DNA of 47,913 nucleotides, taken from positions 1 to 47,913 of the forward strand of contig JARGGJ010000011.1 in assembly GCA_029210915.1 (NCBI GenBank), in the 5' to 3' direction. The notes below the pieces were generated by a model, which saw only the letters and a program-made list of their open reading frames with translations, had not been told where the DNA came from and made no database searches. This DNA is from Patescibacteria group bacterium (GTDB lineage Bacteria; Patescibacteriota; Patescibacteriia; 2-12-FULL-60-25). Of the stretch, positions 1 to 47,913 are shown in pieces; within the stretch, counting starts at the first letter, position 1, and every line of letters starts with the position of its first letter. Made by a program: the position numbers and the translations under genes.

Positions 1-138
1 CTTTTTATTGCGTACATTATTATCAATAAGATTGCTCATAAGTTGTTTGGTTAGTGTGTTAAAAGTATAGCTTTCTTCCTCTAAATATAAAATCGTTTTC
101 GGAGCGATAGCGGAGAAAATACCGCTTATCCCCCTCAT
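1..138 (-). CDS. possible 5' end of a gene running off the left edge
   Basis: Starting from an ATG at 138 on the minus strand, 46 codons stay open to the window edge. The peptide begins MRGISGIFSAIAPKTILYL and contains LEEESYTFNTL, which reads like ordinary protein. No Shine-Dalgarno site is visible, but that is common for genes here. I do not recognise a family. It could be chance in an AT-rich stretch; sequence to the left is needed to decide. Confidence 0.25.
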   Translation of the reverse strand, partial: MRGISGIFSAIAPKTILYLEEESYTFNTLTKQLMSNLIDNNVRNKK

Positions 139-304
139 TAAATTAAAAAACAAATTTATTCCTTATTTTTAAAAGCCTATCAAAATTTCCTTAATCCAAA
201 GAAAAATATTTTTTGAATTGCGTATAACTCGTATCTATACGAAAACATTTCGTTTAGTAACCAACGTCTTGCGTATTATACGACTAAACAGTGTAATTTA
301 AAAT

Positions 305-1024
305 CTAAACAGAAGGATTCTTTATCTGCCCATGCACCGTTAAATAACTCGCAACAATTGCCGCAGTTTCCGCACGGAGTGTAAGCGGACCGAGCTCCGC
401 GATTAAAAAGTTGGCTTTTTTTGCTTCATTCACTTCCTCATCATCCCAACCACCCTCCGGCCCAATCCAAATACCTATCTTCTTTTTAAAACCTTGTGGT
501 ATACCATCACCTTTTTCCGTAACATGAAAAAACAAATTAACCAAATTATCTTTAGCGTGATCCATAGCGGTGTGCCATTTCATTGGTTCGTGAATCAAAG
601 GTATAAAACCTCGGCCCGATTGTTCGGCCGCTTCTTTAGTGATCAAACGAATTCTATCTATCTTTAAATCTTGCTTAATTGTTCTGGTTGACAATAAAGG
701 TATTATCTCCCTTACGCCAACTTCTGTTGCTTTTTGCACTACCAAATCAAACAATTCCTTTTTGATTATCGAGCAGTACAAAACAATCTCTCTTTCGGGT
801 TCATTTTGTAACTCTGTAACTCTGTCTAGGGTAACAGAAACCATCTTTTTATCGATAGACAAAATAGAGGCCAACGCCTCCCTCCCTTTACCATCGCAAA
901 TTACGATTTTCTGCCCAGGTTGCATCCTTAAAACCTTTGATAATTGATGCACCACAGCCTCATCCGTTATATCCATTTCCGGCGCAAACACATCATAATC
1001 ACCAATAAAACGATTTAATCTCAT
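305..1024 (-). CDS. rsmE: 16S rRNA (uracil-1498-N3)-methyltransferase RsmE
   Basis: RsmE methylates N3 of U1498 in 16S rRNA, using SAM, on the assembled 30S subunit. The protein is about 239 residues, normal for the family. It begins MRLNRFIG, as family members do, with a PUA-like N-terminal part (VLRMQPGQKIVICDGKG) and a C-terminal SPOUT knot. The SAM-binding motifs are clear: IGPEGGWDDEEV and, 18 residues on, ELGPLTLRAETAA. I prefer the second of two adjacent ATGs (1024 rather than 1030): a minus-strand TAGTAT at 1039-1034 would be a -10 box nine bases before it. That fits a leaderless transcript and repeats the spacing seen at other core genes. There is no Shine-Dalgarno site. The gene is isolated, with a non-coding structured region upstream. 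Confidence 0.93.
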   Translation of the reverse strand: MRLNRFIGDYDVFAPEMDITDEAVVHQLSKVLRMQPGQKIVICDGKGREALASILSIDKKMVSVTLDRVTELQNEPEREIVLYCSIIKKELFDLVVQKATEVGVREIIPLLSTRTIKQDLKIDRIRLITKEAAEQSGRGFIPLIHEPMKWHTAMDHAKDNLVNLFFHVTEKGDGIPQGFKKKIGIWIGPEGGWDDEEVNEAKKANFLIAELGPLTLRAETAAIVASYLTVHGQIKNPSV

Positions 1025-1033
1025 AAACATATG

Positions 1034-1039
1034 ATACTA
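1034..1039 (-). promoter_or_regulatory. -10 box of rsmE (leaderless-type start)
   Basis: TAGTAT on the minus strand ends nine bases before the preferred ATG of rsmE. With transcription starting about seven bases downstream, the mRNA would start almost at the start codon. No convincing -35 box was seen. Confidence 0.45.
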
Positions 1040-1106
1040 CAGTCGCATTAGATTATCCAGTAGATACACCCTTTAGAAGAACTCAAAAACGTTCTTACGA
1101 GATAAC

Positions 1107-1229
1107 AAAAAAGCTTTATTTTTGGTGAAGTTCAAGGCGCAAACGAGCATTTGAGCGCGGCGTACGCATGTACGGTAAGTGAAAAGCGGAGTGCGCAACG
1201 CAGAAATTCGCCAAAAATAAAGCTTTTTT
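1107..1229. repeat. long inverted repeat with 23-base arms
   Basis: The arms at 1107-1129 and 1207-1229 are near-perfect reverse complements (AAAAAAGCTTTATTTTTGG pairs with CCAAAAATAAAGCTTTTTT, continuing into TGAA/TTCG with one mismatch). The roughly 77-base interior carries further short palindromes such as GAGCGCGGCGTACGC and AGTGCGCAACGC. The GC-rich interior is flanked by A/T tails, as in a bidirectional terminator or a small REP/MITE-like intergenic element. It lies between rsmE and the structured RNA candidates. Transposition is not shown, since no second copy is in the window. Confidence 0.6.
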
Positions 1230-1239
1230 AGCAAAAAAA

Positions 1240-1551
1240 ATACGGGCCATCGAGCGCCCTAAGATTTGAAAAAATTTGTGGCGAGATGGCCCGAGAGGTC
1301 GGGACGCTGGTCGAGATCGTAAGTGGTGTAATCAGCAAAGCTGATTTATAGAGAAAGAGCGCACCGCTCACAATGGAGACACTTGCGTGTATCCTAACCT
1401 TTATGTGAACCGCTGGTTCATCCCAACCCTAGCAGGGACTCCGAAACCCGTAAAAGAGTTTCATATGATGGAGTTTGCTCGCTGTGCGTGACAAGCCGAT
1501 AAGCTTGAATGGATCAAGCGCACTGGCTTGCCACGCGTTTTTTTAGTTTTG
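1240..1551 (+). ncRNA. candidate structured non-coding RNA A, ending in an intrinsic terminator
   Basis: No gene is open here, but the plus strand folds in many well-formed local hairpins: CCCGA-gagg-TCGGG (1290-1303), AATCAGC-aaa-GCTGATT (about 1331-1347), a GGAGACAC/GTGTATCC hairpin near 1373-1392, TGAACC-gct-GGTTCA (about 1404-1418) and GAAAC/GTTTC near 1443-1461. A long stem, GCGTGACAAGCC with GGCTTGCCACGC, is followed directly by seven Ts (about 1541-1547), which reads as a rho-independent terminator and sets the strand. GGGCCATC at 1244-1251 could close the 5' end with GATGGCCC at 1285-1292. I could not match it to RNase P RNA, tmRNA, 6S or SRP RNA: their hallmark sequences are absent, apart from a short AGAGCGCACCGC that also occurs in RNase P RNA. 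Class unknown. Confidence 0.45.
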
Positions 1552-1562
1552 TTTTTTGATTT

Positions 1563-1795
1563 CTGTGTGCCTGGTCGAATGACCGGGCGGGGTCGAGATA
1601 ATCCATGTGATGGATGTCCATAAGAACAGGTCATGGAAACCCATCTTTTGAAAGCGGTTTAGAAAGTACTATGAGGTGAGCTGGCAATTTTGCCACCAGC
1701 AGACAGCCATGAGCGCGTCTGCTTGTGCCTTGTACGACACAAAAGAAAACTTACACTCTAGTTTTAAGAGTGTTATACACAAAGGAACGTAATAA
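1563..1795 (+). ncRNA. candidate structured non-coding RNA B, next to RNA A
   Basis: A second gene-free segment is packed with hairpins: GCCTGGTC-gaat-GACCGGGC (1569-1588), ATCCAT-gtg-ATGGAT (about 1601-1615), ATGG-aaac-CCAT, a GCTGG/CCAGC hairpin with inner GGCA/TGCC, AGCAGAC/GTCTGCT (about 1698-1725), TGTG/CACA and ACACTCT/AGAGTGT (about 1753-1774). As in RNA A, the first strong hairpin is followed by the string GGTCGAGAT, so the two may be related modules or parts of one longer RNA. No clear terminator follows, so strand and ends are tentative. Nothing in it matches an RNA family I can name. Confidence 0.35.
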
Positions 1796-1908
1796 AAATC
1801 TAAAGAGCAATTTGTACTATTATTATACCCCAAAAAAGACACTTTATCAAGGGTAAAAAACCCTCAATAAACATAAGAAAAACGCATTAAAATAACTTAC
1901 ACACAATA

Positions 1909-1929
1909 TGTGGATAATTAATATCCACA
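1909..1929. promoter_or_regulatory. palindromic pair of DnaA-box-like sites
   Basis: TGTGGATAA (1909-1917) is an exact inverse of the consensus DnaA box TTATCCACA. It is followed after three bases by ATATCCACA (1921-1929), one base off, in the opposite orientation. The pair sits at the stop codon of the membrane protein gene. It might bind DnaA as a titration site, or be chance in AT-rich DNA. Confidence 0.3.
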
Positions 1930-3090
1930 AGCGGTTAAATAACCGCCTTCATTTATCAAAATAATGTTATCAAAATCAAAATAACAAATGTCAATCCATG
2001 AACAGAAATTCTTAATGCTTTGCTGGTTAAATCCGGCAATCACTTCTCCATCACATTTATTGCTATCAACCTCATATCCTGTCAATCCACTAACAAAATT
2101 CGATACACTTATCAAACCCTGTTGCGTTTCTGGAATATTTAAACCCGTGCTCGAAGCATTAGACCCTGTAGCGATAGTTAAACCGGGATTAACATACAAT
2201 CTTTCCGCAATATAGCCATCGGGTAACTCAAATTTCTTAGAGATGGTTGACTCCTTATCCTCCAAAGACCCTAAATATCTTTTTTGCTTATTATCAGCTT
2301 CATAATCTAAAGCAACCAATAAAGGATCATGTCTCCAAGTTAGCATACCCGGCTCAGTAAATTGAGCCCATGATTGATGATAACGTAAAAAATTCATCAA
2401 AAATTGCGAATCCCCATCTTCCAGTTGCAAAAAACCACTTGCTTCAACCAGTTTTTTTGTTGGTTCACTGACACTTTTTTGTATAGGTAACGTAGTTTTC
2501 CATTTATTCCCAATTACTATGCCATCTATTTTACTTGGTAACTCATCCAAACTCAATTCGCCATAAGAAAACAAGCCTCTTACGTTTATATCTAATTTCA
2601 TTTGCCCATTAAACATCTCCCAAGGCCAACCAAAAACATCAAAAGGCGACTTGTAAGCATCTATCTCAAGTATTTGCTCTGATGATAAATCCCACAGCTT
2701 GGTTTTGCCAATAATCGCAGTCGCCGGAGACAACCTAATGGCATAACCCAAATTACCATCTTGATGGTTTTTATTTGATTCTGATGATTTAGCCAAACCC
2801 GCAACGGTTGGAAAAGGATTATTCAATGCCTGTGCTTGCTTCCAAACCAATGGAGCGTTTGTATTCAAAGATGTTTCTGCGGGCAAGATTGTAAAAACCA
2901 GTGTATTTTTTGGCACTGGTATTTTTGTAAAAAACCAAAACCAACTAAAAATAAATACAAATAACAACACAAAAATCCCCGCTGCCAAAGCGAGGAATTT
3001 TGGCCAAGCGCTTCCGCGGTTCGCCGTACCGTAAGATAAAATTGGCGAACCGCGAAATGCCGCGTCACGAATAAATGGATCTGGGCTCAC
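1918..3090 (-). CDS. single-pass membrane protein of unknown function, coupled to pnp
   Basis: The 390-residue product has a short cytoplasmic N-terminus, one strong membrane segment at about residues 30-53 (FLALAAGIFVLLFVFIFSWF) and a large presumably extracytoplasmic part with no motif I recognise. It starts at GTG, and the pnp stop overlaps this start (GTGA), so the two genes are almost certainly co-transcribed and translationally coupled. It has three Cys near the C-terminus (NKCDGE, NFCSW, DICYFDF). The 3' end overlaps a TGTGGATAA/TATCCACA palindrome. The partnership with pnp looks like operon organisation rather than proof of an RNA role. Confidence 0.75.
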   Translation of the reverse strand: MSPDPFIRDAAFRGSPILSYGTANRGSAWPKFLALAAGIFVLLFVFIFSWFWFFTKIPVPKNTLVFTILPAETSLNTNAPLVWKQAQALNNPFPTVAGLAKSSESNKNHQDGNLGYAIRLSPATAIIGKTKLWDLSSEQILEIDAYKSPFDVFGWPWEMFNGQMKLDINVRGLFSYGELSLDELPSKIDGIVIGNKWKTTLPIQKSVSEPTKKLVEASGFLQLEDGDSQFLMNFLRYHQSWAQFTEPGMLTWRHDPLLVALDYEADNKQKRYLGSLEDKESTISKKFELPDGYIAERLYVNPGLTIATGSNASSTGLNIPETQQGLISVSNFVSGLTGYEVDSNKCDGEVIAGFNQQSIKNFCSWIDICYFDFDNIILINEGGYLTACGY

Positions 3091-5417
3091 AGATTAATAG
3101 CGAAGGGGTCATCAGAAACCGGCTTTGGTTTCATCGGACCTTTATCAAATGATGGTCGCGGACCTCGATCATGCGGTCTATCATTACCATGGGGCCTGCC
3201 TCCAAAAGATGGTCCACCATTTCCCGGGCGTGGCGGCCTGGGGCCTCTATCATTCGGACGGCCTCCACCATTACCACTTTCCGGCTTATAATCCGGGTTG
3301 GCACGCTTAACTGATAAATTCAAACGGCCCATGGCGTCGATTTCGTAAACTTTAACTTTTACCTCGTCTCCAACATTAACAACGTCTGTAACTTTACCAA
3401 CTCTAAATGGAGCTAATTCGCTTACATGCACCATTCCTTCTTTACCGGGTAATATCTCTACAAAAGCTCCAAAATCCATAATTCTGGTTACTTTTCCATC
3501 AAATATTTCGCCGACTTCAACTTCGCGCGTTAAATCCAAAATCATCTTTTTAGCTTTTTCCATGCCTTCGGCAGATACCGAGGTTATGTAAACCGATCCA
3601 TCATCTTCTATATCAATTTCAACTCCGGTTTGCGCAATGATTTCATTAATCATCTTTCCACCCGGACCAATAACCTCACGAATCTGCTCCGGATTAATAT
3701 GCATTGTGTCAATGCGAGGAGCGTATTGCGACAATTCAGCTCTGGGCTCTGCCAAATTAGCTTGCACAACATCCAAAATCTGCATCCTGGCTATACGTGC
3801 TTTTTCAAAAGCTTCTTTAACAACTTCAAGCGGTAAGCCTTGTGTTTTGGTATCCATTTGTATGGCGGTAATGCCTTCGCGAGTTCCCGCAACTTTAAAA
3901 TCCATGCCTCCGTCACCATCTTCCAAATCCTGAATATCGGTAATAACTTTCCATTTATTTTCTTTCTCGCGCGAGGCTACACCAATTGCGATGCCCGCAA
4001 CCGGAGCTTTAATCGGAACACCGGCGTCCATCAAAGCCAAAGACGATGCTGTTGCCGAGCCCATGGAAGAAGAACCGTTAGATCCCAACACTTCGGAAAC
4101 CACACGAATAGTATAAGGAAAATCGTCCTTTGATGGTAAAACCGGAATAATGGCTTTTTCAGCCAAACTACCATGACCAATTTCCCTGCGTCCCGGCCCA
4201 CGATTGCCTTTTGTCTCAGATACTGCAAAAGATGGAAAATTATAATGATGAAAAAATCTGCGCGTGGTTTTAAATTCCATTGTATCTATATGCTGTTCCA
4301 TGCCCGGGCCTCCCAAAGTTACCAAAGATAATACTTGTGTTTGCCCGCGCATAAACAAACCCGAGCCATGCGTACGTGGTAATAAACCCGTATCTGCATA
4401 TAGAGCGCGAATCTCATCTATAGCTCTGCCGTCCGCTCTTTTTGATTGATCTAAAATCAAACTTGTAACCGCGTCATCAACAAACTCTTCGATAATTTCC
4501 ATGGCGACCTTACGGCGGTCTTTACCAATCTCTTGCGCTATAAGCGATGCCTCCAAACCTTCTTTCATTTTATTAACCGCACTCTTGCGATCTTTTTTAG
4601 TTTTGAGTGGCTCTGCAAATAACTCTTCCTTATGTTCGGTTAAATATGCCTTGGCAATTTGATGCAATTCATCTGCCTCTTTTGCGGATGCAATCTCTTC
4701 TTCGGTTTTCGGAGTAAAAGGATCAACTTTTTCTTTGCCATGTGCTTGCGCAACCGTATTTATAAGCTCTATAACCGGAGCAAAATTATCCTGAGCAAAA
4801 GCGATAGCTCCATATGCATGTTCCTCGGATACAATATTAGCACCCGCTTCAAGCATCACCGTTTTTCCATTAGCGCCGGCAACGGTAACCTCCATTTCAC
4901 CTTCCGCAATCTGCTCATAAGTTGCATTCAATATATACTCGCCATTTGTTTTGCCGATACGAGCCGCCGCAATAGGGCCGTTCCAAGGAATTTCCGATAA
5001 CATCAAAGCACACGATGACCCGATTAAACCGATAACATCAGCATCATTCTCACCATCGTGGCTTAAAACGGTTGTTACAACCGCAACTTCATTACGCATT
5101 CTGTCGTCAAACAAAGGGCGCAAAGCGCGGTCTATCATCCTGCCCGATAAAACAGCCTCATCGGTTGGCCTGCCTTCGCGTTTAATGTACCTGGAACCCT
5201 TTATTTTACCGGCTGCATAAAATTTCTCCTCAAAATCAACCTGCAAAGGAAAAAAATCCAATCCATCTCGAATTCCTCCCATGGTTGCTGTACACAAAAC
5301 AACTGTGTCGCCATAACGCACAGTACACGAACCTCCCGCCTGTTGAGCCAAAAGCTCTACACCGATAGTAAGAGCCCTTCCGCCCCACTCTATCGAATAC
5401 TCTTTTTCATTTTTCAT
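3087..5417 (-). CDS. pnp: polyribonucleotide nucleotidyltransferase (PNPase)
   Basis: PNPase is a trimeric 3'-to-5' phosphorolytic exoribonuclease that degrades mRNA using phosphate and can add tails. All domains are present in order: RNase PH 1 from about residue 10 (RYGDTVVLCTATMG), the helical linker, RNase PH 2 from about 320 (catalytic-core stretch HHYNFPSFAVSETKGNRGPGRREIGHG and GSNGSSSMGSATASSLALMDAG), a KH domain (INPEQIREVIGPGGKMI) and an S1 domain (GEIFDGKVTRIMDFGAFVE). A Gly/Pro/Arg-rich tail of about 60 residues follows, longer than in E. coli, and may add RNA affinity. I take ATG 5417 (MKNEKEYSIEW); an in-frame GTG at 5441 lies within a repeat. The downstream membrane gene overlaps its stop. 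rpsO, the usual upstream neighbour, is absent. Confidence 0.97.
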   Translation of the reverse strand: MKNEKEYSIEWGGRALTIGVELLAQQAGGSCTVRYGDTVVLCTATMGGIRDGLDFFPLQVDFEEKFYAAGKIKGSRYIKREGRPTDEAVLSGRMIDRALRPLFDDRMRNEVAVVTTVLSHDGENDADVIGLIGSSCALMLSEIPWNGPIAAARIGKTNGEYILNATYEQIAEGEMEVTVAGANGKTVMLEAGANIVSEEHAYGAIAFAQDNFAPVIELINTVAQAHGKEKVDPFTPKTEEEIASAKEADELHQIAKAYLTEHKEELFAEPLKTKKDRKSAVNKMKEGLEASLIAQEIGKDRRKVAMEIIEEFVDDAVTSLILDQSKRADGRAIDEIRALYADTGLLPRTHGSGLFMRGQTQVLSLVTLGGPGMEQHIDTMEFKTTRRFFHHYNFPSFAVSETKGNRGPGRREIGHGSLAEKAIIPVLPSKDDFPYTIRVVSEVLGSNGSSSMGSATASSLALMDAGVPIKAPVAGIAIGVASREKENKWKVITDIQDLEDGDGGMDFKVAGTREGITAIQMDTKTQGLPLEVVKEAFEKARIARMQILDVVQANLAEPRAELSQYAPRIDTMHINPEQIREVIGPGGKMINEIIAQTGVEIDIEDDGSVYITSVSAEGMEKAKKMILDLTREVEVGEIFDGKVTRIMDFGAFVEILPGKEGMVHVSELAPFRVGKVTDVVNVGDEVKVKVYEIDAMGRLNLSVKRANPDYKPESGNGGGRPNDRGPRPPRPGNGGPSFGGRPHGNDRPHDRGPRPSFDKGPMKPKPVSDDPFAINL

Positions 5418-6250
5418 AAACAAACTTTTTCCTCGTCCCACGTCACACGTCCCAATCGTCCCACGTCACAAAATTACTTCGACGTTAGACATTAGACGTT
5501 AGACATTAGACACTTTTAGTTGTTTGTCCCGAAACTCAATCCCGCGCCGCGTGGATCCATGTCTCAGGACAAACTTAATTTAATTATATTTTCGTTTATA
5601 ACGTTCGTAACGTTCATCACGAGTTAAGTAGTTCAAGAGATAACCATTCCCTCATCATTAACTCGTTATAAACATTTTAACGTTATAAACGTATTACCAT
5701 TTAATTGTTCGGCGCAACTCAATAATGGCAGAATTAAGCCAAAATGTCAAAACAGACCTTGATTAACAGGATTTGCATGATTTACCAGGATTTAAATTAA
5801 GGAAATAATTTTTATATATTAAAATGCCGGAAGCTACCGACATTGTTTTTTGTAATTTATTATTTATTATTTCCGACCCTCGTAGTCCTGAGTTTATCGA
5901 AGGGCGAAGTGGGTTATTATTTGTAAATTAATTGATACCGCTCGTTTTATTATTTGTTATTCCTGACCCTCGTAGCTTCCTGACCCTCGTAGCTTCCTGA
6001 CCCTCGTAGCTTTAGCGTAGTGGGTTAGCGTAGTGGGTTAGCGTAGTGGGTTAGCGAAGTGGGTTGTAATTTGTTATTTAATAAGTTCCGCTCGCTTTAT
6101 TATTTGTTATTTATTATTTGTTATTTATTTTAGCTTATAAAGTAAAAAGTTTTTAAAGTTCATAAAGCCAACCAACCCAATAACCACTTTACAAACTTTA
6201 TGAACTTTATAAACTGAATTTATTATTATTTATTATTTGTAATTTGTTAT
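5418..6250. repeat. gene-free spacer filled with word-type repeats
   Basis: No coding frame is credible here. From right to left in pnp's upstream direction it holds a CGTCCCACGTCACACGTCCC array (5433-5468), which has a close relative at 45849; a GACGTTAGACATTAGAC stutter (about 5480-5512); an inverted array of TTATAACGTT-type words (about 5585-5700); a TTGATTAACAGGATTTGC element (about 5758-5800); tandem GACCCTCGTAGCTTCCT words opposed to AGCGTAGTGGGTT words (about 5874-6066); TTATTATTTGTTATT runs; and a GTTCATAAAG/CTTTATGAAC inverted array (about 6130-6220). Each array is a pair of arms made from repeats of a 9-17 base word. Confidence 0.7.
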
Positions 6251-6712
6251 TTATTTAATGGTGTATTCCGCTATCGCCTTTACCACTTTAGAATCTTTTT
6301 TTAGCGGTTCAATAAACAGTACATGATCTCTGTTGATATGCATCATATCCTCCGGCCCATGCAATTCATTGCCCAACTTAATTAACTTTAAATCTGACTG
6401 AGCATCCAACTGTGATGGCTGGGTGGTTTTATCGGATTGTAGATAGTAAATATTTTGTAAAGAGATGTTGCCTTCATTCAAATCCAAGACTTCTCCAAAG
6501 TAAACCTGACCGTTTGTTAAAAACACAGCCTGAACTCCCTCGGGAACTTTTTCTGTTACAATATTTTGCTGATTATTGAACCCAAAAAAATAAAGCAAAG
6601 AAAGAGAAATAATGCTGATTAACGAAAGCGCTATTATAGCAATCAAAGACAAATTCAAAGATCGCTTTTCAATAACCGCTTCCTGACCATTTTGTTCTGT
6701 AACTTTTTTCAT
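6251..6712 (-). CDS. small conserved membrane protein, CPR-type
   Basis: The product is about 153 residues: a basic N-terminus, one membrane segment at about residues 20-43 (LIAIIALSLISIISLSLLYF) and an extracytoplasmic domain starting VQAVFLTNGQVYFGEV and containing YYLQSDK, KLIKLGNELHGPED and INRDHVLFIEPL. This domain resembles a conserved hypothetical family I recall from Parcubacteria genomes; its function is unknown to me. The start at ATG 6712 rather than the upstream frame extension is supported by an extended -10 (TGGTATAAT, minus strand, 6736-6731) lying between the two. There is no ribosome binding site. It follows the giant gene in the same direction but has its own promoter. Confidence 0.75.
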   Translation of the reverse strand: MKKVTEQNGQEAVIEKRSLNLSLIAIIALSLISIISLSLLYFFGFNNQQNIVTEKVPEGVQAVFLTNGQVYFGEVLDLNEGNISLQNIYYLQSDKTTQPSQLDAQSDLKLIKLGNELHGPEDMMHINRDHVLFIEPLKKDSKVVKAIAEYTIK

Positions 6713-6730
6713 ATAATAAATGTTTACAAA

Positions 6731-6739
6731 ATTATACCA
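6731..6739 (-). promoter_or_regulatory. extended -10 promoter of the small membrane protein
   Basis: TGGTATAAT on the minus strand matches an extended -10 element exactly and lies 18 bases before the ATG at 6712. The same TGTGGTATAAT string precedes the dockerin-like gene at 22656-22666, suggesting a shared promoter type. Confidence 0.55.
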
Positions 6740-6763
6740 CACACCTAACTAAAAGTTAATTTA

Positions 6764-6787
6764 AATGAGCCGCATAAGCGGCTCATT
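6764..6787 (-). terminator. hairpin after the giant surface-protein gene
   Basis: AATGAGCCGC-ttat-GCGGCTCATT is a perfect ten-base stem a few bases after the stop codon of the 3756-residue gene. It is followed on the minus strand by TTAAATTAACTTTT, a weak U-tract. Confidence 0.6.
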
Positions 6788-6791
6788 CTGT

Positions 6792-9700
6792 TTACTCTAT
6801 TGTTGTTTCCGTATCTGGTTCTGTATTTTCCACTTTCGGAGGTGTGATTTCGATTACAACCACTTCCTCTTCGACGACTTCAGCCTCACCCGTTTGATCA
6901 GAATCTGCTGAAGTTTCACCTGTTGTATCTGATGTCGTATCAGTGCTTGTATCGGTTGTTAAATCAGCACCTTCATCAGTTGTTGTATCAATAGTTGAGT
7001 CGGCGGTAGAATTTTCAGTGGAATCAGTGCCCGGTTGCGTCTCGGAAACTGCATCAACAACACCTTCGTCGGTTGTAGTTGTCATGCCCGAATCAGCAGG
7101 ATCCTGGCCAAGTGCATTAATCTCTGTTTCCAAATCCGATGCTCCCATATCGTTTACTATTATATCCATCGTTGTTCCATTGGAAACATAAACCCTACCC
7201 TCGTTGTTGCCAAAAGCATGCCAGTTAAACAAGATATCCGCATATTGTACTTCATCAAGCACTATATCGAACCCTTGTAACGATGCATTCTCCACCCAAT
7301 AAGGAACCGTAACTTTTCCGGCCGGAGTAAGTGTAACTATTGGCAAAGTTCCAAAATCTTCTGCAAAATCAACGGTCACTCTGTTATCACCCGTCATAAT
7401 CATCGCTTGCCCAACAACGTCCTTGCCAAAAGCCACATGGCCTTTAACCGTAATATTGCCTTCAAAAACCGCATTCGCAACAACCAAGTCCACAGCATCC
7501 AAAGTATCATCTCCACCCTGAAGTGATGTGCCCGCTACGGAATCCTGAATATTATTCTTATCAAATGATTCAAAGAATACGGAGATCTTTTTATGTTTAA
7601 CGCCATTAACCTGTGTCGAAACATGTGTCCAATCTACAGATTCGGCCGCACGAGCAACGATATGGCTAACCATAAATTCTCCAGTATCCTTTTGTGCGTG
7701 GCCCGCGATGTCTGATGAGATAAAGTAATCTCCAATACCAATATTCTCACCTTTATCCGCGACCCAAACCTCACCATTACCTACGGCCATAATCAGATGC
7801 GGATTATGCTCATCACGTGCCATTCCCGGCTCTTGTAATGACAAGTAAGAACCCATTATTTTTGCGTCATTAACTTCGGTGGATATTGTAACGCCATACA
7901 GAATTTCGGAATTTACATTATTATGTAAATTACGATTTTCTCCGGTTAACGATACTAACATGCCCTTTTCAATATTCTCATTTGTCCAAGCATAGTGGGA
8001 ACCGGTAAACGCATTGTAGGAAACTGTATTTGCAGATACAGAAATCGTACCTTCTTCAACACCGGCTTGTCGCAAAGAAATGATTGTTCCGTCACTGGTT
8101 GTACGATCAAACACGGCAACAACATTACCGGATTGTTCAACATGGAAACGAGCAAGCGGAGCATTTGTACCTATACCAACTCTATCATTCACGGCACTTG
8201 TATATAACAAGTTAGCATTAGTATCACCCTCAACCCTTAATCCCACGCCGGTTGCCCCACCGTCGTTTATAACCAAACCACTGTTGGTAAATAAACCCAC
8301 GCGGGAAGCACCATTTCTAAATTCAATCGCTCCGCCATTACCCGTTACGTTATAATCCCATATCATCAAATTACTTGCGATTGGTATATACAATCTATGA
8401 TCAACATCCCCATTACCCTGCAAACGCATATATTCGTAATCAGCTGCGGATCCTGCGGTGGTATTACCAACATGTAATTTAGCTAACGGTACGGATTGAT
8501 CAAAGCCGACATAACCGTTGGTTGCATCTACAAACATTGCATGTGTATTTGTATCACTTTCCACTCTAAAATCTACATTTGCCAAACCACCATCATTGAT
8601 AATAAAGCCATTGTTTAAGAATTTTCCAACTTCAGCTGTTCCATCTTTGATAATTAAAGCACCGCCGTTTCCGCTGGAATTAACGTTCCAATTGGTCGCG
8701 TTACCGCCACCCGAAAAATATATTTCACTTTGAGTATCACTGTTGTTGGTTGATTGAAATTTTAACAGTGTAACATCAGCCAAAGAATTATTACCGGCAA
8801 TTTCCAATCTTGCATCCGGTGTAGCGGTACCGATACCCAAATCTCCGTCATCGGTTAAAACAAATGGAGTTGTATCTAAAGCCTCATCCGTTATATAAAA
8901 TGTATCCCCGGTTCCTGAATTTGCCAATCTAAACACAATACCTGATGATGAATTACTCATGTCAAAAACATCACCGGTTCCGTTATTGGTTAAATGAAAC
9001 AAATCACCCGAACCACTCGGTTTGGAAATATTAATTGATGCTTTACCTAAAGTATCTTCGATATAAATACCGGAACCATCAGTATCATTATCAATGCGAA
9101 GACCATTACTACTATTTCCATCATTTAAAATCTGAAGTCCGGTTCCACCTGCATTGGTATCAATTACCATTCCATCATTTGCAGTATTATTGTCGAGTAA
9201 GAAACCTCTACCATTGTTTTGTCTGATATACATACCCAACCCTGTGCCGGATTGCGCAACTGTAATACCTTCCCCTGCACCGGAATTATTATAGGCAAAT
9301 CCTTGATTCGTACCGGAATAATCAATCTGGAAAGCCGTACCGTTTCCCGCTCCGCTTAAGCGAACCGCACCGGAATCAGCAATAATTTGCCTGCCTAAGC
9401 CGGCACCTCCGGCATCATATGCCTCATCCAGTGTAATCGATCCTTCATGCTCCAACGCTTTCCACGCGGAACCATTCCAAAAGAATGGCGTGGAAGAAGC
9501 CGTGTTGTAAATCATGGCACCCGCTTGCAATCCGCTTGCCGGGTTAAGTGCATATTGGCCAAGCATGAATTGCGCGCTTAAACGTGCATCACCAACAACA
9601 TCCAAACGGTAAATAGGACTCGAGGTAGACAAACCGACAAAAGCATTATCATCTACTCTTATTGCATCTTGATGATTATTTACGGCCACACCAAAACTCT

Positions 9701-12700
9701 GTCTACCAAGACTCATAGAAGATTGATTGCTTGCATAATATAAAGCAAAACCTTCCTCCGGATTAAAATTAAAAACCAAATCCCCACCAAATGCATTCAA
9801 GACATCTGCGGCACGGATTTCGAAGTGATCATATTCATCATTGATATTTTGCAAAACCCTTGCGTATCCACCAAGTGGGCTATTGATTGCCACCAACGGT
9901 TCTCCTGTGGTGGAATCAATTTTCATAGCCTCATTACCCGCAACATCGAAACGAATTATATCCTCGTCCGCAGACTCCTCGACTTGAATACCTGTGTCAT
10001 GATCCGTATCCCACATAGAACCCGAACCCGCTAAAGAAACCCATTGACTTCCATTATAGAAGAACGGCGTGGATGAGGCTGTATTGTAAATCATGGCACC
10101 TGCTTGCAATCCGCTTGCCGGGTTAAGTGCATATTGACCAAGCATTAATTGCGCGCTTAAACGTGCATCGCCCACTACATCAATATCATAAGCCGGGTCG
10201 ACAGTACCGATACCCAAACCATTGTCACTCAAGTGCATCATGGTTTCGCCCCAACCTTCGGAAACTAAAGATAAATCACGCATGACCTTAATGATTGAAT
10301 TTCGGTCGTCAACCGGATTCATGTAGACCGAGAGATAACCATTATTGGCACCACCGCCAATACGGAAAAGATTATCACCCGGCGTTGCGCTGCCCTGAAC
10401 GTCTATCTTTCGGGTCGGTGATGTATCACCGATTCCCATATTTCCACTGGTGGAAATAACTACCTGATTAGACCAAGATCCATCGTAATGACCAAAGTTT
10501 ATATTATTGCTCGTGTCCAAACCAACACGCGCATAATTAACACCGTCTCTCTGATAAGTTGTATAAGCCGTTCCTTGTGTTCCTGCCAATTGTCCATCAG
10601 TAGCTCTGATAATCAACTGCCTGTCATAACCGCCGATTGGATAAATAGAACCGTCAAATTGCCCGATTAACATGTCATCGTTCAAAGACAATAGCTCTTC
10701 GGGAACTTCTGTACCGATACCAACGTAACCATCCGTGGTAATTCTCATCATTTCACTATTGCCACTTTCGGAGATTGTGAATGCTCCATTATCAGCTTGT
10801 GCCAAATCCCAAGTCGAAGTGCCCACGTGAACAATACCACTCCAAAGATCAGACCAACGATAATCGGTATTGCCTAAAGAATAAGTATTGTGAACGCTCG
10901 GAATAATATCGCCAACCGATGTAGCACCTGCAAATTGAATCCAATTAGTAGTCGTGGCTCCGCGATCAGTTACATCTTGCAAGGTATCAGTTCCTAAAAC
11001 ACTTGTACTTGCCCAAGCAACATTACCATCACCATTTGTAACTAAGATTTGACCGGAATTACCATCAACCACAGGCAAAGCATAACCGGTACTGGAGGGA
11101 TTGTTAATTTGCAAAGCTCCGTTAATTCTAAACACATTGGTATCAAACTCACCATAAACCAAAGGCGTGGCCGTATTGGAGTTATCTATATATAAACGAT
11201 TCGAATTTGTTTCGCTATAACCCGCCTGGTAACCAAGAAAGATGTTGCCGTTCCCAAGCACATTATTATAACCGGCATCACGGCCTAAAAACAAATTACG
11301 AGTTCCTGTGGCATTAGCTCTACCTGAATTATATCCAAGGAAAATATTGTCATCACCAATATTAACTCTTCCGGCATTTTCACCTAAAAATATTCCTCTG
11401 TTTCCTTTATTTTCTAAACCCGCGGATAAACCAAACAATATGTTACTGCTTCCCTTATTATCATAACCGGTATAATAACCCATCATGATGTTGTTATCGC
11501 CCGTATTATACCAACCTGTGCCACGACCCATAAAAAAGTTACCCGTACCGCCACTTTCCATACCCGATTCATAACCAATCATCACATTATTATTGCCCGT
11601 AGATTGATAACCGGCTTTATAGCCAACCATCGTACCTCCAAAAGCACCCGAATAATTTCTACCCGCGTGATAACCAATAGCTGTTGTGTTATTAGGATTA
11701 GCGTGACTGTAAAGTGCCTCATAACCTACTGATACATTGTATAATCCGGTTACATTGTTATAACCGGCCGAGTTACCTACATAAACATTTTGTCTGTTAG
11801 AAAGATTGTCCACTCTACCGGCATTCTGACCCAAGAAGACCGAGGAACCGGAATTTAGCACACTTATACGAGGGCCTTGCATGGTGAAGTATTCGGTTCC
11901 CGCCGTATCAAATCTAATGATATCTTCATCGGGCGATTGCTCGACTTGTATACCCGTATCATGATCCGCATCCCAAAGTGAACCCGCACTTGCACCGGAT
12001 CCTCCGAGTGCAATCCACTCGGTTCCATCCCAATAAAACGGTGTCGATGATGCTGTATTGTAAACCAAAGCGCCGCTGCGAATTCCGCTCACCGGATTAA
12101 GCGCGTGTTGACCAAGCATAACTTGATTGGTTGCGTACAAATTTGTTCCGGTAGCATTCACAAACAAACCTCTTGTGGATGAAGTTAAACCCTGCACAAT
12201 AACATTTGAAGTTACGTTAACATCAACGCCTGATTGAAAGTCCATACTGTTGGAATCCATAGTCGCAACTGTAATCGGCGCCGAATAACCTCCACCGATT
12301 TGATAGCGGATTATAGAGCTGGCTCCCACTGCACCCAAAACTAAATTTTTATCTGTAGCCAAAACACCATTTCCCGCCCAGGTTGGAATCCAAAACGCCG
12401 CTCCATATTTGCCAAAGTACATGTTGTTTGTATAATCAGCGCCACTGCCTTTCATTTCAACCACAGCTCCCGCGTAATTACTTACGTCATTTGTATTCAC
12501 CGCCTTAAAGCCCGTTAAAGTGCTGGCATTATTATTTGTTACCGCAATTTGATAAACACCGGAATCTGTTGGCGACAACACATTCGTATTTTTCTGCCAA
12601 TGATTGGAATCCGCTCCGGCCAAAGCAAACCAACCCGTGTTGCCCGCATCCGTTGTTTTTACATACAACTGCTGGCTGCTGCCCGTGCCATCGGTTCTAA

Positions 12701-15700
12701 AAAATATACTTCCGCTTTCACCGGTTACTTTTGCCTCCGGAGTGCTAGTACCAACACTCATGCGAATCTGGTTGCTAAAAGATGGGCCCGGAACACGAAG
12801 AGACATGGAAGGTACATTGTAATTAGTTGCGTTAATACTAAACGCTCCATTGGTTACTGATCCCGGAATATTTAAAGCCATTTGGCTGTAATCGATATAA
12901 AAACTGGAATTCCTTGTACCTGCAGTTTGATATCCAAATTCAAAAGCGCCCATGGTGTTATCGTTGTACATGTAAGCCCCGGTTCCATTTACCGGATCCG
13001 CTGTATTATCTGTAAAATATAAACGACTTCCATAATCACCAAATTGCTCCATGGTTTGCATTGCCAAACCACCTCCGTTTACTCCATTGGTTAATGCCAA
13101 AGAAGTTTCCCATTGGTCTGTGCCCGGATTAATAATCTCTACCGGATTGGCATTATTCAATGTAAATATCTGCCTGCCCAAAGCACTGCCACCGGCACTA
13201 TAAGCCGCGTTTAATGTTGTAGTCGCTGAAACGATTGCACTGTCAACATATTCCTTATCCACCAAAGATCTATTTGTATAATTTGCCGAATAATCAGCTA
13301 AATAAGTTGCGCCCGTAAAACCAGCTGAACCTGAAAACTGAATATTATCTTTATTTTGTAATAAATTGGTATGAGTAACACCATCAGAATAATAATTTGC
13401 GAAATTCGTATTATTAAATAATTGATAATTATTTGCATTTTGAATTCTAAAATCAAAATTTCCGTAATTAATTGTTGTGCTTTGAGTTAAATTACCACCC
13501 AAATCAATTTCGTTGTTTACTCCGTCCCAAGTTAAACCACTACCCGCCGAAGCACTTAAATAATTATCTACATAAGCTTTATCCACCAAAGAACGTGGTG
13601 TAAAATCTGCCGAATAATCAGCGCCATATTCTATACCCGTGGTAGTAGCTCTGGCGTCATAAAAAACTACTGCCGCCGGATCCAAACCGTTCGCGGATTT
13701 AAAATTTAATTTTGTTCCTCCCGCTTCCGCCATTTCCACTTCATAACCGCCCGGAAGCGCTTCTATCTTAAATGCTCCGCCATCATCCTCGGTGGCCGCC
13801 GCGCCTGTTTCATAATAAACATAACCATCGGCTGTAATAGTATTATCGGCAACATCCTGAAAAGTAAGCGCTCCAACATGAGAATCTACATAGCCCTTAT
13901 CAACCAAAGAACGATCTACAAAGTAGGATGAATAATCTTTATCATAAACCAAACCAAGAAAATCAGTCCTGCTAGAATTTACTCCAACGTAATCATTGTA
14001 TGTTAACAAGCTGAAAGTGGAACTGGGATTCTCTAAGGTAAGTCCTACACTGGTAGGTCCGCCGATTCCAAATCTTACCTCATAGTCACCATCTTGAATC
14101 TTAAAGTTATCTCCCGAAAATAAAGTCTCCGGCTCGCCGGCAAATTCACGTACAACCAAATCATAACCCATATGATCTATATATGTGGTTTCCGACAATG
14201 TCCCGCCCAATTTGATTGTACCTGAATCCAAAGTTAAACCATTGCCTGCAGAAACCGTGCTCGATGTTATGGCATCGTCAACATATTCCTTGTCGACCAA
14301 GGTTCTATTGGTATAATTCGCAGAATAATCGGACGCGTATTCTATACCCCTGTAATTTATACTATCAGTGAGCATCATGTTGGATCCGATATAAAATTGC
14401 GTCGTGCTCCCTGTTTGATTATGCGTAAAAGATACGCCCCCCGAATTAAAGACCATGCCCGAATAAGCAGAAGGATTCGCTACATTCAATTCCAACTCAT
14501 CCGAACGAACATGTACAAATCCAAGGTCCGAACCATCTCTGATATCAGCATCAAAGAAACCGCCATTGGTAGTGCTCACGTTCAAGCCACGACCAATGCC
14601 GTTAACGATTCTATCGCCGGCCAAATAACCATCAGCATCATAAATATTGTTGGTGCTCGAGGCTACTTTATTATCTACATACTCTTTATCAACCAAAGAT
14701 CTAGCTACGAAATCAGCTGAATAATCGGCCGCATAACGCAAACCATATTGTGACCCCGCGGCTCTTAAATCCATGAATAGATTATCACCGCCTATTCTTA
14801 ACAAACCGGTGTTGCCGTACATGTCTATTTGGCTGGTGCTCGCATCCAATTCAATGCCATGCTGGGAAACCATTTTAAAATTATCCATGAATTCCAAATA
14901 ATGGTTCGTATTGCCTTCATCATTATTAACAGCTCCAATTCTTAAATTCCCATTGGTATTATAATCCGGTTTTATATACACAAAATTAGCTGAATTGCCC
15001 TGATCTAAAAATCTCAATTCCTGGCCGTCGGCGATGGTTACATTACGATTTTCCGGTATTAGTCCATCTGAATTATATATGTTATAAACCAAATCCGAGG
15101 ATGTAGCCCAGCTCAATGTTCCGGCGCCGTTAGTGATCAAAACTTGATTGTTAGTGCCATCAGCACCGGGCAATGTCCAGGCAACATTGTTAGCAACGCT
15201 GGCAGGAGCTCTAAACCCGACATAATTGCTTCCATTGGCTACAAGCTCTCGGTATTCTGTAATACTTGTACCGGCTTTACCACTAACAAAAACAACATCA
15301 CCTTCATTAAAACCGAATTTTTGATCCCCTGTATCAACACCAAACCAAGTACCATTATCCGCCGCATCAAGATCACCTATACCAATATTTTGAGTTTCTG
15401 CTCCTCCTCCGGAATTACTATAACCGATACCAGGAGCAATGATTCTATTTCCTGAATTATCGTAAATTTCAAAACTATAATTACCCGGAGTATTTCCAAA
15501 TTGAGCCACCTTATTACCAACGGCAAATAATTCTATCTGATCATTATCAGTTCCATTATCAACCTGAATTCCGGTATCTCCATCAACGTCCCAAACAGAA
15601 CCGGCACCATCTACATTTCTCCAATATAAAGTTCCGGAAGCATTGGTTGCCAAAGCTTGTCCGTTTAAAGTTCCATCAGATCCAGGTAATGTCCAAATGG

Positions 15701-18062
15701 TTGAAGTGGTTATGGAGGCTGGTGCTAAAAATCCCACATGCTCACCACCGCTAGCATCCATAAATTTTATTGGCGCTCTGCCAAACATATATGATTCCGT
15801 AGGTTGATCTAATCTTATATATGTACTACCACCATAAGAATTTCCATAAGCACCTCCAATATCACCCATCATGAAGGTAAAATCATTATTAGCCAAACTT
15901 CCCATGGCTGTAAAAATATCTTCACCATCTTCATCTCTAAAGGCTACAATTCCGGTATCACCCGGATTTCCGTTGATGGAAAGAGCCGCATTCATGTGTC
16001 CGCCTTGGCCAATTTGCAAACCGGCGGTTAATGGTCCGGTTGTATTAATACCAATTTTGCCATCATTTTGGATGAACATTCTCTCTACTCCGGCTGTATC
16101 AAATCGTATATAATCCTCATCCGCCGATTCCTCTACCTGTACACCCGTATCATGATCCTCGTCCCAAAGCGAACTGCGAACATCTTCTGCTGTCGCGACG
16201 GTGCGCCACTGTGTGCCATCCCAATAGTGAACAGTCGATGAAGCGGTATTATAAACAACAGCACCCGATTGATTGCCACTGCCTGGCAATACCGCATATC
16301 TACCGAGCATCAATTGCGCGCTCAAACGAGCATCGCCCAAAACATCCACTACATATGCCGGAGTATCGGTTGCGAAACCGAAATTTCCCGAATCTGTCAT
16401 GTGTAAGCGAGAAAATCCACTTTGAGTGATATTAAAAGTTGTACCACCTGCCAAATCAAATCCCGAACCCGATGTACCACCTAAAAATTTCGCGCTTTGT
16501 ACGCCGTTATTCTTAAAAATCAAATAAGCAGCGTCCGATCCGTTATTATTATCGGAATTAATGACAATACCGGCATCCATACCCGATGCACTTCCATCAT
16601 CAGAATCCAAAGTTAATAAAGCCGATCCATTAGATCCGCCCTGAACATGCAATAAAGTTGATGGCAAGATTGTTCCAATACCCACCTTGCCCGTAGAATC
16701 AATCATCATTCTGGTAGCCCAACTCAAACCATCCCAATTATCAAAATTAATACTGTTCAATGTATTTATCCCTATTCTTGCAATGTCTGAAAAATTTCTT
16801 TGAAAAGTTGTATAAGCACTGCCCTGAGTTCCCGGAGAAAAACCATCTATAGCTCTTAATATAAGATTCGCATTTTTGCCTCCCGGAGGAGTAATACCCT
16901 CATATTGACCTATTAAAACAGTATCTCTTACAGAAAGCATCTGCTCCGGTTGATTGGTACCAATACCTACATTACCATTACTCGCGATTCTCATTCTTTC
17001 ACTGCCTCCGTTTTGAGAAATTGTGAACGCACCATTGCCGGCCTGCGTCAAATCCCACGTGGATGTGCCAACATGAACTATTCCACTCCAAAGATTAGAC
17101 CAGCGCAAATCCGTATTGCCTAAGCTATATGTATCGTGAGCTCCCGGAATAATATCGCCCGTGCTTGTTGCCCCTGCAAATTGAATTCTATTTGTCGTGG
17201 TTGCTCCATTATCCGTAACCTGTTGTAGATCGATTGCAAACAAACTGGATGATACGGCGGTTATTGCTGTGTCCAAATCAAATAACGCCGCCTGGACAGT
17301 TGTTGCGTTTGAATTTGTAAACTCATCAAAAACTCCAACCAAATATGCACCCGAAGTTGTATTGTTTGTGCCTGTTGAATCTAAACGAATCGCTCCAATT
17401 GCCAAATACTCATCTAAATTAAGCGAAGTTCCTGTTGCTACTGCAAATGTTAAATTTTGCAAAGTCGATGTTCCGGTTATCGTTAACCCGCCGCCAAAAT
17501 ACGTTCCTGTTGCGATATTAAAGCTCAAATCATTTTCCAAAGCTAAAAGCTGGCCGCCCGTAGCAGTTGTAGTTGCCTCTAGCGAGTTCACTCGTTGTGA
17601 ATTTAACGCATATGGGAAAGATGCCAATAAAACTCTAGGTGCCGCTTCCGCGTCTGCAGAGATTTTTACACCTAAGTACAGCGGAGAATCAAACTCGATG
17701 TAAGCAGGGAACGCCGAACAAGATCCAAGTTGCACGAAAAAGTACCCCTGGGCATCGGGTTGTACGCTCGAACAAGCGCCCGAGGCTTGATCATAAGTTT
17801 CTTTCCACAACAAAGGCCCCGCAGAACCCGGAGCATCTACACTCGAACCATTCGAGATGTGATTATAAAGCGAGAACTGAATTGTTGTGGTCGCTGTAAT
17901 TGGAACTCCGCCGATTGTCCTCAAACGAGATTGATAATTTATCGTCTGCGGTATCTGCGCATTCGCTGTTAGCACAGGCTGAAAAAGTGACAGCAATAAA
18001 GCCACGCCTGAAAGAATGGCACCAATTTTTTTGGTGTATGTTTTTTGTTTTTGACGCCCCAT
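6792..18062 (-). CDS. giant secreted repeat protein (3756 residues), probable surface fibre or adhesin
   Basis: The gene is intact over 11.3 kb. A signal peptide (residues 1-35, ending LTANA) is followed by an N-terminal domain beginning QTINYQSRLRTIGGVP and ending near RVLLASFPYALNSQRV. Then come many tail-fibre-like modules: repeats with VGIGTNQPEQML-type strings; four or five blocks with RLSAQLMLGQYALNP and YNTASSTPFFWNGS; blocks with DHDTGIQVEESADEDIIRF; five copies of a YSADF..RSLVDKEYVD module (DNA about 13.2-14.7 kb); and a YadA-head-like beta-roll region (DNA about 11.2-11.85 kb; VYVGNSAGYNN, NIFLGYQAGYS). The C-terminus has a GDYFISSDIAGHAQK domain, a possible Ig-like part and a long Thr/Ser/Asp/Glu-rich tail. 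I saw no S74 peptidase, LPXTG or clear membrane anchor. The likely role is host or surface contact (inference). It has no Shine-Dalgarno site. Confidence 0.9.
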   Translation of the reverse strand: MGRQKQKTYTKKIGAILSGVALLLSLFQPVLTANAQIPQTINYQSRLRTIGGVPITATTTIQFSLYNHISNGSSVDAPGSAGPLLWKETYDQASGACSSVQPDAQGYFFVQLGSCSAFPAYIEFDSPLYLGVKISADAEAAPRVLLASFPYALNSQRVNSLEATTTATGGQLLALENDLSFNIATGTYFGGGLTITGTSTLQNLTFAVATGTSLNLDEYLAIGAIRLDSTGTNNTTSGAYLVGVFDEFTNSNATTVQAALFDLDTAITAVSSSLFAIDLQQVTDNGATTTNRIQFAGATSTGDIIPGAHDTYSLGNTDLRWSNLWSGIVHVGTSTWDLTQAGNGAFTISQNGGSERMRIASNGNVGIGTNQPEQMLSVRDTVLIGQYEGITPPGGKNANLILRAIDGFSPGTQGSAYTTFQRNFSDIARIGINTLNSINFDNWDGLSWATRMMIDSTGKVGIGTILPSTLLHVQGGSNGSALLTLDSDDGSASGMDAGIVINSDNNNGSDAAYLIFKNNGVQSAKFLGGTSGSGFDLAGGTTFNITQSGFSRLHMTDSGNFGFATDTPAYVVDVLGDARLSAQLMLGRYAVLPGSGNQSGAVVYNTASSTVHYWDGTQWRTVATAEDVRSSLWDEDHDTGVQVEESADEDYIRFDTAGVERMFIQNDGKIGINTTGPLTAGLQIGQGGHMNAALSINGNPGDTGIVAFRDEDGEDIFTAMGSLANNDFTFMMGDIGGAYGNSYGGSTYIRLDQPTESYMFGRAPIKFMDASGGEHVGFLAPASITTSTIWTLPGSDGTLNGQALATNASGTLYWRNVDGAGSVWDVDGDTGIQVDNGTDNDQIELFAVGNKVAQFGNTPGNYSFEIYDNSGNRIIAPGIGYSNSGGGAETQNIGIGDLDAADNGTWFGVDTGDQKFGFNEGDVVFVSGKAGTSITEYRELVANGSNYVGFRAPASVANNVAWTLPGADGTNNQVLITNGAGTLSWATSSDLVYNIYNSDGLIPENRNVTIADGQELRFLDQGNSANFVYIKPDYNTNGNLRIGAVNNDEGNTNHYLEFMDNFKMVSQHGIELDASTSQIDMYGNTGLLRIGGDNLFMDLRAAGSQYGLRYAADYSADFVARSLVDKEYVDNKVASSTNNIYDADGYLAGDRIVNGIGRGLNVSTTNGGFFDADIRDGSDLGFVHVRSDELELNVANPSAYSGMVFNSGGVSFTHNQTGSTTQFYIGSNMMLTDSINYRGIEYASDYSANYTNRTLVDKEYVDDAITSSTVSAGNGLTLDSGTIKLGGTLSETTYIDHMGYDLVVREFAGEPETLFSGDNFKIQDGDYEVRFGIGGPTSVGLTLENPSSTFSLLTYNDYVGVNSSRTDFLGLVYDKDYSSYFVDRSLVDKGYVDSHVGALTFQDVADNTITADGYVYYETGAAATEDDGGAFKIEALPGGYEVEMAEAGGTKLNFKSANGLDPAAVVFYDARATTTGIEYGADYSADFTPRSLVDKAYVDNYLSASAGSGLTWDGVNNEIDLGGNLTQSTTINYGNFDFRIQNANNYQLFNNTNFANYYSDGVTHTNLLQNKDNIQFSGSAGFTGATYLADYSANYTNRSLVDKEYVDSAIVSATTTLNAAYSAGGSALGRQIFTLNNANPVEIINPGTDQWETSLALTNGVNGGGLAMQTMEQFGDYGSRLYFTDNTADPVNGTGAYMYNDNTMGAFEFGYQTAGTRNSSFYIDYSQMALNIPGSVTNGAFSINATNYNVPSMSLRVPGPSFSNQIRMSVGTSTPEAKVTGESGSIFFRTDGTGSSQQLYVKTTDAGNTGWFALAGADSNHWQKNTNVLSPTDSGVYQIAVTNNNASTLTGFKAVNTNDVSNYAGAVVEMKGSGADYTNNMYFGKYGAAFWIPTWAGNGVLATDKNLVLGAVGASSIIRYQIGGGYSAPITVATMDSNSMDFQSGVDVNVTSNVIVQGLTSSTRGLFVNATGTNLYATNQVMLGQHALNPVSGIRSGALVYNTASSTPFYWDGTEWIALGGSGASAGSLWDADHDTGIQVEQSPDEDIIRFDTAGTEYFTMQGPRISVLNSGSSVFLGQNAGRVDNLSNRQNVYVGNSAGYNNVTGLYNVSVGYEALYSHANPNNTTAIGYHAGRNYSGAFGGTMVGYKAGYQSTGNNNVMIGYESGMESGGTGNFFMGRGTGWYNTGDNNIMMGYYTGYDNKGSSNILFGLSAGLENKGNRGIFLGENAGRVNIGDDNIFLGYNSGRANATGTRNLFLGRDAGYNNVLGNGNIFLGYQAGYSETNSNRLYIDNSNTATPLVYGEFDTNVFRINGALQINNPSSTGYALPVVDGNSGQILVTNGDGNVAWASTSVLGTDTLQDVTDRGATTTNWIQFAGATSVGDIIPSVHNTYSLGNTDYRWSDLWSGIVHVGTSTWDLAQADNGAFTISESGNSEMMRITTDGYVGIGTEVPEELLSLNDDMLIGQFDGSIYPIGGYDRQLIIRATDGQLAGTQGTAYTTYQRDGVNYARVGLDTSNNINFGHYDGSWSNQVVISTSGNMGIGDTSPTRKIDVQGSATPGDNLFRIGGGANNGYLSVYMNPVDDRNSIIKVMRDLSLVSEGWGETMMHLSDNGLGIGTVDPAYDIDVVGDARLSAQLMLGQYALNPASGLQAGAMIYNTASSTPFFYNGSQWVSLAGSGSMWDTDHDTGIQVEESADEDIIRFDVAGNEAMKIDSTTGEPLVAINSPLGGYARVLQNINDEYDHFEIRAADVLNAFGGDLVFNFNPEEGFALYYASNQSSMSLGRQSFGVAVNNHQDAIRVDDNAFVGLSTSSPIYRLDVVGDARLSAQFMLGQYALNPASGLQAGAMIYNTASSTPFFWNGSAWKALEHEGSITLDEAYDAGGAGLGRQIIADSGAVRLSGAGNGTAFQIDYSGTNQGFAYNNSGAGEGITVAQSGTGLGMYIRQNNGRGFLLDNNTANDGMVIDTNAGGTGLQILNDGNSSNGLRIDNDTDGSGIYIEDTLGKASINISKPSGSGDLFHLTNNGTGDVFDMSNSSSGIVFRLANSGTGDTFYITDEALDTTPFVLTDDGDLGIGTATPDARLEIAGNNSLADVTLLKFQSTNNSDTQSEIYFSGGGNATNWNVNSSGNGGALIIKDGTAEVGKFLNNGFIINDGGLANVDFRVESDTNTHAMFVDATNGYVGFDQSVPLAKLHVGNTTAGSAADYEYMRLQGNGDVDHRLYIPIASNLMIWDYNVTGNGGAIEFRNGASRVGLFTNSGLVINDGGATGVGLRVEGDTNANLLYTSAVNDRVGIGTNAPLARFHVEQSGNVVAVFDRTTSDGTIISLRQAGVEEGTISVSANTVSYNAFTGSHYAWTNENIEKGMLVSLTGENRNLHNNVNSEILYGVTISTEVNDAKIMGSYLSLQEPGMARDEHNPHLIMAVGNGEVWVADKGENIGIGDYFISSDIAGHAQKDTGEFMVSHIVARAAESVDWTHVSTQVNGVKHKKISVFFESFDKNNIQDSVAGTSLQGGDDTLDAVDLVVANAVFEGNITVKGHVAFGKDVVGQAMIMTGDNRVTVDFAEDFGTLPIVTLTPAGKVTVPYWVENASLQGFDIVLDEVQYADILFNWHAFGNNEGRVYVSNGTTMDIIVNDMGASDLETEINALGQDPADSGMTTTTDEGVVDAVSETQPGTDSTENSTADSTIDTTTDEGADLTTDTSTDTTSDTTGETSADSDQTGEAEVVEEEVVVIEITPPKVENTEPDTETTIE
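9395..16330 (-). repeat. internal coding repeats of the giant protein
   Basis: Recurrent coding modules are visible at DNA level. The SLVDKEYVD module recurs at about 13230-13315, 13565-13630, 13875-13950, 14275-14345 and 14660-14735. The MLGQYALNP/YNTASSTPF module recurs at about 9450-9590, 10030-10180, 12010-12120 and 16210-16330. Copies are diverged between families but nearly identical for the 9.5 and 10.1 kb pair, suggesting recent duplication or gene conversion there. Confidence 0.75.
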
Positions 18063-18126
18063 ATATTTATTAATATCTTATACTATAGACTCTTTTAATA
18101 TTTTTTAGCTAAACATAAATAAAAAA

Positions 18127-18166
18127 ACACCATGTTTCATATAAACATGGTGTTAGTAACAAGTTA
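18127..18166 (-). terminator. intrinsic terminator after the 18181-19197 gene
   Basis: AACACCATGTTT-catat-AAACATGGTGTT is a perfect twelve-base stem. On the minus strand it is followed by a run of seven Ts. It separates the two-part surface gene from the giant gene, so the giant gene needs its own promoter. Confidence 0.85.
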
Positions 18167-18180
18167 ATAAGATGTTAACT

Positions 18181-19197
18181 CTATTCCACCAATTTCCAGT
18201 TCAAATTTTCGTAAACAAAGGTGTAAATTTTAGTTTTTCCATTTTTAAACAGCTCAAACTCAATCACCCTTGGATACAAAACTTCGTTTTTCGAAATCCA
18301 ATCGGCTTTTTGAAACATGCCGGAAAAGGTAATTGAATCAAATTGTTGTTCATATAATTTTGGATAATTTTCGATAAAATCAGTTTTATCAATCTTGGCC
18401 TTAACAGCATCTGCCAAAGAATTATAAATCAAGCTCAAATCATTTTCCGACTCTGCTATTAAGATCTCCGTCAACTTAGCAAACAATTCCGCATCAAAAT
18501 ACAAATCCAAGTATTGCTTTTCTGTGGAAATCTGAAAGTAAACCGGTACAGTTAAAGATTCGTGTTTAATCTCTAGAATACTTCCTGATTCAATATTGGA
18601 AAATGTAAAATTACCTCCATCTTTGGTAGAAATCTCCACTTCATTATGCACAATCGTGACATCCTTAACCAATTCATTTGTAATCGGGCTCATAACCGCC
18701 CCGGATAATCTATTTATTGAAAATTTAGGTACACTCAGCTCTTTTTTAGCATCAACTTTACGATAATCATTAGCCTGATTGTTGCCAAGTAAATAAAAAG
18801 CTAACAAACCACCAACCATCAATGAGCTTGCTATCGAAACAAATGACAAAATTACACTATAACGCTTTAACGAACTATCTTCTTTTGCTCTGGTCGCTCT
18901 TTTCTTCCAAGCTAATCTTAAATTGTTCCCAGCTAAAGCCAAAATCACTACCAAAAAGAAAATCACAAAGTAAATAAACCAAGATGAAGGCGCTTCTTTT
19001 ATTCGATCGATAAACTGAACGCTTTCTCTGGTATTTACGCTAAAGAAAGCCACATCTTGCATTGTACCCGATTCATCGGTAACAACTACCGTATGCAATC
19101 CATCTTCCAGATTCGTTGGTAAACCCGCTTCCCACTGCCCAAGAGAATCGCTTTGAATCTCTAAAATGGCATTTGGCTGTGCTCCATTTGTAATCAT
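18181..19197 (-). CDS. membrane-anchoring C-terminal half of a split surface protein
   Basis: The frame gives 338 residues without a signal peptide. It opens in what looks like the end of an Ig-like fold (ILEIQSDSLGQWEAGLP, LEDGLHTVVVTDESG). Then come a membrane segment at about 75-95 (WFIYFVIFFLVVILALAG), a basic loop, a second segment at about 120-145 (VILSFVSIASSLMVGGLLAFYL), a carboxypeptidase-regulatory-like stretch (LSGAVMSPITNELVKDVTI ... GGNFTFSNIESG) and a C-terminal domain that may be NTF2-like. The upstream gene stops only four bases before this ATG, in a different frame, and ends in an unfinished Ig-like strand pattern. The two frames are probably one protein divided by a frameshift, or a coupled stop-start pair. 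No Shine-Dalgarno site precedes this ATG. Confidence 0.7.
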   Translation of the reverse strand: MITNGAQPNAILEIQSDSLGQWEAGLPTNLEDGLHTVVVTDESGTMQDVAFFSVNTRESVQFIDRIKEAPSSWFIYFVIFFLVVILALAGNNLRLAWKKRATRAKEDSSLKRYSVILSFVSIASSLMVGGLLAFYLLGNNQANDYRKVDAKKELSVPKFSINRLSGAVMSPITNELVKDVTIVHNEVEISTKDGGNFTFSNIESGSILEIKHESLTVPVYFQISTEKQYLDLYFDAELFAKLTEILIAESENDLSLIYNSLADAVKAKIDKTDFIENYPKLYEQQFDSITFSGMFQKADWISKNEVLYPRVIEFELFKNGKTKIYTFVYENLNWKLVE

Positions 19198-19201
19198 AAT
19201 T

Positions 19202-21850
19202 TTAGTAGATGTAGATCTTTAATTTAGAATTTTCGCTAAATCTGCCGTTAATTACCATATCTGAATTTATATTTTGTATATTCAAAATCTCCAAAATCGA
19301 TTTGTTGCCGGTTGAACTATAATCTTGAGTTGTGACTGAATTTGGAGTTGGTGCCGATCTTGGAGCTGTATCCCTATAGATATATTCCGTAACAACCTCA
19401 CTCTCTTGCTCTTGCGGTTGCGGACAAACCTCCACCACTCTTTCAGCCACTTCTTTTTCGATGGTCTCTGTTCGCATATCAACAAACAATGGCGCCATTA
19501 AAATCTCCGGTCCATATATCTCGTTACCATTACCTTTGGATACCGGCCTAAAAGCATACAAAGTCCCCGGCGTTAAACCATCTATCACAACTTGATGAAT
19601 CATGGAGTTTGTATTTACTTCATCTGTCGAAAACGGATAACCGTAATTTGGCGGCACGCCTATGTTTATGAGCGAATTACTGCCAAACACAACTCTTTGT
19701 GTTGCCGGCAAATTAGTTGTCCAATAAATCATCACCGAGTCTTCGTCGATTTGTATCGCTTGCAAGGTTGTGATGTTAACTGAAAGCAAAGGCGCCACAC
19801 CCGGTGAACCACCCGAACTTTGCTCCGAACAAGCTGCGATACAGCTTGTACCGTTCCAACTGGTATTTGCTCCGCAATACGTAGAACCCGATCCACCGGT
19901 ACCTTCAAAAGTACAAGTAGCGGAACAACCATCACCGCTTACAACATTTCCATCATCACATTCTTCTGCCAGTTCTTTAAGATTATTACCGCACACCTCC
20001 AGCGACAAACAATTGGCACTGCAACCGTCTCCTCCCACGGTATTCCCATCATCACAAACCTCATTACCCTCTATGGCAGAGTTACCGCAAAGCTGACCGG
20101 TTCCACCACCAACGCACATCCCGTAAACCACTCTTTCCATTAAATTATTACTAAAATCTTTTGCGTAAACAATTACCGGCACAGCCTCGCCTGGTGTAAA
20201 ATCCGCCGGATCAATTGAAATTGTATAATCATTTGCCGTTCCGGATAAGGAAGTAAAAGCTAATGTGGAAGCATATGTAATCCTTGTTCCGTTTACGGTT
20301 ACAAAACCAGCGCCTCCTGCCGTGCTTTTGTAATAAACTCCGTTTACATAAATTACCAAGCTCGCCAAATCAACTCCAACACCATCATCTTTCACATGTA
20401 AATCCACCGTTCCATTGGTAACAATTCCCGAATCATCAGCCGGATTTTGTTGATCTACATACGGAGGATCCGTATCTGATGTCTGAAATCTCCATAAATC
20501 ATCTGTCATTACATTAGCAACTTGATCCTCGCAATCTCGCACTAAAACATACACCCATTCATTCTGCGCAAAATCACTCCCCGGATTAATTGTAAATTGA
20601 TAACCATAATCAACTGCCGCAACCCCCACGATTCCCATACCTTCTTGATAAGTTGTAGTAGCGGCAGATTCCGACCAAACATCAAAACGGCAAGTATTAG
20701 ATACCACCCCTGTTCCCGAAATACTCCCCGGATAAGTTTTTTTATCATGTACGGTAATATCCACATTTGTTGAAACGCTGTTTCCCGTACTATTTCGAAC
20801 CGGAGATTCTGCAACAACTCTGGGCGCGACCGTATCCGCCTCTGTGGTGAATGTCCAAGTCTTTCCATCCATCGTGTTCGGTCCATTAGCATCACCTAAT
20901 TGATCCTGACTTGGAGAAGCTAAATCTTGAAATCCGCTTACCGCAACCGTATACAAAGTATTATATTCCCAATTTCTCTGATCGCCCGCTATACCCAAAG
21001 GGCTTGGCGGGTTAACGGTTGTGTTGCACAAATTAGTTCCCCAAACTCCGGAACACGCGTAAGAATCCCACGATGTATAATCCGTTGCATTAAAAGTTAT
21101 CACCCCCGGAGGTGTTGCAATATTCATGCCCGTTCCAACTCCCGAATTATCTCCTTCGCCATTCAAACTATCTCGTAAATCAAAAGTGTAATTTGTTTCC
21201 ACCGCAACATTGATTGATGTATCAGCCGGGCCCGGATTTAAACCATACGGTTTTACAGTATCCGCCCATAAGTGCATAACAAAATCTTCCTCATCATCCA
21301 AATTATCCGAACCGTCATAAGAGATATTTGATTCTGTTGTTGCACCTATAACTCCCACATTAATATCAAGAGTGAGTGGTGAGGCTGTTCCATAATTAAA
21401 TGCATTCGGTTCATTAACCGTCCATTGCACTGATCCAAAATTTCCATTACCTGTAGAGTAACCAGTGGTTCTGTAACCGGTTGATTTTAATCTTCCACCA
21501 CTGATGGTTTGCCCCGACCAACTTGGATAATAAGTACCCGTCGACAACCCGGACGCGGATACTTTTGTTGTATTATAATCTACCCAAATATTTGCCGCGT
21601 TCGTACCCGGTGCCGAAGATTGAATTTCAAAATTGGATGTAAATGTTTGACCTACATAAAAATAATTCAGATCGGCCGGCAAACCTGTTCCGCCGTCTCC
21701 CGTGTTATCCCCTCCGGTGTACGGGCTGGCTCGAAGCTGAAACCATTCATTGCCCGATGGTGACGCGGCATTTACATTCAGCGCCAAAGACAAAACCGCA
21801 ACAGCCAGCAATACGCCAAATGGATAAACACAATATTTGTTCATTATCAT
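19202..21850 (-). CDS. secreted multidomain surface protein (N-terminal part of a split gene)
   Basis: The 882-residue product has a signal peptide (GVLLAVAVLSLALNVNA). It continues with a cohesin/Big-like domain (FYVGQTFTSNFEIQSS), Ig-like Big_5-type domains (DTVKPYGLNPGPADTSINV, DTVAPRVVAESPVRNSTGN, DTDPPYVDQQNPADDSG), two Cys-rich DUF4215-type repeats (CGNSAIEGNEVCDDGN and CGNNLKELAEECDDGN, each ending GDGCSA.C) and a fibronectin-III-like domain (VMIYWTTNLPATQRVVFGS). A proline/glutamate linker leads to the start of another Ig-like domain, which breaks off at KLKIYIY-stop. The next frame carries the missing second half and the membrane anchor. Together they would form one envelope-anchored protein of about 1220 residues. 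It lies six bases downstream of the dockerin-like gene, in one operon. Confidence 0.8.
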   Translation of the reverse strand: MIMNKYCVYPFGVLLAVAVLSLALNVNAASPSGNEWFQLRASPYTGGDNTGDGGTGLPADLNYFYVGQTFTSNFEIQSSAPGTNAANIWVDYNTTKVSASGLSTGTYYPSWSGQTISGGRLKSTGYRTTGYSTGNGNFGSVQWTVNEPNAFNYGTASPLTLDINVGVIGATTESNISYDGSDNLDDEEDFVMHLWADTVKPYGLNPGPADTSINVAVETNYTFDLRDSLNGEGDNSGVGTGMNIATPPGVITFNATDYTSWDSYACSGVWGTNLCNTTVNPPSPLGIAGDQRNWEYNTLYTVAVSGFQDLASPSQDQLGDANGPNTMDGKTWTFTTEADTVAPRVVAESPVRNSTGNSVSTNVDITVHDKKTYPGSISGTGVVSNTCRFDVWSESAATTTYQEGMGIVGVAAVDYGYQFTINPGSDFAQNEWVYVLVRDCEDQVANVMTDDLWRFQTSDTDPPYVDQQNPADDSGIVTNGTVDLHVKDDGVGVDLASLVIYVNGVYYKSTAGGAGFVTVNGTRITYASTLAFTSLSGTANDYTISIDPADFTPGEAVPVIVYAKDFSNNLMERVVYGMCVGGGTGQLCGNSAIEGNEVCDDGNTVGGDGCSANCLSLEVCGNNLKELAEECDDGNVVSGDGCSATCTFEGTGGSGSTYCGANTSWNGTSCIAACSEQSSGGSPGVAPLLSVNITTLQAIQIDEDSVMIYWTTNLPATQRVVFGSNSLINIGVPPNYGYPFSTDEVNTNSMIHQVVIDGLTPGTLYAFRPVSKGNGNEIYGPEILMAPLFVDMRTETIEKEVAERVVEVCPQPQEQESEVVTEYIYRDTAPRSAPTPNSVTTQDYSSTGNKSILEILNIQNINSDMVINGRFSENSKLKIYIY

Positions 21851-21855
21851 AAAGA

Positions 21856-22647
21856 TTAGTTTTCGCCTTCTAAATCAAGGTTTTTTAACATTAAACTTAA
21901 ATCCACGGAATTAATAACCGTATCCTGATTCAAATTGGACCTGATATCATTTCCCGTAAGATCATCATTATCCAACTCATTAATAATGATGGAAAGATCT
22001 ACCGAATTTACAACGTCATCCCCCATTGTTGCCGGTGTGGAAGTAGCGCCCGAAACATCACCCGCTAACAAACGTACATCGCCAAAAGGTGCCGAGTTAT
22101 CAATTTGAGAAAAATTCAAAACCGTATTAGTCGTATCCGTTAAAAAGATATCCTGTAAAATTTTTGTAATGTGTTGATGAGTTTTTATTCCAACATCATA
22201 AGTGCCCGGAGTTAAACCCGAGATGATAATTGGATTCGCGTAAGTTCCATCATTCGAAGTGGTTGCCAAATTTGGCATCTCAAACACAATAACATCATCC
22301 GTATTTTGCGATGTACGAAATGTTAAATAAAAAATCGCGTCATCATTTGTACTGGTTGCGCCAACACGCATCTCGGGAACTGCCCACTGAATCGTAACGC
22401 TCATTGTAGAGGTTACATCCTCCCAAAAAGTTCCATGAAAAACTTCGTAGTTTGTACTGGTAGAAACCCCCGCACCAGGATGCCCAACCTCTGCTTTAAA
22501 TTCGTAATTCGCAGACGTGCCATCAAAATTTACCGGCCCGCCATGCTCCTTAGAACCTTCGTAATTTGTACTTGTAGATGCTAAAGCAATCACCGGAATA
22601 GCTATAACAGTGACCGCCAAAAATATTTGAAAAATTTTATTTTTCAT
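21856..22647 (-). CDS. secreted protein with C-terminal dockerin-like calcium-binding repeats
   Basis: The 263-residue product has a signal peptide (FLAVTVIAIPVIALAS) and a middle domain with repeated STSTNYE strings. The C-terminus contains two dockerin-type segments: GDDVVNSVDLSIIINELD and, about 30 residues later, NQDTVINSVDLSLMLKNLD, preceded by LLAGDVSG. In known families dockerins fold around two calcium ions and dock onto cohesins. The next gene begins with a cohesin-like FYVGQTFTSNFEI domain, so the two could form a calcium-dependent surface complex (inference). TATAAT on the minus strand at 22661-22656 ends eight bases before the ATG, so the mRNA should be leaderless. Confidence 0.75.
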   Translation of the reverse strand: MKNKIFQIFLAVTVIAIPVIALASTSTNYEGSKEHGGPVNFDGTSANYEFKAEVGHPGAGVSTSTNYEVFHGTFWEDVTSTMSVTIQWAVPEMRVGATSTNDDAIFYLTFRTSQNTDDVIVFEMPNLATTSNDGTYANPIIISGLTPGTYDVGIKTHQHITKILQDIFLTDTTNTVLNFSQIDNSAPFGDVRLLAGDVSGATSTPATMGDDVVNSVDLSIIINELDNDDLTGNDIRSNLNQDTVINSVDLSLMLKNLDLEGEN

Positions 22648-22655
22648 TCCGCATA

Positions 22656-22666
22656 ATTATACCACA
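22656..22666 (-). promoter_or_regulatory. extended -10 promoter of the surface-protein operon
   Basis: TGTGGTATAAT on the minus strand contains a perfect TATAAT with a TGN extension and ends eight bases before the ATG at 22647, placing the transcript start at or next to the start codon. Confidence 0.6.
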
Positions 22667-23296
22667 ATAAAGGTAAAAAAGAATTAACATTAACGTAATA
22701 TTTCTAACACTTCACCCAAGACAAAGTCTGATAAAAAATAGACTACAAACCCACCCAAGCTCACAGATCCGGCAAATAAGAAAAATAATTTTTTTATAAA
22801 AACGATTCTACAATTTCTACATTTAAAATCTAATTAATCTCTCTTAGTAAAGATGAACATGATTTTGGATGATCCTTTAAATCAAAATCGTCCTAAATAA
22901 GTATTATTATCTACATTTTTAAGCATTTCTTATCCCCACTGTTGCGCTATATTCATGTATGATTCTTACTAATTATAATGATGCGAATATTACGCTTTGT
23001 TAAGTAATAATTTATTTAATATCGGCGCACAAACCACGTTACTTATAACCCATTTTTACACAAAAAAAGACGGATATAACCATCTTATACACAGTTTATA
23101 CAATAATCTTCTGATCACTTTTAACACAAAACCGGTTTACTAAAAAATTATACTTGATCGTTATTGTTAGTTTTAATTAATACTTACCGGGTATGCAATT
23201 TGGTAATACTTACAAAGGATTTACCATATTGTCTACACAGTGTTAACTGTCCCGCGTAACCATCAATTTGAAAGTATTACTTCATTTGAACATGAT
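22667..23296. other. gene-free AT-rich spacer
   Basis: No coding frame of useful length is present. The stretch is very AT-rich and contains an exact TTATNCACA-type DnaA-box match (TTATACACA, about 23083-23091) and a TTATCCCCA near 22930. No clear terminator or RNA structure was seen. Confidence 0.5.
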
Positions 23297-23788
23297 TTAA
23301 TTCAAGTATTGCAACATCGCATTCCCTTGCTCTACTGTTTTTTTATAAAAATCTTTTAATGATCGGAAATGTCCTAGTAAATAATCAAAGTCTTCATTTG
23401 AACAGCTACTTGCAAAAGGATATATTTCAGCCTTTTTAATTTTTTCAGGGTCAAAACGATTTTTTAAGTCTTCTTCCGTTATATCTTTGAAAGCATCATA
23501 AATTTCTTTTACTTTTTGAGCTTCAATATAGCGAGCTGGTCCATATCCTATGTCATCACCTATAGCGACTCCTCCCATGACAACATATGCTAATGGAGGT
23601 TCCCCGCCCTCCCAATTACTTCCTGTAAGTAAAAAATGAATACCTTCCCAAGCTTTATCAATGTCAATATGATCATTGAAAATTGAATCATCATCAGGAT
23701 ACAAAAAATTCTCGATCAATTGAGGTTTTTGTTTCAGCTCTTCAAGCTTAGAGGGTAAAATAAACTTAAAATTTGCGATCATTGACAT
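23297..23788 (-). CDS. DUF1877 (YfbM-like) family protein
   Basis: The 163-residue product begins MSMIANF and has the family's landmarks: IDIDKAWEGIHFLLTGSNWEGG, then VVMGGVAIGDDIGYGPARYI and a C-terminal YLLGHFRSLKDFYKKT segment. DUF1877 proteins are small cytoplasmic proteins of unknown function, scattered across bacteria including E. coli YfbM. The gene stands alone between two long gene-free stretches, with no ribosome binding site, no evident operon and AT-rich composition like its surroundings. Scattered distribution of the family suggests it may be acquired, but composition gives no support. Confidence 0.85.
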   Translation of the reverse strand: MSMIANFKFILPSKLEELKQKPQLIENFLYPDDDSIFNDHIDIDKAWEGIHFLLTGSNWEGGEPPLAYVVMGGVAIGDDIGYGPARYIEAQKVKEIYDAFKDITEEDLKNRFDPEKIKKAEIYPFASSCSNEDFDYLLGHFRSLKDFYKKTVEQGNAMLQYLN

Positions 23789-24123
23789 AATATATAGTTA
23801 AAATTCTATATATGAATTATTTTTGAAAAACCCTTCCCATACTAACAAATAAACCACACTTTTGTAATACTAAACATGATTTTTCACTATTCAGTTACTA
23901 TAACAAAATAACTGTTTTGAAAAACTAATTTAGACAGGTCTTACAGGCCTCGGCCGTTTATACTTATATAGTAGATGAACCATACAGGCTGTAAATTTTT
24001 TGTACTTTAATGATGTTTTATCGCTATATATAAACAATATCTATGCGTCGTAAAATATATAGAATATTTTTCATCCCTGTGGAACAGTTGAGAACAATAA
24101 ATATAAGAAATGCATTCCTTATG
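23789..24123. other. gene-free AT-rich spacer left of the parS cluster
   Basis: I see no coding frame and no strong hairpin. The sequence TATATAGTTAAAATTCTATATA at the left end is a near-palindrome overlapping the likely start region of the DUF1877 gene. Confidence 0.4.
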
Positions 24124-24168
24124 AAACCTCCTTTAGTAAAGGAGGTGCCGAGTCCTACGAGGCGGAGG
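24124..24168. repeat. hairpin repeat, copy 1 (attached to a parS site)
   Basis: The unit has a near-palindrome CCTCCTTTAGTAAAGGAGG followed by TGCCGAGTCCTACGAGGCGG AGGA. It ends fifteen bases before the first parS palindrome. The shape, a hairpin plus GCC...GGC, resembles REP-type intergenic repeats. The same unit occurs at 24649 and 25134 with the same distance to a parS. Confidence 0.85.
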
Positions 24169-24182
24169 ATTAGTCTTAAAAT

Positions 24183-24198
24183 TGTTTCATGTGAAACA
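24183..24198. promoter_or_regulatory. parS-type palindrome 1 (one-base variant)
   Basis: TGTTTCATGTGAAACA differs by one central base from TGTTTCACGTGAAACA, the ParB-binding parS consensus known from Bacillus subtilis and many other bacteria. Confidence 0.75.
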
Positions 24199-24244
24199 AT
24201 TGACTGTCAAACAATCTTCATCTAAATTACACGTGGAGGTTCCA

Positions 24245-24562
24245 ATGATCTTTTCATCACAAGATACTCAAAATTCACCAAACATTCTAGATTTACAAAT
24301 TGGTCAAGTACTTATACATGATCAAAATCAATTGTTAGCTGTTGTAATCGGAATTAGCATAAGTGTTCCGAACTTTGCAACTGAAGGCTATGATCAAATA
24401 CTAGTTATTACAGAAAAAACCGGACCAATATTTCTTTCTGCCTACAAACGCAAAGATGGAAAAAATGATTTTGAGGAATACTCATTATTGAATTCAAAAT
24501 TGACAGCATTTGAAATTAAAAATTTACCCAATTCTTTAAATACCATCCGCTCTACAATATAG
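24245..24562 (+). CDS. small protein of unknown function inside the parS cluster, paralogue 1
   Basis: The frame gives 105 residues from ATG 24245, which has a clear Shine-Dalgarno site (GGAGG, seven bases upstream). The frame could extend upstream through a parS palindrome, but the ribosome binding site decides the start. The protein has no signal or membrane segment. Its core LDLQIGQVLIHDQNQLLAVV aligns with FSEIKLGQVTYVKESDTLFVV of the next small gene, and both continue through G, a loop, then a glutamate-rich strand (ILVITEKTGPI versus IHLLSETGNIS), so the two are paralogues. A short hairpin (ATAGAC-tctac-GTCTAT) with a T-run follows the stop and leads straight into parS 2. Function unknown. 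Confidence 0.7.
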   Translation: MIFSSQDTQNSPNILDLQIGQVLIHDQNQLLAVVIGISISVPNFATEGYDQILVITEKTGPIFLSAYKRKDGKNDFEEYSLLNSKLTAFEIKNLPNSLNTIRSTI

Positions 24563-24579
24563 ACTCTACGTCTATATTT

Positions 24580-24595
24580 TGTTTCACGTGAAACA
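24580..24595. promoter_or_regulatory. parS palindrome 2
   Basis: This is an exact TGTTTCACGTGAAACA, 17 bases after the stop of the first small gene and joined to its terminator T-run. Confidence 0.85.
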
Positions 24596-24648
24596 AAATA
24601 TTAAAAAACTATTTAAACTTTAGAAAAAATATATGTTACTCATATTGA

Positions 24649-24692
24649 GACCTCCTTTAGCAAAGGAGGTGCCGAGTCCTACGAGGCGGAGG
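24649..24692. repeat. hairpin repeat, copy 2 (attached to a parS site)
   Basis: The unit is nearly identical to the 24124 copy (CCTCCTTTAGCAAAGGAGG then TGCCGAGTCCTACGAGGCGG) and again ends about fifteen bases before a parS palindrome. Confidence 0.85.
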
Positions 24693-24706
24693 AATTGTTC
24701 CGAAAT

Positions 24707-24722
24707 TGTTTCACGTGAAACA
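24707..24722. promoter_or_regulatory. parS palindrome 3
   Basis: This is an exact TGTTTCACGTGAAACA, within the longer palindrome ATTGTTTCACGTGAAACAAT, located between hairpin repeat 2 and the second small gene. Confidence 0.85.
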
Positions 24723-24768
24723 ATTGACCAAATTACCAAAATTGGTATATTTACCCTGGAGGTAATCA

Positions 24769-25059
24769 ATGAATTCACACCGCACCTTAGATTCAATTCC
24801 ATTTTCAGAAATAAAACTAGGTCAAGTAACTTATGTAAAAGAGTCTGATACTCTATTTGTAGTTTGCGGACTTAACCCGGAATTCCCTGGAAAGTATACT
24901 CCGCGAGAAAGTGAAATACATCTATTAAGTGAAACCGGCAATATTTCACATATATTTCATGAATGGGGCGATAATCAAATATTGATTGATCATATTATTC
25001 CAGAAAATCTTTGGTCTCAATATCAAAAACAACTAAAAAACATCCGCAAATCTCTTTAA
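24769..25059 (+). CDS. small protein of unknown function inside the parS cluster, paralogue 2
   Basis: The 96-residue product starts at ATG 24769 behind a good Shine-Dalgarno site (TGGAGG, seven to eight bases upstream). It is soluble, begins with a polar stretch and shares the xxxLGQV...LxVV core and glutamate-rich second strand with the 24245 gene, then ends in a basic helix (WSQYQKQLKNIRKSL). A small terminator (AGCAAC-ttt-tGTTGCT, then Ts) follows and runs into parS 4. The arrangement hairpin repeat, parS, gene, parS repeats that of paralogue 1. Function unknown; a DNA- or ParB-associated role is only suggested by position. Confidence 0.7.
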   Translation: MNSHRTLDSIPFSEIKLGQVTYVKESDTLFVVCGLNPEFPGKYTPRESEIHLLSETGNISHIFHEWGDNQILIDHIIPENLWSQYQKQLKNIRKSL

Positions 25060-25080
25060 AGCAACTTTTGTTGCTATTTT

Positions 25081-25096
25081 TGTTTCACGTGAAACA
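25081..25096. promoter_or_regulatory. parS palindrome 4
   Basis: This is an exact TGTTTCACGTGAAACA, 21 bases after the stop of the second small gene and overlapping its terminator T-run. Confidence 0.85.
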
Positions 25097-25133
25097 ATTG
25101 ACTGAGGTATATAAATTAGATCAATTCATTTCG

Positions 25134-25179
25134 AAACCTCCTTTAGTAAAGGAGGTGCCGAGTCCGACGAGGCGGAGGA
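25134..25179. repeat. hairpin repeat, copy 3 (attached to a parS site)
   Basis: CCTCCTTTAGTAAAGGAGG is followed by TGCCGAGTCCGACGAGGCGG and ends about fifteen bases before parS 5, as in the other two copies. No small gene follows this copy. Confidence 0.85.
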
Positions 25180-25193
25180 ATTGTCGGAAACTT

Positions 25194-25209
25194 TGTTTCA
25201 CGTGAAACA
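25194..25209. promoter_or_regulatory. parS palindrome 5
   Basis: This is an exact TGTTTCACGTGAAACA, placed like parS 1 and 3 after a hairpin repeat. Confidence 0.85.
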
Positions 25210-25218
25210 AATTAACTG

Positions 25219-25347
25219 TTGTGCCACGTGAAGCCGGTACTTTAAATTCTTAGCCCCGTAAAATTAATTTCGCTATTTATTCTATTTCTACATTAATCAC
25301 GGGGCACGTAAAAAGCCGCCCATTTAACTAAGCGGCTTTTTACGTGG
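25219..25347 (-). repeat. tRNA-downstream element, copy 1 (at tRNA-Ala)
   Basis: Reading away from the tRNA 3' end, there is a terminator-like hairpin (AAAAAGCCGC/GCGGCTTTTT within CACGTA...TACGTG), a GCCCCGT/ACGGGGC pair enclosing an AT-rich loop, and finally the box GTGCCACGTGAAGCCGGTAC. The same three parts in the same order follow tRNA-Cys at 34372-34534. The loop differs between copies, so the shared parts look conserved or mobile. Confidence 0.7.
25307..25344 (-). terminator. terminator of tRNA-Ala
   Basis: AAAAAGCCGC and GCGGCTTTTT form a ten-base stem ending in a T-run on the minus strand, immediately after the tRNA CCA end. Confidence 0.75.
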
Positions 25348-25420
25348 TGGACTGAGGGGGAGTCGAACCCCCGACCTCTGCAATGCGAATGCAGCGCTCT
25401 ACCAACTGAGCTATCAGCCC
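25345..25420 (-). tRNA. tRNA-Ala (anticodon CGC)
   Basis: The 76-base cloverleaf includes an encoded CCA. The acceptor stem GGGCTGA/TCAGTCC has the G3-U70 pair that identifies alanine tRNAs. The D arm GCTCAGTTGGTAGAGC and T arm GGGGGTTCGACTCCCCC are standard. The anticodon stem CTGCA/TGCAG encloses TTCGCAT, giving anticodon CGC for GCG codons. The gene lies between parS 5 and parS 6. Confidence 0.97.
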
Positions 25421-25511
25421 AAAATCAAACTTATACTTTCTAAGTCACACTATCTATCTCAAACATCCAACTCTTGCGAGATCTCGCGAGAGAGAACTAA
25501 GCTGTCAAAAT

Positions 25512-25527
25512 TGTTTCACGTGAAACA
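25512..25527. promoter_or_regulatory. parS palindrome 6
   Basis: This is an exact TGTTTCACGTGAAACA between the two tRNA genes, the right-hand end of the cluster. Confidence 0.85.
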
Positions 25528-25600
25528 ATTTACACTAATAGTTCGTGGTTCGTGCCTCATTCTTTATTATTTATTATTTATTATTTGTTATTTTAAAAAG

Positions 25601-25675
25601 TGGCGTTCCCGGGTGGAATCGAACCACCAACTAGGGCTTAGGAGTCCCTTGTTATATCCATTTAACTACAGGAAC
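25601..25675 (-). tRNA. tRNA-Arg (anticodon CCT)
   Basis: The 75-base cloverleaf has encoded CCA and discriminator G. Acceptor stem GTTCCTG pairs with CGGGAAC, the T arm is GGTGG/CCACC around TTCGATT, and the D stem is GTTA/TAAC. The anticodon loop CTCCTAA gives anticodon CCT for AGG codons. One A-G mismatch closes the anticodon stem. Confidence 0.95.
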
Positions 25676-25764
25676 CAATGCGTCGTAAAATATTTATATA
25701 TCTTACTTTTTGGCTTTGTTTAGCAAAAAATACTATACTCTATAACTAAAATACTGTCAAATGA

Positions 25765-25940
25765 CAGTCGTTCATAACGTTTATAACGTTTTTAACGAGT
25801 TATGCGGTTACTAAAAAGCTGTGTTTACCCCTTCACTCGTTATGAACGTTGCGAACGTTATAAACGTTATAAACTAATTCCCCTCACTTCACTCGTTATG
25901 AACGTTACGAACGTTATAAACGTTATTAGTGTTATTAACG
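25765..25940. repeat. inverted array of TTATAACGTT-type words
   Basis: Left-hand words such as GTTCATAACGTTTATAACG and right-hand words such as CGTTATGAACGTTGCGAACG form long imperfect inverted repeats, with the right arm duplicated. Related arrays occur at about 5585-5700, 34203-34288 and 36359-36460. Confidence 0.75.
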
Positions 25941-25948
25941 TATTCCGT

Positions 25949-25977
25949 TTGACTTTTCTGTTAAGTTGCAATACTAT
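25949..25977 (+). promoter_or_regulatory. promoter of rpsT
   Basis: TTGACT (25949-25954) and TACTAT (25972-25977) are separated by 17 bases. The ATG of rpsT lies ten bases after the -10 box, so the transcript should be leaderless or nearly so. Confidence 0.65.
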
Positions 25978-25987
25978 ATCGCAATCT

Positions 25988-26338
25988 ATGGCAAACAAGC
26001 AATCAGCACTCAAAGAAATACGCAAAACAATCAAGCGTACAGAGCACAACAGTCGCGTAAAGACTAATTTTAAGCATCTTTTCCGCGCATGCGCCGATCT
26101 TATCCAAGCCGGTGACAAGGAAGGCGCAAAAGCCAAAGCTGTTGAATTCCAAAAAGCTGCCGATAAAGCAGCTCAAAGACACATCATCTCCAAAAATCGC
26201 GTTAATCGCAAAAAAGCAGCACTCGCCGCATTGCTAAATGGCAAACGCGAGATTCACATGATTAAAGGAAAGGCACAAATTCAAGCAGTTCAAAAAGAAA
26301 AACCGGTAGAAACCAAGGAAGAAACAACCCAAGAATAA
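25988..26338 (+). CDS. rpsT: 30S ribosomal protein S20
   Basis: S20 binds 16S rRNA early in 30S assembly. The 116-residue protein starts MANKQSALKEIRKTIKRTEHN and carries the typical basic helices (RHIISKNRVNRKKAALAALL). It runs about 25-30 residues beyond the usual 87, with a charged tail rich in Lys, Glu and Gln. The frame extends upstream another 62 codons, but that part is the intergenic word repeat, and the promoter lies just before the ATG chosen here. A GC-rich terminator follows. rpsT beside holA is a common bacterial pairing. Confidence 0.95.
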   Translation: MANKQSALKEIRKTIKRTEHNSRVKTNFKHLFRACADLIQAGDKEGAKAKAVEFQKAADKAAQRHIISKNRVNRKKAALAALLNGKREIHMIKGKAQIQAVQKEKPVETKEETTQE

Positions 26339-26341
26339 CAA

Positions 26342-26366
26342 AATGAGGCCTCGAGCCTCATTTTTC
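26342..26366 (+). terminator. terminator after rpsT
   Basis: AATGAGGC-ctcga-GCCTCATT is followed by TTTTC four bases after the rpsT stop. Confidence 0.85.
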
Positions 26367-26419
26367 TTTCTCCTACCTTCATCAAACCTTTTAAGTAAAA
26401 AAATATGAATCCGCTCGTT

Positions 26420-26510
26420 TATCATTTGTTTTAGTTTGTAAAGTTCATAAAGTTTGTAAAGTAGATGTTGGGCTGATTGACTTTATGAACTTTATGAACT
26501 AAATTTGTTA
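26420..26510. repeat. inverted array of GTTCATAAAG-type words
   Basis: TTTGTAAAGTTCATAAAG words on the left face CTTTATGAACTTTATGAAC words on the right, around a short loop. The same family lies at about 6130-6220. It sits in the convergent space between rpsT and holA. Confidence 0.7.
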
Positions 26511-26534
26511 CCAACTAATATTTTCTAATGTATC

Positions 26535-27374
26535 TCAAGCTAAAAGTTGTACAATCTCATCACCCGTTGCCAATGAATTTCGTGAAGCGTAAAAAGTTTT
26601 TAAAAATTGTAAAAATCTTTTATCAGCATCTTTGATCCGCATACCGGATAATTTTTTTTGTACAAAGGGATGCGCACCCTTCGCCATACCTTCTTTTGCC
26701 ATATGCCAAGTCCGCATCTGCGAAACTGTCGAATTTAAAATTCCATTAATATCAAACGCCGTATACTGCCCCATCCAACTCGCCTTATTCATAAGCAACA
26801 AATCAACCAAAACAAACATATTATCCGTTTGAGTCAAGTTAGCATCATCACCGAGATCACCATCTTCCATGGCAGATAAAACCTGCAAAGCCGTATCAAT
26901 TGCCCACAAATCGCTCTGATATCGTTGAATTAAAGAGGGGATACGCGTTTCCGCAACTCCATGTCTTTTACACAAATCCTTAACAATTTTATTAAGTTCC
27001 GCCCCCTTTGCAAGCTCATGCGCATAAACAAACAATTCCTTTTCTTGAAAAGATTTTACCGCAGTTGCTTTTGGTTCCTTATCTTCATAATCAATCACAA
27101 CCGAAATATCCGCATCTCGATAAACAGCATCCCGCAAATTAGATGCTTGCTTAGCCGTCAACTTTTGAAACAACCCCTCACACACCAATAACTTCTTAGA
27201 CGCAAACAAAGATTGATTTGATAACTTAGACAACAAGGTCTCATAAAGGTTATCCGAAGGTAAATGCTCTACAGTAGAACCCTTCTCGTCGTACTTTTTC
27301 TTATAAGCACCAACAAGATCCCGATACTTCAACCGAGCTCTAAAACTATCCGGCCCCGCGCAAATGATTAACAT
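26535..27374 (-). CDS. holA: DNA polymerase III delta subunit (clamp-loader wrench)
   Basis: Delta opens the beta clamp within the clamp-loader complex. The 279-residue protein has the delta outline: an N-terminal degenerate AAA+ domain (MLIICAGPDSFRARLKYRDLV, then SLFASKKLLVCEGLF and SVVIDYEDKEP), a helical middle (IPSLIQRYQSDLWAIDTALQVL) and the collar domain with the tell-tale AKGAHPFVQKKLSGMRIKD. It is shorter than E. coli delta (343) and lacks a P-loop, as delta should. It converges on rpsT. The upstream side holds a hairpin-with-T-run that does not obviously belong to any gene. Confidence 0.85.
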   Translation of the reverse strand: MLIICAGPDSFRARLKYRDLVGAYKKKYDEKGSTVEHLPSDNLYETLLSKLSNQSLFASKKLLVCEGLFQKLTAKQASNLRDAVYRDADISVVIDYEDKEPKATAVKSFQEKELFVYAHELAKGAELNKIVKDLCKRHGVAETRIPSLIQRYQSDLWAIDTALQVLSAMEDGDLGDDANLTQTDNMFVLVDLLLMNKASWMGQYTAFDINGILNSTVSQMRTWHMAKEGMAKGAHPFVQKKLSGMRIKDADKRFLQFLKTFYASRNSLATGDEIVQLLA

Positions 27375-27417
27375 GATGATAGCTTAACGTAAGGTTGAAT
27401 CCTGTGCAAACATCGAA

Positions 27418-27443
27418 AAAGACGGCCTAATGCGTCTTTTTCT
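27418..27443. terminator. orphan terminator-like hairpin upstream of holA
   Basis: AAAAAGACG-gcctaatg-CGTCTTTTT has A- and T-runs on both sides and could end transcription from either strand. It lies between the divergent holA and 27740 genes, where no transcript needs ending, so it could attenuate holA or insulate the two. Confidence 0.55.
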
Positions 27444-27464
27444 TTCCTCATAATATTATTTAGA

Positions 27465-27506
27465 ATAATCATGTTAATCCTTAAATCTAGTGAATCAAGG
27501 TTCAAG
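27465..27506 (-). repeat. GAACC/GATT-family repeat, left-end fragment
   Basis: Read on the minus strand this is TTGAACCTTGATTCAC, then AGATTTAAGGATTAACATG, matching the left end of the 138-base elements at 31394 and 32547 with a few changes. It sits directly before the promoter of the accessory gene at 27740. Confidence 0.65.
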
Positions 27507-27511
27507 ACGGG

Positions 27512-27540
27512 TTGACAAATCCCCATTTTTATGCTACATT
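27512..27540 (+). promoter_or_regulatory. strong promoter of the accessory gene at 27740
   Basis: TTGACA (27512-27517) and TACATT (27535-27540) are 17 bases apart, with TGC just before the -10. This leaves a leader of about 190 bases, unlike the leaderless core genes. Similar promoters precede the genes at 32381, 33604, 34727, 44713 and 47748. Confidence 0.75.
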
Positions 27541-27739
27541 AAGACATCATTTTAATCGAATGAAGATTCAAGCAAATCAATAATTTGGCTTTCTTGAACC
27601 TTCACCCGACGTTGATAGGGCATCATTTTGATGGTGGCATTTGGCCGTTGTCAAAGGGAATAAATCCCGTTGTCGCTATAACGCCGGTTTCACAGATACG
27701 ATCCCTCTTGGGGATGTGTCTAAGAAAGGGAAGGAACAA

Positions 27740-28453
27740 ATGGAACGCGATAAAATCATCGGTTGGGTTCTGGTCAATTTCTTCGTGAACTTAGTTTGTC
27801 TCATTGTGCTGAATGAGTTGGTTGCCGAGTTAGCGCCCACAACGCTCATGATCGGCTTTAACTTCGCGATGCTATGCACCTTTGCTTACATGTCGTATCG
27901 CGATAAAAATCAGCAAGACGCCGAAATCAACCAACTTATCATTAAGGAACAAGAAACACACAAGCACCTCACGGACAGACTGCAGAGTCTTGAACAGAGA
28001 TTTGAAGCACAGAAACACGAAACCACCACAAAAGAGCGAGTTCTCAAAGACGTGACCGAAAAGGCACGTACTTACAAAGAAGAGTCCGTCACTGTCCGCA
28101 AAGAGCTTTCTATGCTTAAGCTTACAGCCGAGGATCAAAAAAATGCTCTCGAGAGGATGGCGTATAAACTTGGTTTTTTCGTCCAAATGATCCATGATCA
28201 ACCCGCTCCCATAACGCTCTCTGGAGCCGATCTCAAAAACATCCGCTTCGAGGCGCTGCGTATCGCCATCATCGGCTTCCATGGCCTTGAAGCTTTCCCA
28301 TGGCGCAATATAAGTGGCATCGAACCGCAGATGTACCGCGACTTCGTCCACGCATCGCTGGGCGAAGGCGAACTTGATCCCAAACGACCCTGGGCTGCAA
28401 AGATGATCCTCGCCGCCCACCAAAGCAAGCCCACGGATAAATCCGCAGCTTAG
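27740..28453 (+). CDS. accessory membrane protein with coiled coil, unknown function
   Basis: The 237-residue product starts at ATG 27740 behind an AAGGAA ribosome binding site; longer in-frame starts lack one. Two close membrane segments (about residues 5-25 and 28-48: IIGWVLVNFFVNLVCLIVL, TTLMIGFNFAMLCTFAYM) are followed by a long coiled coil at about 60-145 (HKHLTDRLQSLEQRFEAQKH, VRKELSMLKLTAEDQKNALE) and a small C-terminal domain (ITLSGADLKNIRFEALRIAI, DFVHASLGEGELDPKRPWAA). GC content is visibly higher than in the neighbours. It is a single-gene unit with its own promoter and terminator, beside a GAACC/GATT repeat fragment. No family recognised. Confidence 0.75.
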   Translation: MERDKIIGWVLVNFFVNLVCLIVLNELVAELAPTTLMIGFNFAMLCTFAYMSYRDKNQQDAEINQLIIKEQETHKHLTDRLQSLEQRFEAQKHETTTKERVLKDVTEKARTYKEESVTVRKELSMLKLTAEDQKNALERMAYKLGFFVQMIHDQPAPITLSGADLKNIRFEALRIAIIGFHGLEAFPWRNISGIEPQMYRDFVHASLGEGELDPKRPWAAKMILAAHQSKPTDKSAA

Positions 28454-28473
28454 CACCTTCCGTCCCACCTCCC

Positions 28474-28502
28474 AAACCCTCGTGCATCACACGAGGGTTT
28501 TC
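28474..28502 (+). terminator. terminator of the accessory gene at 27740
   Basis: AACCCTCGTG-catc-ACACGAGGGTT is followed by TTCC. A second weaker hairpin (AAAAGACGCtctaaGCGCCTTTT) follows at about 28510. Confidence 0.85.
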
Positions 28503-28659
28503 CATATCCAAAAGACGCTCTAAGCGCCTTTTATAATTTCATTGTTTAATTGCAAGTTCCTATAGCACGGATAGACACAAGATCTATCCCTACAATATGA
28601 TTAAACAAGTACAACAAGTAATCAAGTTAATTTGAGCGTGAATCATGTTTAATCAAGGT

Positions 28660-31350
28660 TCAGACACTTTCCATCTCTTCCCAATTCTTCCCCGCCTTCG
28701 CATCCACCACAATCGGGCATCCAATCTTCTCAACATTCTGCATCGTCTCTACCACAACCTTGGCAACTTTTTTCACATCTTTCTCCGGCACCTCCAATAC
28801 CAACTCATCATGCACCTGCAAAAGCACATTTGCGTCTTTCGAAACTTTTGGCAATTCTGTGGCGACTGCAATCATAGCCAGCTTTATCAAATCCGCTTCG
28901 GTTCCTTGAATCGGCATATTAATTGCCATCCTCTCTGCTTGCGCCCGCACCATATGCATAGGCGAATCGATCTCGGGCAAAGGCCTGCGTCTGCCAAACA
29001 AAGTTTCAATATAGCCCTGTTTTCTCGCCAGTGCTTTCGACACATCCATATACTCACGGATTCCCGAAAATGCTACAAAATATCTATCAATAAAATCTCT
29101 GGCTTCAGCATAACTGATATCCGCTGTGCGCGATAAACCCTGCGGGCCTTGGCCAAACAAAAGCCCAAAGTTAATCGCCTTCGCGACCCTTCGTTGATCT
29201 TTAGTTACCTCCTCAAGTTTCAAATCCCAAATCTTCGCCGCCGTAGCCGTATGAATATCTTCACCCTTCTCAAATGCCTCCAGCATCGCCTTATCTTTTG
29301 CAAGGGCTGCCGCGATCCTAAGTTCTATCTGAGAATAATCACAAGCCAAAAGCACATAACCTTTCTTCGCGATAAATCCTTTTCTAACTCTTCTGCCTAA
29401 TTCCGTCCTTATCGGAATATTCTGCATATTCGGATCAGATGATGACAAACGACCCGTCGCTGCTACTGCCTGATTAAAGGATGTATGTACTCTATCCTCA
29501 CTATCCACCAACTCGGGTATCGCCTCCACATACGTAGATAACAACTTGGACAACTCGCGATAATCCTCGATCATCTCGATAATTGGATGCAACCCATGCA
29601 TCTTTTCCAATTCCGCGGCCGCTGTAGAAATACCGGTCTTTCCTCTTTTAATTCCTTGTGTCGAAATTTCGAGCACTTCAAACAATATATGCCCCAATTG
29701 CTTTGGCGATAGGGGATTAAACTCTTCACCCGCCAACTCGTGCATCTTCTTTTCCAGTTTGGATTTTTCTTTACGTAACTCATCCGCCAATTTCTTAAAA
29801 TACTTCACATCAACCATTATTCCCATCTCTTCCATCTTGGCCAATATCGAAATTAAAGGCATCTCAAATCTTTCCAAGACAGACGTCAACTTATCTTCAT
29901 CCAACTCATCACGAAGCAAACCCTCCAATTCACGAATCACATCCAACGCATCCTCGTGCTTACTTTCATCCAAAACTTTCTGCAACTTCAAAGCCGCAAC
30001 ACTTTTTAAATCATGTCCACGCTCACCGGCAGCCAAAAGATAAGCCGCCAGCTCCGTATCAAAATCCAATCCCTGCATTTCCAATCCCAAAGCATCCGCC
30101 CAATGCCAAACTTCTTTCAACCCATGCCCCACTTTCTTTATTCCTTCATCCTTAATCATTGATCCCAATATCCTCTTTGATTCTTTTTTGTCCAAAACCT
30201 GCTTCGTAATAGTCGCCGTCACCCCGACGCTCCCAAAAACTACCGACGGCAAATCCTCGAACAACGATTCCTGAATCACCTCCGGCAAATAGATATATAA
30301 CTTGCCCTCTTTCTTAACCATATCAAAAAACTTCTCAAAATCCTCAACACTTTTAATTACTTGGTGTTTAATAGTTCCCGAAACCCCTTTAATCCCCTTG
30401 TCAGGGGAATGTTTCCGTTCGTCAGCACCCCCTGACAAGGCAAAGCTCAGCTTAGCTGACGGGGCGGGGGGGGTTTTTCCAAACAATCTCGCGATAAGAC
30501 TCCTAAACCCAAACCTCGCAAAAATTTCCACAACTTCATCTTGATCCACTTTACGGCGAAGCAAGTCACTCGTCTTAAACTTAATTGGCACATCAGTCAC
30601 GATCCTCACTATGGGAAGGGTCTCCATAGCCACGCTTTCACCCTCTAACAGCTTTAACCTTACGCCAGGCTTAATATCACTGCTCTCATCTTTCGCGGCC
30701 TTTATAACGCCTTTTAGATTATCAAACTTTTGTAACAATTCGGTCATCGTCTTTTCTCCAATACCCTTAATCCCCGGAATATTATCCGATGCGTCCCCGC
30801 GCACAGCTTTAAAATCCACAACTTGATCCGGCCGTAAACCCGTAATCTCCACCAAAGTTTCGGGCGTATAAATAACCGTCTCGCTAACACCTTTCTTAAA
30901 AGCAACAACATTTACATTCTCCGTAATCAACTGCCAAGCATCCTTATCACCCGTTAGCAACAAAACTTTATAATCATCTTTTTCCAATTTTTTCGCCAAG
31001 GTACCCAAAAGGTCATCTGCCTCAAAACCATCCAATTCCAAATTAGTTCCCCCTAAAACCTTCACAACATCTTTTACATCTTCAAACTGATCATAAAATG
31101 CCTGATCCTGCTTAACCCTTGTTGCTTTGTATGTTTCTAAAGCCTCATGCCTAAAAGTCGGCGCCACAGTATCCCAACAAACAGCCAAAACATCAGGCCG
31201 TTCAGAGGCTAGTATTTTTATCAAAATCGCCGTAAACCCATACACAGCATTCACCAACTTCCCATCCGGAGCCGTCATAGGCGGCAGTGCATGCCAAGCC
31301 CTGTGAATCAGCGCATTTGCATCAATAACGAGTGCTTTTTTCTTTGCCAT
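28660..31350 (-). CDS. polA: DNA polymerase I, probably lacking proofreading
   Basis: Pol I fills gaps and removes RNA primers. The 896-residue protein has the 5'-nuclease domain (residues 1-290: DANALIHRAWHALP, DGFEADDLLGTLA, LTGDKDAWQL, RGDASDNIPGIKGIGEKT), a degenerate 3'-5' exonuclease fold (about 330-520) and the polymerase domain with motif A DYSQIELRIAAAL, motif B RRVAKAINFGLLFG and motif C VHDELVLEVP. The exonuclease metal ligands are missing: the usual DxE strand reads EGKLYIYLPEV and the later aspartate of the KYD motif is replaced in GHGLKEVWHW. So proofreading should be absent, as in Taq. Residues about 291-323 are encoded by a GC-rich inverted-repeat segment resembling intergenic DNA. 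There is no Shine-Dalgarno site before the ATG. Confidence 0.96.
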   Translation of the reverse strand: MAKKKALVIDANALIHRAWHALPPMTAPDGKLVNAVYGFTAILIKILASERPDVLAVCWDTVAPTFRHEALETYKATRVKQDQAFYDQFEDVKDVVKVLGGTNLELDGFEADDLLGTLAKKLEKDDYKVLLLTGDKDAWQLITENVNVVAFKKGVSETVIYTPETLVEITGLRPDQVVDFKAVRGDASDNIPGIKGIGEKTMTELLQKFDNLKGVIKAAKDESSDIKPGVRLKLLEGESVAMETLPIVRIVTDVPIKFKTSDLLRRKVDQDEVVEIFARFGFRSLIARLFGKTPPAPSAKLSFALSGGADERKHSPDKGIKGVSGTIKHQVIKSVEDFEKFFDMVKKEGKLYIYLPEVIQESLFEDLPSVVFGSVGVTATITKQVLDKKESKRILGSMIKDEGIKKVGHGLKEVWHWADALGLEMQGLDFDTELAAYLLAAGERGHDLKSVAALKLQKVLDESKHEDALDVIRELEGLLRDELDEDKLTSVLERFEMPLISILAKMEEMGIMVDVKYFKKLADELRKEKSKLEKKMHELAGEEFNPLSPKQLGHILFEVLEISTQGIKRGKTGISTAAAELEKMHGLHPIIEMIEDYRELSKLLSTYVEAIPELVDSEDRVHTSFNQAVAATGRLSSSDPNMQNIPIRTELGRRVRKGFIAKKGYVLLACDYSQIELRIAAALAKDKAMLEAFEKGEDIHTATAAKIWDLKLEEVTKDQRRVAKAINFGLLFGQGPQGLSRTADISYAEARDFIDRYFVAFSGIREYMDVSKALARKQGYIETLFGRRRPLPEIDSPMHMVRAQAERMAINMPIQGTEADLIKLAMIAVATELPKVSKDANVLLQVHDELVLEVPEKDVKKVAKVVVETMQNVEKIGCPIVVDAKAGKNWEEMESV
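30381..30478. repeat. intergenic-type inverted repeat inside polA
   Basis: CCTTGTCAGGGG (30396-30407) and CCCCTGACAAGG (30429-30440) are a perfect twelve-base inverted repeat. GTCAGC/GCTGAC and a run of eight to nine Gs lie beside it, and AAACCCCTTTAATCCCC precedes it. The composition differs sharply from the rest of polA. In frame it encodes the linker between the 5'-nuclease and exonuclease folds, where extra sequence is tolerated. Confidence 0.7.
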
Positions 31351-31393
31351 AATGTAACTAAATTACAGTAAAAAATGCTCAAAGTCCAATATC

Positions 31394-31532
31394 TTGAACC
31401 TTGATTCACTCGATTAAGGGATTAACATGATTATCATTTTTATACGATCTCACCATACTGAGGATCTTCAAAATAAAAATAATAATCAAGTGAATCAAAA
31501 CAATCCTGCGAATCATGGTTCAGACAATAAAA
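31394..31532. repeat. GAACC/GATT-family element, left copy (138 bases)
   Basis: The copy runs from TTGAACCTTGATTCAC to GAATCATGGTTCAGAC. The ends are inverted repeats of each other (GAACCTTGATTC against GAATCATGGTTC, with GATTAA/TTGATT continuing inwards). The second copy, in direct orientation at 32547-32684, is identical apart from two bases near the left end. No coding capacity; it looks like a MITE-type element. Confidence 0.85.
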
Positions 31533-31556
31533 AAAAGCCGCGTATTTCTACACGGC
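31528..31556 (-). terminator. terminator of the accessory gene at 31620
   Basis: GCCGTGTA-gaaa-TACGCGGC on the minus strand is an eight-base stem with a GNRA-type loop, followed by at least eight Ts that overlap the end of the left repeat copy. Confidence 0.85.
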
Positions 31557-31619
31557 CAAGCTTCTTTCTCTCGCTTGCAGGGGAGAGGTATCGCATTCAA
31601 CGCGACGGATAGAAGTTAC

Positions 31620-32381
31620 CTACGCTACGAGCACAACCAGGTTGTCACCTTTGTTGAAGCCCAGCGGGTAATTCCCCTTCATGAATAGCTGCAACAGTTT
31701 ATACAACTCTACAGCCCTCTTATCATCGCCAATGATGACGAAGTAGTGGTGGTAAAACATGATGGCGTACAAATTGAACCACACCATAGCTCTGGAACTG
31801 GCGACCATCGTGATCATCACACTAGGATCCTCGAACACTTCATTCCAAAACTGACAAAAACCATAGGAATGCGCATTCAAGAAACGCTCAAGACTAGGAT
31901 CTTCCTCCATGTTCTTAGTTACTGCTGGAACACTCTTCTCCCAGTCTACAAATGAGCGGAATCGCTGAATGAATTCCGACAATGAACGACCAAGTGGCGG
32001 AGCGATGCCACTACGAAATTTTTCGATCAAAGTGTCTGCCAAAAGCACATCCACTTTGTCAAAAATTTCTGCGACATCAACACCTTCGATGACCTTATGT
32101 CCAACGCACCACCTCCAGAAAACTGATGACACGGCCGCTTGAAGATGGTCTTCGTTTGCGTTTTGAAGACCCGGCTTAGCACGTCCGAACTCTTCAACGC
32201 AGTTCATCATACGAAAAAACCTTGAGAGCTCTGAATGTGGCTCATGACCAGGGCCATTCCATCCCTTACCCTCAATAAGAGCCTGAGCTGTCTCAGCGGA
32301 AATCCGGTCTCCATCAAGCATCGCACGAATCTTACGTCGCTGACCTCGAGTTGCAACCTGTTCTTCATTCTCATTTGTCAT
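31620..32381 (-). CDS. accessory protein of unknown function between direct repeats
   Basis: The 253-residue product starts MTNENEEQVATRGQRRKIRAML at ATG 32381, chosen because AAGGAG lies seven bases upstream; a longer frame to 32471 lacks such a site. It looks soluble and helical with a hydrophobic stretch near the C-terminus (MITMVASSRAMVWFNLYAIM). No motif is recognised. The gene has its own promoter (32512-32540) and terminator (31528-31556), and the whole unit is enclosed by two nearly identical 138-base repeats in direct orientation, like cargo in a composite element. GC is higher than in the flanks. Confidence 0.7.
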   Translation of the reverse strand: MTNENEEQVATRGQRRKIRAMLDGDRISAETAQALIEGKGWNGPGHEPHSELSRFFRMMNCVEEFGRAKPGLQNANEDHLQAAVSSVFWRWCVGHKVIEGVDVAEIFDKVDVLLADTLIEKFRSGIAPPLGRSLSEFIQRFRSFVDWEKSVPAVTKNMEEDPSLERFLNAHSYGFCQFWNEVFEDPSVMITMVASSRAMVWFNLYAIMFYHHYFVIIGDDKRAVELYKLLQLFMKGNYPLGFNKGDNLVVLVA

Positions 32382-32511
32382 CGTACATCTCCTTAAGTCC
32401 ATACACCTCATTACCTTGGTCCAACCTTGGAGTCGGGCAACAATCACGATGTACAGAGGAGTAATTGCCACGTTCCGCGTAGCCCGGAATCCTCACAATG
32501 AGGAATAGCTA

Positions 32512-32540
32512 ATACTGGCATAAATTGAGGAAATTGTCAA
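32512..32540 (-). promoter_or_regulatory. promoter of the accessory gene at 32381
   Basis: On the minus strand, TTGACA (32540-32535) and CAGTAT (32517-32512) are 17 bases apart, with a spacer ending TGC. The -35 box lies seven bases from the right repeat copy. Confidence 0.7.
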
Positions 32541-32546
32541 TCCGTT

Positions 32547-32684
32547 TTGAACCACGATTCACTCGATTAAGGGATTAACATGATTATCATTTTTATACGA
32601 TCTCACCATACTGAGGATCTTCAAAATAAAAATAATAATCAAGTGAATCAAAACAATCCTGCGAATCATGGTTCAGACAATAAA
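32547..32684. repeat. GAACC/GATT-family element, right copy (138 bases)
   Basis: This copy runs from TTGAACCACGATTCAC to the end of GGTTCAGACAATAAAA. It is the direct-orientation partner of the 31394 copy, identical but for two bases. Confidence 0.85.
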
Positions 32685-32726
32685 ATCGAGCCCCAGCTCG
32701 ACACCTAAATTCTTAATTCTTAATTT

Positions 32727-33440
32727 TTAATTCTTAATTATCGCGAGCATTTTGCGAGCTACGTGAGGCCTATAAGTAATCGCCACATCAACTCCTTTAT
32801 TCACAATCCTCTTTGTCGCCATATTCGAATTCGCCTTATCATATGCCGCAACTAAAACATTATTCGCTCTTAGCCATTCCATTCTCTTTTTCGTCAAAGA
32901 TCCACCCCTCGCTCCAACCGCCCAAGGCTTGAGTGCCAAGATATTTTTCCAAAAATCTTTGGAACCTCGTAAAACCGACCAAGTATGCAACAAAAGTAAT
33001 CTTCTCACATCGGGTAACTCTTTTTGCAGTTCCTCCAAAACCTTGCAATCAAATGATGAAATTATTGTGCGTTCACGAAGCTGTGTGCTTGTTCTGAGTT
33101 TTGTAATAAGCGCCGGCACAGCATTAACATCTTTAACTTCTACATCCAATTGTACAGGCGACGGAATCGATTCTGTGATTTCATTAAAAGTAAGAATTTG
33201 CCCTGCTCCGCGCAAACTTAAAGCTCGTAATTCTTTTACGGTTAATTTATTCATGGATAAGGGAATCCCCGCGATTCTGGAAAGATCCTTATCATGGCCA
33301 ACAACCAGCTCGCCATCTTTCGATACCCGTAAATCAAACTCAATCCCATCCGCCCCGGCTTGTATGGCCTGCAAAAAAGACAAGAGCGTATTCTCTTGCA
33401 CAAACCTGGTAGGCATACCTCTATGACCAAATATCAACAT
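32727..33440 (-). CDS. glycerophosphodiester phosphodiesterase
   Basis: GDPD-family enzymes hydrolyse deacylated phospholipids to glycerol-3-phosphate and an alcohol, using a TIM barrel and a divalent metal. Landmarks are the N-terminal FGHRGMPTRFVQENTLLSF (catalytic His, Arg, Glu, Asn), then GIEFDLRVSKDGELVVGHD (metal-binding Glu and Asp, catalytic His), QLDVEVKD, and the C-terminal AAYDKANSNMATKRIVNKGVD. The protein is 237 residues from MLIFGHRG; upstream in-frame ATGs would put the first strand inside the protein. No signal peptide, so it is cytoplasmic and may recycle lipid head groups taken from another cell (inference). No Shine-Dalgarno site. Confidence 0.9.
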   Translation of the reverse strand: MLIFGHRGMPTRFVQENTLLSFLQAIQAGADGIEFDLRVSKDGELVVGHDKDLSRIAGIPLSMNKLTVKELRALSLRGAGQILTFNEITESIPSPVQLDVEVKDVNAVPALITKLRTSTQLRERTIISSFDCKVLEELQKELPDVRRLLLLHTWSVLRGSKDFWKNILALKPWAVGARGGSLTKKRMEWLRANNVLVAAYDKANSNMATKRIVNKGVDVAITYRPHVARKMLAIIKN

Positions 33441-33477
33441 AATAACCAAGCCCAGCATACCCCATAAACCACAAATA

Positions 33478-33542
33478 TCAAATAGCAAATGGCAAGAGAA
33501 ACCATGGCTAACTCTTGCTATTTGCTATTTGCCATTGAGTAT
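33478..33542. repeat. inverted array of AATAGCAAATGGC-type words
   Basis: AAATAGCAAATGGCAAGAG faces CTCTTGCTATTTGCTATTTG around a 13-base loop. The same family, with similar loop text, occurs at about 45288-45358, before rnpA. Confidence 0.75.
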
Positions 33543-33548
33543 TAGTTA

Positions 33549-33576
33549 TTGACAATTTCCGTATCTCTGCTTAGAT
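33549..33576 (+). promoter_or_regulatory. promoter of the accessory gene at 33604
   Basis: TTGACA (33549-33554) and TTAGAT (33571-33576) are 16 bases apart, with TGC before the -10, so it resembles the other accessory-gene promoters. Confidence 0.65.
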
Positions 33577-33603
33577 ATTGGTAGATCTTTACAAAGAGGT
33601 AGC

Positions 33604-34146
33604 ATGGTAACACTCAAAGAAGTTTTAGCTACACTGGAAATTGTTAAAAACGAATACAGCAAAGGTTTGTTTATCTGCATAACGGTAATCGAAAGAGAAG
33701 AGGAGCTCCGAACAAAGCTCGCCAAAGCCTTGGCCCGAGACAACCCGCCTCTAAACCCAAACAGTAATGAAGATTTGGTAAAAGGCGTAATCGAACTACC
33801 TTCAAGCACAATCCTTTCATCTTTTGCTGACGCGATATTCAAAAAATACTGCCTTTATGTATTTAGAGCTATGCGTATCAACCCCGGTTCGCATATCACT
33901 TTTAAAGATATCCGTTCAATTTTTCAAGATATCAGATCTAAAAAAGTAAACCTGGGCATGGAACGCAGTTGGCGCCCCAAAGAACTAAGAGCTTTCAACC
34001 TTCTCTGCATACGCATCAGCAACGACAACCATATTAGTGTAAGTGAGGTCATGCAAGAATTTGAAGAAAAGAATGCAAACAACCTCATCATCAACGAAGC
34101 TTCCATCGACCTTGCCATCAACCTTTTCAAAGAACTCGAAGCCTAA
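33604..34146 (+). CDS. accessory protein of unknown function, helical
   Basis: The 180-residue product starts at ATG 33604 behind AAAGAGG. It has no signal peptide or membrane segment and is rich in helix-forming residues. Two segments look alike, RINPGSHITFKDIRSIFQDI and RISNDNHISVSEVMQEFEEK; each resembles a worn EF-hand-like loop between helices, but the full calcium ligand set is missing. The gene has its own promoter and a terminator just after its stop, like the other accessory genes here. No family recognised. Confidence 0.75.
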   Translation: MVTLKEVLATLEIVKNEYSKGLFICITVIEREEELRTKLAKALARDNPPLNPNSNEDLVKGVIELPSSTILSSFADAIFKKYCLYVFRAMRINPGSHITFKDIRSIFQDIRSKKVNLGMERSWRPKELRAFNLLCIRISNDNHISVSEVMQEFEEKNANNLIINEASIDLAINLFKELEA

Positions 34147-34147
34147 T

Positions 34148-34173
34148 CCAACGTCCATCTGGACGTTTTTTAT
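34148..34173 (+). terminator. terminator of the accessory gene at 33604
   Basis: AACGTCC-atct-GGACGTT is followed by TTTTATTTT immediately after the stop codon. Confidence 0.85.
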
Positions 34174-34202
34174 TTTCCTTGATAACATCTCACCACCAAC
34201 GA

Positions 34203-34290
34203 AACGTTCATAACGTTAACCCGTTCATAACGAGTTCAGTAGCCAAACAGGCAACATCATAACTCGTTATAAACGTTATAAACGTATTTC
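34203..34290. repeat. inverted array of TTATAACGTT-type words before tRNA-Cys
   Basis: GTTCATAACG/CGAGTTCAGTAG on the left faces AACTCGTTATAAACGTTATA on the right. It closely resembles the array at 36359-36460, including the loop word GAGTTCAGT. Confidence 0.75.
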
Positions 34291-34300
34291 ATTTAGTTAC

Positions 34301-34374
34301 GGCGTGATAGCCAAGTGGTAAGGCACGGGTCTGCAAAACCTGTACCGCGAGTTCGATTCTCGCTCACGCCTCCA
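34301..34374 (+). tRNA. tRNA-Cys (anticodon GCA)
   Basis: The 74-base cloverleaf includes encoded CCA. The acceptor stem is GGCGTGA with TCACGCC, discriminator U, typical for cysteine. The anticodon stem CGGGT/ACCTG encloses CTGCAAA, giving GCA. The T arm is GCGAG TTCGATT CTCGC. It is followed directly by a copy of the tRNA-downstream element. Confidence 0.97.
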
Positions 34375-34535
34375 CGTAAAAAGCCGCTTAGATTAATAGG
34401 CGGCTTTTTACGTGCCCCGCGTCAAGTGACTTCGTCATCACGCGGCGCGGCCGTGATTATGAATGAACGTGGATCTGATGGATATAAGATTTACGGGGCA
34501 AAGAATCTATAAGTACCGGCTTCACGTGGCACAGC
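34372..34535 (+). repeat. tRNA-downstream element, copy 2 (at tRNA-Cys)
   Basis: After the CCA comes the terminator hairpin (CACGTAAAAAGCCGC ... GCGGCTTTTTACGTG), then GCCCCG (34414) paired with CGGGGC (34494), enclosing an 80-base GC-rich loop with its own CGCG palindromes, then GTACCGGCTTCACGTGGCAC. Reverse-complemented, the boxes match those at 25219-25347 in order and position relative to the tRNA; only the loop differs. Confidence 0.7.
34376..34413 (+). terminator. terminator of tRNA-Cys
   Basis: GTAAAAAGCCGC and GCGGCTTTTTAC form a stem around TTAGATTAATAG-type loop sequence, ending in a T-run on the plus strand. Confidence 0.75.
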
Positions 34536-34634
34536 CAAAAAACTTTTTACAAGATGCGTAATCAAGTCAAGCCAACGTTGTACGATGTGTGCTTTCTAAT
34601 CTAAAAGAGCTCGACGCTATACAAATCATCCCCC

Positions 34635-34663
34635 TCGACAAATCTGCAAAAATCCGCTAACCT
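34635..34663 (+). promoter_or_regulatory. promoter of the small-membrane-protein operon
   Basis: TCGACA (34635-34640) and TAACCT (34658-34663) are 17 bases apart, with the spacer ending CGC. It is weaker than, but similar in layout to, the other accessory promoters. Confidence 0.55.
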
Positions 34664-34726
34664 CATTTTGGAGATTAAAAACTTGGTTTATCTACACCAT
34701 CATCATTTACAGATTAAAGAGGTGCC

Positions 34727-34948
34727 ATGCCCAAACCTTCACAATCCAAAGAACGACTTCGCCGTGCCATTCATAATATTAGCCCCAACACACAACCGGA
34801 CATCCCGCCAATGAAAAAAGATATTCCGGTTATTAAGCCGGCAAATATCAAAGATTCATACGGCCAAATAATCATCATTGTGTTGGCCATCATTGGATTC
34901 TTGGTCATTATCTTCACAGCCATTGCTTGGCATCTCAACTGGATCTAA
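34727..34948 (+). CDS. small single-pass membrane protein 1 of a three-gene operon
   Basis: The 73-residue product starts at ATG 34727 behind AAAGAGG. A basic, polar N-terminal half (SKERLRRAIHNISPN, PPMKKDIPVIKP) precedes one membrane segment at about residues 47-68 (IIIIVLAIIGFLVIIFTAIA). The proline-rich cytoplasmic part could bind a partner. The second gene starts nine bases after its stop with a fresh ribosome binding site. No family recognised. Confidence 0.7.
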   Translation: MPKPSQSKERLRRAIHNISPNTQPDIPPMKKDIPVIKPANIKDSYGQIIIIVLAIIGFLVIIFTAIAWHLNWI

Positions 34949-34956
34949 GGAGTAAC

Positions 34957-35097
34957 ATGAAAAAAATCAGCAAAGATCCGCTCGGTGACATGCTTCTCAA
35001 AATGCAAAAACTTGGTGAAGAAGAAGGTATGATAGCAATTGATATTGCTGTTCTTATATCTTTCACCATTGCTTTTATCATCAGCCGATACTACTAA
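34957..35097 (+). CDS. small single-pass membrane protein 2 (46 residues)
   Basis: ATG 34957 lies six bases after AAGGAG, which itself overlaps the end of gene 1. The product begins MKKISKDPLGDMLLKMQKLG, continues EEEGMIAID and ends in a membrane segment (IAVLISFTIAFIISRYY). It is too short for ordinary gene callers but has one of the best ribosome binding sites in the window and sits between two similar genes. Confidence 0.65.
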   Translation: MKKISKDPLGDMLLKMQKLGEEEGMIAIDIAVLISFTIAFIISRYY

Positions 35098-35110
35098 ATC
35101 AACCCCGGTC

Positions 35111-35230
35111 ATGAATCGCACCTACAAAGATATAGCATTGGCAATAATCGAAATCAGCGTGCTGGTAATCAGCTTACTGGCCATCCTCTTTTTCGCCACT
35201 CGCCACATCCACAACCTCCCACCTCACTAG
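35111..35230 (+). CDS. small single-pass membrane protein 3 (39 residues)
   Basis: ATG 35111 follows gene 2 by 13 bases. The product is MNRTYKDIALAIIEISVLVI followed by SLLAILFFATRHIHNLPPH, essentially one membrane helix with short tails. The last codons lie inside the left arm of the operon terminator, so translation to the end would interfere with hairpin formation. The ribosome binding site is poor (CCGGTC), so coupling to gene 2 is likely. Confidence 0.55.
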   Translation: MNRTYKDIALAIIEISVLVISLLAILFFATRHIHNLPPH

Positions 35231-35242
35231 GGAGGTTTTTAC
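35213..35242 (+). terminator. operon terminator overlapping the end of the third small gene
   Basis: AACCTCC-cacctcacta-GGGAGGTT is followed by TTTAC; the left arm is coding sequence and the stop codon is in the loop. Confidence 0.8.
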
Positions 35243-35247
35243 TTTGC

Positions 35248-35375
35248 GAACCAGGATTTAACAGGATTTTATAATAATTAACAGGATTATTTATTTTTAT
35301 ATTTTATGATTGATTATATTAAAAACAATCCTGCTAATCCTTGTGTGGTCATCCTGGTAAATCCTGGTTGGGTAA
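35248..35375. repeat. GAACCAGGATT-family element
   Basis: GAACCAGGATTTAACAGGAT on the left and ATCCTGGTAAATCCTGGTT on the right are inverted ends around an AT-rich centre containing AACAATCCTGCTAATCC. It shares the GAACC..GATT ends and the AACAATCCTGC.AATC inner text with the 31394/32547 elements, so it is a diverged relative. It lies directly after the small-gene operon. Confidence 0.75.
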
Positions 35376-35454
35376 TTAAAGAACCCTGGCTTTCGCCAAG
35401 GCTCTCTCTCTTAAATCGAAGTTCGTGGTTCGAAATTCGATTTTCGATTTATTA

Positions 35455-36012
35455 TTAAGAATCTAGTACTTCAACTGTAAGATTACGTTTACCCCATTGT
35501 TTGGCGGCCGTAATTTGATCAGCACCACCGAAATACAAATCGATACGATGAGCAAAACGTGGGTGCAAACGATCGCGAACAGTACATACACCAAAACCCG
35601 GAACATTAATCTTTGTGCCAAAAGGCAAACTGGAGGCACAACTCATTTCACCCTGTTCACGAAGCTTACAAATATCAGATCCGTCAGCGGCAATACATGG
35701 AGTTGAATCAGTTTGCCATGGAACACTGTTATAAGCTGTCACAGTTGCGCTGCGTTTATATTTAACAGCAAGCGATTGATACACCGGCTCGGGTTCTGAA
35801 ACCACAACCGTGTCCCTTGGTACAGTAAAACCTTTCTCCTTAACCACGTCATATACAGCACGTGAAGCCGTTGTAAAAGTCGGCACAAGCGGAAAAAGAT
35901 TCACAGCATTGGCAGTCTGCACCTTGATAGATGTAACTGTTACAACCGCGATAAGTAATACTATAATATTTTTACGAACTGAATTTATTGTTGATTGTTT
36001 ACCATGTGTCAT
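35455..36012 (-). CDS. secreted 3D-domain protein (probable peptidoglycan-active double-psi barrel)
   Basis: The product is 185 residues from MTHGKQS. A signal/anchor segment (IIVLLIAVVTVTSIKVQTANA) is followed by a linker and a C-terminal 3D-type barrel: SATVTAYNSVPWQTDSTPCI, SSLPFGTKINVPGFGVCTVRD and HRIDLYFGGADQITAAKQWGKRNLTVEV. The name comes from conserved aspartates, here D in TVRDR and IDLYFGG; similar domains occur in MltA-like lytic transglycosylases and Bacillus YuiC. Four cysteines (TPCI, DICK, MSCA, GVCT) could form two disulphides outside the cell. A TTG at 36057 is an alternative start. It is divergent from the PBP gene, which would share its cell-wall role. Confidence 0.85.
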   Translation of the reverse strand: MTHGKQSTINSVRKNIIVLLIAVVTVTSIKVQTANAVNLFPLVPTFTTASRAVYDVVKEKGFTVPRDTVVVSEPEPVYQSLAVKYKRSATVTAYNSVPWQTDSTPCIAADGSDICKLREQGEMSCASSLPFGTKINVPGFGVCTVRDRLHPRFAHRIDLYFGGADQITAAKQWGKRNLTVEVLDS

Positions 36013-36509
36013 AAACAGGGTCTCTGAAAAACACTTCCCGGCATTCTCGACCTTCAAATTCAGCTAACTTAACTGACTTTTCGGTCGTTGGGTCAAGTAC
36101 TTCGCTAAATTAAGCAAAATATTTAACCCCTGTGGAACACCGCTCTGCGCTTTTCATTGTTCGAGACCAAGAACTGTAGCATATTTCACCCATTTTGTCA
36201 AGGGTAGAACCCTATTTTTTACCTAAACTAAGCCAATTTTTATTTCTTGATCTCTCTTATCAACCCACCCATATCATGATAAGATGTTGCATATAATACA
36301 TAACCCGAAACCGTACTTCAAGATCGTGTCAATCTCCACCAAAGAAACCAAAAAACCCGTTCATAACGTTAATCCGTTTATAACGAGTTCAGTTGTTACC
36401 CAAAAAATACCTATACTTCATCATCAACTCGTTATAAACGTTATGAACGTTATAAACGATCTCCATTGAGCCTTTATTAACTGTTATTTATTATTTGTTA
36501 TTTAGGTAT
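36013..36509. repeat. spacer with a TTATAACGTT-type word array
   Basis: No gene is seen. The right part (about 36359-36460) is an inverted array: GTTCATAACGTTAATCCG ... AACTCGTTATAAACGTTATG. The left part, upstream of the 3D-domain gene, has only weak hairpins. Near the PBP start there are TTATTATTTGTTATTT words. Confidence 0.6.
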
Positions 36510-39353
36510 ATGCCTATCCCCGAACTCAAAAAACCTTCTCCATACCTTTCCGAAAACAGACCAAAAAGAAAAAAAGATTGGAAGGCCAAGGCAAAATCAA
36601 TTGCAGTCATTTTGGTTGCAATTGGATTAACACTCTCTCTTGTAGGAGCCCTTGCCTTTACCATCATGATGGCTTGGATATCACGCGAACTTCCCGAACC
36701 GGGCACACTGCTTACTCGCGAAGTTGCACAGTCTACAAAAATCTATGATCGTACCGGCGAAATACTTCTTTATGAAGTCCACGGCGATGAAAACAGAACG
36801 CTGGTAAAACTATCCGAAATTCCTGAATACGTACCACACGCAACCATCGCCATCGAAGATAAAGATTTTTACGGACATCACGGAGTTTATTGGCGCGGTC
36901 TGGTTCGCGCTTTCACCGTTGGCTTTATCCAAAATCGTCGCGTAGAAGGTACATCCACACTTACCCAACAATTGGTAAAAAATGCCATACTCACAAACGA
37001 ACGCACACTGACTCGTAAACTCAAAGAGTTATTATTATCTCTTCAGATAGAAAGAAAATTTACCAAAGATCAAATCTTGGAATTATATCTTAATGAAATA
37101 CCCTATGGTTCAACCATGTACGGAATCGAAGCGGCGGCCGAAGGGTATTTTAACAAAAGCGCCAAAGAGCTCACCCTGGATGAAGCCGCTCTATTGGCCG
37201 CCATGCCTCAAGCTCCTGATCTTTACAACCCATACGGCACAGGTTCGCGCGGTGACAATCGCGAATTACTAATCGGCAGACAACACACCATCTTAAGTGC
37301 AATGGCCGCACAGGGTTATGTAACCGAACAAGAATCAGAAGATGCTAAAGCAATAGACACTTTAGCAAAACTGCAACCCCGTAAACTTAGCGATATAAAA
37401 GCACCACATTTTGTAATGTATGTTCGCGATCAACTAATCGAGGAGTTTGGCCAAAAAGAAGTGGAACAAGGAGGCCTCCGAGTAATCACAAGTTTAGATT
37501 GGGATAAACAACAAATTGCCGAAGAAGAGGTTAAAGCCGGAGTAGAAAAAAACGGCGAAAGATACGGCTACGAAAACTCTGCTCTTATTTCCCTTGATCC
37601 CAAAAATGGCCAAATCCTCGCCATGGTCGGATCCGCAGATTTCTTTAATGAAGATATCGACGGCCAAGTTAATGTCACCATAAGTCCCAGGCAACCGGGT
37701 TCATCTTTTAAACCGATAGTTTATACTGCGGGATTTATAAAAGGTTATACATCGGAAACTATTCTTTGGGATGTTTTTACGGTCTTCAATACGGAAATCG
37801 GTCCATATAAACCAAACAACTACAACTTAAGATATGCCGGGCCTCTCACCGTTCGCCAATCACTGCAACAATCTTTAAATATTCCCGCTGTTAAAATGAT
37901 GTACTTGGTTGGCACACAGCGGGTTATAGATTTTGCCGAACAGCTTGGTTACACAACCTTTGCGGATCGCAGTCGGTTTGGCATGTCGCTTGTTCTTGGC
38001 GGTGGTGAGGTTAAATTAATCGAACACGCTAACGCTTACGCCGCAATGGCTAACGAGGGCGTACAATACCCAATTACCAGTATTCTAAAAACTTTAGATT
38101 CCAATGGAGACACTCTGTACGAATGGCAACAAGCAGATGGTCAGCAAGCAATTCCTCAAGATGCCGCGCTTCAAATTACCAACGTCTTGTCTGATAACAG
38201 CGTCCGAACCTTCGCTCAAAGCCTTCTAACCTTGCCAGGTCGCCCGGTTGCAGCTAAAACCGGTACCACCAACAACAACAAAGATGCTTGGACAATGGGT
38301 TACACGCCAAACCTTGTAGCCGGAGTTTGGGCCGGTAACAGCCGTGGCGAAGAAATGGAACGCGGTGCAGACGGAGCTGTTATCGCAGCTCCCGTTTGGC
38401 ACAACTACATGAAACGAGCCACAGCCGATATGCCGGTAGAACAATTCAAAGCTCCTCCTCAACTAACAACAAACAAACCCGTTTTAACCGGCAAATCTTT
38501 TAAAACAACTTTAAAGATCGATACGGTGAGTGGTAAAATTGCAACAGAATACACACCGCCCGAATTTATCGAAGAAAAAGATTTTTATGAGGGTCACAAC
38601 ATACTTTGGTACGTTGATAAAAACGATCCTCAAGGCCCGGCACCAACCAACCCCCAATCCGATCCGCAATTTAAAGCATGGGAGAGCGCTGTACAGGCTT
38701 GGATAGAAAAAGAACAATGGAACACAACCACCACAGCTCCTACCGAATACGATGATGTTCACACAGCAGAGAACAAACCTTCAATCTCAATTAGTTCTCC
38801 GCAAAACAACGCCAACATTTACTCACGCAACTTCGAAATAAATGTTAGCGCGCAATCACAACGCAACATAGCACGCATAGAAGCAAAAACCGGCGAAACA
38901 ATCATCGGCGAAACAACCGGCTCAGGTACCATAAACGCACGCATACCAAATAACATCCCTCGCGGTTATCATGAAATCATCGTTAAAATAACCGACGATG
39001 TTGGCAACAGCAACGAGGCACGCATAACCATAAATCTTAATGCGGATTTGGCGCCAATCAACGTCTCCATTACCTCTCCGGCCGAAAGAACCCGCATAAG
39101 CGGAGTCAGCTTTCCGATCCCTGTATTCATCCAAATCAACGAAATCAGCGACATCTCGCGCATAGATCTAAAATACGAACAAAAAGGATCCACCAAACTA
39201 ATCGGCTCCATTCTCTCACCCGATAGCTACAACAATCAAATCAACTGGGTCAGCATGCCCGAGATAGGCCAAGTCACACTCATCCCTTACGCTGTCCGCA
39301 AAGATGGTTCCACTATAGAGGGTGATAAAATAAAACTCACAATCGACCCATAA
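36510..39353 (+). CDS. class A penicillin-binding protein (PBP1A-type)
   Basis: This bifunctional enzyme polymerises glycan strands and cross-links peptides outside the membrane. From ATG 36510 the protein is 947 residues: a basic cytoplasmic tail, a membrane anchor at about 28-53 (SIAVILVAIGLTLSLVGALA), a GT51 transglycosylase (EDKDFYGHHGVYWRG, EGTSTLTQQLVKN, RKLKELLLSLQIE), a linker and a transpeptidase with SxxK (QPGSSFKPIVY), SxN (QQSLNIPAV) and KTG (AAKTGTTNNNKDAW). After about residue 690 come Ig-like domains (SISISSPQNNANIYSRNFE, RGYHEIIVKITDDVGN) that ordinary PBP1A proteins lack. An IR terminator follows. No clear Shine-Dalgarno site. Confidence 0.96.
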   Translation: MPIPELKKPSPYLSENRPKRKKDWKAKAKSIAVILVAIGLTLSLVGALAFTIMMAWISRELPEPGTLLTREVAQSTKIYDRTGEILLYEVHGDENRTLVKLSEIPEYVPHATIAIEDKDFYGHHGVYWRGLVRAFTVGFIQNRRVEGTSTLTQQLVKNAILTNERTLTRKLKELLLSLQIERKFTKDQILELYLNEIPYGSTMYGIEAAAEGYFNKSAKELTLDEAALLAAMPQAPDLYNPYGTGSRGDNRELLIGRQHTILSAMAAQGYVTEQESEDAKAIDTLAKLQPRKLSDIKAPHFVMYVRDQLIEEFGQKEVEQGGLRVITSLDWDKQQIAEEEVKAGVEKNGERYGYENSALISLDPKNGQILAMVGSADFFNEDIDGQVNVTISPRQPGSSFKPIVYTAGFIKGYTSETILWDVFTVFNTEIGPYKPNNYNLRYAGPLTVRQSLQQSLNIPAVKMMYLVGTQRVIDFAEQLGYTTFADRSRFGMSLVLGGGEVKLIEHANAYAAMANEGVQYPITSILKTLDSNGDTLYEWQQADGQQAIPQDAALQITNVLSDNSVRTFAQSLLTLPGRPVAAKTGTTNNNKDAWTMGYTPNLVAGVWAGNSRGEEMERGADGAVIAAPVWHNYMKRATADMPVEQFKAPPQLTTNKPVLTGKSFKTTLKIDTVSGKIATEYTPPEFIEEKDFYEGHNILWYVDKNDPQGPAPTNPQSDPQFKAWESAVQAWIEKEQWNTTTTAPTEYDDVHTAENKPSISISSPQNNANIYSRNFEINVSAQSQRNIARIEAKTGETIIGETTGSGTINARIPNNIPRGYHEIIVKITDDVGNSNEARITINLNADLAPINVSITSPAERTRISGVSFPIPVFIQINEISDISRIDLKYEQKGSTKLIGSILSPDSYNNQINWVSMPEIGQVTLIPYAVRKDGSTIEGDKIKLTIDP

Positions 39354-39681
39354 ACTTGTAATAACCAATAACCAAAATCCAATAATCAATTAATTACCAA
39401 GCGCCAATAACCAAATAACCAAAAAATCGCCGAGTAGTTCGGTGATTTTTTTGAGACTTGATTATTGTCTGAACCCTGACCGTGTCCCTCGTAGCCTTTG
39501 GCGGAGTGGGATTCGCTTGATTTATCGATTTCCGCCATAAGCGGATCAGCCTCTGGCTAAAACATAATTATTCTTCTATATTCACAATCCTGCCAATCCT
39601 GTACATCCTGAAAATCAAGATACAAAAGAATCGAGCTAAGCTCGACTCCTTCATTGGTTATTGGAATTTGATTATTGGTTA
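39354..39681. repeat. repeat-rich spacer between the PBP and dnaN genes
   Basis: Besides the terminator it holds an AATAACCAATAACC word array on the left facing ATTGGTTATTGG words at 39652-39680, the palindrome TCGAGCTAAGCTCGA near 39632, and a GAACC/GATT-family stretch (TGTCTGAACCCTGACC ... CACAATCCTGCCAATCC). The same combination of AATAACCAA arms plus TCGAGCTAAGCTCGA recurs at about 44905-45105. Confidence 0.65.
39420..39453 (+). terminator. terminator after the PBP gene
   Basis: AAAATCGCCGA-gtag-TTCGGTGATTTT is followed by further Ts. Confidence 0.85.
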
Positions 39682-40818
39682 TTACTGCCGTATCGGCATA
39701 ACAAGATACCTGTAATCCGCATCCTCCGCTTTCTCAGGCAATATCAACATCGGCGACATGGCTCCAATGATTGCCAATTTAACTTTATCGGTATCAAACG
39801 CATTTAAACCATCCGTTAAATACTTAAAGTTCAAAACTACAGAATTCGCCTCACCCGTAACTTCACCCTTTAGTTGCGATTTTGTCTTACCGGTTCCCTC
39901 ATCCGAAGATTCCACAGAACAAATACCAGTTTCAGGATCAATCGTAATATGAACATCATTAATCTCTTTTCGGCTAAACAAACTCGCAGTCTTCACAGCC
40001 TTCTGCAACTCACTCCTCGAGAGCACAACGTGAGTCTTAAAGTCTGATGGGATAATGTTTTGATAATCAGGAAACGTCGCTTCTATCAACCTCGTCGTAA
40101 GTTCAACCGCACCATAACTTACAACCAATTGATTATCCGACACGCTCCATCCCACTTCTTCCGGCGGTTCAATTTCATCTTTATATGAAGAGATGATTCT
40201 CTGAATCTCGCTCATCGCCCGAGCCGGCACCAAAATCGTAGTTTGTTTACCGGAATCTCCGCTTCCAATCAAATGCTCTGCCAACCTGTAAGAATCCGTC
40301 GCGACCAACGCAACCTTACCTTCGTTTCCCGAGCTATTAAAGAAGCACGCCACACCCGAAAGCTCGGGCCTGGACTCAGACATTGATACGGAAAATACAA
40401 CTCTGCTCACAGCCCTCTTAACATCCGCAGCCTTCAAAGTAAACGTATGATTTTTTTGCAGTTTTGGCAAAAGCGGGAACTCGCTGGCCGGCATACCGCG
40501 CATCACAGTCTCCTGATCGCTCGAAACCACCTCCAAACCATCTTCCTTCAAAACAAACTCAACCTTCCCGCTGGGTAAAAGATTAACAAAATCCATAAAC
40601 ACCTTAGCCGGCACACTATACTCACCATCCTCATCCACCTTACCCCGAATCGAACAACTTACCGAAATTTCCAAATTTGTTGTATGTAGTTGAATACCGG
40701 TTTTCTCCGCCTTAATTAAAACATTTCCCAATACCGGTAGATTAATATTCTTTCCTGTAATGTGGCTTACCATGGAAAGACCTTGTAATAGATTTTCTTG
40801 TGTACACGAGAACTTCAT
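39682..40818 (-). CDS. dnaN: DNA polymerase III beta subunit (sliding clamp)
   Basis: The clamp is a ring-shaped dimer holding replicative polymerase on DNA and binding clamp-interacting peptides. The 378-residue protein matches the family: MKFSCTQENLLQGLSMVSHI at the start, LPVLGNVLIKAE, MPASEFPLLPKL, GVACFFNSSGNEGKVALVATDSYRLAE, LIEATFPDYQNIIP, and the C-terminal YRYLVMPIRQ, which resembles the family's conserved MPMR-type end. It lies 235 bases downstream of dnaA on the same strand, the classical order. A TATAAT at 40844-40839 gives a leader of about 14 bases with AAAAGG. Confidence 0.97.
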   Translation of the reverse strand: MKFSCTQENLLQGLSMVSHITGKNINLPVLGNVLIKAEKTGIQLHTTNLEISVSCSIRGKVDEDGEYSVPAKVFMDFVNLLPSGKVEFVLKEDGLEVVSSDQETVMRGMPASEFPLLPKLQKNHTFTLKAADVKRAVSRVVFSVSMSESRPELSGVACFFNSSGNEGKVALVATDSYRLAEHLIGSGDSGKQTTILVPARAMSEIQRIISSYKDEIEPPEEVGWSVSDNQLVVSYGAVELTTRLIEATFPDYQNIIPSDFKTHVVLSRSELQKAVKTASLFSRKEINDVHITIDPETGICSVESSDEGTGKTKSQLKGEVTGEANSVVLNFKYLTDGLNAFDTDKVKLAIIGAMSPMLILPEKAEDADYRYLVMPIRQ

Positions 40819-41053
40819 ACCTTTTGTTCAGTGTTATTATTATAAGTTAATAAATTTATATAAATAATAGTAATAGTAATAAGCTTGTGGATGATATAGG
40901 ATAACTCACTTTTGTCGCTCGGTTTAGCTTCAACCTCCTCCACAGCCGTGTGTATGAGCATGGGATGATCCGGTGCACAAACCAACAAGGTCTGGGGAAG
41001 GTTTTAAGCTTAAAATTATTATCCACCTTGTTTCCCACAGGGTTATAACTCAC
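40819..41053. promoter_or_regulatory. dnaA-dnaN spacer with DnaA-box-like sites
   Basis: Near-consensus sites include TTATCCACC (about 41019), TTGTGGATGA (inverse TCATCCACAA, about 40883), GGTTATAACTCACTTATCC and CCCACAGG. AT-rich TAATAGTAATAGTAATAAG words lie at the dnaN end. It could carry part of the origin or a DnaA-regulated dnaN promoter. Confidence 0.4.
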
Positions 41054-42466
41054 TTATCCCGAGGTTCCACCCATGTAAATCTTCTCGCGCATCAAACTTA
41101 TATCGCGCTTTAATTGCTCGTCCGATTTTACCAACCCGTTTATCTTGTTGCACGCGTGCATTGCTGTTGTGTGGTCACGCCCGCCGATGTTTTTACCTAT
41201 GGCCGGGAAAGAGCATTTAGCCTCTTCACGAAGTAAGAACATGGCAACCTGCCTTGGGAAAGCAAAGCGTTGTTCTCGGCTTTTTCCCATCAAATCCTCC
41301 ATTTTTATATCATAATAAGCGGTTACAATCTCTAATAACCTTCGTGGAGTTATTGTGCGTTTTGGCACAGACGGCACAAAGCTCTGCAACAAACTTTGCA
41401 CTGAAGCCATAGTTGGCTCAATATTTTTAAATTGATGATAAGCAATCACCTTATTTAAAGCACCTTCCAGCTCTCTAACGTTCAACTGCACTGTTCCCGC
41501 TATATATCGTAATACCTCGGTTGTAAGGTGATAGTTCTTTTCGTTACATTTTTTCTCTAAAATAGCCACACGAGTTTCAAAATCCGGGCTCGAAACATCG
41601 GCGGTCATTCCCCACTCAACACGTGATAACAACCTGGACTCCAAACCCTGAATATCCTTTGCTTGGCGATCGGAAGCAATAACAATCTGCTTATTTAATT
41701 GATGTAAAGCATTAAAAGTATGAAAAAATTCTTCTTGGGTTCCTTCCTTGCCGGCAATAAATTGGATATCATCCACCAACAAAACATCTAAGTTTCTATA
41801 AAGATCTTTAAACTCTTTAGCCCTTCCACCGCGAACAGATTGTATATAATCATTGGTAAACCTTTCACAGGTTACGTAATAAACCTTTGCGTTTGGGTTA
41901 TTTTCCGCCACATGATGCCCAATAGCTTGTAAAAGATGGGTTTTTCCCAAACCGGCTCCACCAAAGATAAACAAAGGGTTATAGGTTGTGCCCGGGCTTG
42001 CTGCAACAGCTTGCGCGGATGCGTGAGCCATCTCGTTAGTTTTACCAACCACAAAATTATTAAAATGATATTTTGGATTTAAACCCAGCCCGTTGGTGCT
42101 GTCGTTATTCTCTTCCGCTTGCATGGGTTGTTGCATTCTTTGTGATTCCGCAACTTCTACCGCGTAACTGCTTTCCATATCCGCTGCCGTTGTTAGCCCC
42201 GGAACAATAGTTGTATTGCGCACTTCCACTCGATACATAACTTCACGAATTGTGTTGTTAGTTGCGTTGCGGAGGGCGCGAATAATTGCGTCGTGGTATT
42301 TTTTTTCGAGCCACGCTTTGGTAAAGGTGTTTGGTACTGCAATAATCACCTTGTTTTCTTCCAGTTGGGAAATGAAAGTATTTTTAAACCAGGTTGTAAA
42401 GTTGGCCTTGGAGAGAGTGAGCTCGAGTTCTCCAAGAGTGGCTTGCCAAATTTCGTTAGGATTCAT
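41054..42466 (-). CDS. dnaA: chromosomal replication initiator DnaA
   Basis: DnaA binds oriC and melts the origin. From ATG 42466 the protein is 470 residues: domain I (IWQATLGELELTLSKANFTTWF), a short linker, the AAA+ domain with Walker A (GGAGLGKTHLL), Walker B (VLLVDDIQFIAGKEG), sensor-type LSRVEWGMTADVSSPD, and the DNA-binding helix-turn-helix with the signature GGRDHTTAMHACNKI. A TTG eleven codons upstream is possible but starts inside an inverted repeat (CCGAGCTTGGCTCGG). Gene order dnaA-dnaN and divergence from rpmH are canonical. Confidence 0.97.
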   Translation of the reverse strand: MNPNEIWQATLGELELTLSKANFTTWFKNTFISQLEENKVIIAVPNTFTKAWLEKKYHDAIIRALRNATNNTIREVMYRVEVRNTTIVPGLTTAADMESSYAVEVAESQRMQQPMQAEENNDSTNGLGLNPKYHFNNFVVGKTNEMAHASAQAVAASPGTTYNPLFIFGGAGLGKTHLLQAIGHHVAENNPNAKVYYVTCERFTNDYIQSVRGGRAKEFKDLYRNLDVLLVDDIQFIAGKEGTQEEFFHTFNALHQLNKQIVIASDRQAKDIQGLESRLLSRVEWGMTADVSSPDFETRVAILEKKCNEKNYHLTTEVLRYIAGTVQLNVRELEGALNKVIAYHQFKNIEPTMASVQSLLQSFVPSVPKRTITPRRLLEIVTAYYDIKMEDLMGKSREQRFAFPRQVAMFLLREEAKCSFPAIGKNIGGRDHTTAMHACNKINGLVKSDEQLKRDISLMREKIYMGGTSG

Positions 42467-43127
42467 AGGAAGGTTCGCCGAGCCAAGCTCGGATCGCAAG
42501 TTAGGGGTAATAATTATCTAAATATCAACAGCCCAGCAACGCCCTGTCAAACTTGTGGATAGACGGTTGATAATTGCATAGTATACCTAAACAAAACCTT
42601 TGTGAACACAGCTGGGAAAAGGAACGAAATACGTACTAAGTACTAAGTACTACGTAGTACTTAGTACGTAGTACGAGCTACGACCCCAATAACTCAAATT
42701 AATAGTTAGATGTTTACACAAAGTATATTACAAAGTCTTCTGTTCAGTACTTATGTTTTTTAGTTTCCCCACAACTTTAACCAAAGTATGCACAGCAAGC
42801 CGTCTCATGTAGATAACTACTAGTATCATGTGGAGAAGTTTGTATACCTTGTTAATACCTTACTACCCATCTCGTAGGGGTTTATCTTTATGATCACCCA
42901 CGCAATAAATACATACAGTATTTATTAGCTTCCGACACGGTTCCGTCTTCGACGACAGCGAGGGCGAACACCCCACTACGTCATTCACAACTGTGAGGGG
43001 TACGGCAAGGTATCGCCCCTACGATTAAAATGTATAAGATGCTAAAATGCATTAGTCATTTATCCTTAAACCTTTATCTTTAATCATTTAGCTATAAGCA
43101 AGAGGCTGGTAGCTAGAAGCAATTTTT
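42467..43127. other. dnaA upstream spacer, candidate oriC
   Basis: This is the largest gene-free interval between divergent dnaA and the rightward genes. It contains several sites one or two bases from a DnaA box: TTGTGGATAG (42552), TTTACACAA (about 42713), TTTCCCCACAA (about 42763), TATGCACAG (about 42786) and ATGTGGAGAA (about 42829), and AT-rich stretches. A word palindrome of TAGTACTTAGTACGTAGTAC type (about 42631-42678) sits in it. No gene or terminator is seen. Which spacer is the real origin cannot be settled by eye. Confidence 0.45.
42631..42678. repeat. TAGTACTTAGTAC word palindrome
   Basis: ACGTACTAAGTACTAAGTAC faces its inverse GTAGTACTTAGTACGTAGTAC around a central TACGTA, another example of short words stuttered in opposite orientations. 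Confidence 0.75.
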
Positions 43128-43871
43128 ATGAAAAACTTAATGTATATAGTAGGTGCCATTGTCGGCTTTGTCCTCGTTGTGTACCTTGGTGTCTTAACAC
43201 GCAACTCACTCCAAGAATATAACTACATTGGCCGCGACGTCCGCGACACAATCACTATAAACGGCCAAGGAGAGGTTGACGCCAAACCCGACCTAACCAC
43301 GATCACCCTAGGTGTCGTCACCGAAGGCGAAACAGTAGAAGCAATCCAAACCGAAAACACCAATAAAATGAACAGTATTATCGATGCGGCTAAAAACCTC
43401 GGCATAAAATCAGACGACATCAAAACCCTCAACTTCAGTGTTAACCCGGTATACGATTGGACAGAAGGGGAAAGAGTTGAGTCCGGCTACGAAATTCGTC
43501 AAAATGTTCAAATTCAAGTTCGTGACGAAGCTCTAACTCCAAAAGTTCTTGCAGAGGCCGGCAAGCTTGGTGCAAACCAAGTTGGCGGATTAAACTTTAC
43601 CATCGACGATCCATCCAATTTCGAACAACAAGCACGACTCAAAGCCATCAAAGATGCGGAAGAAAAGGCTCAAGAGCTTGCCAACGAACTTGGCTTAACA
43701 TTGGTACGCGTTGTTTCATTTTCTGAAGCCGGAGGCGGTTCACCCGCACCAATGTACGACATGATGGAGCGCTCCATGATAGCCAATGAATCTATGATGC
43801 CCGAGCCAACCATTGAAACAGGCACACAAAAAGTCACTTCTTACGTTTCTGTAACATTCGAAGTGAGATAA
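43128..43871 (+). CDS. SIMPL-domain (DUF541) membrane-anchored protein
   Basis: The 247-residue product has an N-terminal membrane segment (YIVGAIVGFVLVVYLGVLT) and a SIMPL domain: TITINGQGEVDAKPDLTTIT, KNLGIKSDDIKTLNFSVNPVYDW, YEIRQNVQIQVRDE, ARLKAIKDAEEKAQELANEL and a C-terminal VSYVSVTFEV-like strand. SIMPL proteins are envelope proteins (Brucella BP26 forms channels) of uncertain role. The start at MKNLMYIVGA has a weak leader and no Shine-Dalgarno site. It stands between the origin spacer and a shared terminator. Confidence 0.9.
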   Translation: MKNLMYIVGAIVGFVLVVYLGVLTRNSLQEYNYIGRDVRDTITINGQGEVDAKPDLTTITLGVVTEGETVEAIQTENTNKMNSIIDAAKNLGIKSDDIKTLNFSVNPVYDWTEGERVESGYEIRQNVQIQVRDEALTPKVLAEAGKLGANQVGGLNFTIDDPSNFEQQARLKAIKDAEEKAQELANELGLTLVRVVSFSEAGGGSPAPMYDMMERSMIANESMMPEPTIETGTQKVTSYVSVTFEVR

Positions 43872-43888
43872 AAAGACAGTTAATTAAA

Positions 43889-43919
43889 AAAAAGGCGTCC
43901 ACAAGGACGTCTTTTAAGT
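43889..43919. terminator. bidirectional terminator between SIMPL and the 43937 gene
   Basis: AAAAGGCGTCC-acaa-GGACGTCTTTT has an eight-T tail on the minus strand (strong) and four Ts on the plus strand. It serves the two convergent genes. Confidence 0.85.
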
Positions 43920-43936
43920 ATAGTTCCGACGGAGGT

Positions 43937-44275
43937 TTAACATGGCACTCCTTCGGGAGTCTCTCTCACGATCGTCATCACGAAAATTGATTCACGTGAT
44001 AGCGCACTCTTCAACTTCAAAGGCTCATGGTCGCCGAATGTGGCAAGTAATTCTGAGTAAGCATCAACTACGATTTGATACTTTTCACTGTCTTCGAGTT
44101 CTTTTTCCTCATTCTCACTATTTACAGAAATGTTTTGTAGGATTTGCACAACTCCATCACTTCTCGCGATGTTTACAGCCTCAGCAATAACTCCAAGCAA
44201 CGGAGTCCAGCTTGGTCGACCCACAATCTCCATGCGCGGTGCAACCAAAACCTTGCAATGAGTTTTATTTTGCAT
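43937..44275 (-). CDS. accessory protein of unknown function, second gene of a pair
   Basis: The 112-residue product starts MQNKTHCKVLVAPRMEIVGR. ATG 44275 is chosen because GGAGGG lies eight to nine bases upstream; the ATG at 44290 would put that site inside the gene. It is probably soluble with an acidic middle (VNSENEEKELEDSEKYQIVV). It follows the 44300 gene by 24 bases and ends at the strong terminator 43889-43919. No motif recognised. Confidence 0.7.
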   Translation of the reverse strand: MQNKTHCKVLVAPRMEIVGRPSWTPLLGVIAEAVNIARSDGVVQILQNISVNSENEEKELEDSEKYQIVVDAYSELLATFGDHEPLKLKSALSRESIFVMTIVRETPEGVPC

Positions 44276-44299
44276 GAGTTTACCCTCCATGTTTTTGGA

Positions 44300-44713
44300 T
44301 CAATTTTCCTGCGTCTTTTGCGCGTCGGCTCCAAGCTCTCCCAAAACCTCAATCTTGAGATCCTCCGAGATGAGCCCCGCCAGCATTGGCAAAAGCACGC
44401 GTGAGCAAAATTCCGCTATCTTCATCTCCACATGTTTTGGGAATTCATAATGTGACAAAAGTGTTTTCAGCGAATGAGAAAACGGATCCATGTAAGAAGC
44501 AGTCGTCATATGGTTTCCACTTTTCAGATCGTTTACATTCACACCGCATGCATTCGACAAATGGTATACAACAAACTCCAAGAAGAAAGTCCTGAAGTTG
44601 GCAATGCCGATATCGGCCTCGCGAGCCAGTGGAGCAAGTTGCTCATCCGTGAGCGCGTCGTTCATCTCACTTATCAAGTCATCAAAGTTTTCGATCGTGT
44701 AGGTTTTTGACAT
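44300..44713 (-). CDS. accessory protein of unknown function, first gene of a pair
   Basis: The 137-residue product begins MSKTYTIENFDDLISEMNDALTDEQ and is acidic and helical, with LLSHYEFPKHVEMKIAEFCSRVLLPMLAGL near the C-terminus. AAGGAGGGAG lies before both a GTG (44716) and this ATG (44713). A promoter at 44751-44779 leaves a leader of about 30 bases. Composition is richer in GC than neighbouring core genes. No family recognised. Confidence 0.7.
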   Translation of the reverse strand: MSKTYTIENFDDLISEMNDALTDEQLAPLAREADIGIANFRTFFLEFVVYHLSNACGVNVNDLKSGNHMTTASYMDPFSHSLKTLLSHYEFPKHVEMKIAEFCSRVLLPMLAGLISEDLKIEVLGELGADAQKTQEN

Positions 44714-44750
44714 CACGGCTCTCCCTCCTTGGTTTCAACGAACTGCCCTT

Positions 44751-44779
44751 AACCTAGCAGAAAATTAGATTTACGTCAA
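44751..44779 (-). promoter_or_regulatory. promoter of the two-gene accessory operon
   Basis: On the minus strand, TTGACG (44779-44774) and TAGGTT (44756-44751) are 17 bases apart, the spacer ending CTGC, as in other accessory promoters. Confidence 0.65.
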
Positions 44780-45111
44780 GATCCGCACGTTCATTTACCT
44801 CTAATCCAACTCTTGATGAACTTTAATCTTTATGAACTCCCTACAGGCGACTTTACGAATGTTTGACTATTTCTAGGTTATCTGATATTTTAAGCCTCAT
44901 AACATTGGTAATAACCAATGACCAAATTCCAATCATCAACCACCGCCAGCCGGCGTGGTCCCGCATACATTAAATATTATAATTATCGTTGCGGGATAAA
45001 TAACCAATCTTACAATAACTGAATAACCATCTGGTAAATATAATAAATATCGAGCTAAGCTCGATTCAAACATTGGTTATTGGAGCTTGGTAATTGATTA
45101 TTTCAAGCAGT
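44780..45111. repeat. repeat-rich spacer before rpmH
   Basis: AATAACCAATGACCAAATTCC and ATAACCATCTGGTAAATA words face TTGGTTATTGGAGC at about 45074, with the palindrome ATCGAGCTAAGCTCGAT at 45049 and CCGCCAGCCGGCGTGG near 44941. The layout matches 39354-39681. The right arm also supplies plausible rpmH promoter boxes (TTGGTT, 17 bases, GATTAT, then ten bases to ATG). Confidence 0.65.
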
Positions 45112-45264
45112 ATGGCTACTAAAAGAACATATCAACCAAATACCCGCAAACGCGCAAAGAAACACGGTTTTCGCTCACGTATGGCCACAAAAAATGGACG
45201 TAAGGTTTTAGCTACCCGCCGAGCCAAAGGCCGCGCAAGAGTTTCCGTAACAGCACAAGCATAA
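45112..45264 (+). CDS. rpmH: 50S ribosomal protein L34
   Basis: The 50-residue basic protein is typical L34: [20 protein letters not shown], then [24 protein letters not shown]. The first residues and the RKR..K.HGFR..M pattern are diagnostic. It is slightly longer than the usual 44-46. No ribosome binding site precedes it. A perfect terminator separates it from rnpA, so the two are transcribed apart, unlike in many bacteria. Confidence 0.97.
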
Positions 45265-45288
45265 AAAACGGGCTTAGGCCCGTTTTTA
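45265..45288 (+). terminator. terminator after rpmH
   Basis: AAAACGGGC-tta-GGCCCGTTTTT starts at the rpmH stop codon. Confidence 0.85.
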
Positions 45289-45358
45289 AATAACAAATAA
45301 CAAATAGCAAGAGAAGCTAAAGTAACTCTTGCTATTTGCCATTAACCATTTGCTATTA
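45288..45358. repeat. inverted array of AACAAATAGCAAG-type words
   Basis: AAATAACAAATAGCAAGAG faces CTCTTGCTATTTGCCATTAA around a loop GAAGCTAAAGTA; it is the same family as 33478-33542. Confidence 0.75.
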
Positions 45359-45359
45359 G

Positions 45360-45365
45360 TATAAT
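45360..45365 (+). promoter_or_regulatory. -10 box of rnpA (leaderless-type start)
   Basis: A perfect TATAAT ends six bases before the rnpA ATG, so the transcript must start at or just around the start codon. Confidence 0.6.
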
Positions 45366-45371
45366 CAGTTT

Positions 45372-45842
45372 ATGTTATCCCGCGATAATCGTTTAAAGAA
45401 AACCAAAGACTTCGCAACAATGGCAACTAAGGGTCGCTCTATTTACGGCGTCTATTCTACTCTCCGCGTCCGCGCCATTCACCCATCAAAAGAAACTCCC
45501 AAGCCCGCAGAAGTCCCTGCTAAAATCGGCTTCATCATCTCTACAAAAGTTTTCAAAAAAGCTGTAGATCGCAACCGCGCCAAACGCCGTTTCCGCTCTG
45601 CAGTCAAAGAACTTATCAAAGATTTCCCCAATGGCCATCAATTCATCTTCATTTTAAAACGCGAAACTCTAACCGCACCATACATCGCGATGCGCGAAGA
45701 CGTAGCCCACATGGTCACCAAAATTGAATACACAATGAAGCGCCCGCTCAAACTCTCACCCCGCGCAAAGAAAGAACTGGGCAAGGGGAAGCTGGCGCGT
45801 GGAGCGCGGTTTGTTAAGCCACGGAAAAAGAACCTTGATTAA
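45372..45842 (+). CDS. rnpA: ribonuclease P protein component
   Basis: RnpA assists the RNase P ribozyme in 5' maturation of tRNAs. The 156-residue protein begins MLSRDNRLKKTKDFATM and has the RNR signature region KAVDRNRAKRRFRSAVKELI, plus FIFILKRET. About 35 extra C-terminal residues form a very basic tail (RAKKELGKGKLARGARFVKP). It has no Shine-Dalgarno site. A four-helix-bundle gene lies between it and yidD. Confidence 0.95.
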   Translation: MLSRDNRLKKTKDFATMATKGRSIYGVYSTLRVRAIHPSKETPKPAEVPAKIGFIISTKVFKKAVDRNRAKRRFRSAVKELIKDFPNGHQFIFILKRETLTAPYIAMREDVAHMVTKIEYTMKRPLKLSPRAKKELGKGKLARGARFVKPRKKNLD

Positions 45843-45848
45843 TCAATC

Positions 45849-45883
45849 GTCCTACGTCGCCCGTCCCAATCGTCCTACGTCAT
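45849..45883. repeat. left CGTCCTACGTC repeat flanking the S23/IVP gene
   Basis: CGTCCTACGTCGCCCGTCCC then AATCGTCCTACGTCAT ends at the start codon of the next gene. The inverse lies at its 3' end (46243-46282). The same text with one-base changes precedes pnp at 5433-5468. Confidence 0.8.
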
Positions 45884-46264
45884 ATGAAGATAGAAAAGTT
45901 TGAAGATATAATCGCCTGGCAATTAGGTCGTGAACTTGTACAGTTTGTATATTCGAATTTACGAGATTGTCGCGATTACGCTTTTAAAGATCAAATGCAA
46001 AGGGCAACAATTTCAATAACAAATAATATCGCTGAAGGATTTGGGCGAAAAGGAGATAAAGAACTAACCAGATACTTAAAAATCTCAAAAGGCTCCTGCT
46101 TGGAAGTACGCTCTATGCTGTACTCTGCGTTAGACTTGGGCTACTTCGATCAAAAACAATTTAATCACTCTTTTGCTTTAACTGTTCGTATAGAACAAAC
46201 AATTATTAAATTCATCCAAAGCATTTCTATCTATGAAACCAAAGACGCGGGACGTAGGACGTAG
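45884..46264 (+). CDS. four-helix-bundle protein of the S23/IVP family
   Basis: The 126-residue product has family landmarks: FEDIIAWQLGRELVQFVYSN, FKDQMQRATISITNNIAEGFGR, RYLKISKGSCLEVRSMLYSA and a long last helix. Homologues are encoded in 23S rRNA intervening sequences of Leptospira, Coxiella and others, and as free-standing genes, often in mobile-looking contexts; function is unclear. Here it splits the rnpA-yidD pair and is enclosed by inverted CGTCCTACGTC arrays. Its last residues (DAGRRT) are encoded within the right array, so the repeat supplies its C-terminus and stop. No Shine-Dalgarno site. Confidence 0.88.
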   Translation: MKIEKFEDIIAWQLGRELVQFVYSNLRDCRDYAFKDQMQRATISITNNIAEGFGRKGDKELTRYLKISKGSCLEVRSMLYSALDLGYFDQKQFNHSFALTVRIEQTIIKFIQSISIYETKDAGRRT

Positions 46265-46282
46265 GACGTAGGACGAGCGACG
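46243..46282. repeat. right GACGTAGGACG repeat flanking the S23/IVP gene
   Basis: GACGCGGGACGTAGGACGTA continues with GGACGTAGGACGAGCGACGA, the inverse of the array at 45849-45883, with the word iterated three times. Confidence 0.8.
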
Positions 46283-46301
46283 ATGAGAAAGTTTAAACAA
46301 T

Positions 46302-46670
46302 ATGAAAGAACTCCCCCCTCCAGGATTAGTAAATTGGATAATCTGGATCCCTCGCCGTATAGCAAGGGGAATGATTGTGATTTATCAAAAAACTCTCTCG
46401 CTCGATCACGGCCCGCTCGCACGATTTGTGCCATATCCAACTTGTAAATATCATCCCACATGTTCCGAGTATGGCTACGGATCAATCACTCGCTTCGGTG
46501 TTATCCGCGGAATTCCTATGACAATCTGGCGCATAATGCGATGCAACCCTTGGAGCGAAGGAGGCTTTGATCCCGTTCCCGACAAAAACACCCCGAGCTC
46601 CTCCAAGGAAGGGGAGGGTTCGGCACCCGAGATAAAACCTCATGATCACGAAAAAATACAACAACAATAA
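46302..46670 (+). CDS. yidD: membrane protein insertion efficiency factor YidD
   Basis: YidD is a small membrane-associated protein helping YidC-dependent insertion. The 122-residue product has the complete signature: ARGMIVIYQKTLSLDHGPLA, then CKYHPTCSEYGYGSITRFGV, IRGIPMTIWRIMRCNPW and EGGFDPVP. The conserved cysteines (CKYHPTC, MRCNPW) are present. The C-terminal tail of about 30 residues is polar and not conserved. yidC, which usually follows, is not here: a terminator and an opposing gene come next. Confidence 0.95.
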   Translation: MKELPPPGLVNWIIWIPRRIARGMIVIYQKTLSLDHGPLARFVPYPTCKYHPTCSEYGYGSITRFGVIRGIPMTIWRIMRCNPWSEGGFDPVPDKNTPSSSKEGEGSAPEIKPHDHEKIQQQ

Positions 46671-46692
46671 ATCAGCCCTTGGGCTGATTTTA
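46667..46692 (+). terminator. terminator after yidD
   Basis: AAATCAGCCC-tt-GGGCTGATTTT overlaps the yidD stop codon. Confidence 0.85.
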
Positions 46693-46706
46693 AAAAATTT
46701 AAGTTC

Positions 46707-47267
46707 TTACTTTCTCGTTACTATCAACAAATCATCGGTAAATTTTTCTCCACTTGGCAGTTCTTGCTCTTCGCCTTTCACAAACTCAATCTCAAACTCT
46801 CCCTCCGGCAATGACTGGAGTGCATTTTCAACTTCTTTGCGCTTGCGTTGGATTCCTTTTAGAGTTTCCGAATCAGATATCGGATAAATCCGCAATTCTC
46901 CCGCGGGATTCAAACCGCTTGTTAAATTATCAAAAGTTTTAGGTAAATCAATATCCGGATGCGAGCCAATGCTTGCATAAGCCACAATCAAATCCATATT
47001 ATGCAGCTTAACATCTTCCGCGCCTTTATTAATCAAATGGTCTTTCAGCTTCGAATCCCCAGCCAAATCATTTCTAAACGAGATATCAACGCCGACAATA
47101 TTCTCGATTCCATTCTCCAAAGCGGCACGCACAAACTCCGCATTTTCTCCACATCCAATATCGGCAATTTTTTGATCACAAAGTTTTTCCGGATCTAAAC
47201 GCAGGTCTTCGACATATTTTTTAAACTCAGCCGCTAGAGCTTCTTTTTCAAAATTTGGTGTTTCCAT
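46707..47267 (-). CDS. class I SAM-dependent methyltransferase, substrate unknown
   Basis: The 186-residue product has the Rossmann SAM motif KIADIGCGENAEFVRAALENG, then the acidic strand-2 end IVGVDISFRND, a motif II region (MDLIVAYASIGSHPDIDLPK) and LNPAGELRIYPIS. No substrate domain is visible. A minus-strand TATAGT (47282-47277) ends nine bases before the ATG, another leaderless layout. It converges on yidD. Confidence 0.85.
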   Translation of the reverse strand: METPNFEKEALAAEFKKYVEDLRLDPEKLCDQKIADIGCGENAEFVRAALENGIENIVGVDISFRNDLAGDSKLKDHLINKGAEDVKLHNMDLIVAYASIGSHPDIDLPKTFDNLTSGLNPAGELRIYPISDSETLKGIQRKRKEVENALQSLPEGEFEIEFVKGEEQELPSGEKFTDDLLIVTRK

Positions 47268-47276
47268 ATGTTAATT

Positions 47277-47282
47277 ACTATA
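47277..47282 (-). promoter_or_regulatory. -10 box of the methyltransferase gene (leaderless-type start)
   Basis: TATAGT on the minus strand, nine bases before ATG; the same spacing as at rsmE. Confidence 0.45.
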
Positions 47283-47311
47283 AAGTAAAAACTATAATGC
47301 ATAAAGTGTAA

Positions 47312-47342
47312 TTAAAAAGCCGTGTTAAGTCACACGGCTTTT
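47312..47342 (-). terminator. terminator of the gene at 47359
   Basis: AAAAGCCGTGT-gacttaa-ACACGGCTTTT is followed by T and AATT on the minus strand, 17 bases after the stop. Confidence 0.85.
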
Positions 47343-47358
47343 GAGAGTTTTCTGAGCC

Positions 47359-47748
47359 CTATTCACGCGCATTGCATCCCAAACAATTTACTGTGTCATG
47401 CTCGGTATCTCTCCCCAAAATCTCGAGAGCTTGCCTGTAGACATCAATATACTTTGTGCAACGCGCCTCCGCGGGGCAGAGCTGTACAATCGCATCTGCG
47501 ATTATTCGTTTTGCTTGCTCTTCGTCATACGGATCCATGTCAAAAACAGCATATGCTACCGCCGCGGAAGCAAGGTGAACATTGTGAACGTAAGTTGAGT
47601 GGTTTGCTGCGCAAAAATTATACTTATCATCCTTGTCTGAAAGTTTCAACGCATACAGCACATCTTGCGCGGTTGGAATCTCGGGCACGCAGGCGTCCGG
47701 GCTGAAAGAGAACAACTTTCCAAGCTTAACCAACTTTTGCAAATTCAT
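47359..47748 (-). CDS. accessory Cys/His-containing protein of unknown function
   Basis: The 129-residue product starts MNLQKLVKLGKLFSFSPDAC at ATG 47748, with AAGGAAG seven to eight bases upstream. Features are FCAANHSTYVHNVHLASAAV, YDEEQAKRIIADAIVQLCP, ARCTKYIDVYRQALEIL and the end NCLGCNARE. Five or six cysteines and several histidines could bind a metal, but the spacing matches no zinc-finger class I know. GC is above the local average. It has its own promoter and terminator. No family recognised. Confidence 0.7.
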   Translation of the reverse strand: MNLQKLVKLGKLFSFSPDACVPEIPTAQDVLYALKLSDKDDKYNFCAANHSTYVHNVHLASAAVAYAVFDMDPYDEEQAKRIIADAIVQLCPAEARCTKYIDVYRQALEILGRDTEHDTVNCLGCNARE

Positions 47749-47795
47749 GCTTACTTCCTTTTGTTTTAGTTTTTGGCTTTAGAATGAACAAAATT

Positions 47796-47824
47796 TGTAT
47801 ATCAGCTTTTAACTAAAATGTCAA
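47796..47824 (-). promoter_or_regulatory. promoter of the gene at 47359
   Basis: On the minus strand, TTGACA (47824-47819) and TATACA (47801-47796) are 17 bases apart, both near consensus. Confidence 0.7.
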
Positions 47825-47913
47825 CAACTAAACGTTACTTCCCACATTCTATACTCAATGCACCACCCTTTAATAAATGGCTCGGTTCTGCATATTCTTG
47901 CCCAATCAGTCAA

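Follow-up and report, generated by a model that had tools for sequence, protein, structure and literature searches.

The window, i.e. the whole stretch of DNA that was analysed, comprised the entire contig C2 (47.9 kb) of a Patescibacteria genome (G000) with a size of 1.46 Mb and a completeness of 98%. Between rsmE and the genes p390 and pnp it contained a block that, like these three genes, was read on the minus strand, with pnp and p390 on its upstream side. The features of the locus are as follows.

305-1030, minus strand: rsmE
about 1233-1815, minus strand: RNA gene of ~583 nt, with its ends inferred, 5' from the promoter and 3' from the U-run
1233-1240, minus strand: terminal run of eight U, as read in the sequence
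1243-1294, minus strand: 3' terminal stem with an inner GCCAC...GGG motif, compensatory change in 9 of 12 pairs
1407-1677, minus strand: conserved core, covered by the covariance models R2 (202 bits) and R3 (159 bits)
1415-1429, minus strand: 3' strand of helix P3, GGGUUGGGAUGAACC, from the covariation test of the core
1538-1567, minus strand: A-rich single-stranded linker, CACAGAAAUCAAAAAACAAAACUAAAAAAA, conserved in family f1; most class members whose sequence upstream of dksA was read have a recognisable form of it
1590-1605, minus strand: 5' strand of P3, the long-range core helix, 12 of 15 pairs compensatory; holds the complement of the second GGTCGAGAT
1609-1645, minus strand: hairpin P2, GAUGGG...CCAUC, compensatory change in 11 of 14 pairs
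1653-1658, minus strand: 5' strand of helix P1, ACCGCU, pairing with AGCGGU at 1409-1414; 3 of 4 modelled pairs covary
1773-1781: DnaA box TTATACACA, inside the 5' end of the RNA
1822-1827, minus strand: -10 element TATAAT of a near-consensus sigma70 promoter, TTGATA-17-TATAAT
1845-1850, minus strand: -35 element TTGATA; the promoter has 11 of 12 consensus matches and a 17-nt spacer
1909-1917: DnaA box TTATCCACA, upstream of the promoter
1918-3090, minus strand: p390
3087-5441, minus strand: pnp

A sequence-only reading of this DNA had described the block as gene-free between rsmE and the pnp operon, and our analysis agreed with this description. Open reading frames inside the block encoded for only 43-57 aa, and a protein-coding gene was ruled out by a comparison of G000 with G008, in which 10 of 11 gaps were a single base long and codon periodicity was missing. 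Neither a tRNA, a tmRNA nor any Rfam family was detected in the block on either strand (ARAGORN, cmscan). A template of a diversity-generating element or another kind of repeat was rejected as a second copy was absent from the genome. Just past the terminator of the RNA we observed an inverted repeat (1107-1229) with arms of 27 bp that were 93% complementary and separated by 69 nt (fold z -6.4). It was not found in G008 and no further copy was present in the genome; the repeat may represent a second terminator or the remnant of a small mobile element. The neighbouring p390 showed an apparent N-terminal membrane segment and in many families separated pnp from the RNA, with poor sequence conservation (13-24% identity) and no Pfam match.

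A DNA search of relatives recovered the block in several genomes of the same genus, and their alignment showed near-identical blocks with indels between them. At the right-hand edge, all six aligned genomes had a sigma70 promoter on the minus strand, its elements 17 nt apart, and this layout and spacing were constant in all g1 and g14 relatives. In nearly all relatives the terminal stem was followed by a U-run or a U-rich stretch, and the RNA ranged in length from about 490 to 610 nt. The fold of the 583-nt minus-strand RNA reached -208.9 kcal/mol (z -13.3), and the minus-strand folds of relatives had z values of -5.0 to -10.9. On the plus strand the fold was weaker by energy in five of six genomes, with z values in the window of -5.9 for 1240-1545 and -1.9 for 1540-1800; the impression of the sequence-only reading that the block is rich in hairpins was thereby borne out, with more folding than expected by chance. 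Covarying pairs, when read on the minus strand, contained 119 G-U versus 44 A-C cells. We assigned the RNA to the minus strand because of the conserved promoter and terminator, the stronger minus-strand fold in five of six genomes, and this excess of G-U over A-C cells. The interval of 1240-1795 proposed before was correct in that the RNA is located there, but the gene extends slightly beyond it on both sides.

Comparative evidence for the structure was obtained from a 40-pair core in 27 sequences. In this alignment, which was made with the covariance model and therefore leans to it (the model served to fit alignments A6 and A7), 33 of the 40 pairs showed compensatory changes and 89.8% of cells were paired. 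Core covariation amounted to 0.463; shuffling gave 0.205, with none of 500 shuffles reaching the observed score, and sliding gave no more than 0.119, so that the suggestion of the sequence-only reading to check homologues for covariation yielded a positive answer. The long helix was also recovered by free folding of an earlier alignment with RNAalifold, in which 19 of 40 pairs showed compensation. The string GGTCGAGAT had been noted twice, and it does occur at 1309 and 1591, a recurrence equalled in one of 100 shuffles of the window. Conservation was limited to the copy at 1591, which forms one strand of the long core helix, and did not extend to the copy at 1309. Among the best conserved parts of the RNA was the A-rich linker, which is enclosed by the long-range helix, and C-G and U-G pairs of the core were invariant in 27/27 sequences. 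These invariant pairs together with the conserved linker suggest a defined binding site. The RNA of the window combined all features by which the proposed family is defined, namely a covarying P1-P3 core around the A-rich linker, a covarying 3' stem with U-run, and a sigma70 promoter. We conclude that the block almost certainly represents a real and independent, single-copy gene for a structured RNA. The view that it is a lineage-specific structured RNA absent from Rfam gains strong support from its homologues and covariation as well as from promoter and terminator.

The distribution of the RNA was followed with three successive covariance models. Model R1 reached all four genomes of the sister genus g14 and was discarded as too narrow, covering two genera only. 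Model R2, built on 11 sequences, extended to many more genera of the family, which consists of Ca. Uhrbacteria and relatives; the carriers of the motif with a name included Candidatus Uhrbacteria and other Patescibacteria. With model R3 the RNA was found in 34 of 41 family genomes, mostly metagenome assemblies, with one copy each, and in 35 of 41 when a copy cut by the contig end on L012 is included. The other six genomes gave no match with R3, for which assembly gaps, divergence or loss may account. Across families the gene order pnp, p390, RNA, dksA, lspA, comM was conserved. Downstream of the RNA, dksA is replaced by rsmE in G000, G007 and G008, while dksA and lspA are located there in most other families. 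In several genomes dksA had a promoter-like site of its own between the terminator of the RNA and the dksA start.

Beyond the family, R3 matched six members of f40 with E-values, rough because of a short calibration, of 1e-9 to 4e-7; the three top-ranking members had 1e-9 to 2e-9. Weaker matches were found in f15, f46, f6 and one genome of another class. Weak R2 matches outside the family were mostly partial and were treated as chance, and one R3 match (L182, G305:C10:47136-47221) without the conserved gene order probably arose by chance in A-rich DNA. The flanks of the R3-found loci outside the family showed the order pnp, a protein of ~380-490 aa with an apparent N-terminal membrane segment, the RNA, a DksA/TraR zinc-finger protein (PF01258), lspA and comM, where lspA, comM and the membrane segment were identified by visual inspection of the sequence. 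In contrast to this order, the genome from another class encoded for recA and another gene upstream of the RNA and for dksA, lspA and comM downstream. In a search starting from DksA in 33 distant genomes, the RNA was judged present upstream of dksA in 17 genomes from 15 families, based on promoter, A-rich linker and terminal stem and partly by eye. For the most distant families, recognition relied partly on synteny and motifs, with modest R3 scores of 17-30 bits. A scripted test for a helix of the form S1-ACU-S2 / S2'-GGU-S1' around the linker was passed in 13 distant genomes from nine families (shuffle p <=0.04) and failed in others, partly since the script required exact motifs. The distant loci kept the ACU/GGU core helix around the A-rich linker with changed flanking pairs. 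The genomes examined from f2, f11, f12, f14 and f21, and most genomes of other classes, lacked the RNA upstream of dksA. Judged from these loci, the RNA would occupy the same position in about 15-20 families of the class.

Comparison with known RNA families did not yield a relative. Rfam 15 (4227 families) gave only chance-level matches in the block at E up to 10, and only chance-level matches and flanking tRNA in 37 homologous loci (20 searched at gathering thresholds, 34 at E up to 1); the sole gathering-level match in the 34 loci was a flanking tRNA in L201. The covariance-model check proposed along with the sequence-only reading therefore left the RNA without a family. RNase P RNA, its first suspect, was rejected, with no covariance match of class A (RF00010) at the locus and a candidate elsewhere in the genome (G000:C1:25306-25774, 90.5 bits, below the gathering score). 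RNase P RNA class A shares with our RNA the size range and the string AGAGCGCACCGC on the plus strand, which is however the wrong strand. tmRNA (RF00023) was rejected likewise, since the block contained neither a tRNA-like domain nor a covariance match (ARAGORN, cmscan) and the tmRNA of the genome is located at G000:C10:20097-20485. For 6S RNA (RF00013) and for small SRP RNA (RF00169) with its Ffh-binding hairpin, searched with one model each, no match was obtained at the locus, in the homologous loci or anywhere in G000, and both identities were rejected because of the missing matches at the locus and its homologues. 6S RNA is a rod of about 180 nt; our RNA forms no such rod, and 6S RNA could serve only as a possible analogue in role, as an RNA tied to growth state. 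No covariance match to OLE, GOLLD or ROOL was detected in the block or the homologous loci. OLE RNA (Ornate Large Extremophilic), 577 nt long in C. acetobutylicum (PMC12286853), resembles the RNA described here as a large single structured RNA of poorly understood function, but differs in lineage and gene neighbours. GOLLD and ROOL are likewise large ornate RNAs with elaborate secondary structure and have their genes in phages and prophages, in many cases close to tRNA islands (PMC12286853), whereas the Patescibacteria RNA is encoded by a chromosomal single-copy gene in synteny with pnp/dksA and matches them neither in sequence nor in structure. Full-text literature searches revealed no published description of the RNA. 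As far as such comparisons reach, the RNA represents a new family and, loosely speaking, one more large bacterial ncRNA.

The surroundings of the promoter pointed to DnaA. The motif TTATNCACA was present within 350 nt upstream in 34 of 38 RNA loci, compared to two of 268 background windows of the same loci. The simplest reading of the boxes, to which we would give an even chance, is that DnaA might control the promoter of the RNA; a titration site for DnaA is a further possible reading of the motifs. The RNA locus as a replication origin was rejected, as the GC skew switches away from the RNA in G041 (~760-800 kb vs 677 kb for the RNA), G204 (~210 kb vs 395 kb) and G001 (110 kb vs 88 kb). Separately, we observed five DnaA boxes in 10 kb at the GC-skew switch of G204 (C1, ~210-220 kb, L249-L245 region), a cluster that likely represents the replication origin of this single-contig Paceibacteria genome.

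Taken as a whole, the locus is in our view quite probably explained best by an independent RNA gene that would act in trans as a component of a ribonucleoprotein under the influence of DnaA. Transcription of the RNA would be strong and influenced by DnaA, and a protein or a part of the expression machinery would dock on the A-rich linker and on the 3' stem. This would make it a housekeeping or growth-state RNA with a role comparable to 6S or OLE RNA and not a switch for the adjacent gene. A role in trans was inferred because the downstream gene is exchangeable, with rsmE in place of dksA in three genomes, and because in several genomes dksA is preceded by a separate promoter-like site; for the trans-acting, protein-bound role taken by itself we lean towards acceptance on these sequence features.

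A cis-acting leader or attenuator of the downstream gene (mostly dksA/lspA, here rsmE), with the 3' stem as a regulated terminator, would agree with the co-orientation of the RNA with dksA, upstream of which it lies in many families, and with its intrinsic terminator. We consider this unlikely, since the RNA was kept in the genomes with rsmE downstream, promoter-like sites follow its terminator in several genomes, conservation of the terminal stem is strong, and an unsystematic look revealed no antiterminator pairing as an alternative. Still less credit can be given to an extremely diverged housekeeping RNA (SRP, 6S or RNase P RNA). Diverged RNase P RNAs have been reported in CPR (PMC8172020), and the missing RF00169 and RF00013 matches in G000 would leave room for such an RNA; however, RNase P RNA and tmRNA are encoded elsewhere in the same genome, Rfam matches at the locus and its homologues did not rise above chance level or flanking tRNA, and the core contains the long-range helix P3, with no SRP GGAA-loop motif spotted and nothing resembling the rod of 6S RNA.

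The enrichment of DnaA boxes at the RNA loci, which by GC skew are not origins, would also be expected if the locus worked as DNA, with the boxes titrating or reactivating DnaA (like datA/DARS) and the transcript being incidental. The covariation in 27 sequences and the G-U asymmetry, on the other hand, require selection on RNA and render this explanation very improbable. Hardly any credence remains for two RNAs on the plus strand, as the sequence-only reading had it. The plus strand does fold into hairpins as well, but it is the minus strand that carries the only conserved promoter close to consensus, and there we found one RNA instead of two; the G-U excess likewise favours the minus strand. 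The stem with seven Ts at 1537-1544 that had been taken for a plus-strand terminator turned out to be the complement of the A-rich linker (GAAAUCAAAAAACAAAAC).

To our knowledge, few stand-alone structured RNAs are conserved across an entire bacterial class. The RNA described here is positioned with the regularity of a housekeeping gene among the ultra-small Patescibacteria, a major branch of uncultured life, and its covariance model provides a ready expression test as well as a marker for annotation. We suggest only tentatively that this large ncRNA might be ancestral to much of the class, be controlled by DnaA and couple the cell cycle to the gene-expression machinery via a protein bound to the linker. 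With the DnaA boxes there is a concrete starting point for studying how the cell cycle or transcription is controlled in Patescibacteria.

Follow-up and report, generated by a model that had tools for sequence, protein, structure and literature searches.

A modular parS cluster near dnaA in a Patescibacteria genome, probably enlarged by local tandem duplication

Tightly packed parS sites are known from Myxococcus xanthus, which carries parAB and has 22 of the sites near oriC, within about 3 kb. The cluster lies about 4 kb upstream of parA, its consensus is TGTTCCACGTGGAACG, and ParB shifts cluster DNA (PMC3899335). In Pseudomonas aeruginosa, ParB represses promoters beside the intergenic sites parS3 and parS4 (PMC5521831). 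We describe here a parS cluster from a Patescibacteria group bacterium (assembly GCA_029210915.1), found in a window of 47,913 nucleotides that spans positions 1 to 47,913 of contig JARGGJ010000011.1. By DnaA comparison the organism falls near Komeilibacteria, Kerfeldbacteria and Falkowbacteria, with 51-54% identity among named genomes. Features of the locus are collected in Table 1.

Table 1. Features of the parS cluster and its immediate surroundings, in window positions.
Feature	Positions	Strand	Basis
Decayed parS, first parS of module 1, TCATCCCTGTGGAACA, 10/16 to consensus	about 24072..24087		register alignment with module 3
Hairpin unit copy 1, ACCTCCTTTAGTAAAGGAGGTGCCGAGTCCTACGAGGCGGAGGA	24126..24169	+	repeat search, folding, alignment
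parS 1, CATGTG center, second parS of module 1	24183..24198		pattern match
Promoter-like TTGACT-17-TAAATT, -35 starts 2 bp after parS 1	24200..24228	+	consensus scan only
Small gene 1, 105 aa, no known family	24245..24562	+	ORF and profile searches
parS 2, first parS of module 2	24580..24595		exact match
Hairpin unit copy 2, loop AGC	24650..24693	+	repeat search, folding, alignment
parS 3, second parS of module 2	24707..24722		exact match
Promoter-like TTGACC-16-TATATT, -35 starts 2 bp after parS 3	24724..24751	+	consensus scan only
Small gene 2, 96 aa, diverged paralog of gene 1	24769..25059	+	ORF, BLASTP, shuffles
Terminator-like hairpin of gene 2, T run adjoining parS 4	25060..25075	+	consensus scan
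parS 4, first parS of module 3	25081..25096		exact match
Hairpin unit copy 3, no gene after	25136..25179	+	repeat search, folding, alignment
parS 5, second parS of module 3	25194..25209		exact match
tRNA-Ala(CGC), beside parS cluster in most relatives	25345..25420	-	tRNA search
parS 6, single, between tRNA-Ala and tRNA-Arg as in many relatives	25512..25527		exact match
tRNA-Arg(CCT), conserved neighbor	25601..25675	-	tRNA search

All six parS sites of the original prediction, five exact and one with a changed center, were recovered within 1.35 kb, against 0.34 expected at up to three mismatches. They match the parS consensus, the 16-bp palindrome TGTTTCACGTGAAACA. Rather than being spread evenly through the 1.46-Mb genome (49 contigs), every parS found by a genome-wide scan at up to two mismatches lies inside this 1.35 kb. 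A search for parA and parB elsewhere in the genome found a single ParA-ParB operon, on contig 18, with ParA directly upstream of ParB. This ParB is the only one in the genome (ParB_N E = 4.8e-35), and it aligns with solved ParB, Spo0J and Noc proteins over the N-domain and HTH, with a best E-value of 1e-50. The genes dnaA-dnaN occur about 14-17 kb from the cluster on the same contig, in agreement with the 17 kb first given for dnaA, so that the sites are near the origin as judged by dnaA. Because the genome has a canonical ParA-ParB operon, and because the position near dnaA is conserved, the identification of these palindromes as parS is well supported. By analogy with the respective protein families, ParB made from the contig 18 operon would load onto the tightly grouped sites and then spread, and ParA, perhaps with SMC, would move replicated origins apart.

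The original prediction took bacterial parS sites to be usually scattered singly, and the clustering to be unusual. Neither view holds for this group. Canonical parS, allowing up to one mismatch, was found in 31 of 57 sampled genomes, the present one included, and ParB in 55 of the 57. We fetched 30 loci (L046-L075) from 29 relatives. Relatives have from 1 to 11 parS per genome, grouped at one locus, and their clusters are as dense as that of the window and occupy the same syntenic place. tRNA-Arg(CCT) adjoins 28 of the 30 loci, usually accompanied by tRNA-Ala and S20; the two without a nearby tRNA lie at contig ends. In 12 relatives dnaA and parS share a contig, and there about 9-19 kb separate them. 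The gene order dnaA-dnaN-polA-holA-S20 is conserved, with polA-holA-S20 flanking the cluster in family genomes and dnaA-dnaN lying beyond. In the window, as in related Patescibacteria, the cluster has the dnaA/dnaN-polA-holA-S20-tRNA segment on one side and a secreted-protein gene on the other. Since the relatives have such clusters, as does M. xanthus with its 22 sites in 3 kb (PMC3899335), a tight parS cluster is not unusual. Tight clusters are already known; the modular array is lineage-specific variation. Our literature search for parS in Patescibacteria returned nothing specific among open papers.

Several further observations were made at these loci. Across 152 parS sites (the window plus L046-L075), dyad symmetry reaches about 4 bp past the 16-mer, and the flanks covary, with z = 7.0, 3.7, 4.2 and 2.5 at positions 1-4. 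A similar extension was seen for 35 sites from a mostly Firmicutes set (L096-L160). Some parS sites are part of longer perfect palindromes, 36-42 bp in length (for example at L051:10194 and L061:10303), which may be terminators or cruciforms. One relative has a GIY-YIG nuclease-like ORF inside its parS cluster (L054:10543-10815), the last codons of which (NVSRETF) are parS sequence itself, and another has an orphan ORF inside the cluster (L047). A near-identical terminator-like hairpin, GCCGCTTA..GCGGCTTTTTACGTG, occurs upstream of parA (contig 18, L010:120-160) and after tRNA-Ala (window 25305-25346). In the window, a DUF1877 gene (E = 1.2e-45) adjoins the cluster (23297-23788, minus strand); tblastn did not find it at relatives' parS clusters. 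A single ORF of 3756 aa (6792-18062, minus strand) lies 6 kb from the cluster, followed by putative surface proteins containing Big and DUF4215.

The interpretation we favor, with fairly good confidence, is an ordinary ParABS centromere enlarged by local duplication, in which ParB probably represses two parS-adjacent promoters. Repeat finding and alignment delimit a unit present in three copies: a parS is followed after about 55 nt (after 70 in copy 2) by the 44-nt hairpin unit and, 13-14 nt further on, by a second parS. In module 1 the first parS has decayed, with its register kept. All three hairpin copies of the original prediction were confirmed, and their distance to parS is revised: the predicted figure of about 15 bases is 27-28 nt when counted from the end of TGCCGAGTCC, and becomes 13-14 nt only if the count starts where the longer conserved unit (..GGCGGAGGA) stops. 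Upstream of the hairpin the repeat continues for about 60 nt, a stretch that takes in another parS (parS 2, parS 4 and the decayed site). Aligned in register, copies 1 and 3 agree at 38 of 61 positions of their upstream arms; at its second-best location in the window, the arm of copy 1 reaches 31 of 61. Spacers of the module copies score 86-95 against one another, compared to 37 for the cross-genome 99.9th percentile, with tRNAs masked because tRNA sequence inflates the threshold. The window and three other genomes (L061; L065, weakly; L069/L070) have similar spacers within a cluster, the unit sequences being unrelated, and most relatives' clusters show no internal spacer repeats (tRNAs masked).

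This register changes how the array is read. A parS does follow each small gene, as first described, but because the repeat extends upstream of the hairpin, that site belongs to the next module, as its first parS; a consensus terminator follows gene 2 only, gene 1 having a weaker hairpin at its end. Module 3 had been placed ahead of tRNA-Ala. The tRNA is on the minus strand, and module 3 is therefore downstream of its 3' end rather than ahead of it in transcription.

Both small genes are coding-like in frame. The description of them as paralogs was correct, although they have diverged: BLASTP aligns the products at 28% identity over 72 aa (E = 0.003 for a single comparison), and 2 of 2000 shuffles reach the same score. 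Searches of Pfam, PHROGs, NCBIfam and PDB profiles returned nothing significant for either protein, and no homologs were found in class genomes or IMG/VR, in phages (gene 2 query) or in plasmids (gene 1 query). An AlphaFold2 model of gene 2 from a two-row alignment had a mean pLDDT of 50.8, a quality too low for searching by fold. The offset between hairpins 1 and 2 is 524 bp, exactly that between the gene starts, and the offset between hairpins 2 and 3 is 486 bp. The shared 524-bp offset and the paralogy of the genes favor tandem duplication over insertion or capture. The array is best explained by tandem duplication, in this species, of roughly 500 bp comprising parS, hairpin, parS and small gene, which would leave three parS-hairpin-parS modules, the last of them gene-less, and a pair of genes now diverged from each other. 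We give little credence to an insertion-prone cassette locus, whether integron-like or a hot spot, that captured genes between repeated parS-hairpin sites. The unrelated small genes inside relatives' clusters (L054, L047) would suit such a locus, but the two genes here are paralogs at equal offset, which indicates duplication and not capture, and the relatives lack hairpin sites.

Any two copies of the hairpin unit are identical at 44 of 46 positions. Folding gives the same 9-bp stem in all three (z = -3.3 to -5.2) and a different fold for the second half of the unit in each. A fourth copy was not found in the genome at up to three mismatches, the unit was absent from 380 other class genomes searched, and the exact hairpin pattern had no match in GTDB contigs or IMG/VR. 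The class sample comprised 381 genomes out of a larger group, so close relatives outside it could carry the hairpin. A co-occurrence of hairpin and parS in related genomes, proposed earlier as a check, was not seen: relatives have parS, and none of those searched has the hairpin. The predicted hairpin-parS module with its own gene family survives as a modular arrangement in this genome only; with hairpin and genes unmatched elsewhere, it appears to be a local tandem duplication rather than a recurring cassette family.

The copies are short, near-identical and confined to one genome, and they are GC-rich, at 54% in a region of 36%, all of which might also suggest a small mobile or REP-like repeat inserted beside parS. 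We consider this highly improbable. The copies number only three, at one locus, in one orientation and in the same register as the parS sites and gene starts; neither the rest of the genome nor the relatives show the further copies of a dispersed REP or MITE element; and the equal offsets of flanks and genes already favor tandem duplication. A different proposal makes the hairpin a 5' leader RNA that regulates both genes in cis, parS being incidental. The hairpin has a perfect Shine-Dalgarno sequence as its right arm, AAAGGAGGU, which the left arm, ACCUCCUUU, would sequester. The common stem agrees with this proposal, as does the placement of the hairpin unit, the most conserved part of the repeat, in sense orientation upstream of both genes. 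We nonetheless judge it unlikely, because the third copy has no gene after it and the best promoter-like sites are downstream of the hairpin. In addition, each gene has its own GGAGG close to the ATG, the second half of the unit has no common fold, and no Rfam family matches over the unit at gathering or permissive thresholds. The sequence GTGCCGAGTCC.. was considered as a short ORF and dropped, as it has no start codon with usable spacing.

Tandem duplication, the preferred explanation, has one result to accommodate. The hairpin copies are identical at 44 of 46 positions, whereas the gene products are about 28% identical, a contrast that points to selection on the hairpin, to gene conversion, or to unusually fast divergence of the genes. 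Plain duplication, with neither selection nor conversion acting on the hairpin, would not account for the contrast, and this counts against that simplest form. The hairpin could serve as a DNA operator for the two promoters, could be a leader RNA, or could be a passenger of the duplication. There is a slim chance that the 44-nt hairpin acts as an additional centromere element, specific to this lineage, which binds some protein, possibly a small-gene product, that cooperates with ParB. In that event, the parS-hairpin-parS module would be a real functional unit, and the orphan genes would encode a fast-evolving centromere-linked regulator.

Repression by ParB is proposed because the likely promoter of each gene starts 2 bp after a parS. 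The promoter calls are consensus matches and weak ones, with 12 found where 7.9 are expected. ParB at the second parS of a module would probably repress the promoter of the adjoining gene.

The centromere of this group thus appears to be a compact parS cluster at one conserved tRNA/S20 locus near dnaA, while site number and intervening DNA change rapidly, in some lineages by local duplication. This bears on a question raised in a review of ParABS systems, namely what drives parS clustering and variation in parS number (PMC7333895). To this picture the hairpin and the orphan genes add only a minor local feature. Relatives' clusters (L046-L075) share the parS consensus and the place beside tRNA-Arg(CCT) with the window, which differs in having the hairpin unit. 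P. aeruginosa resembles it in having parS1-4 near gene promoters near oriC, and offers a model for silencing of the small genes; its adjoining genes have other functions, and the accessible part of that account describes no repeat unit or hairpin (PMC5521831). As in M. xanthus, many parS sites are packed tightly near the origin in a genome with parAB (PMC3899335), but here parS and parAB are on different contigs, and a module of hairpin and gene appears to have been duplicated.
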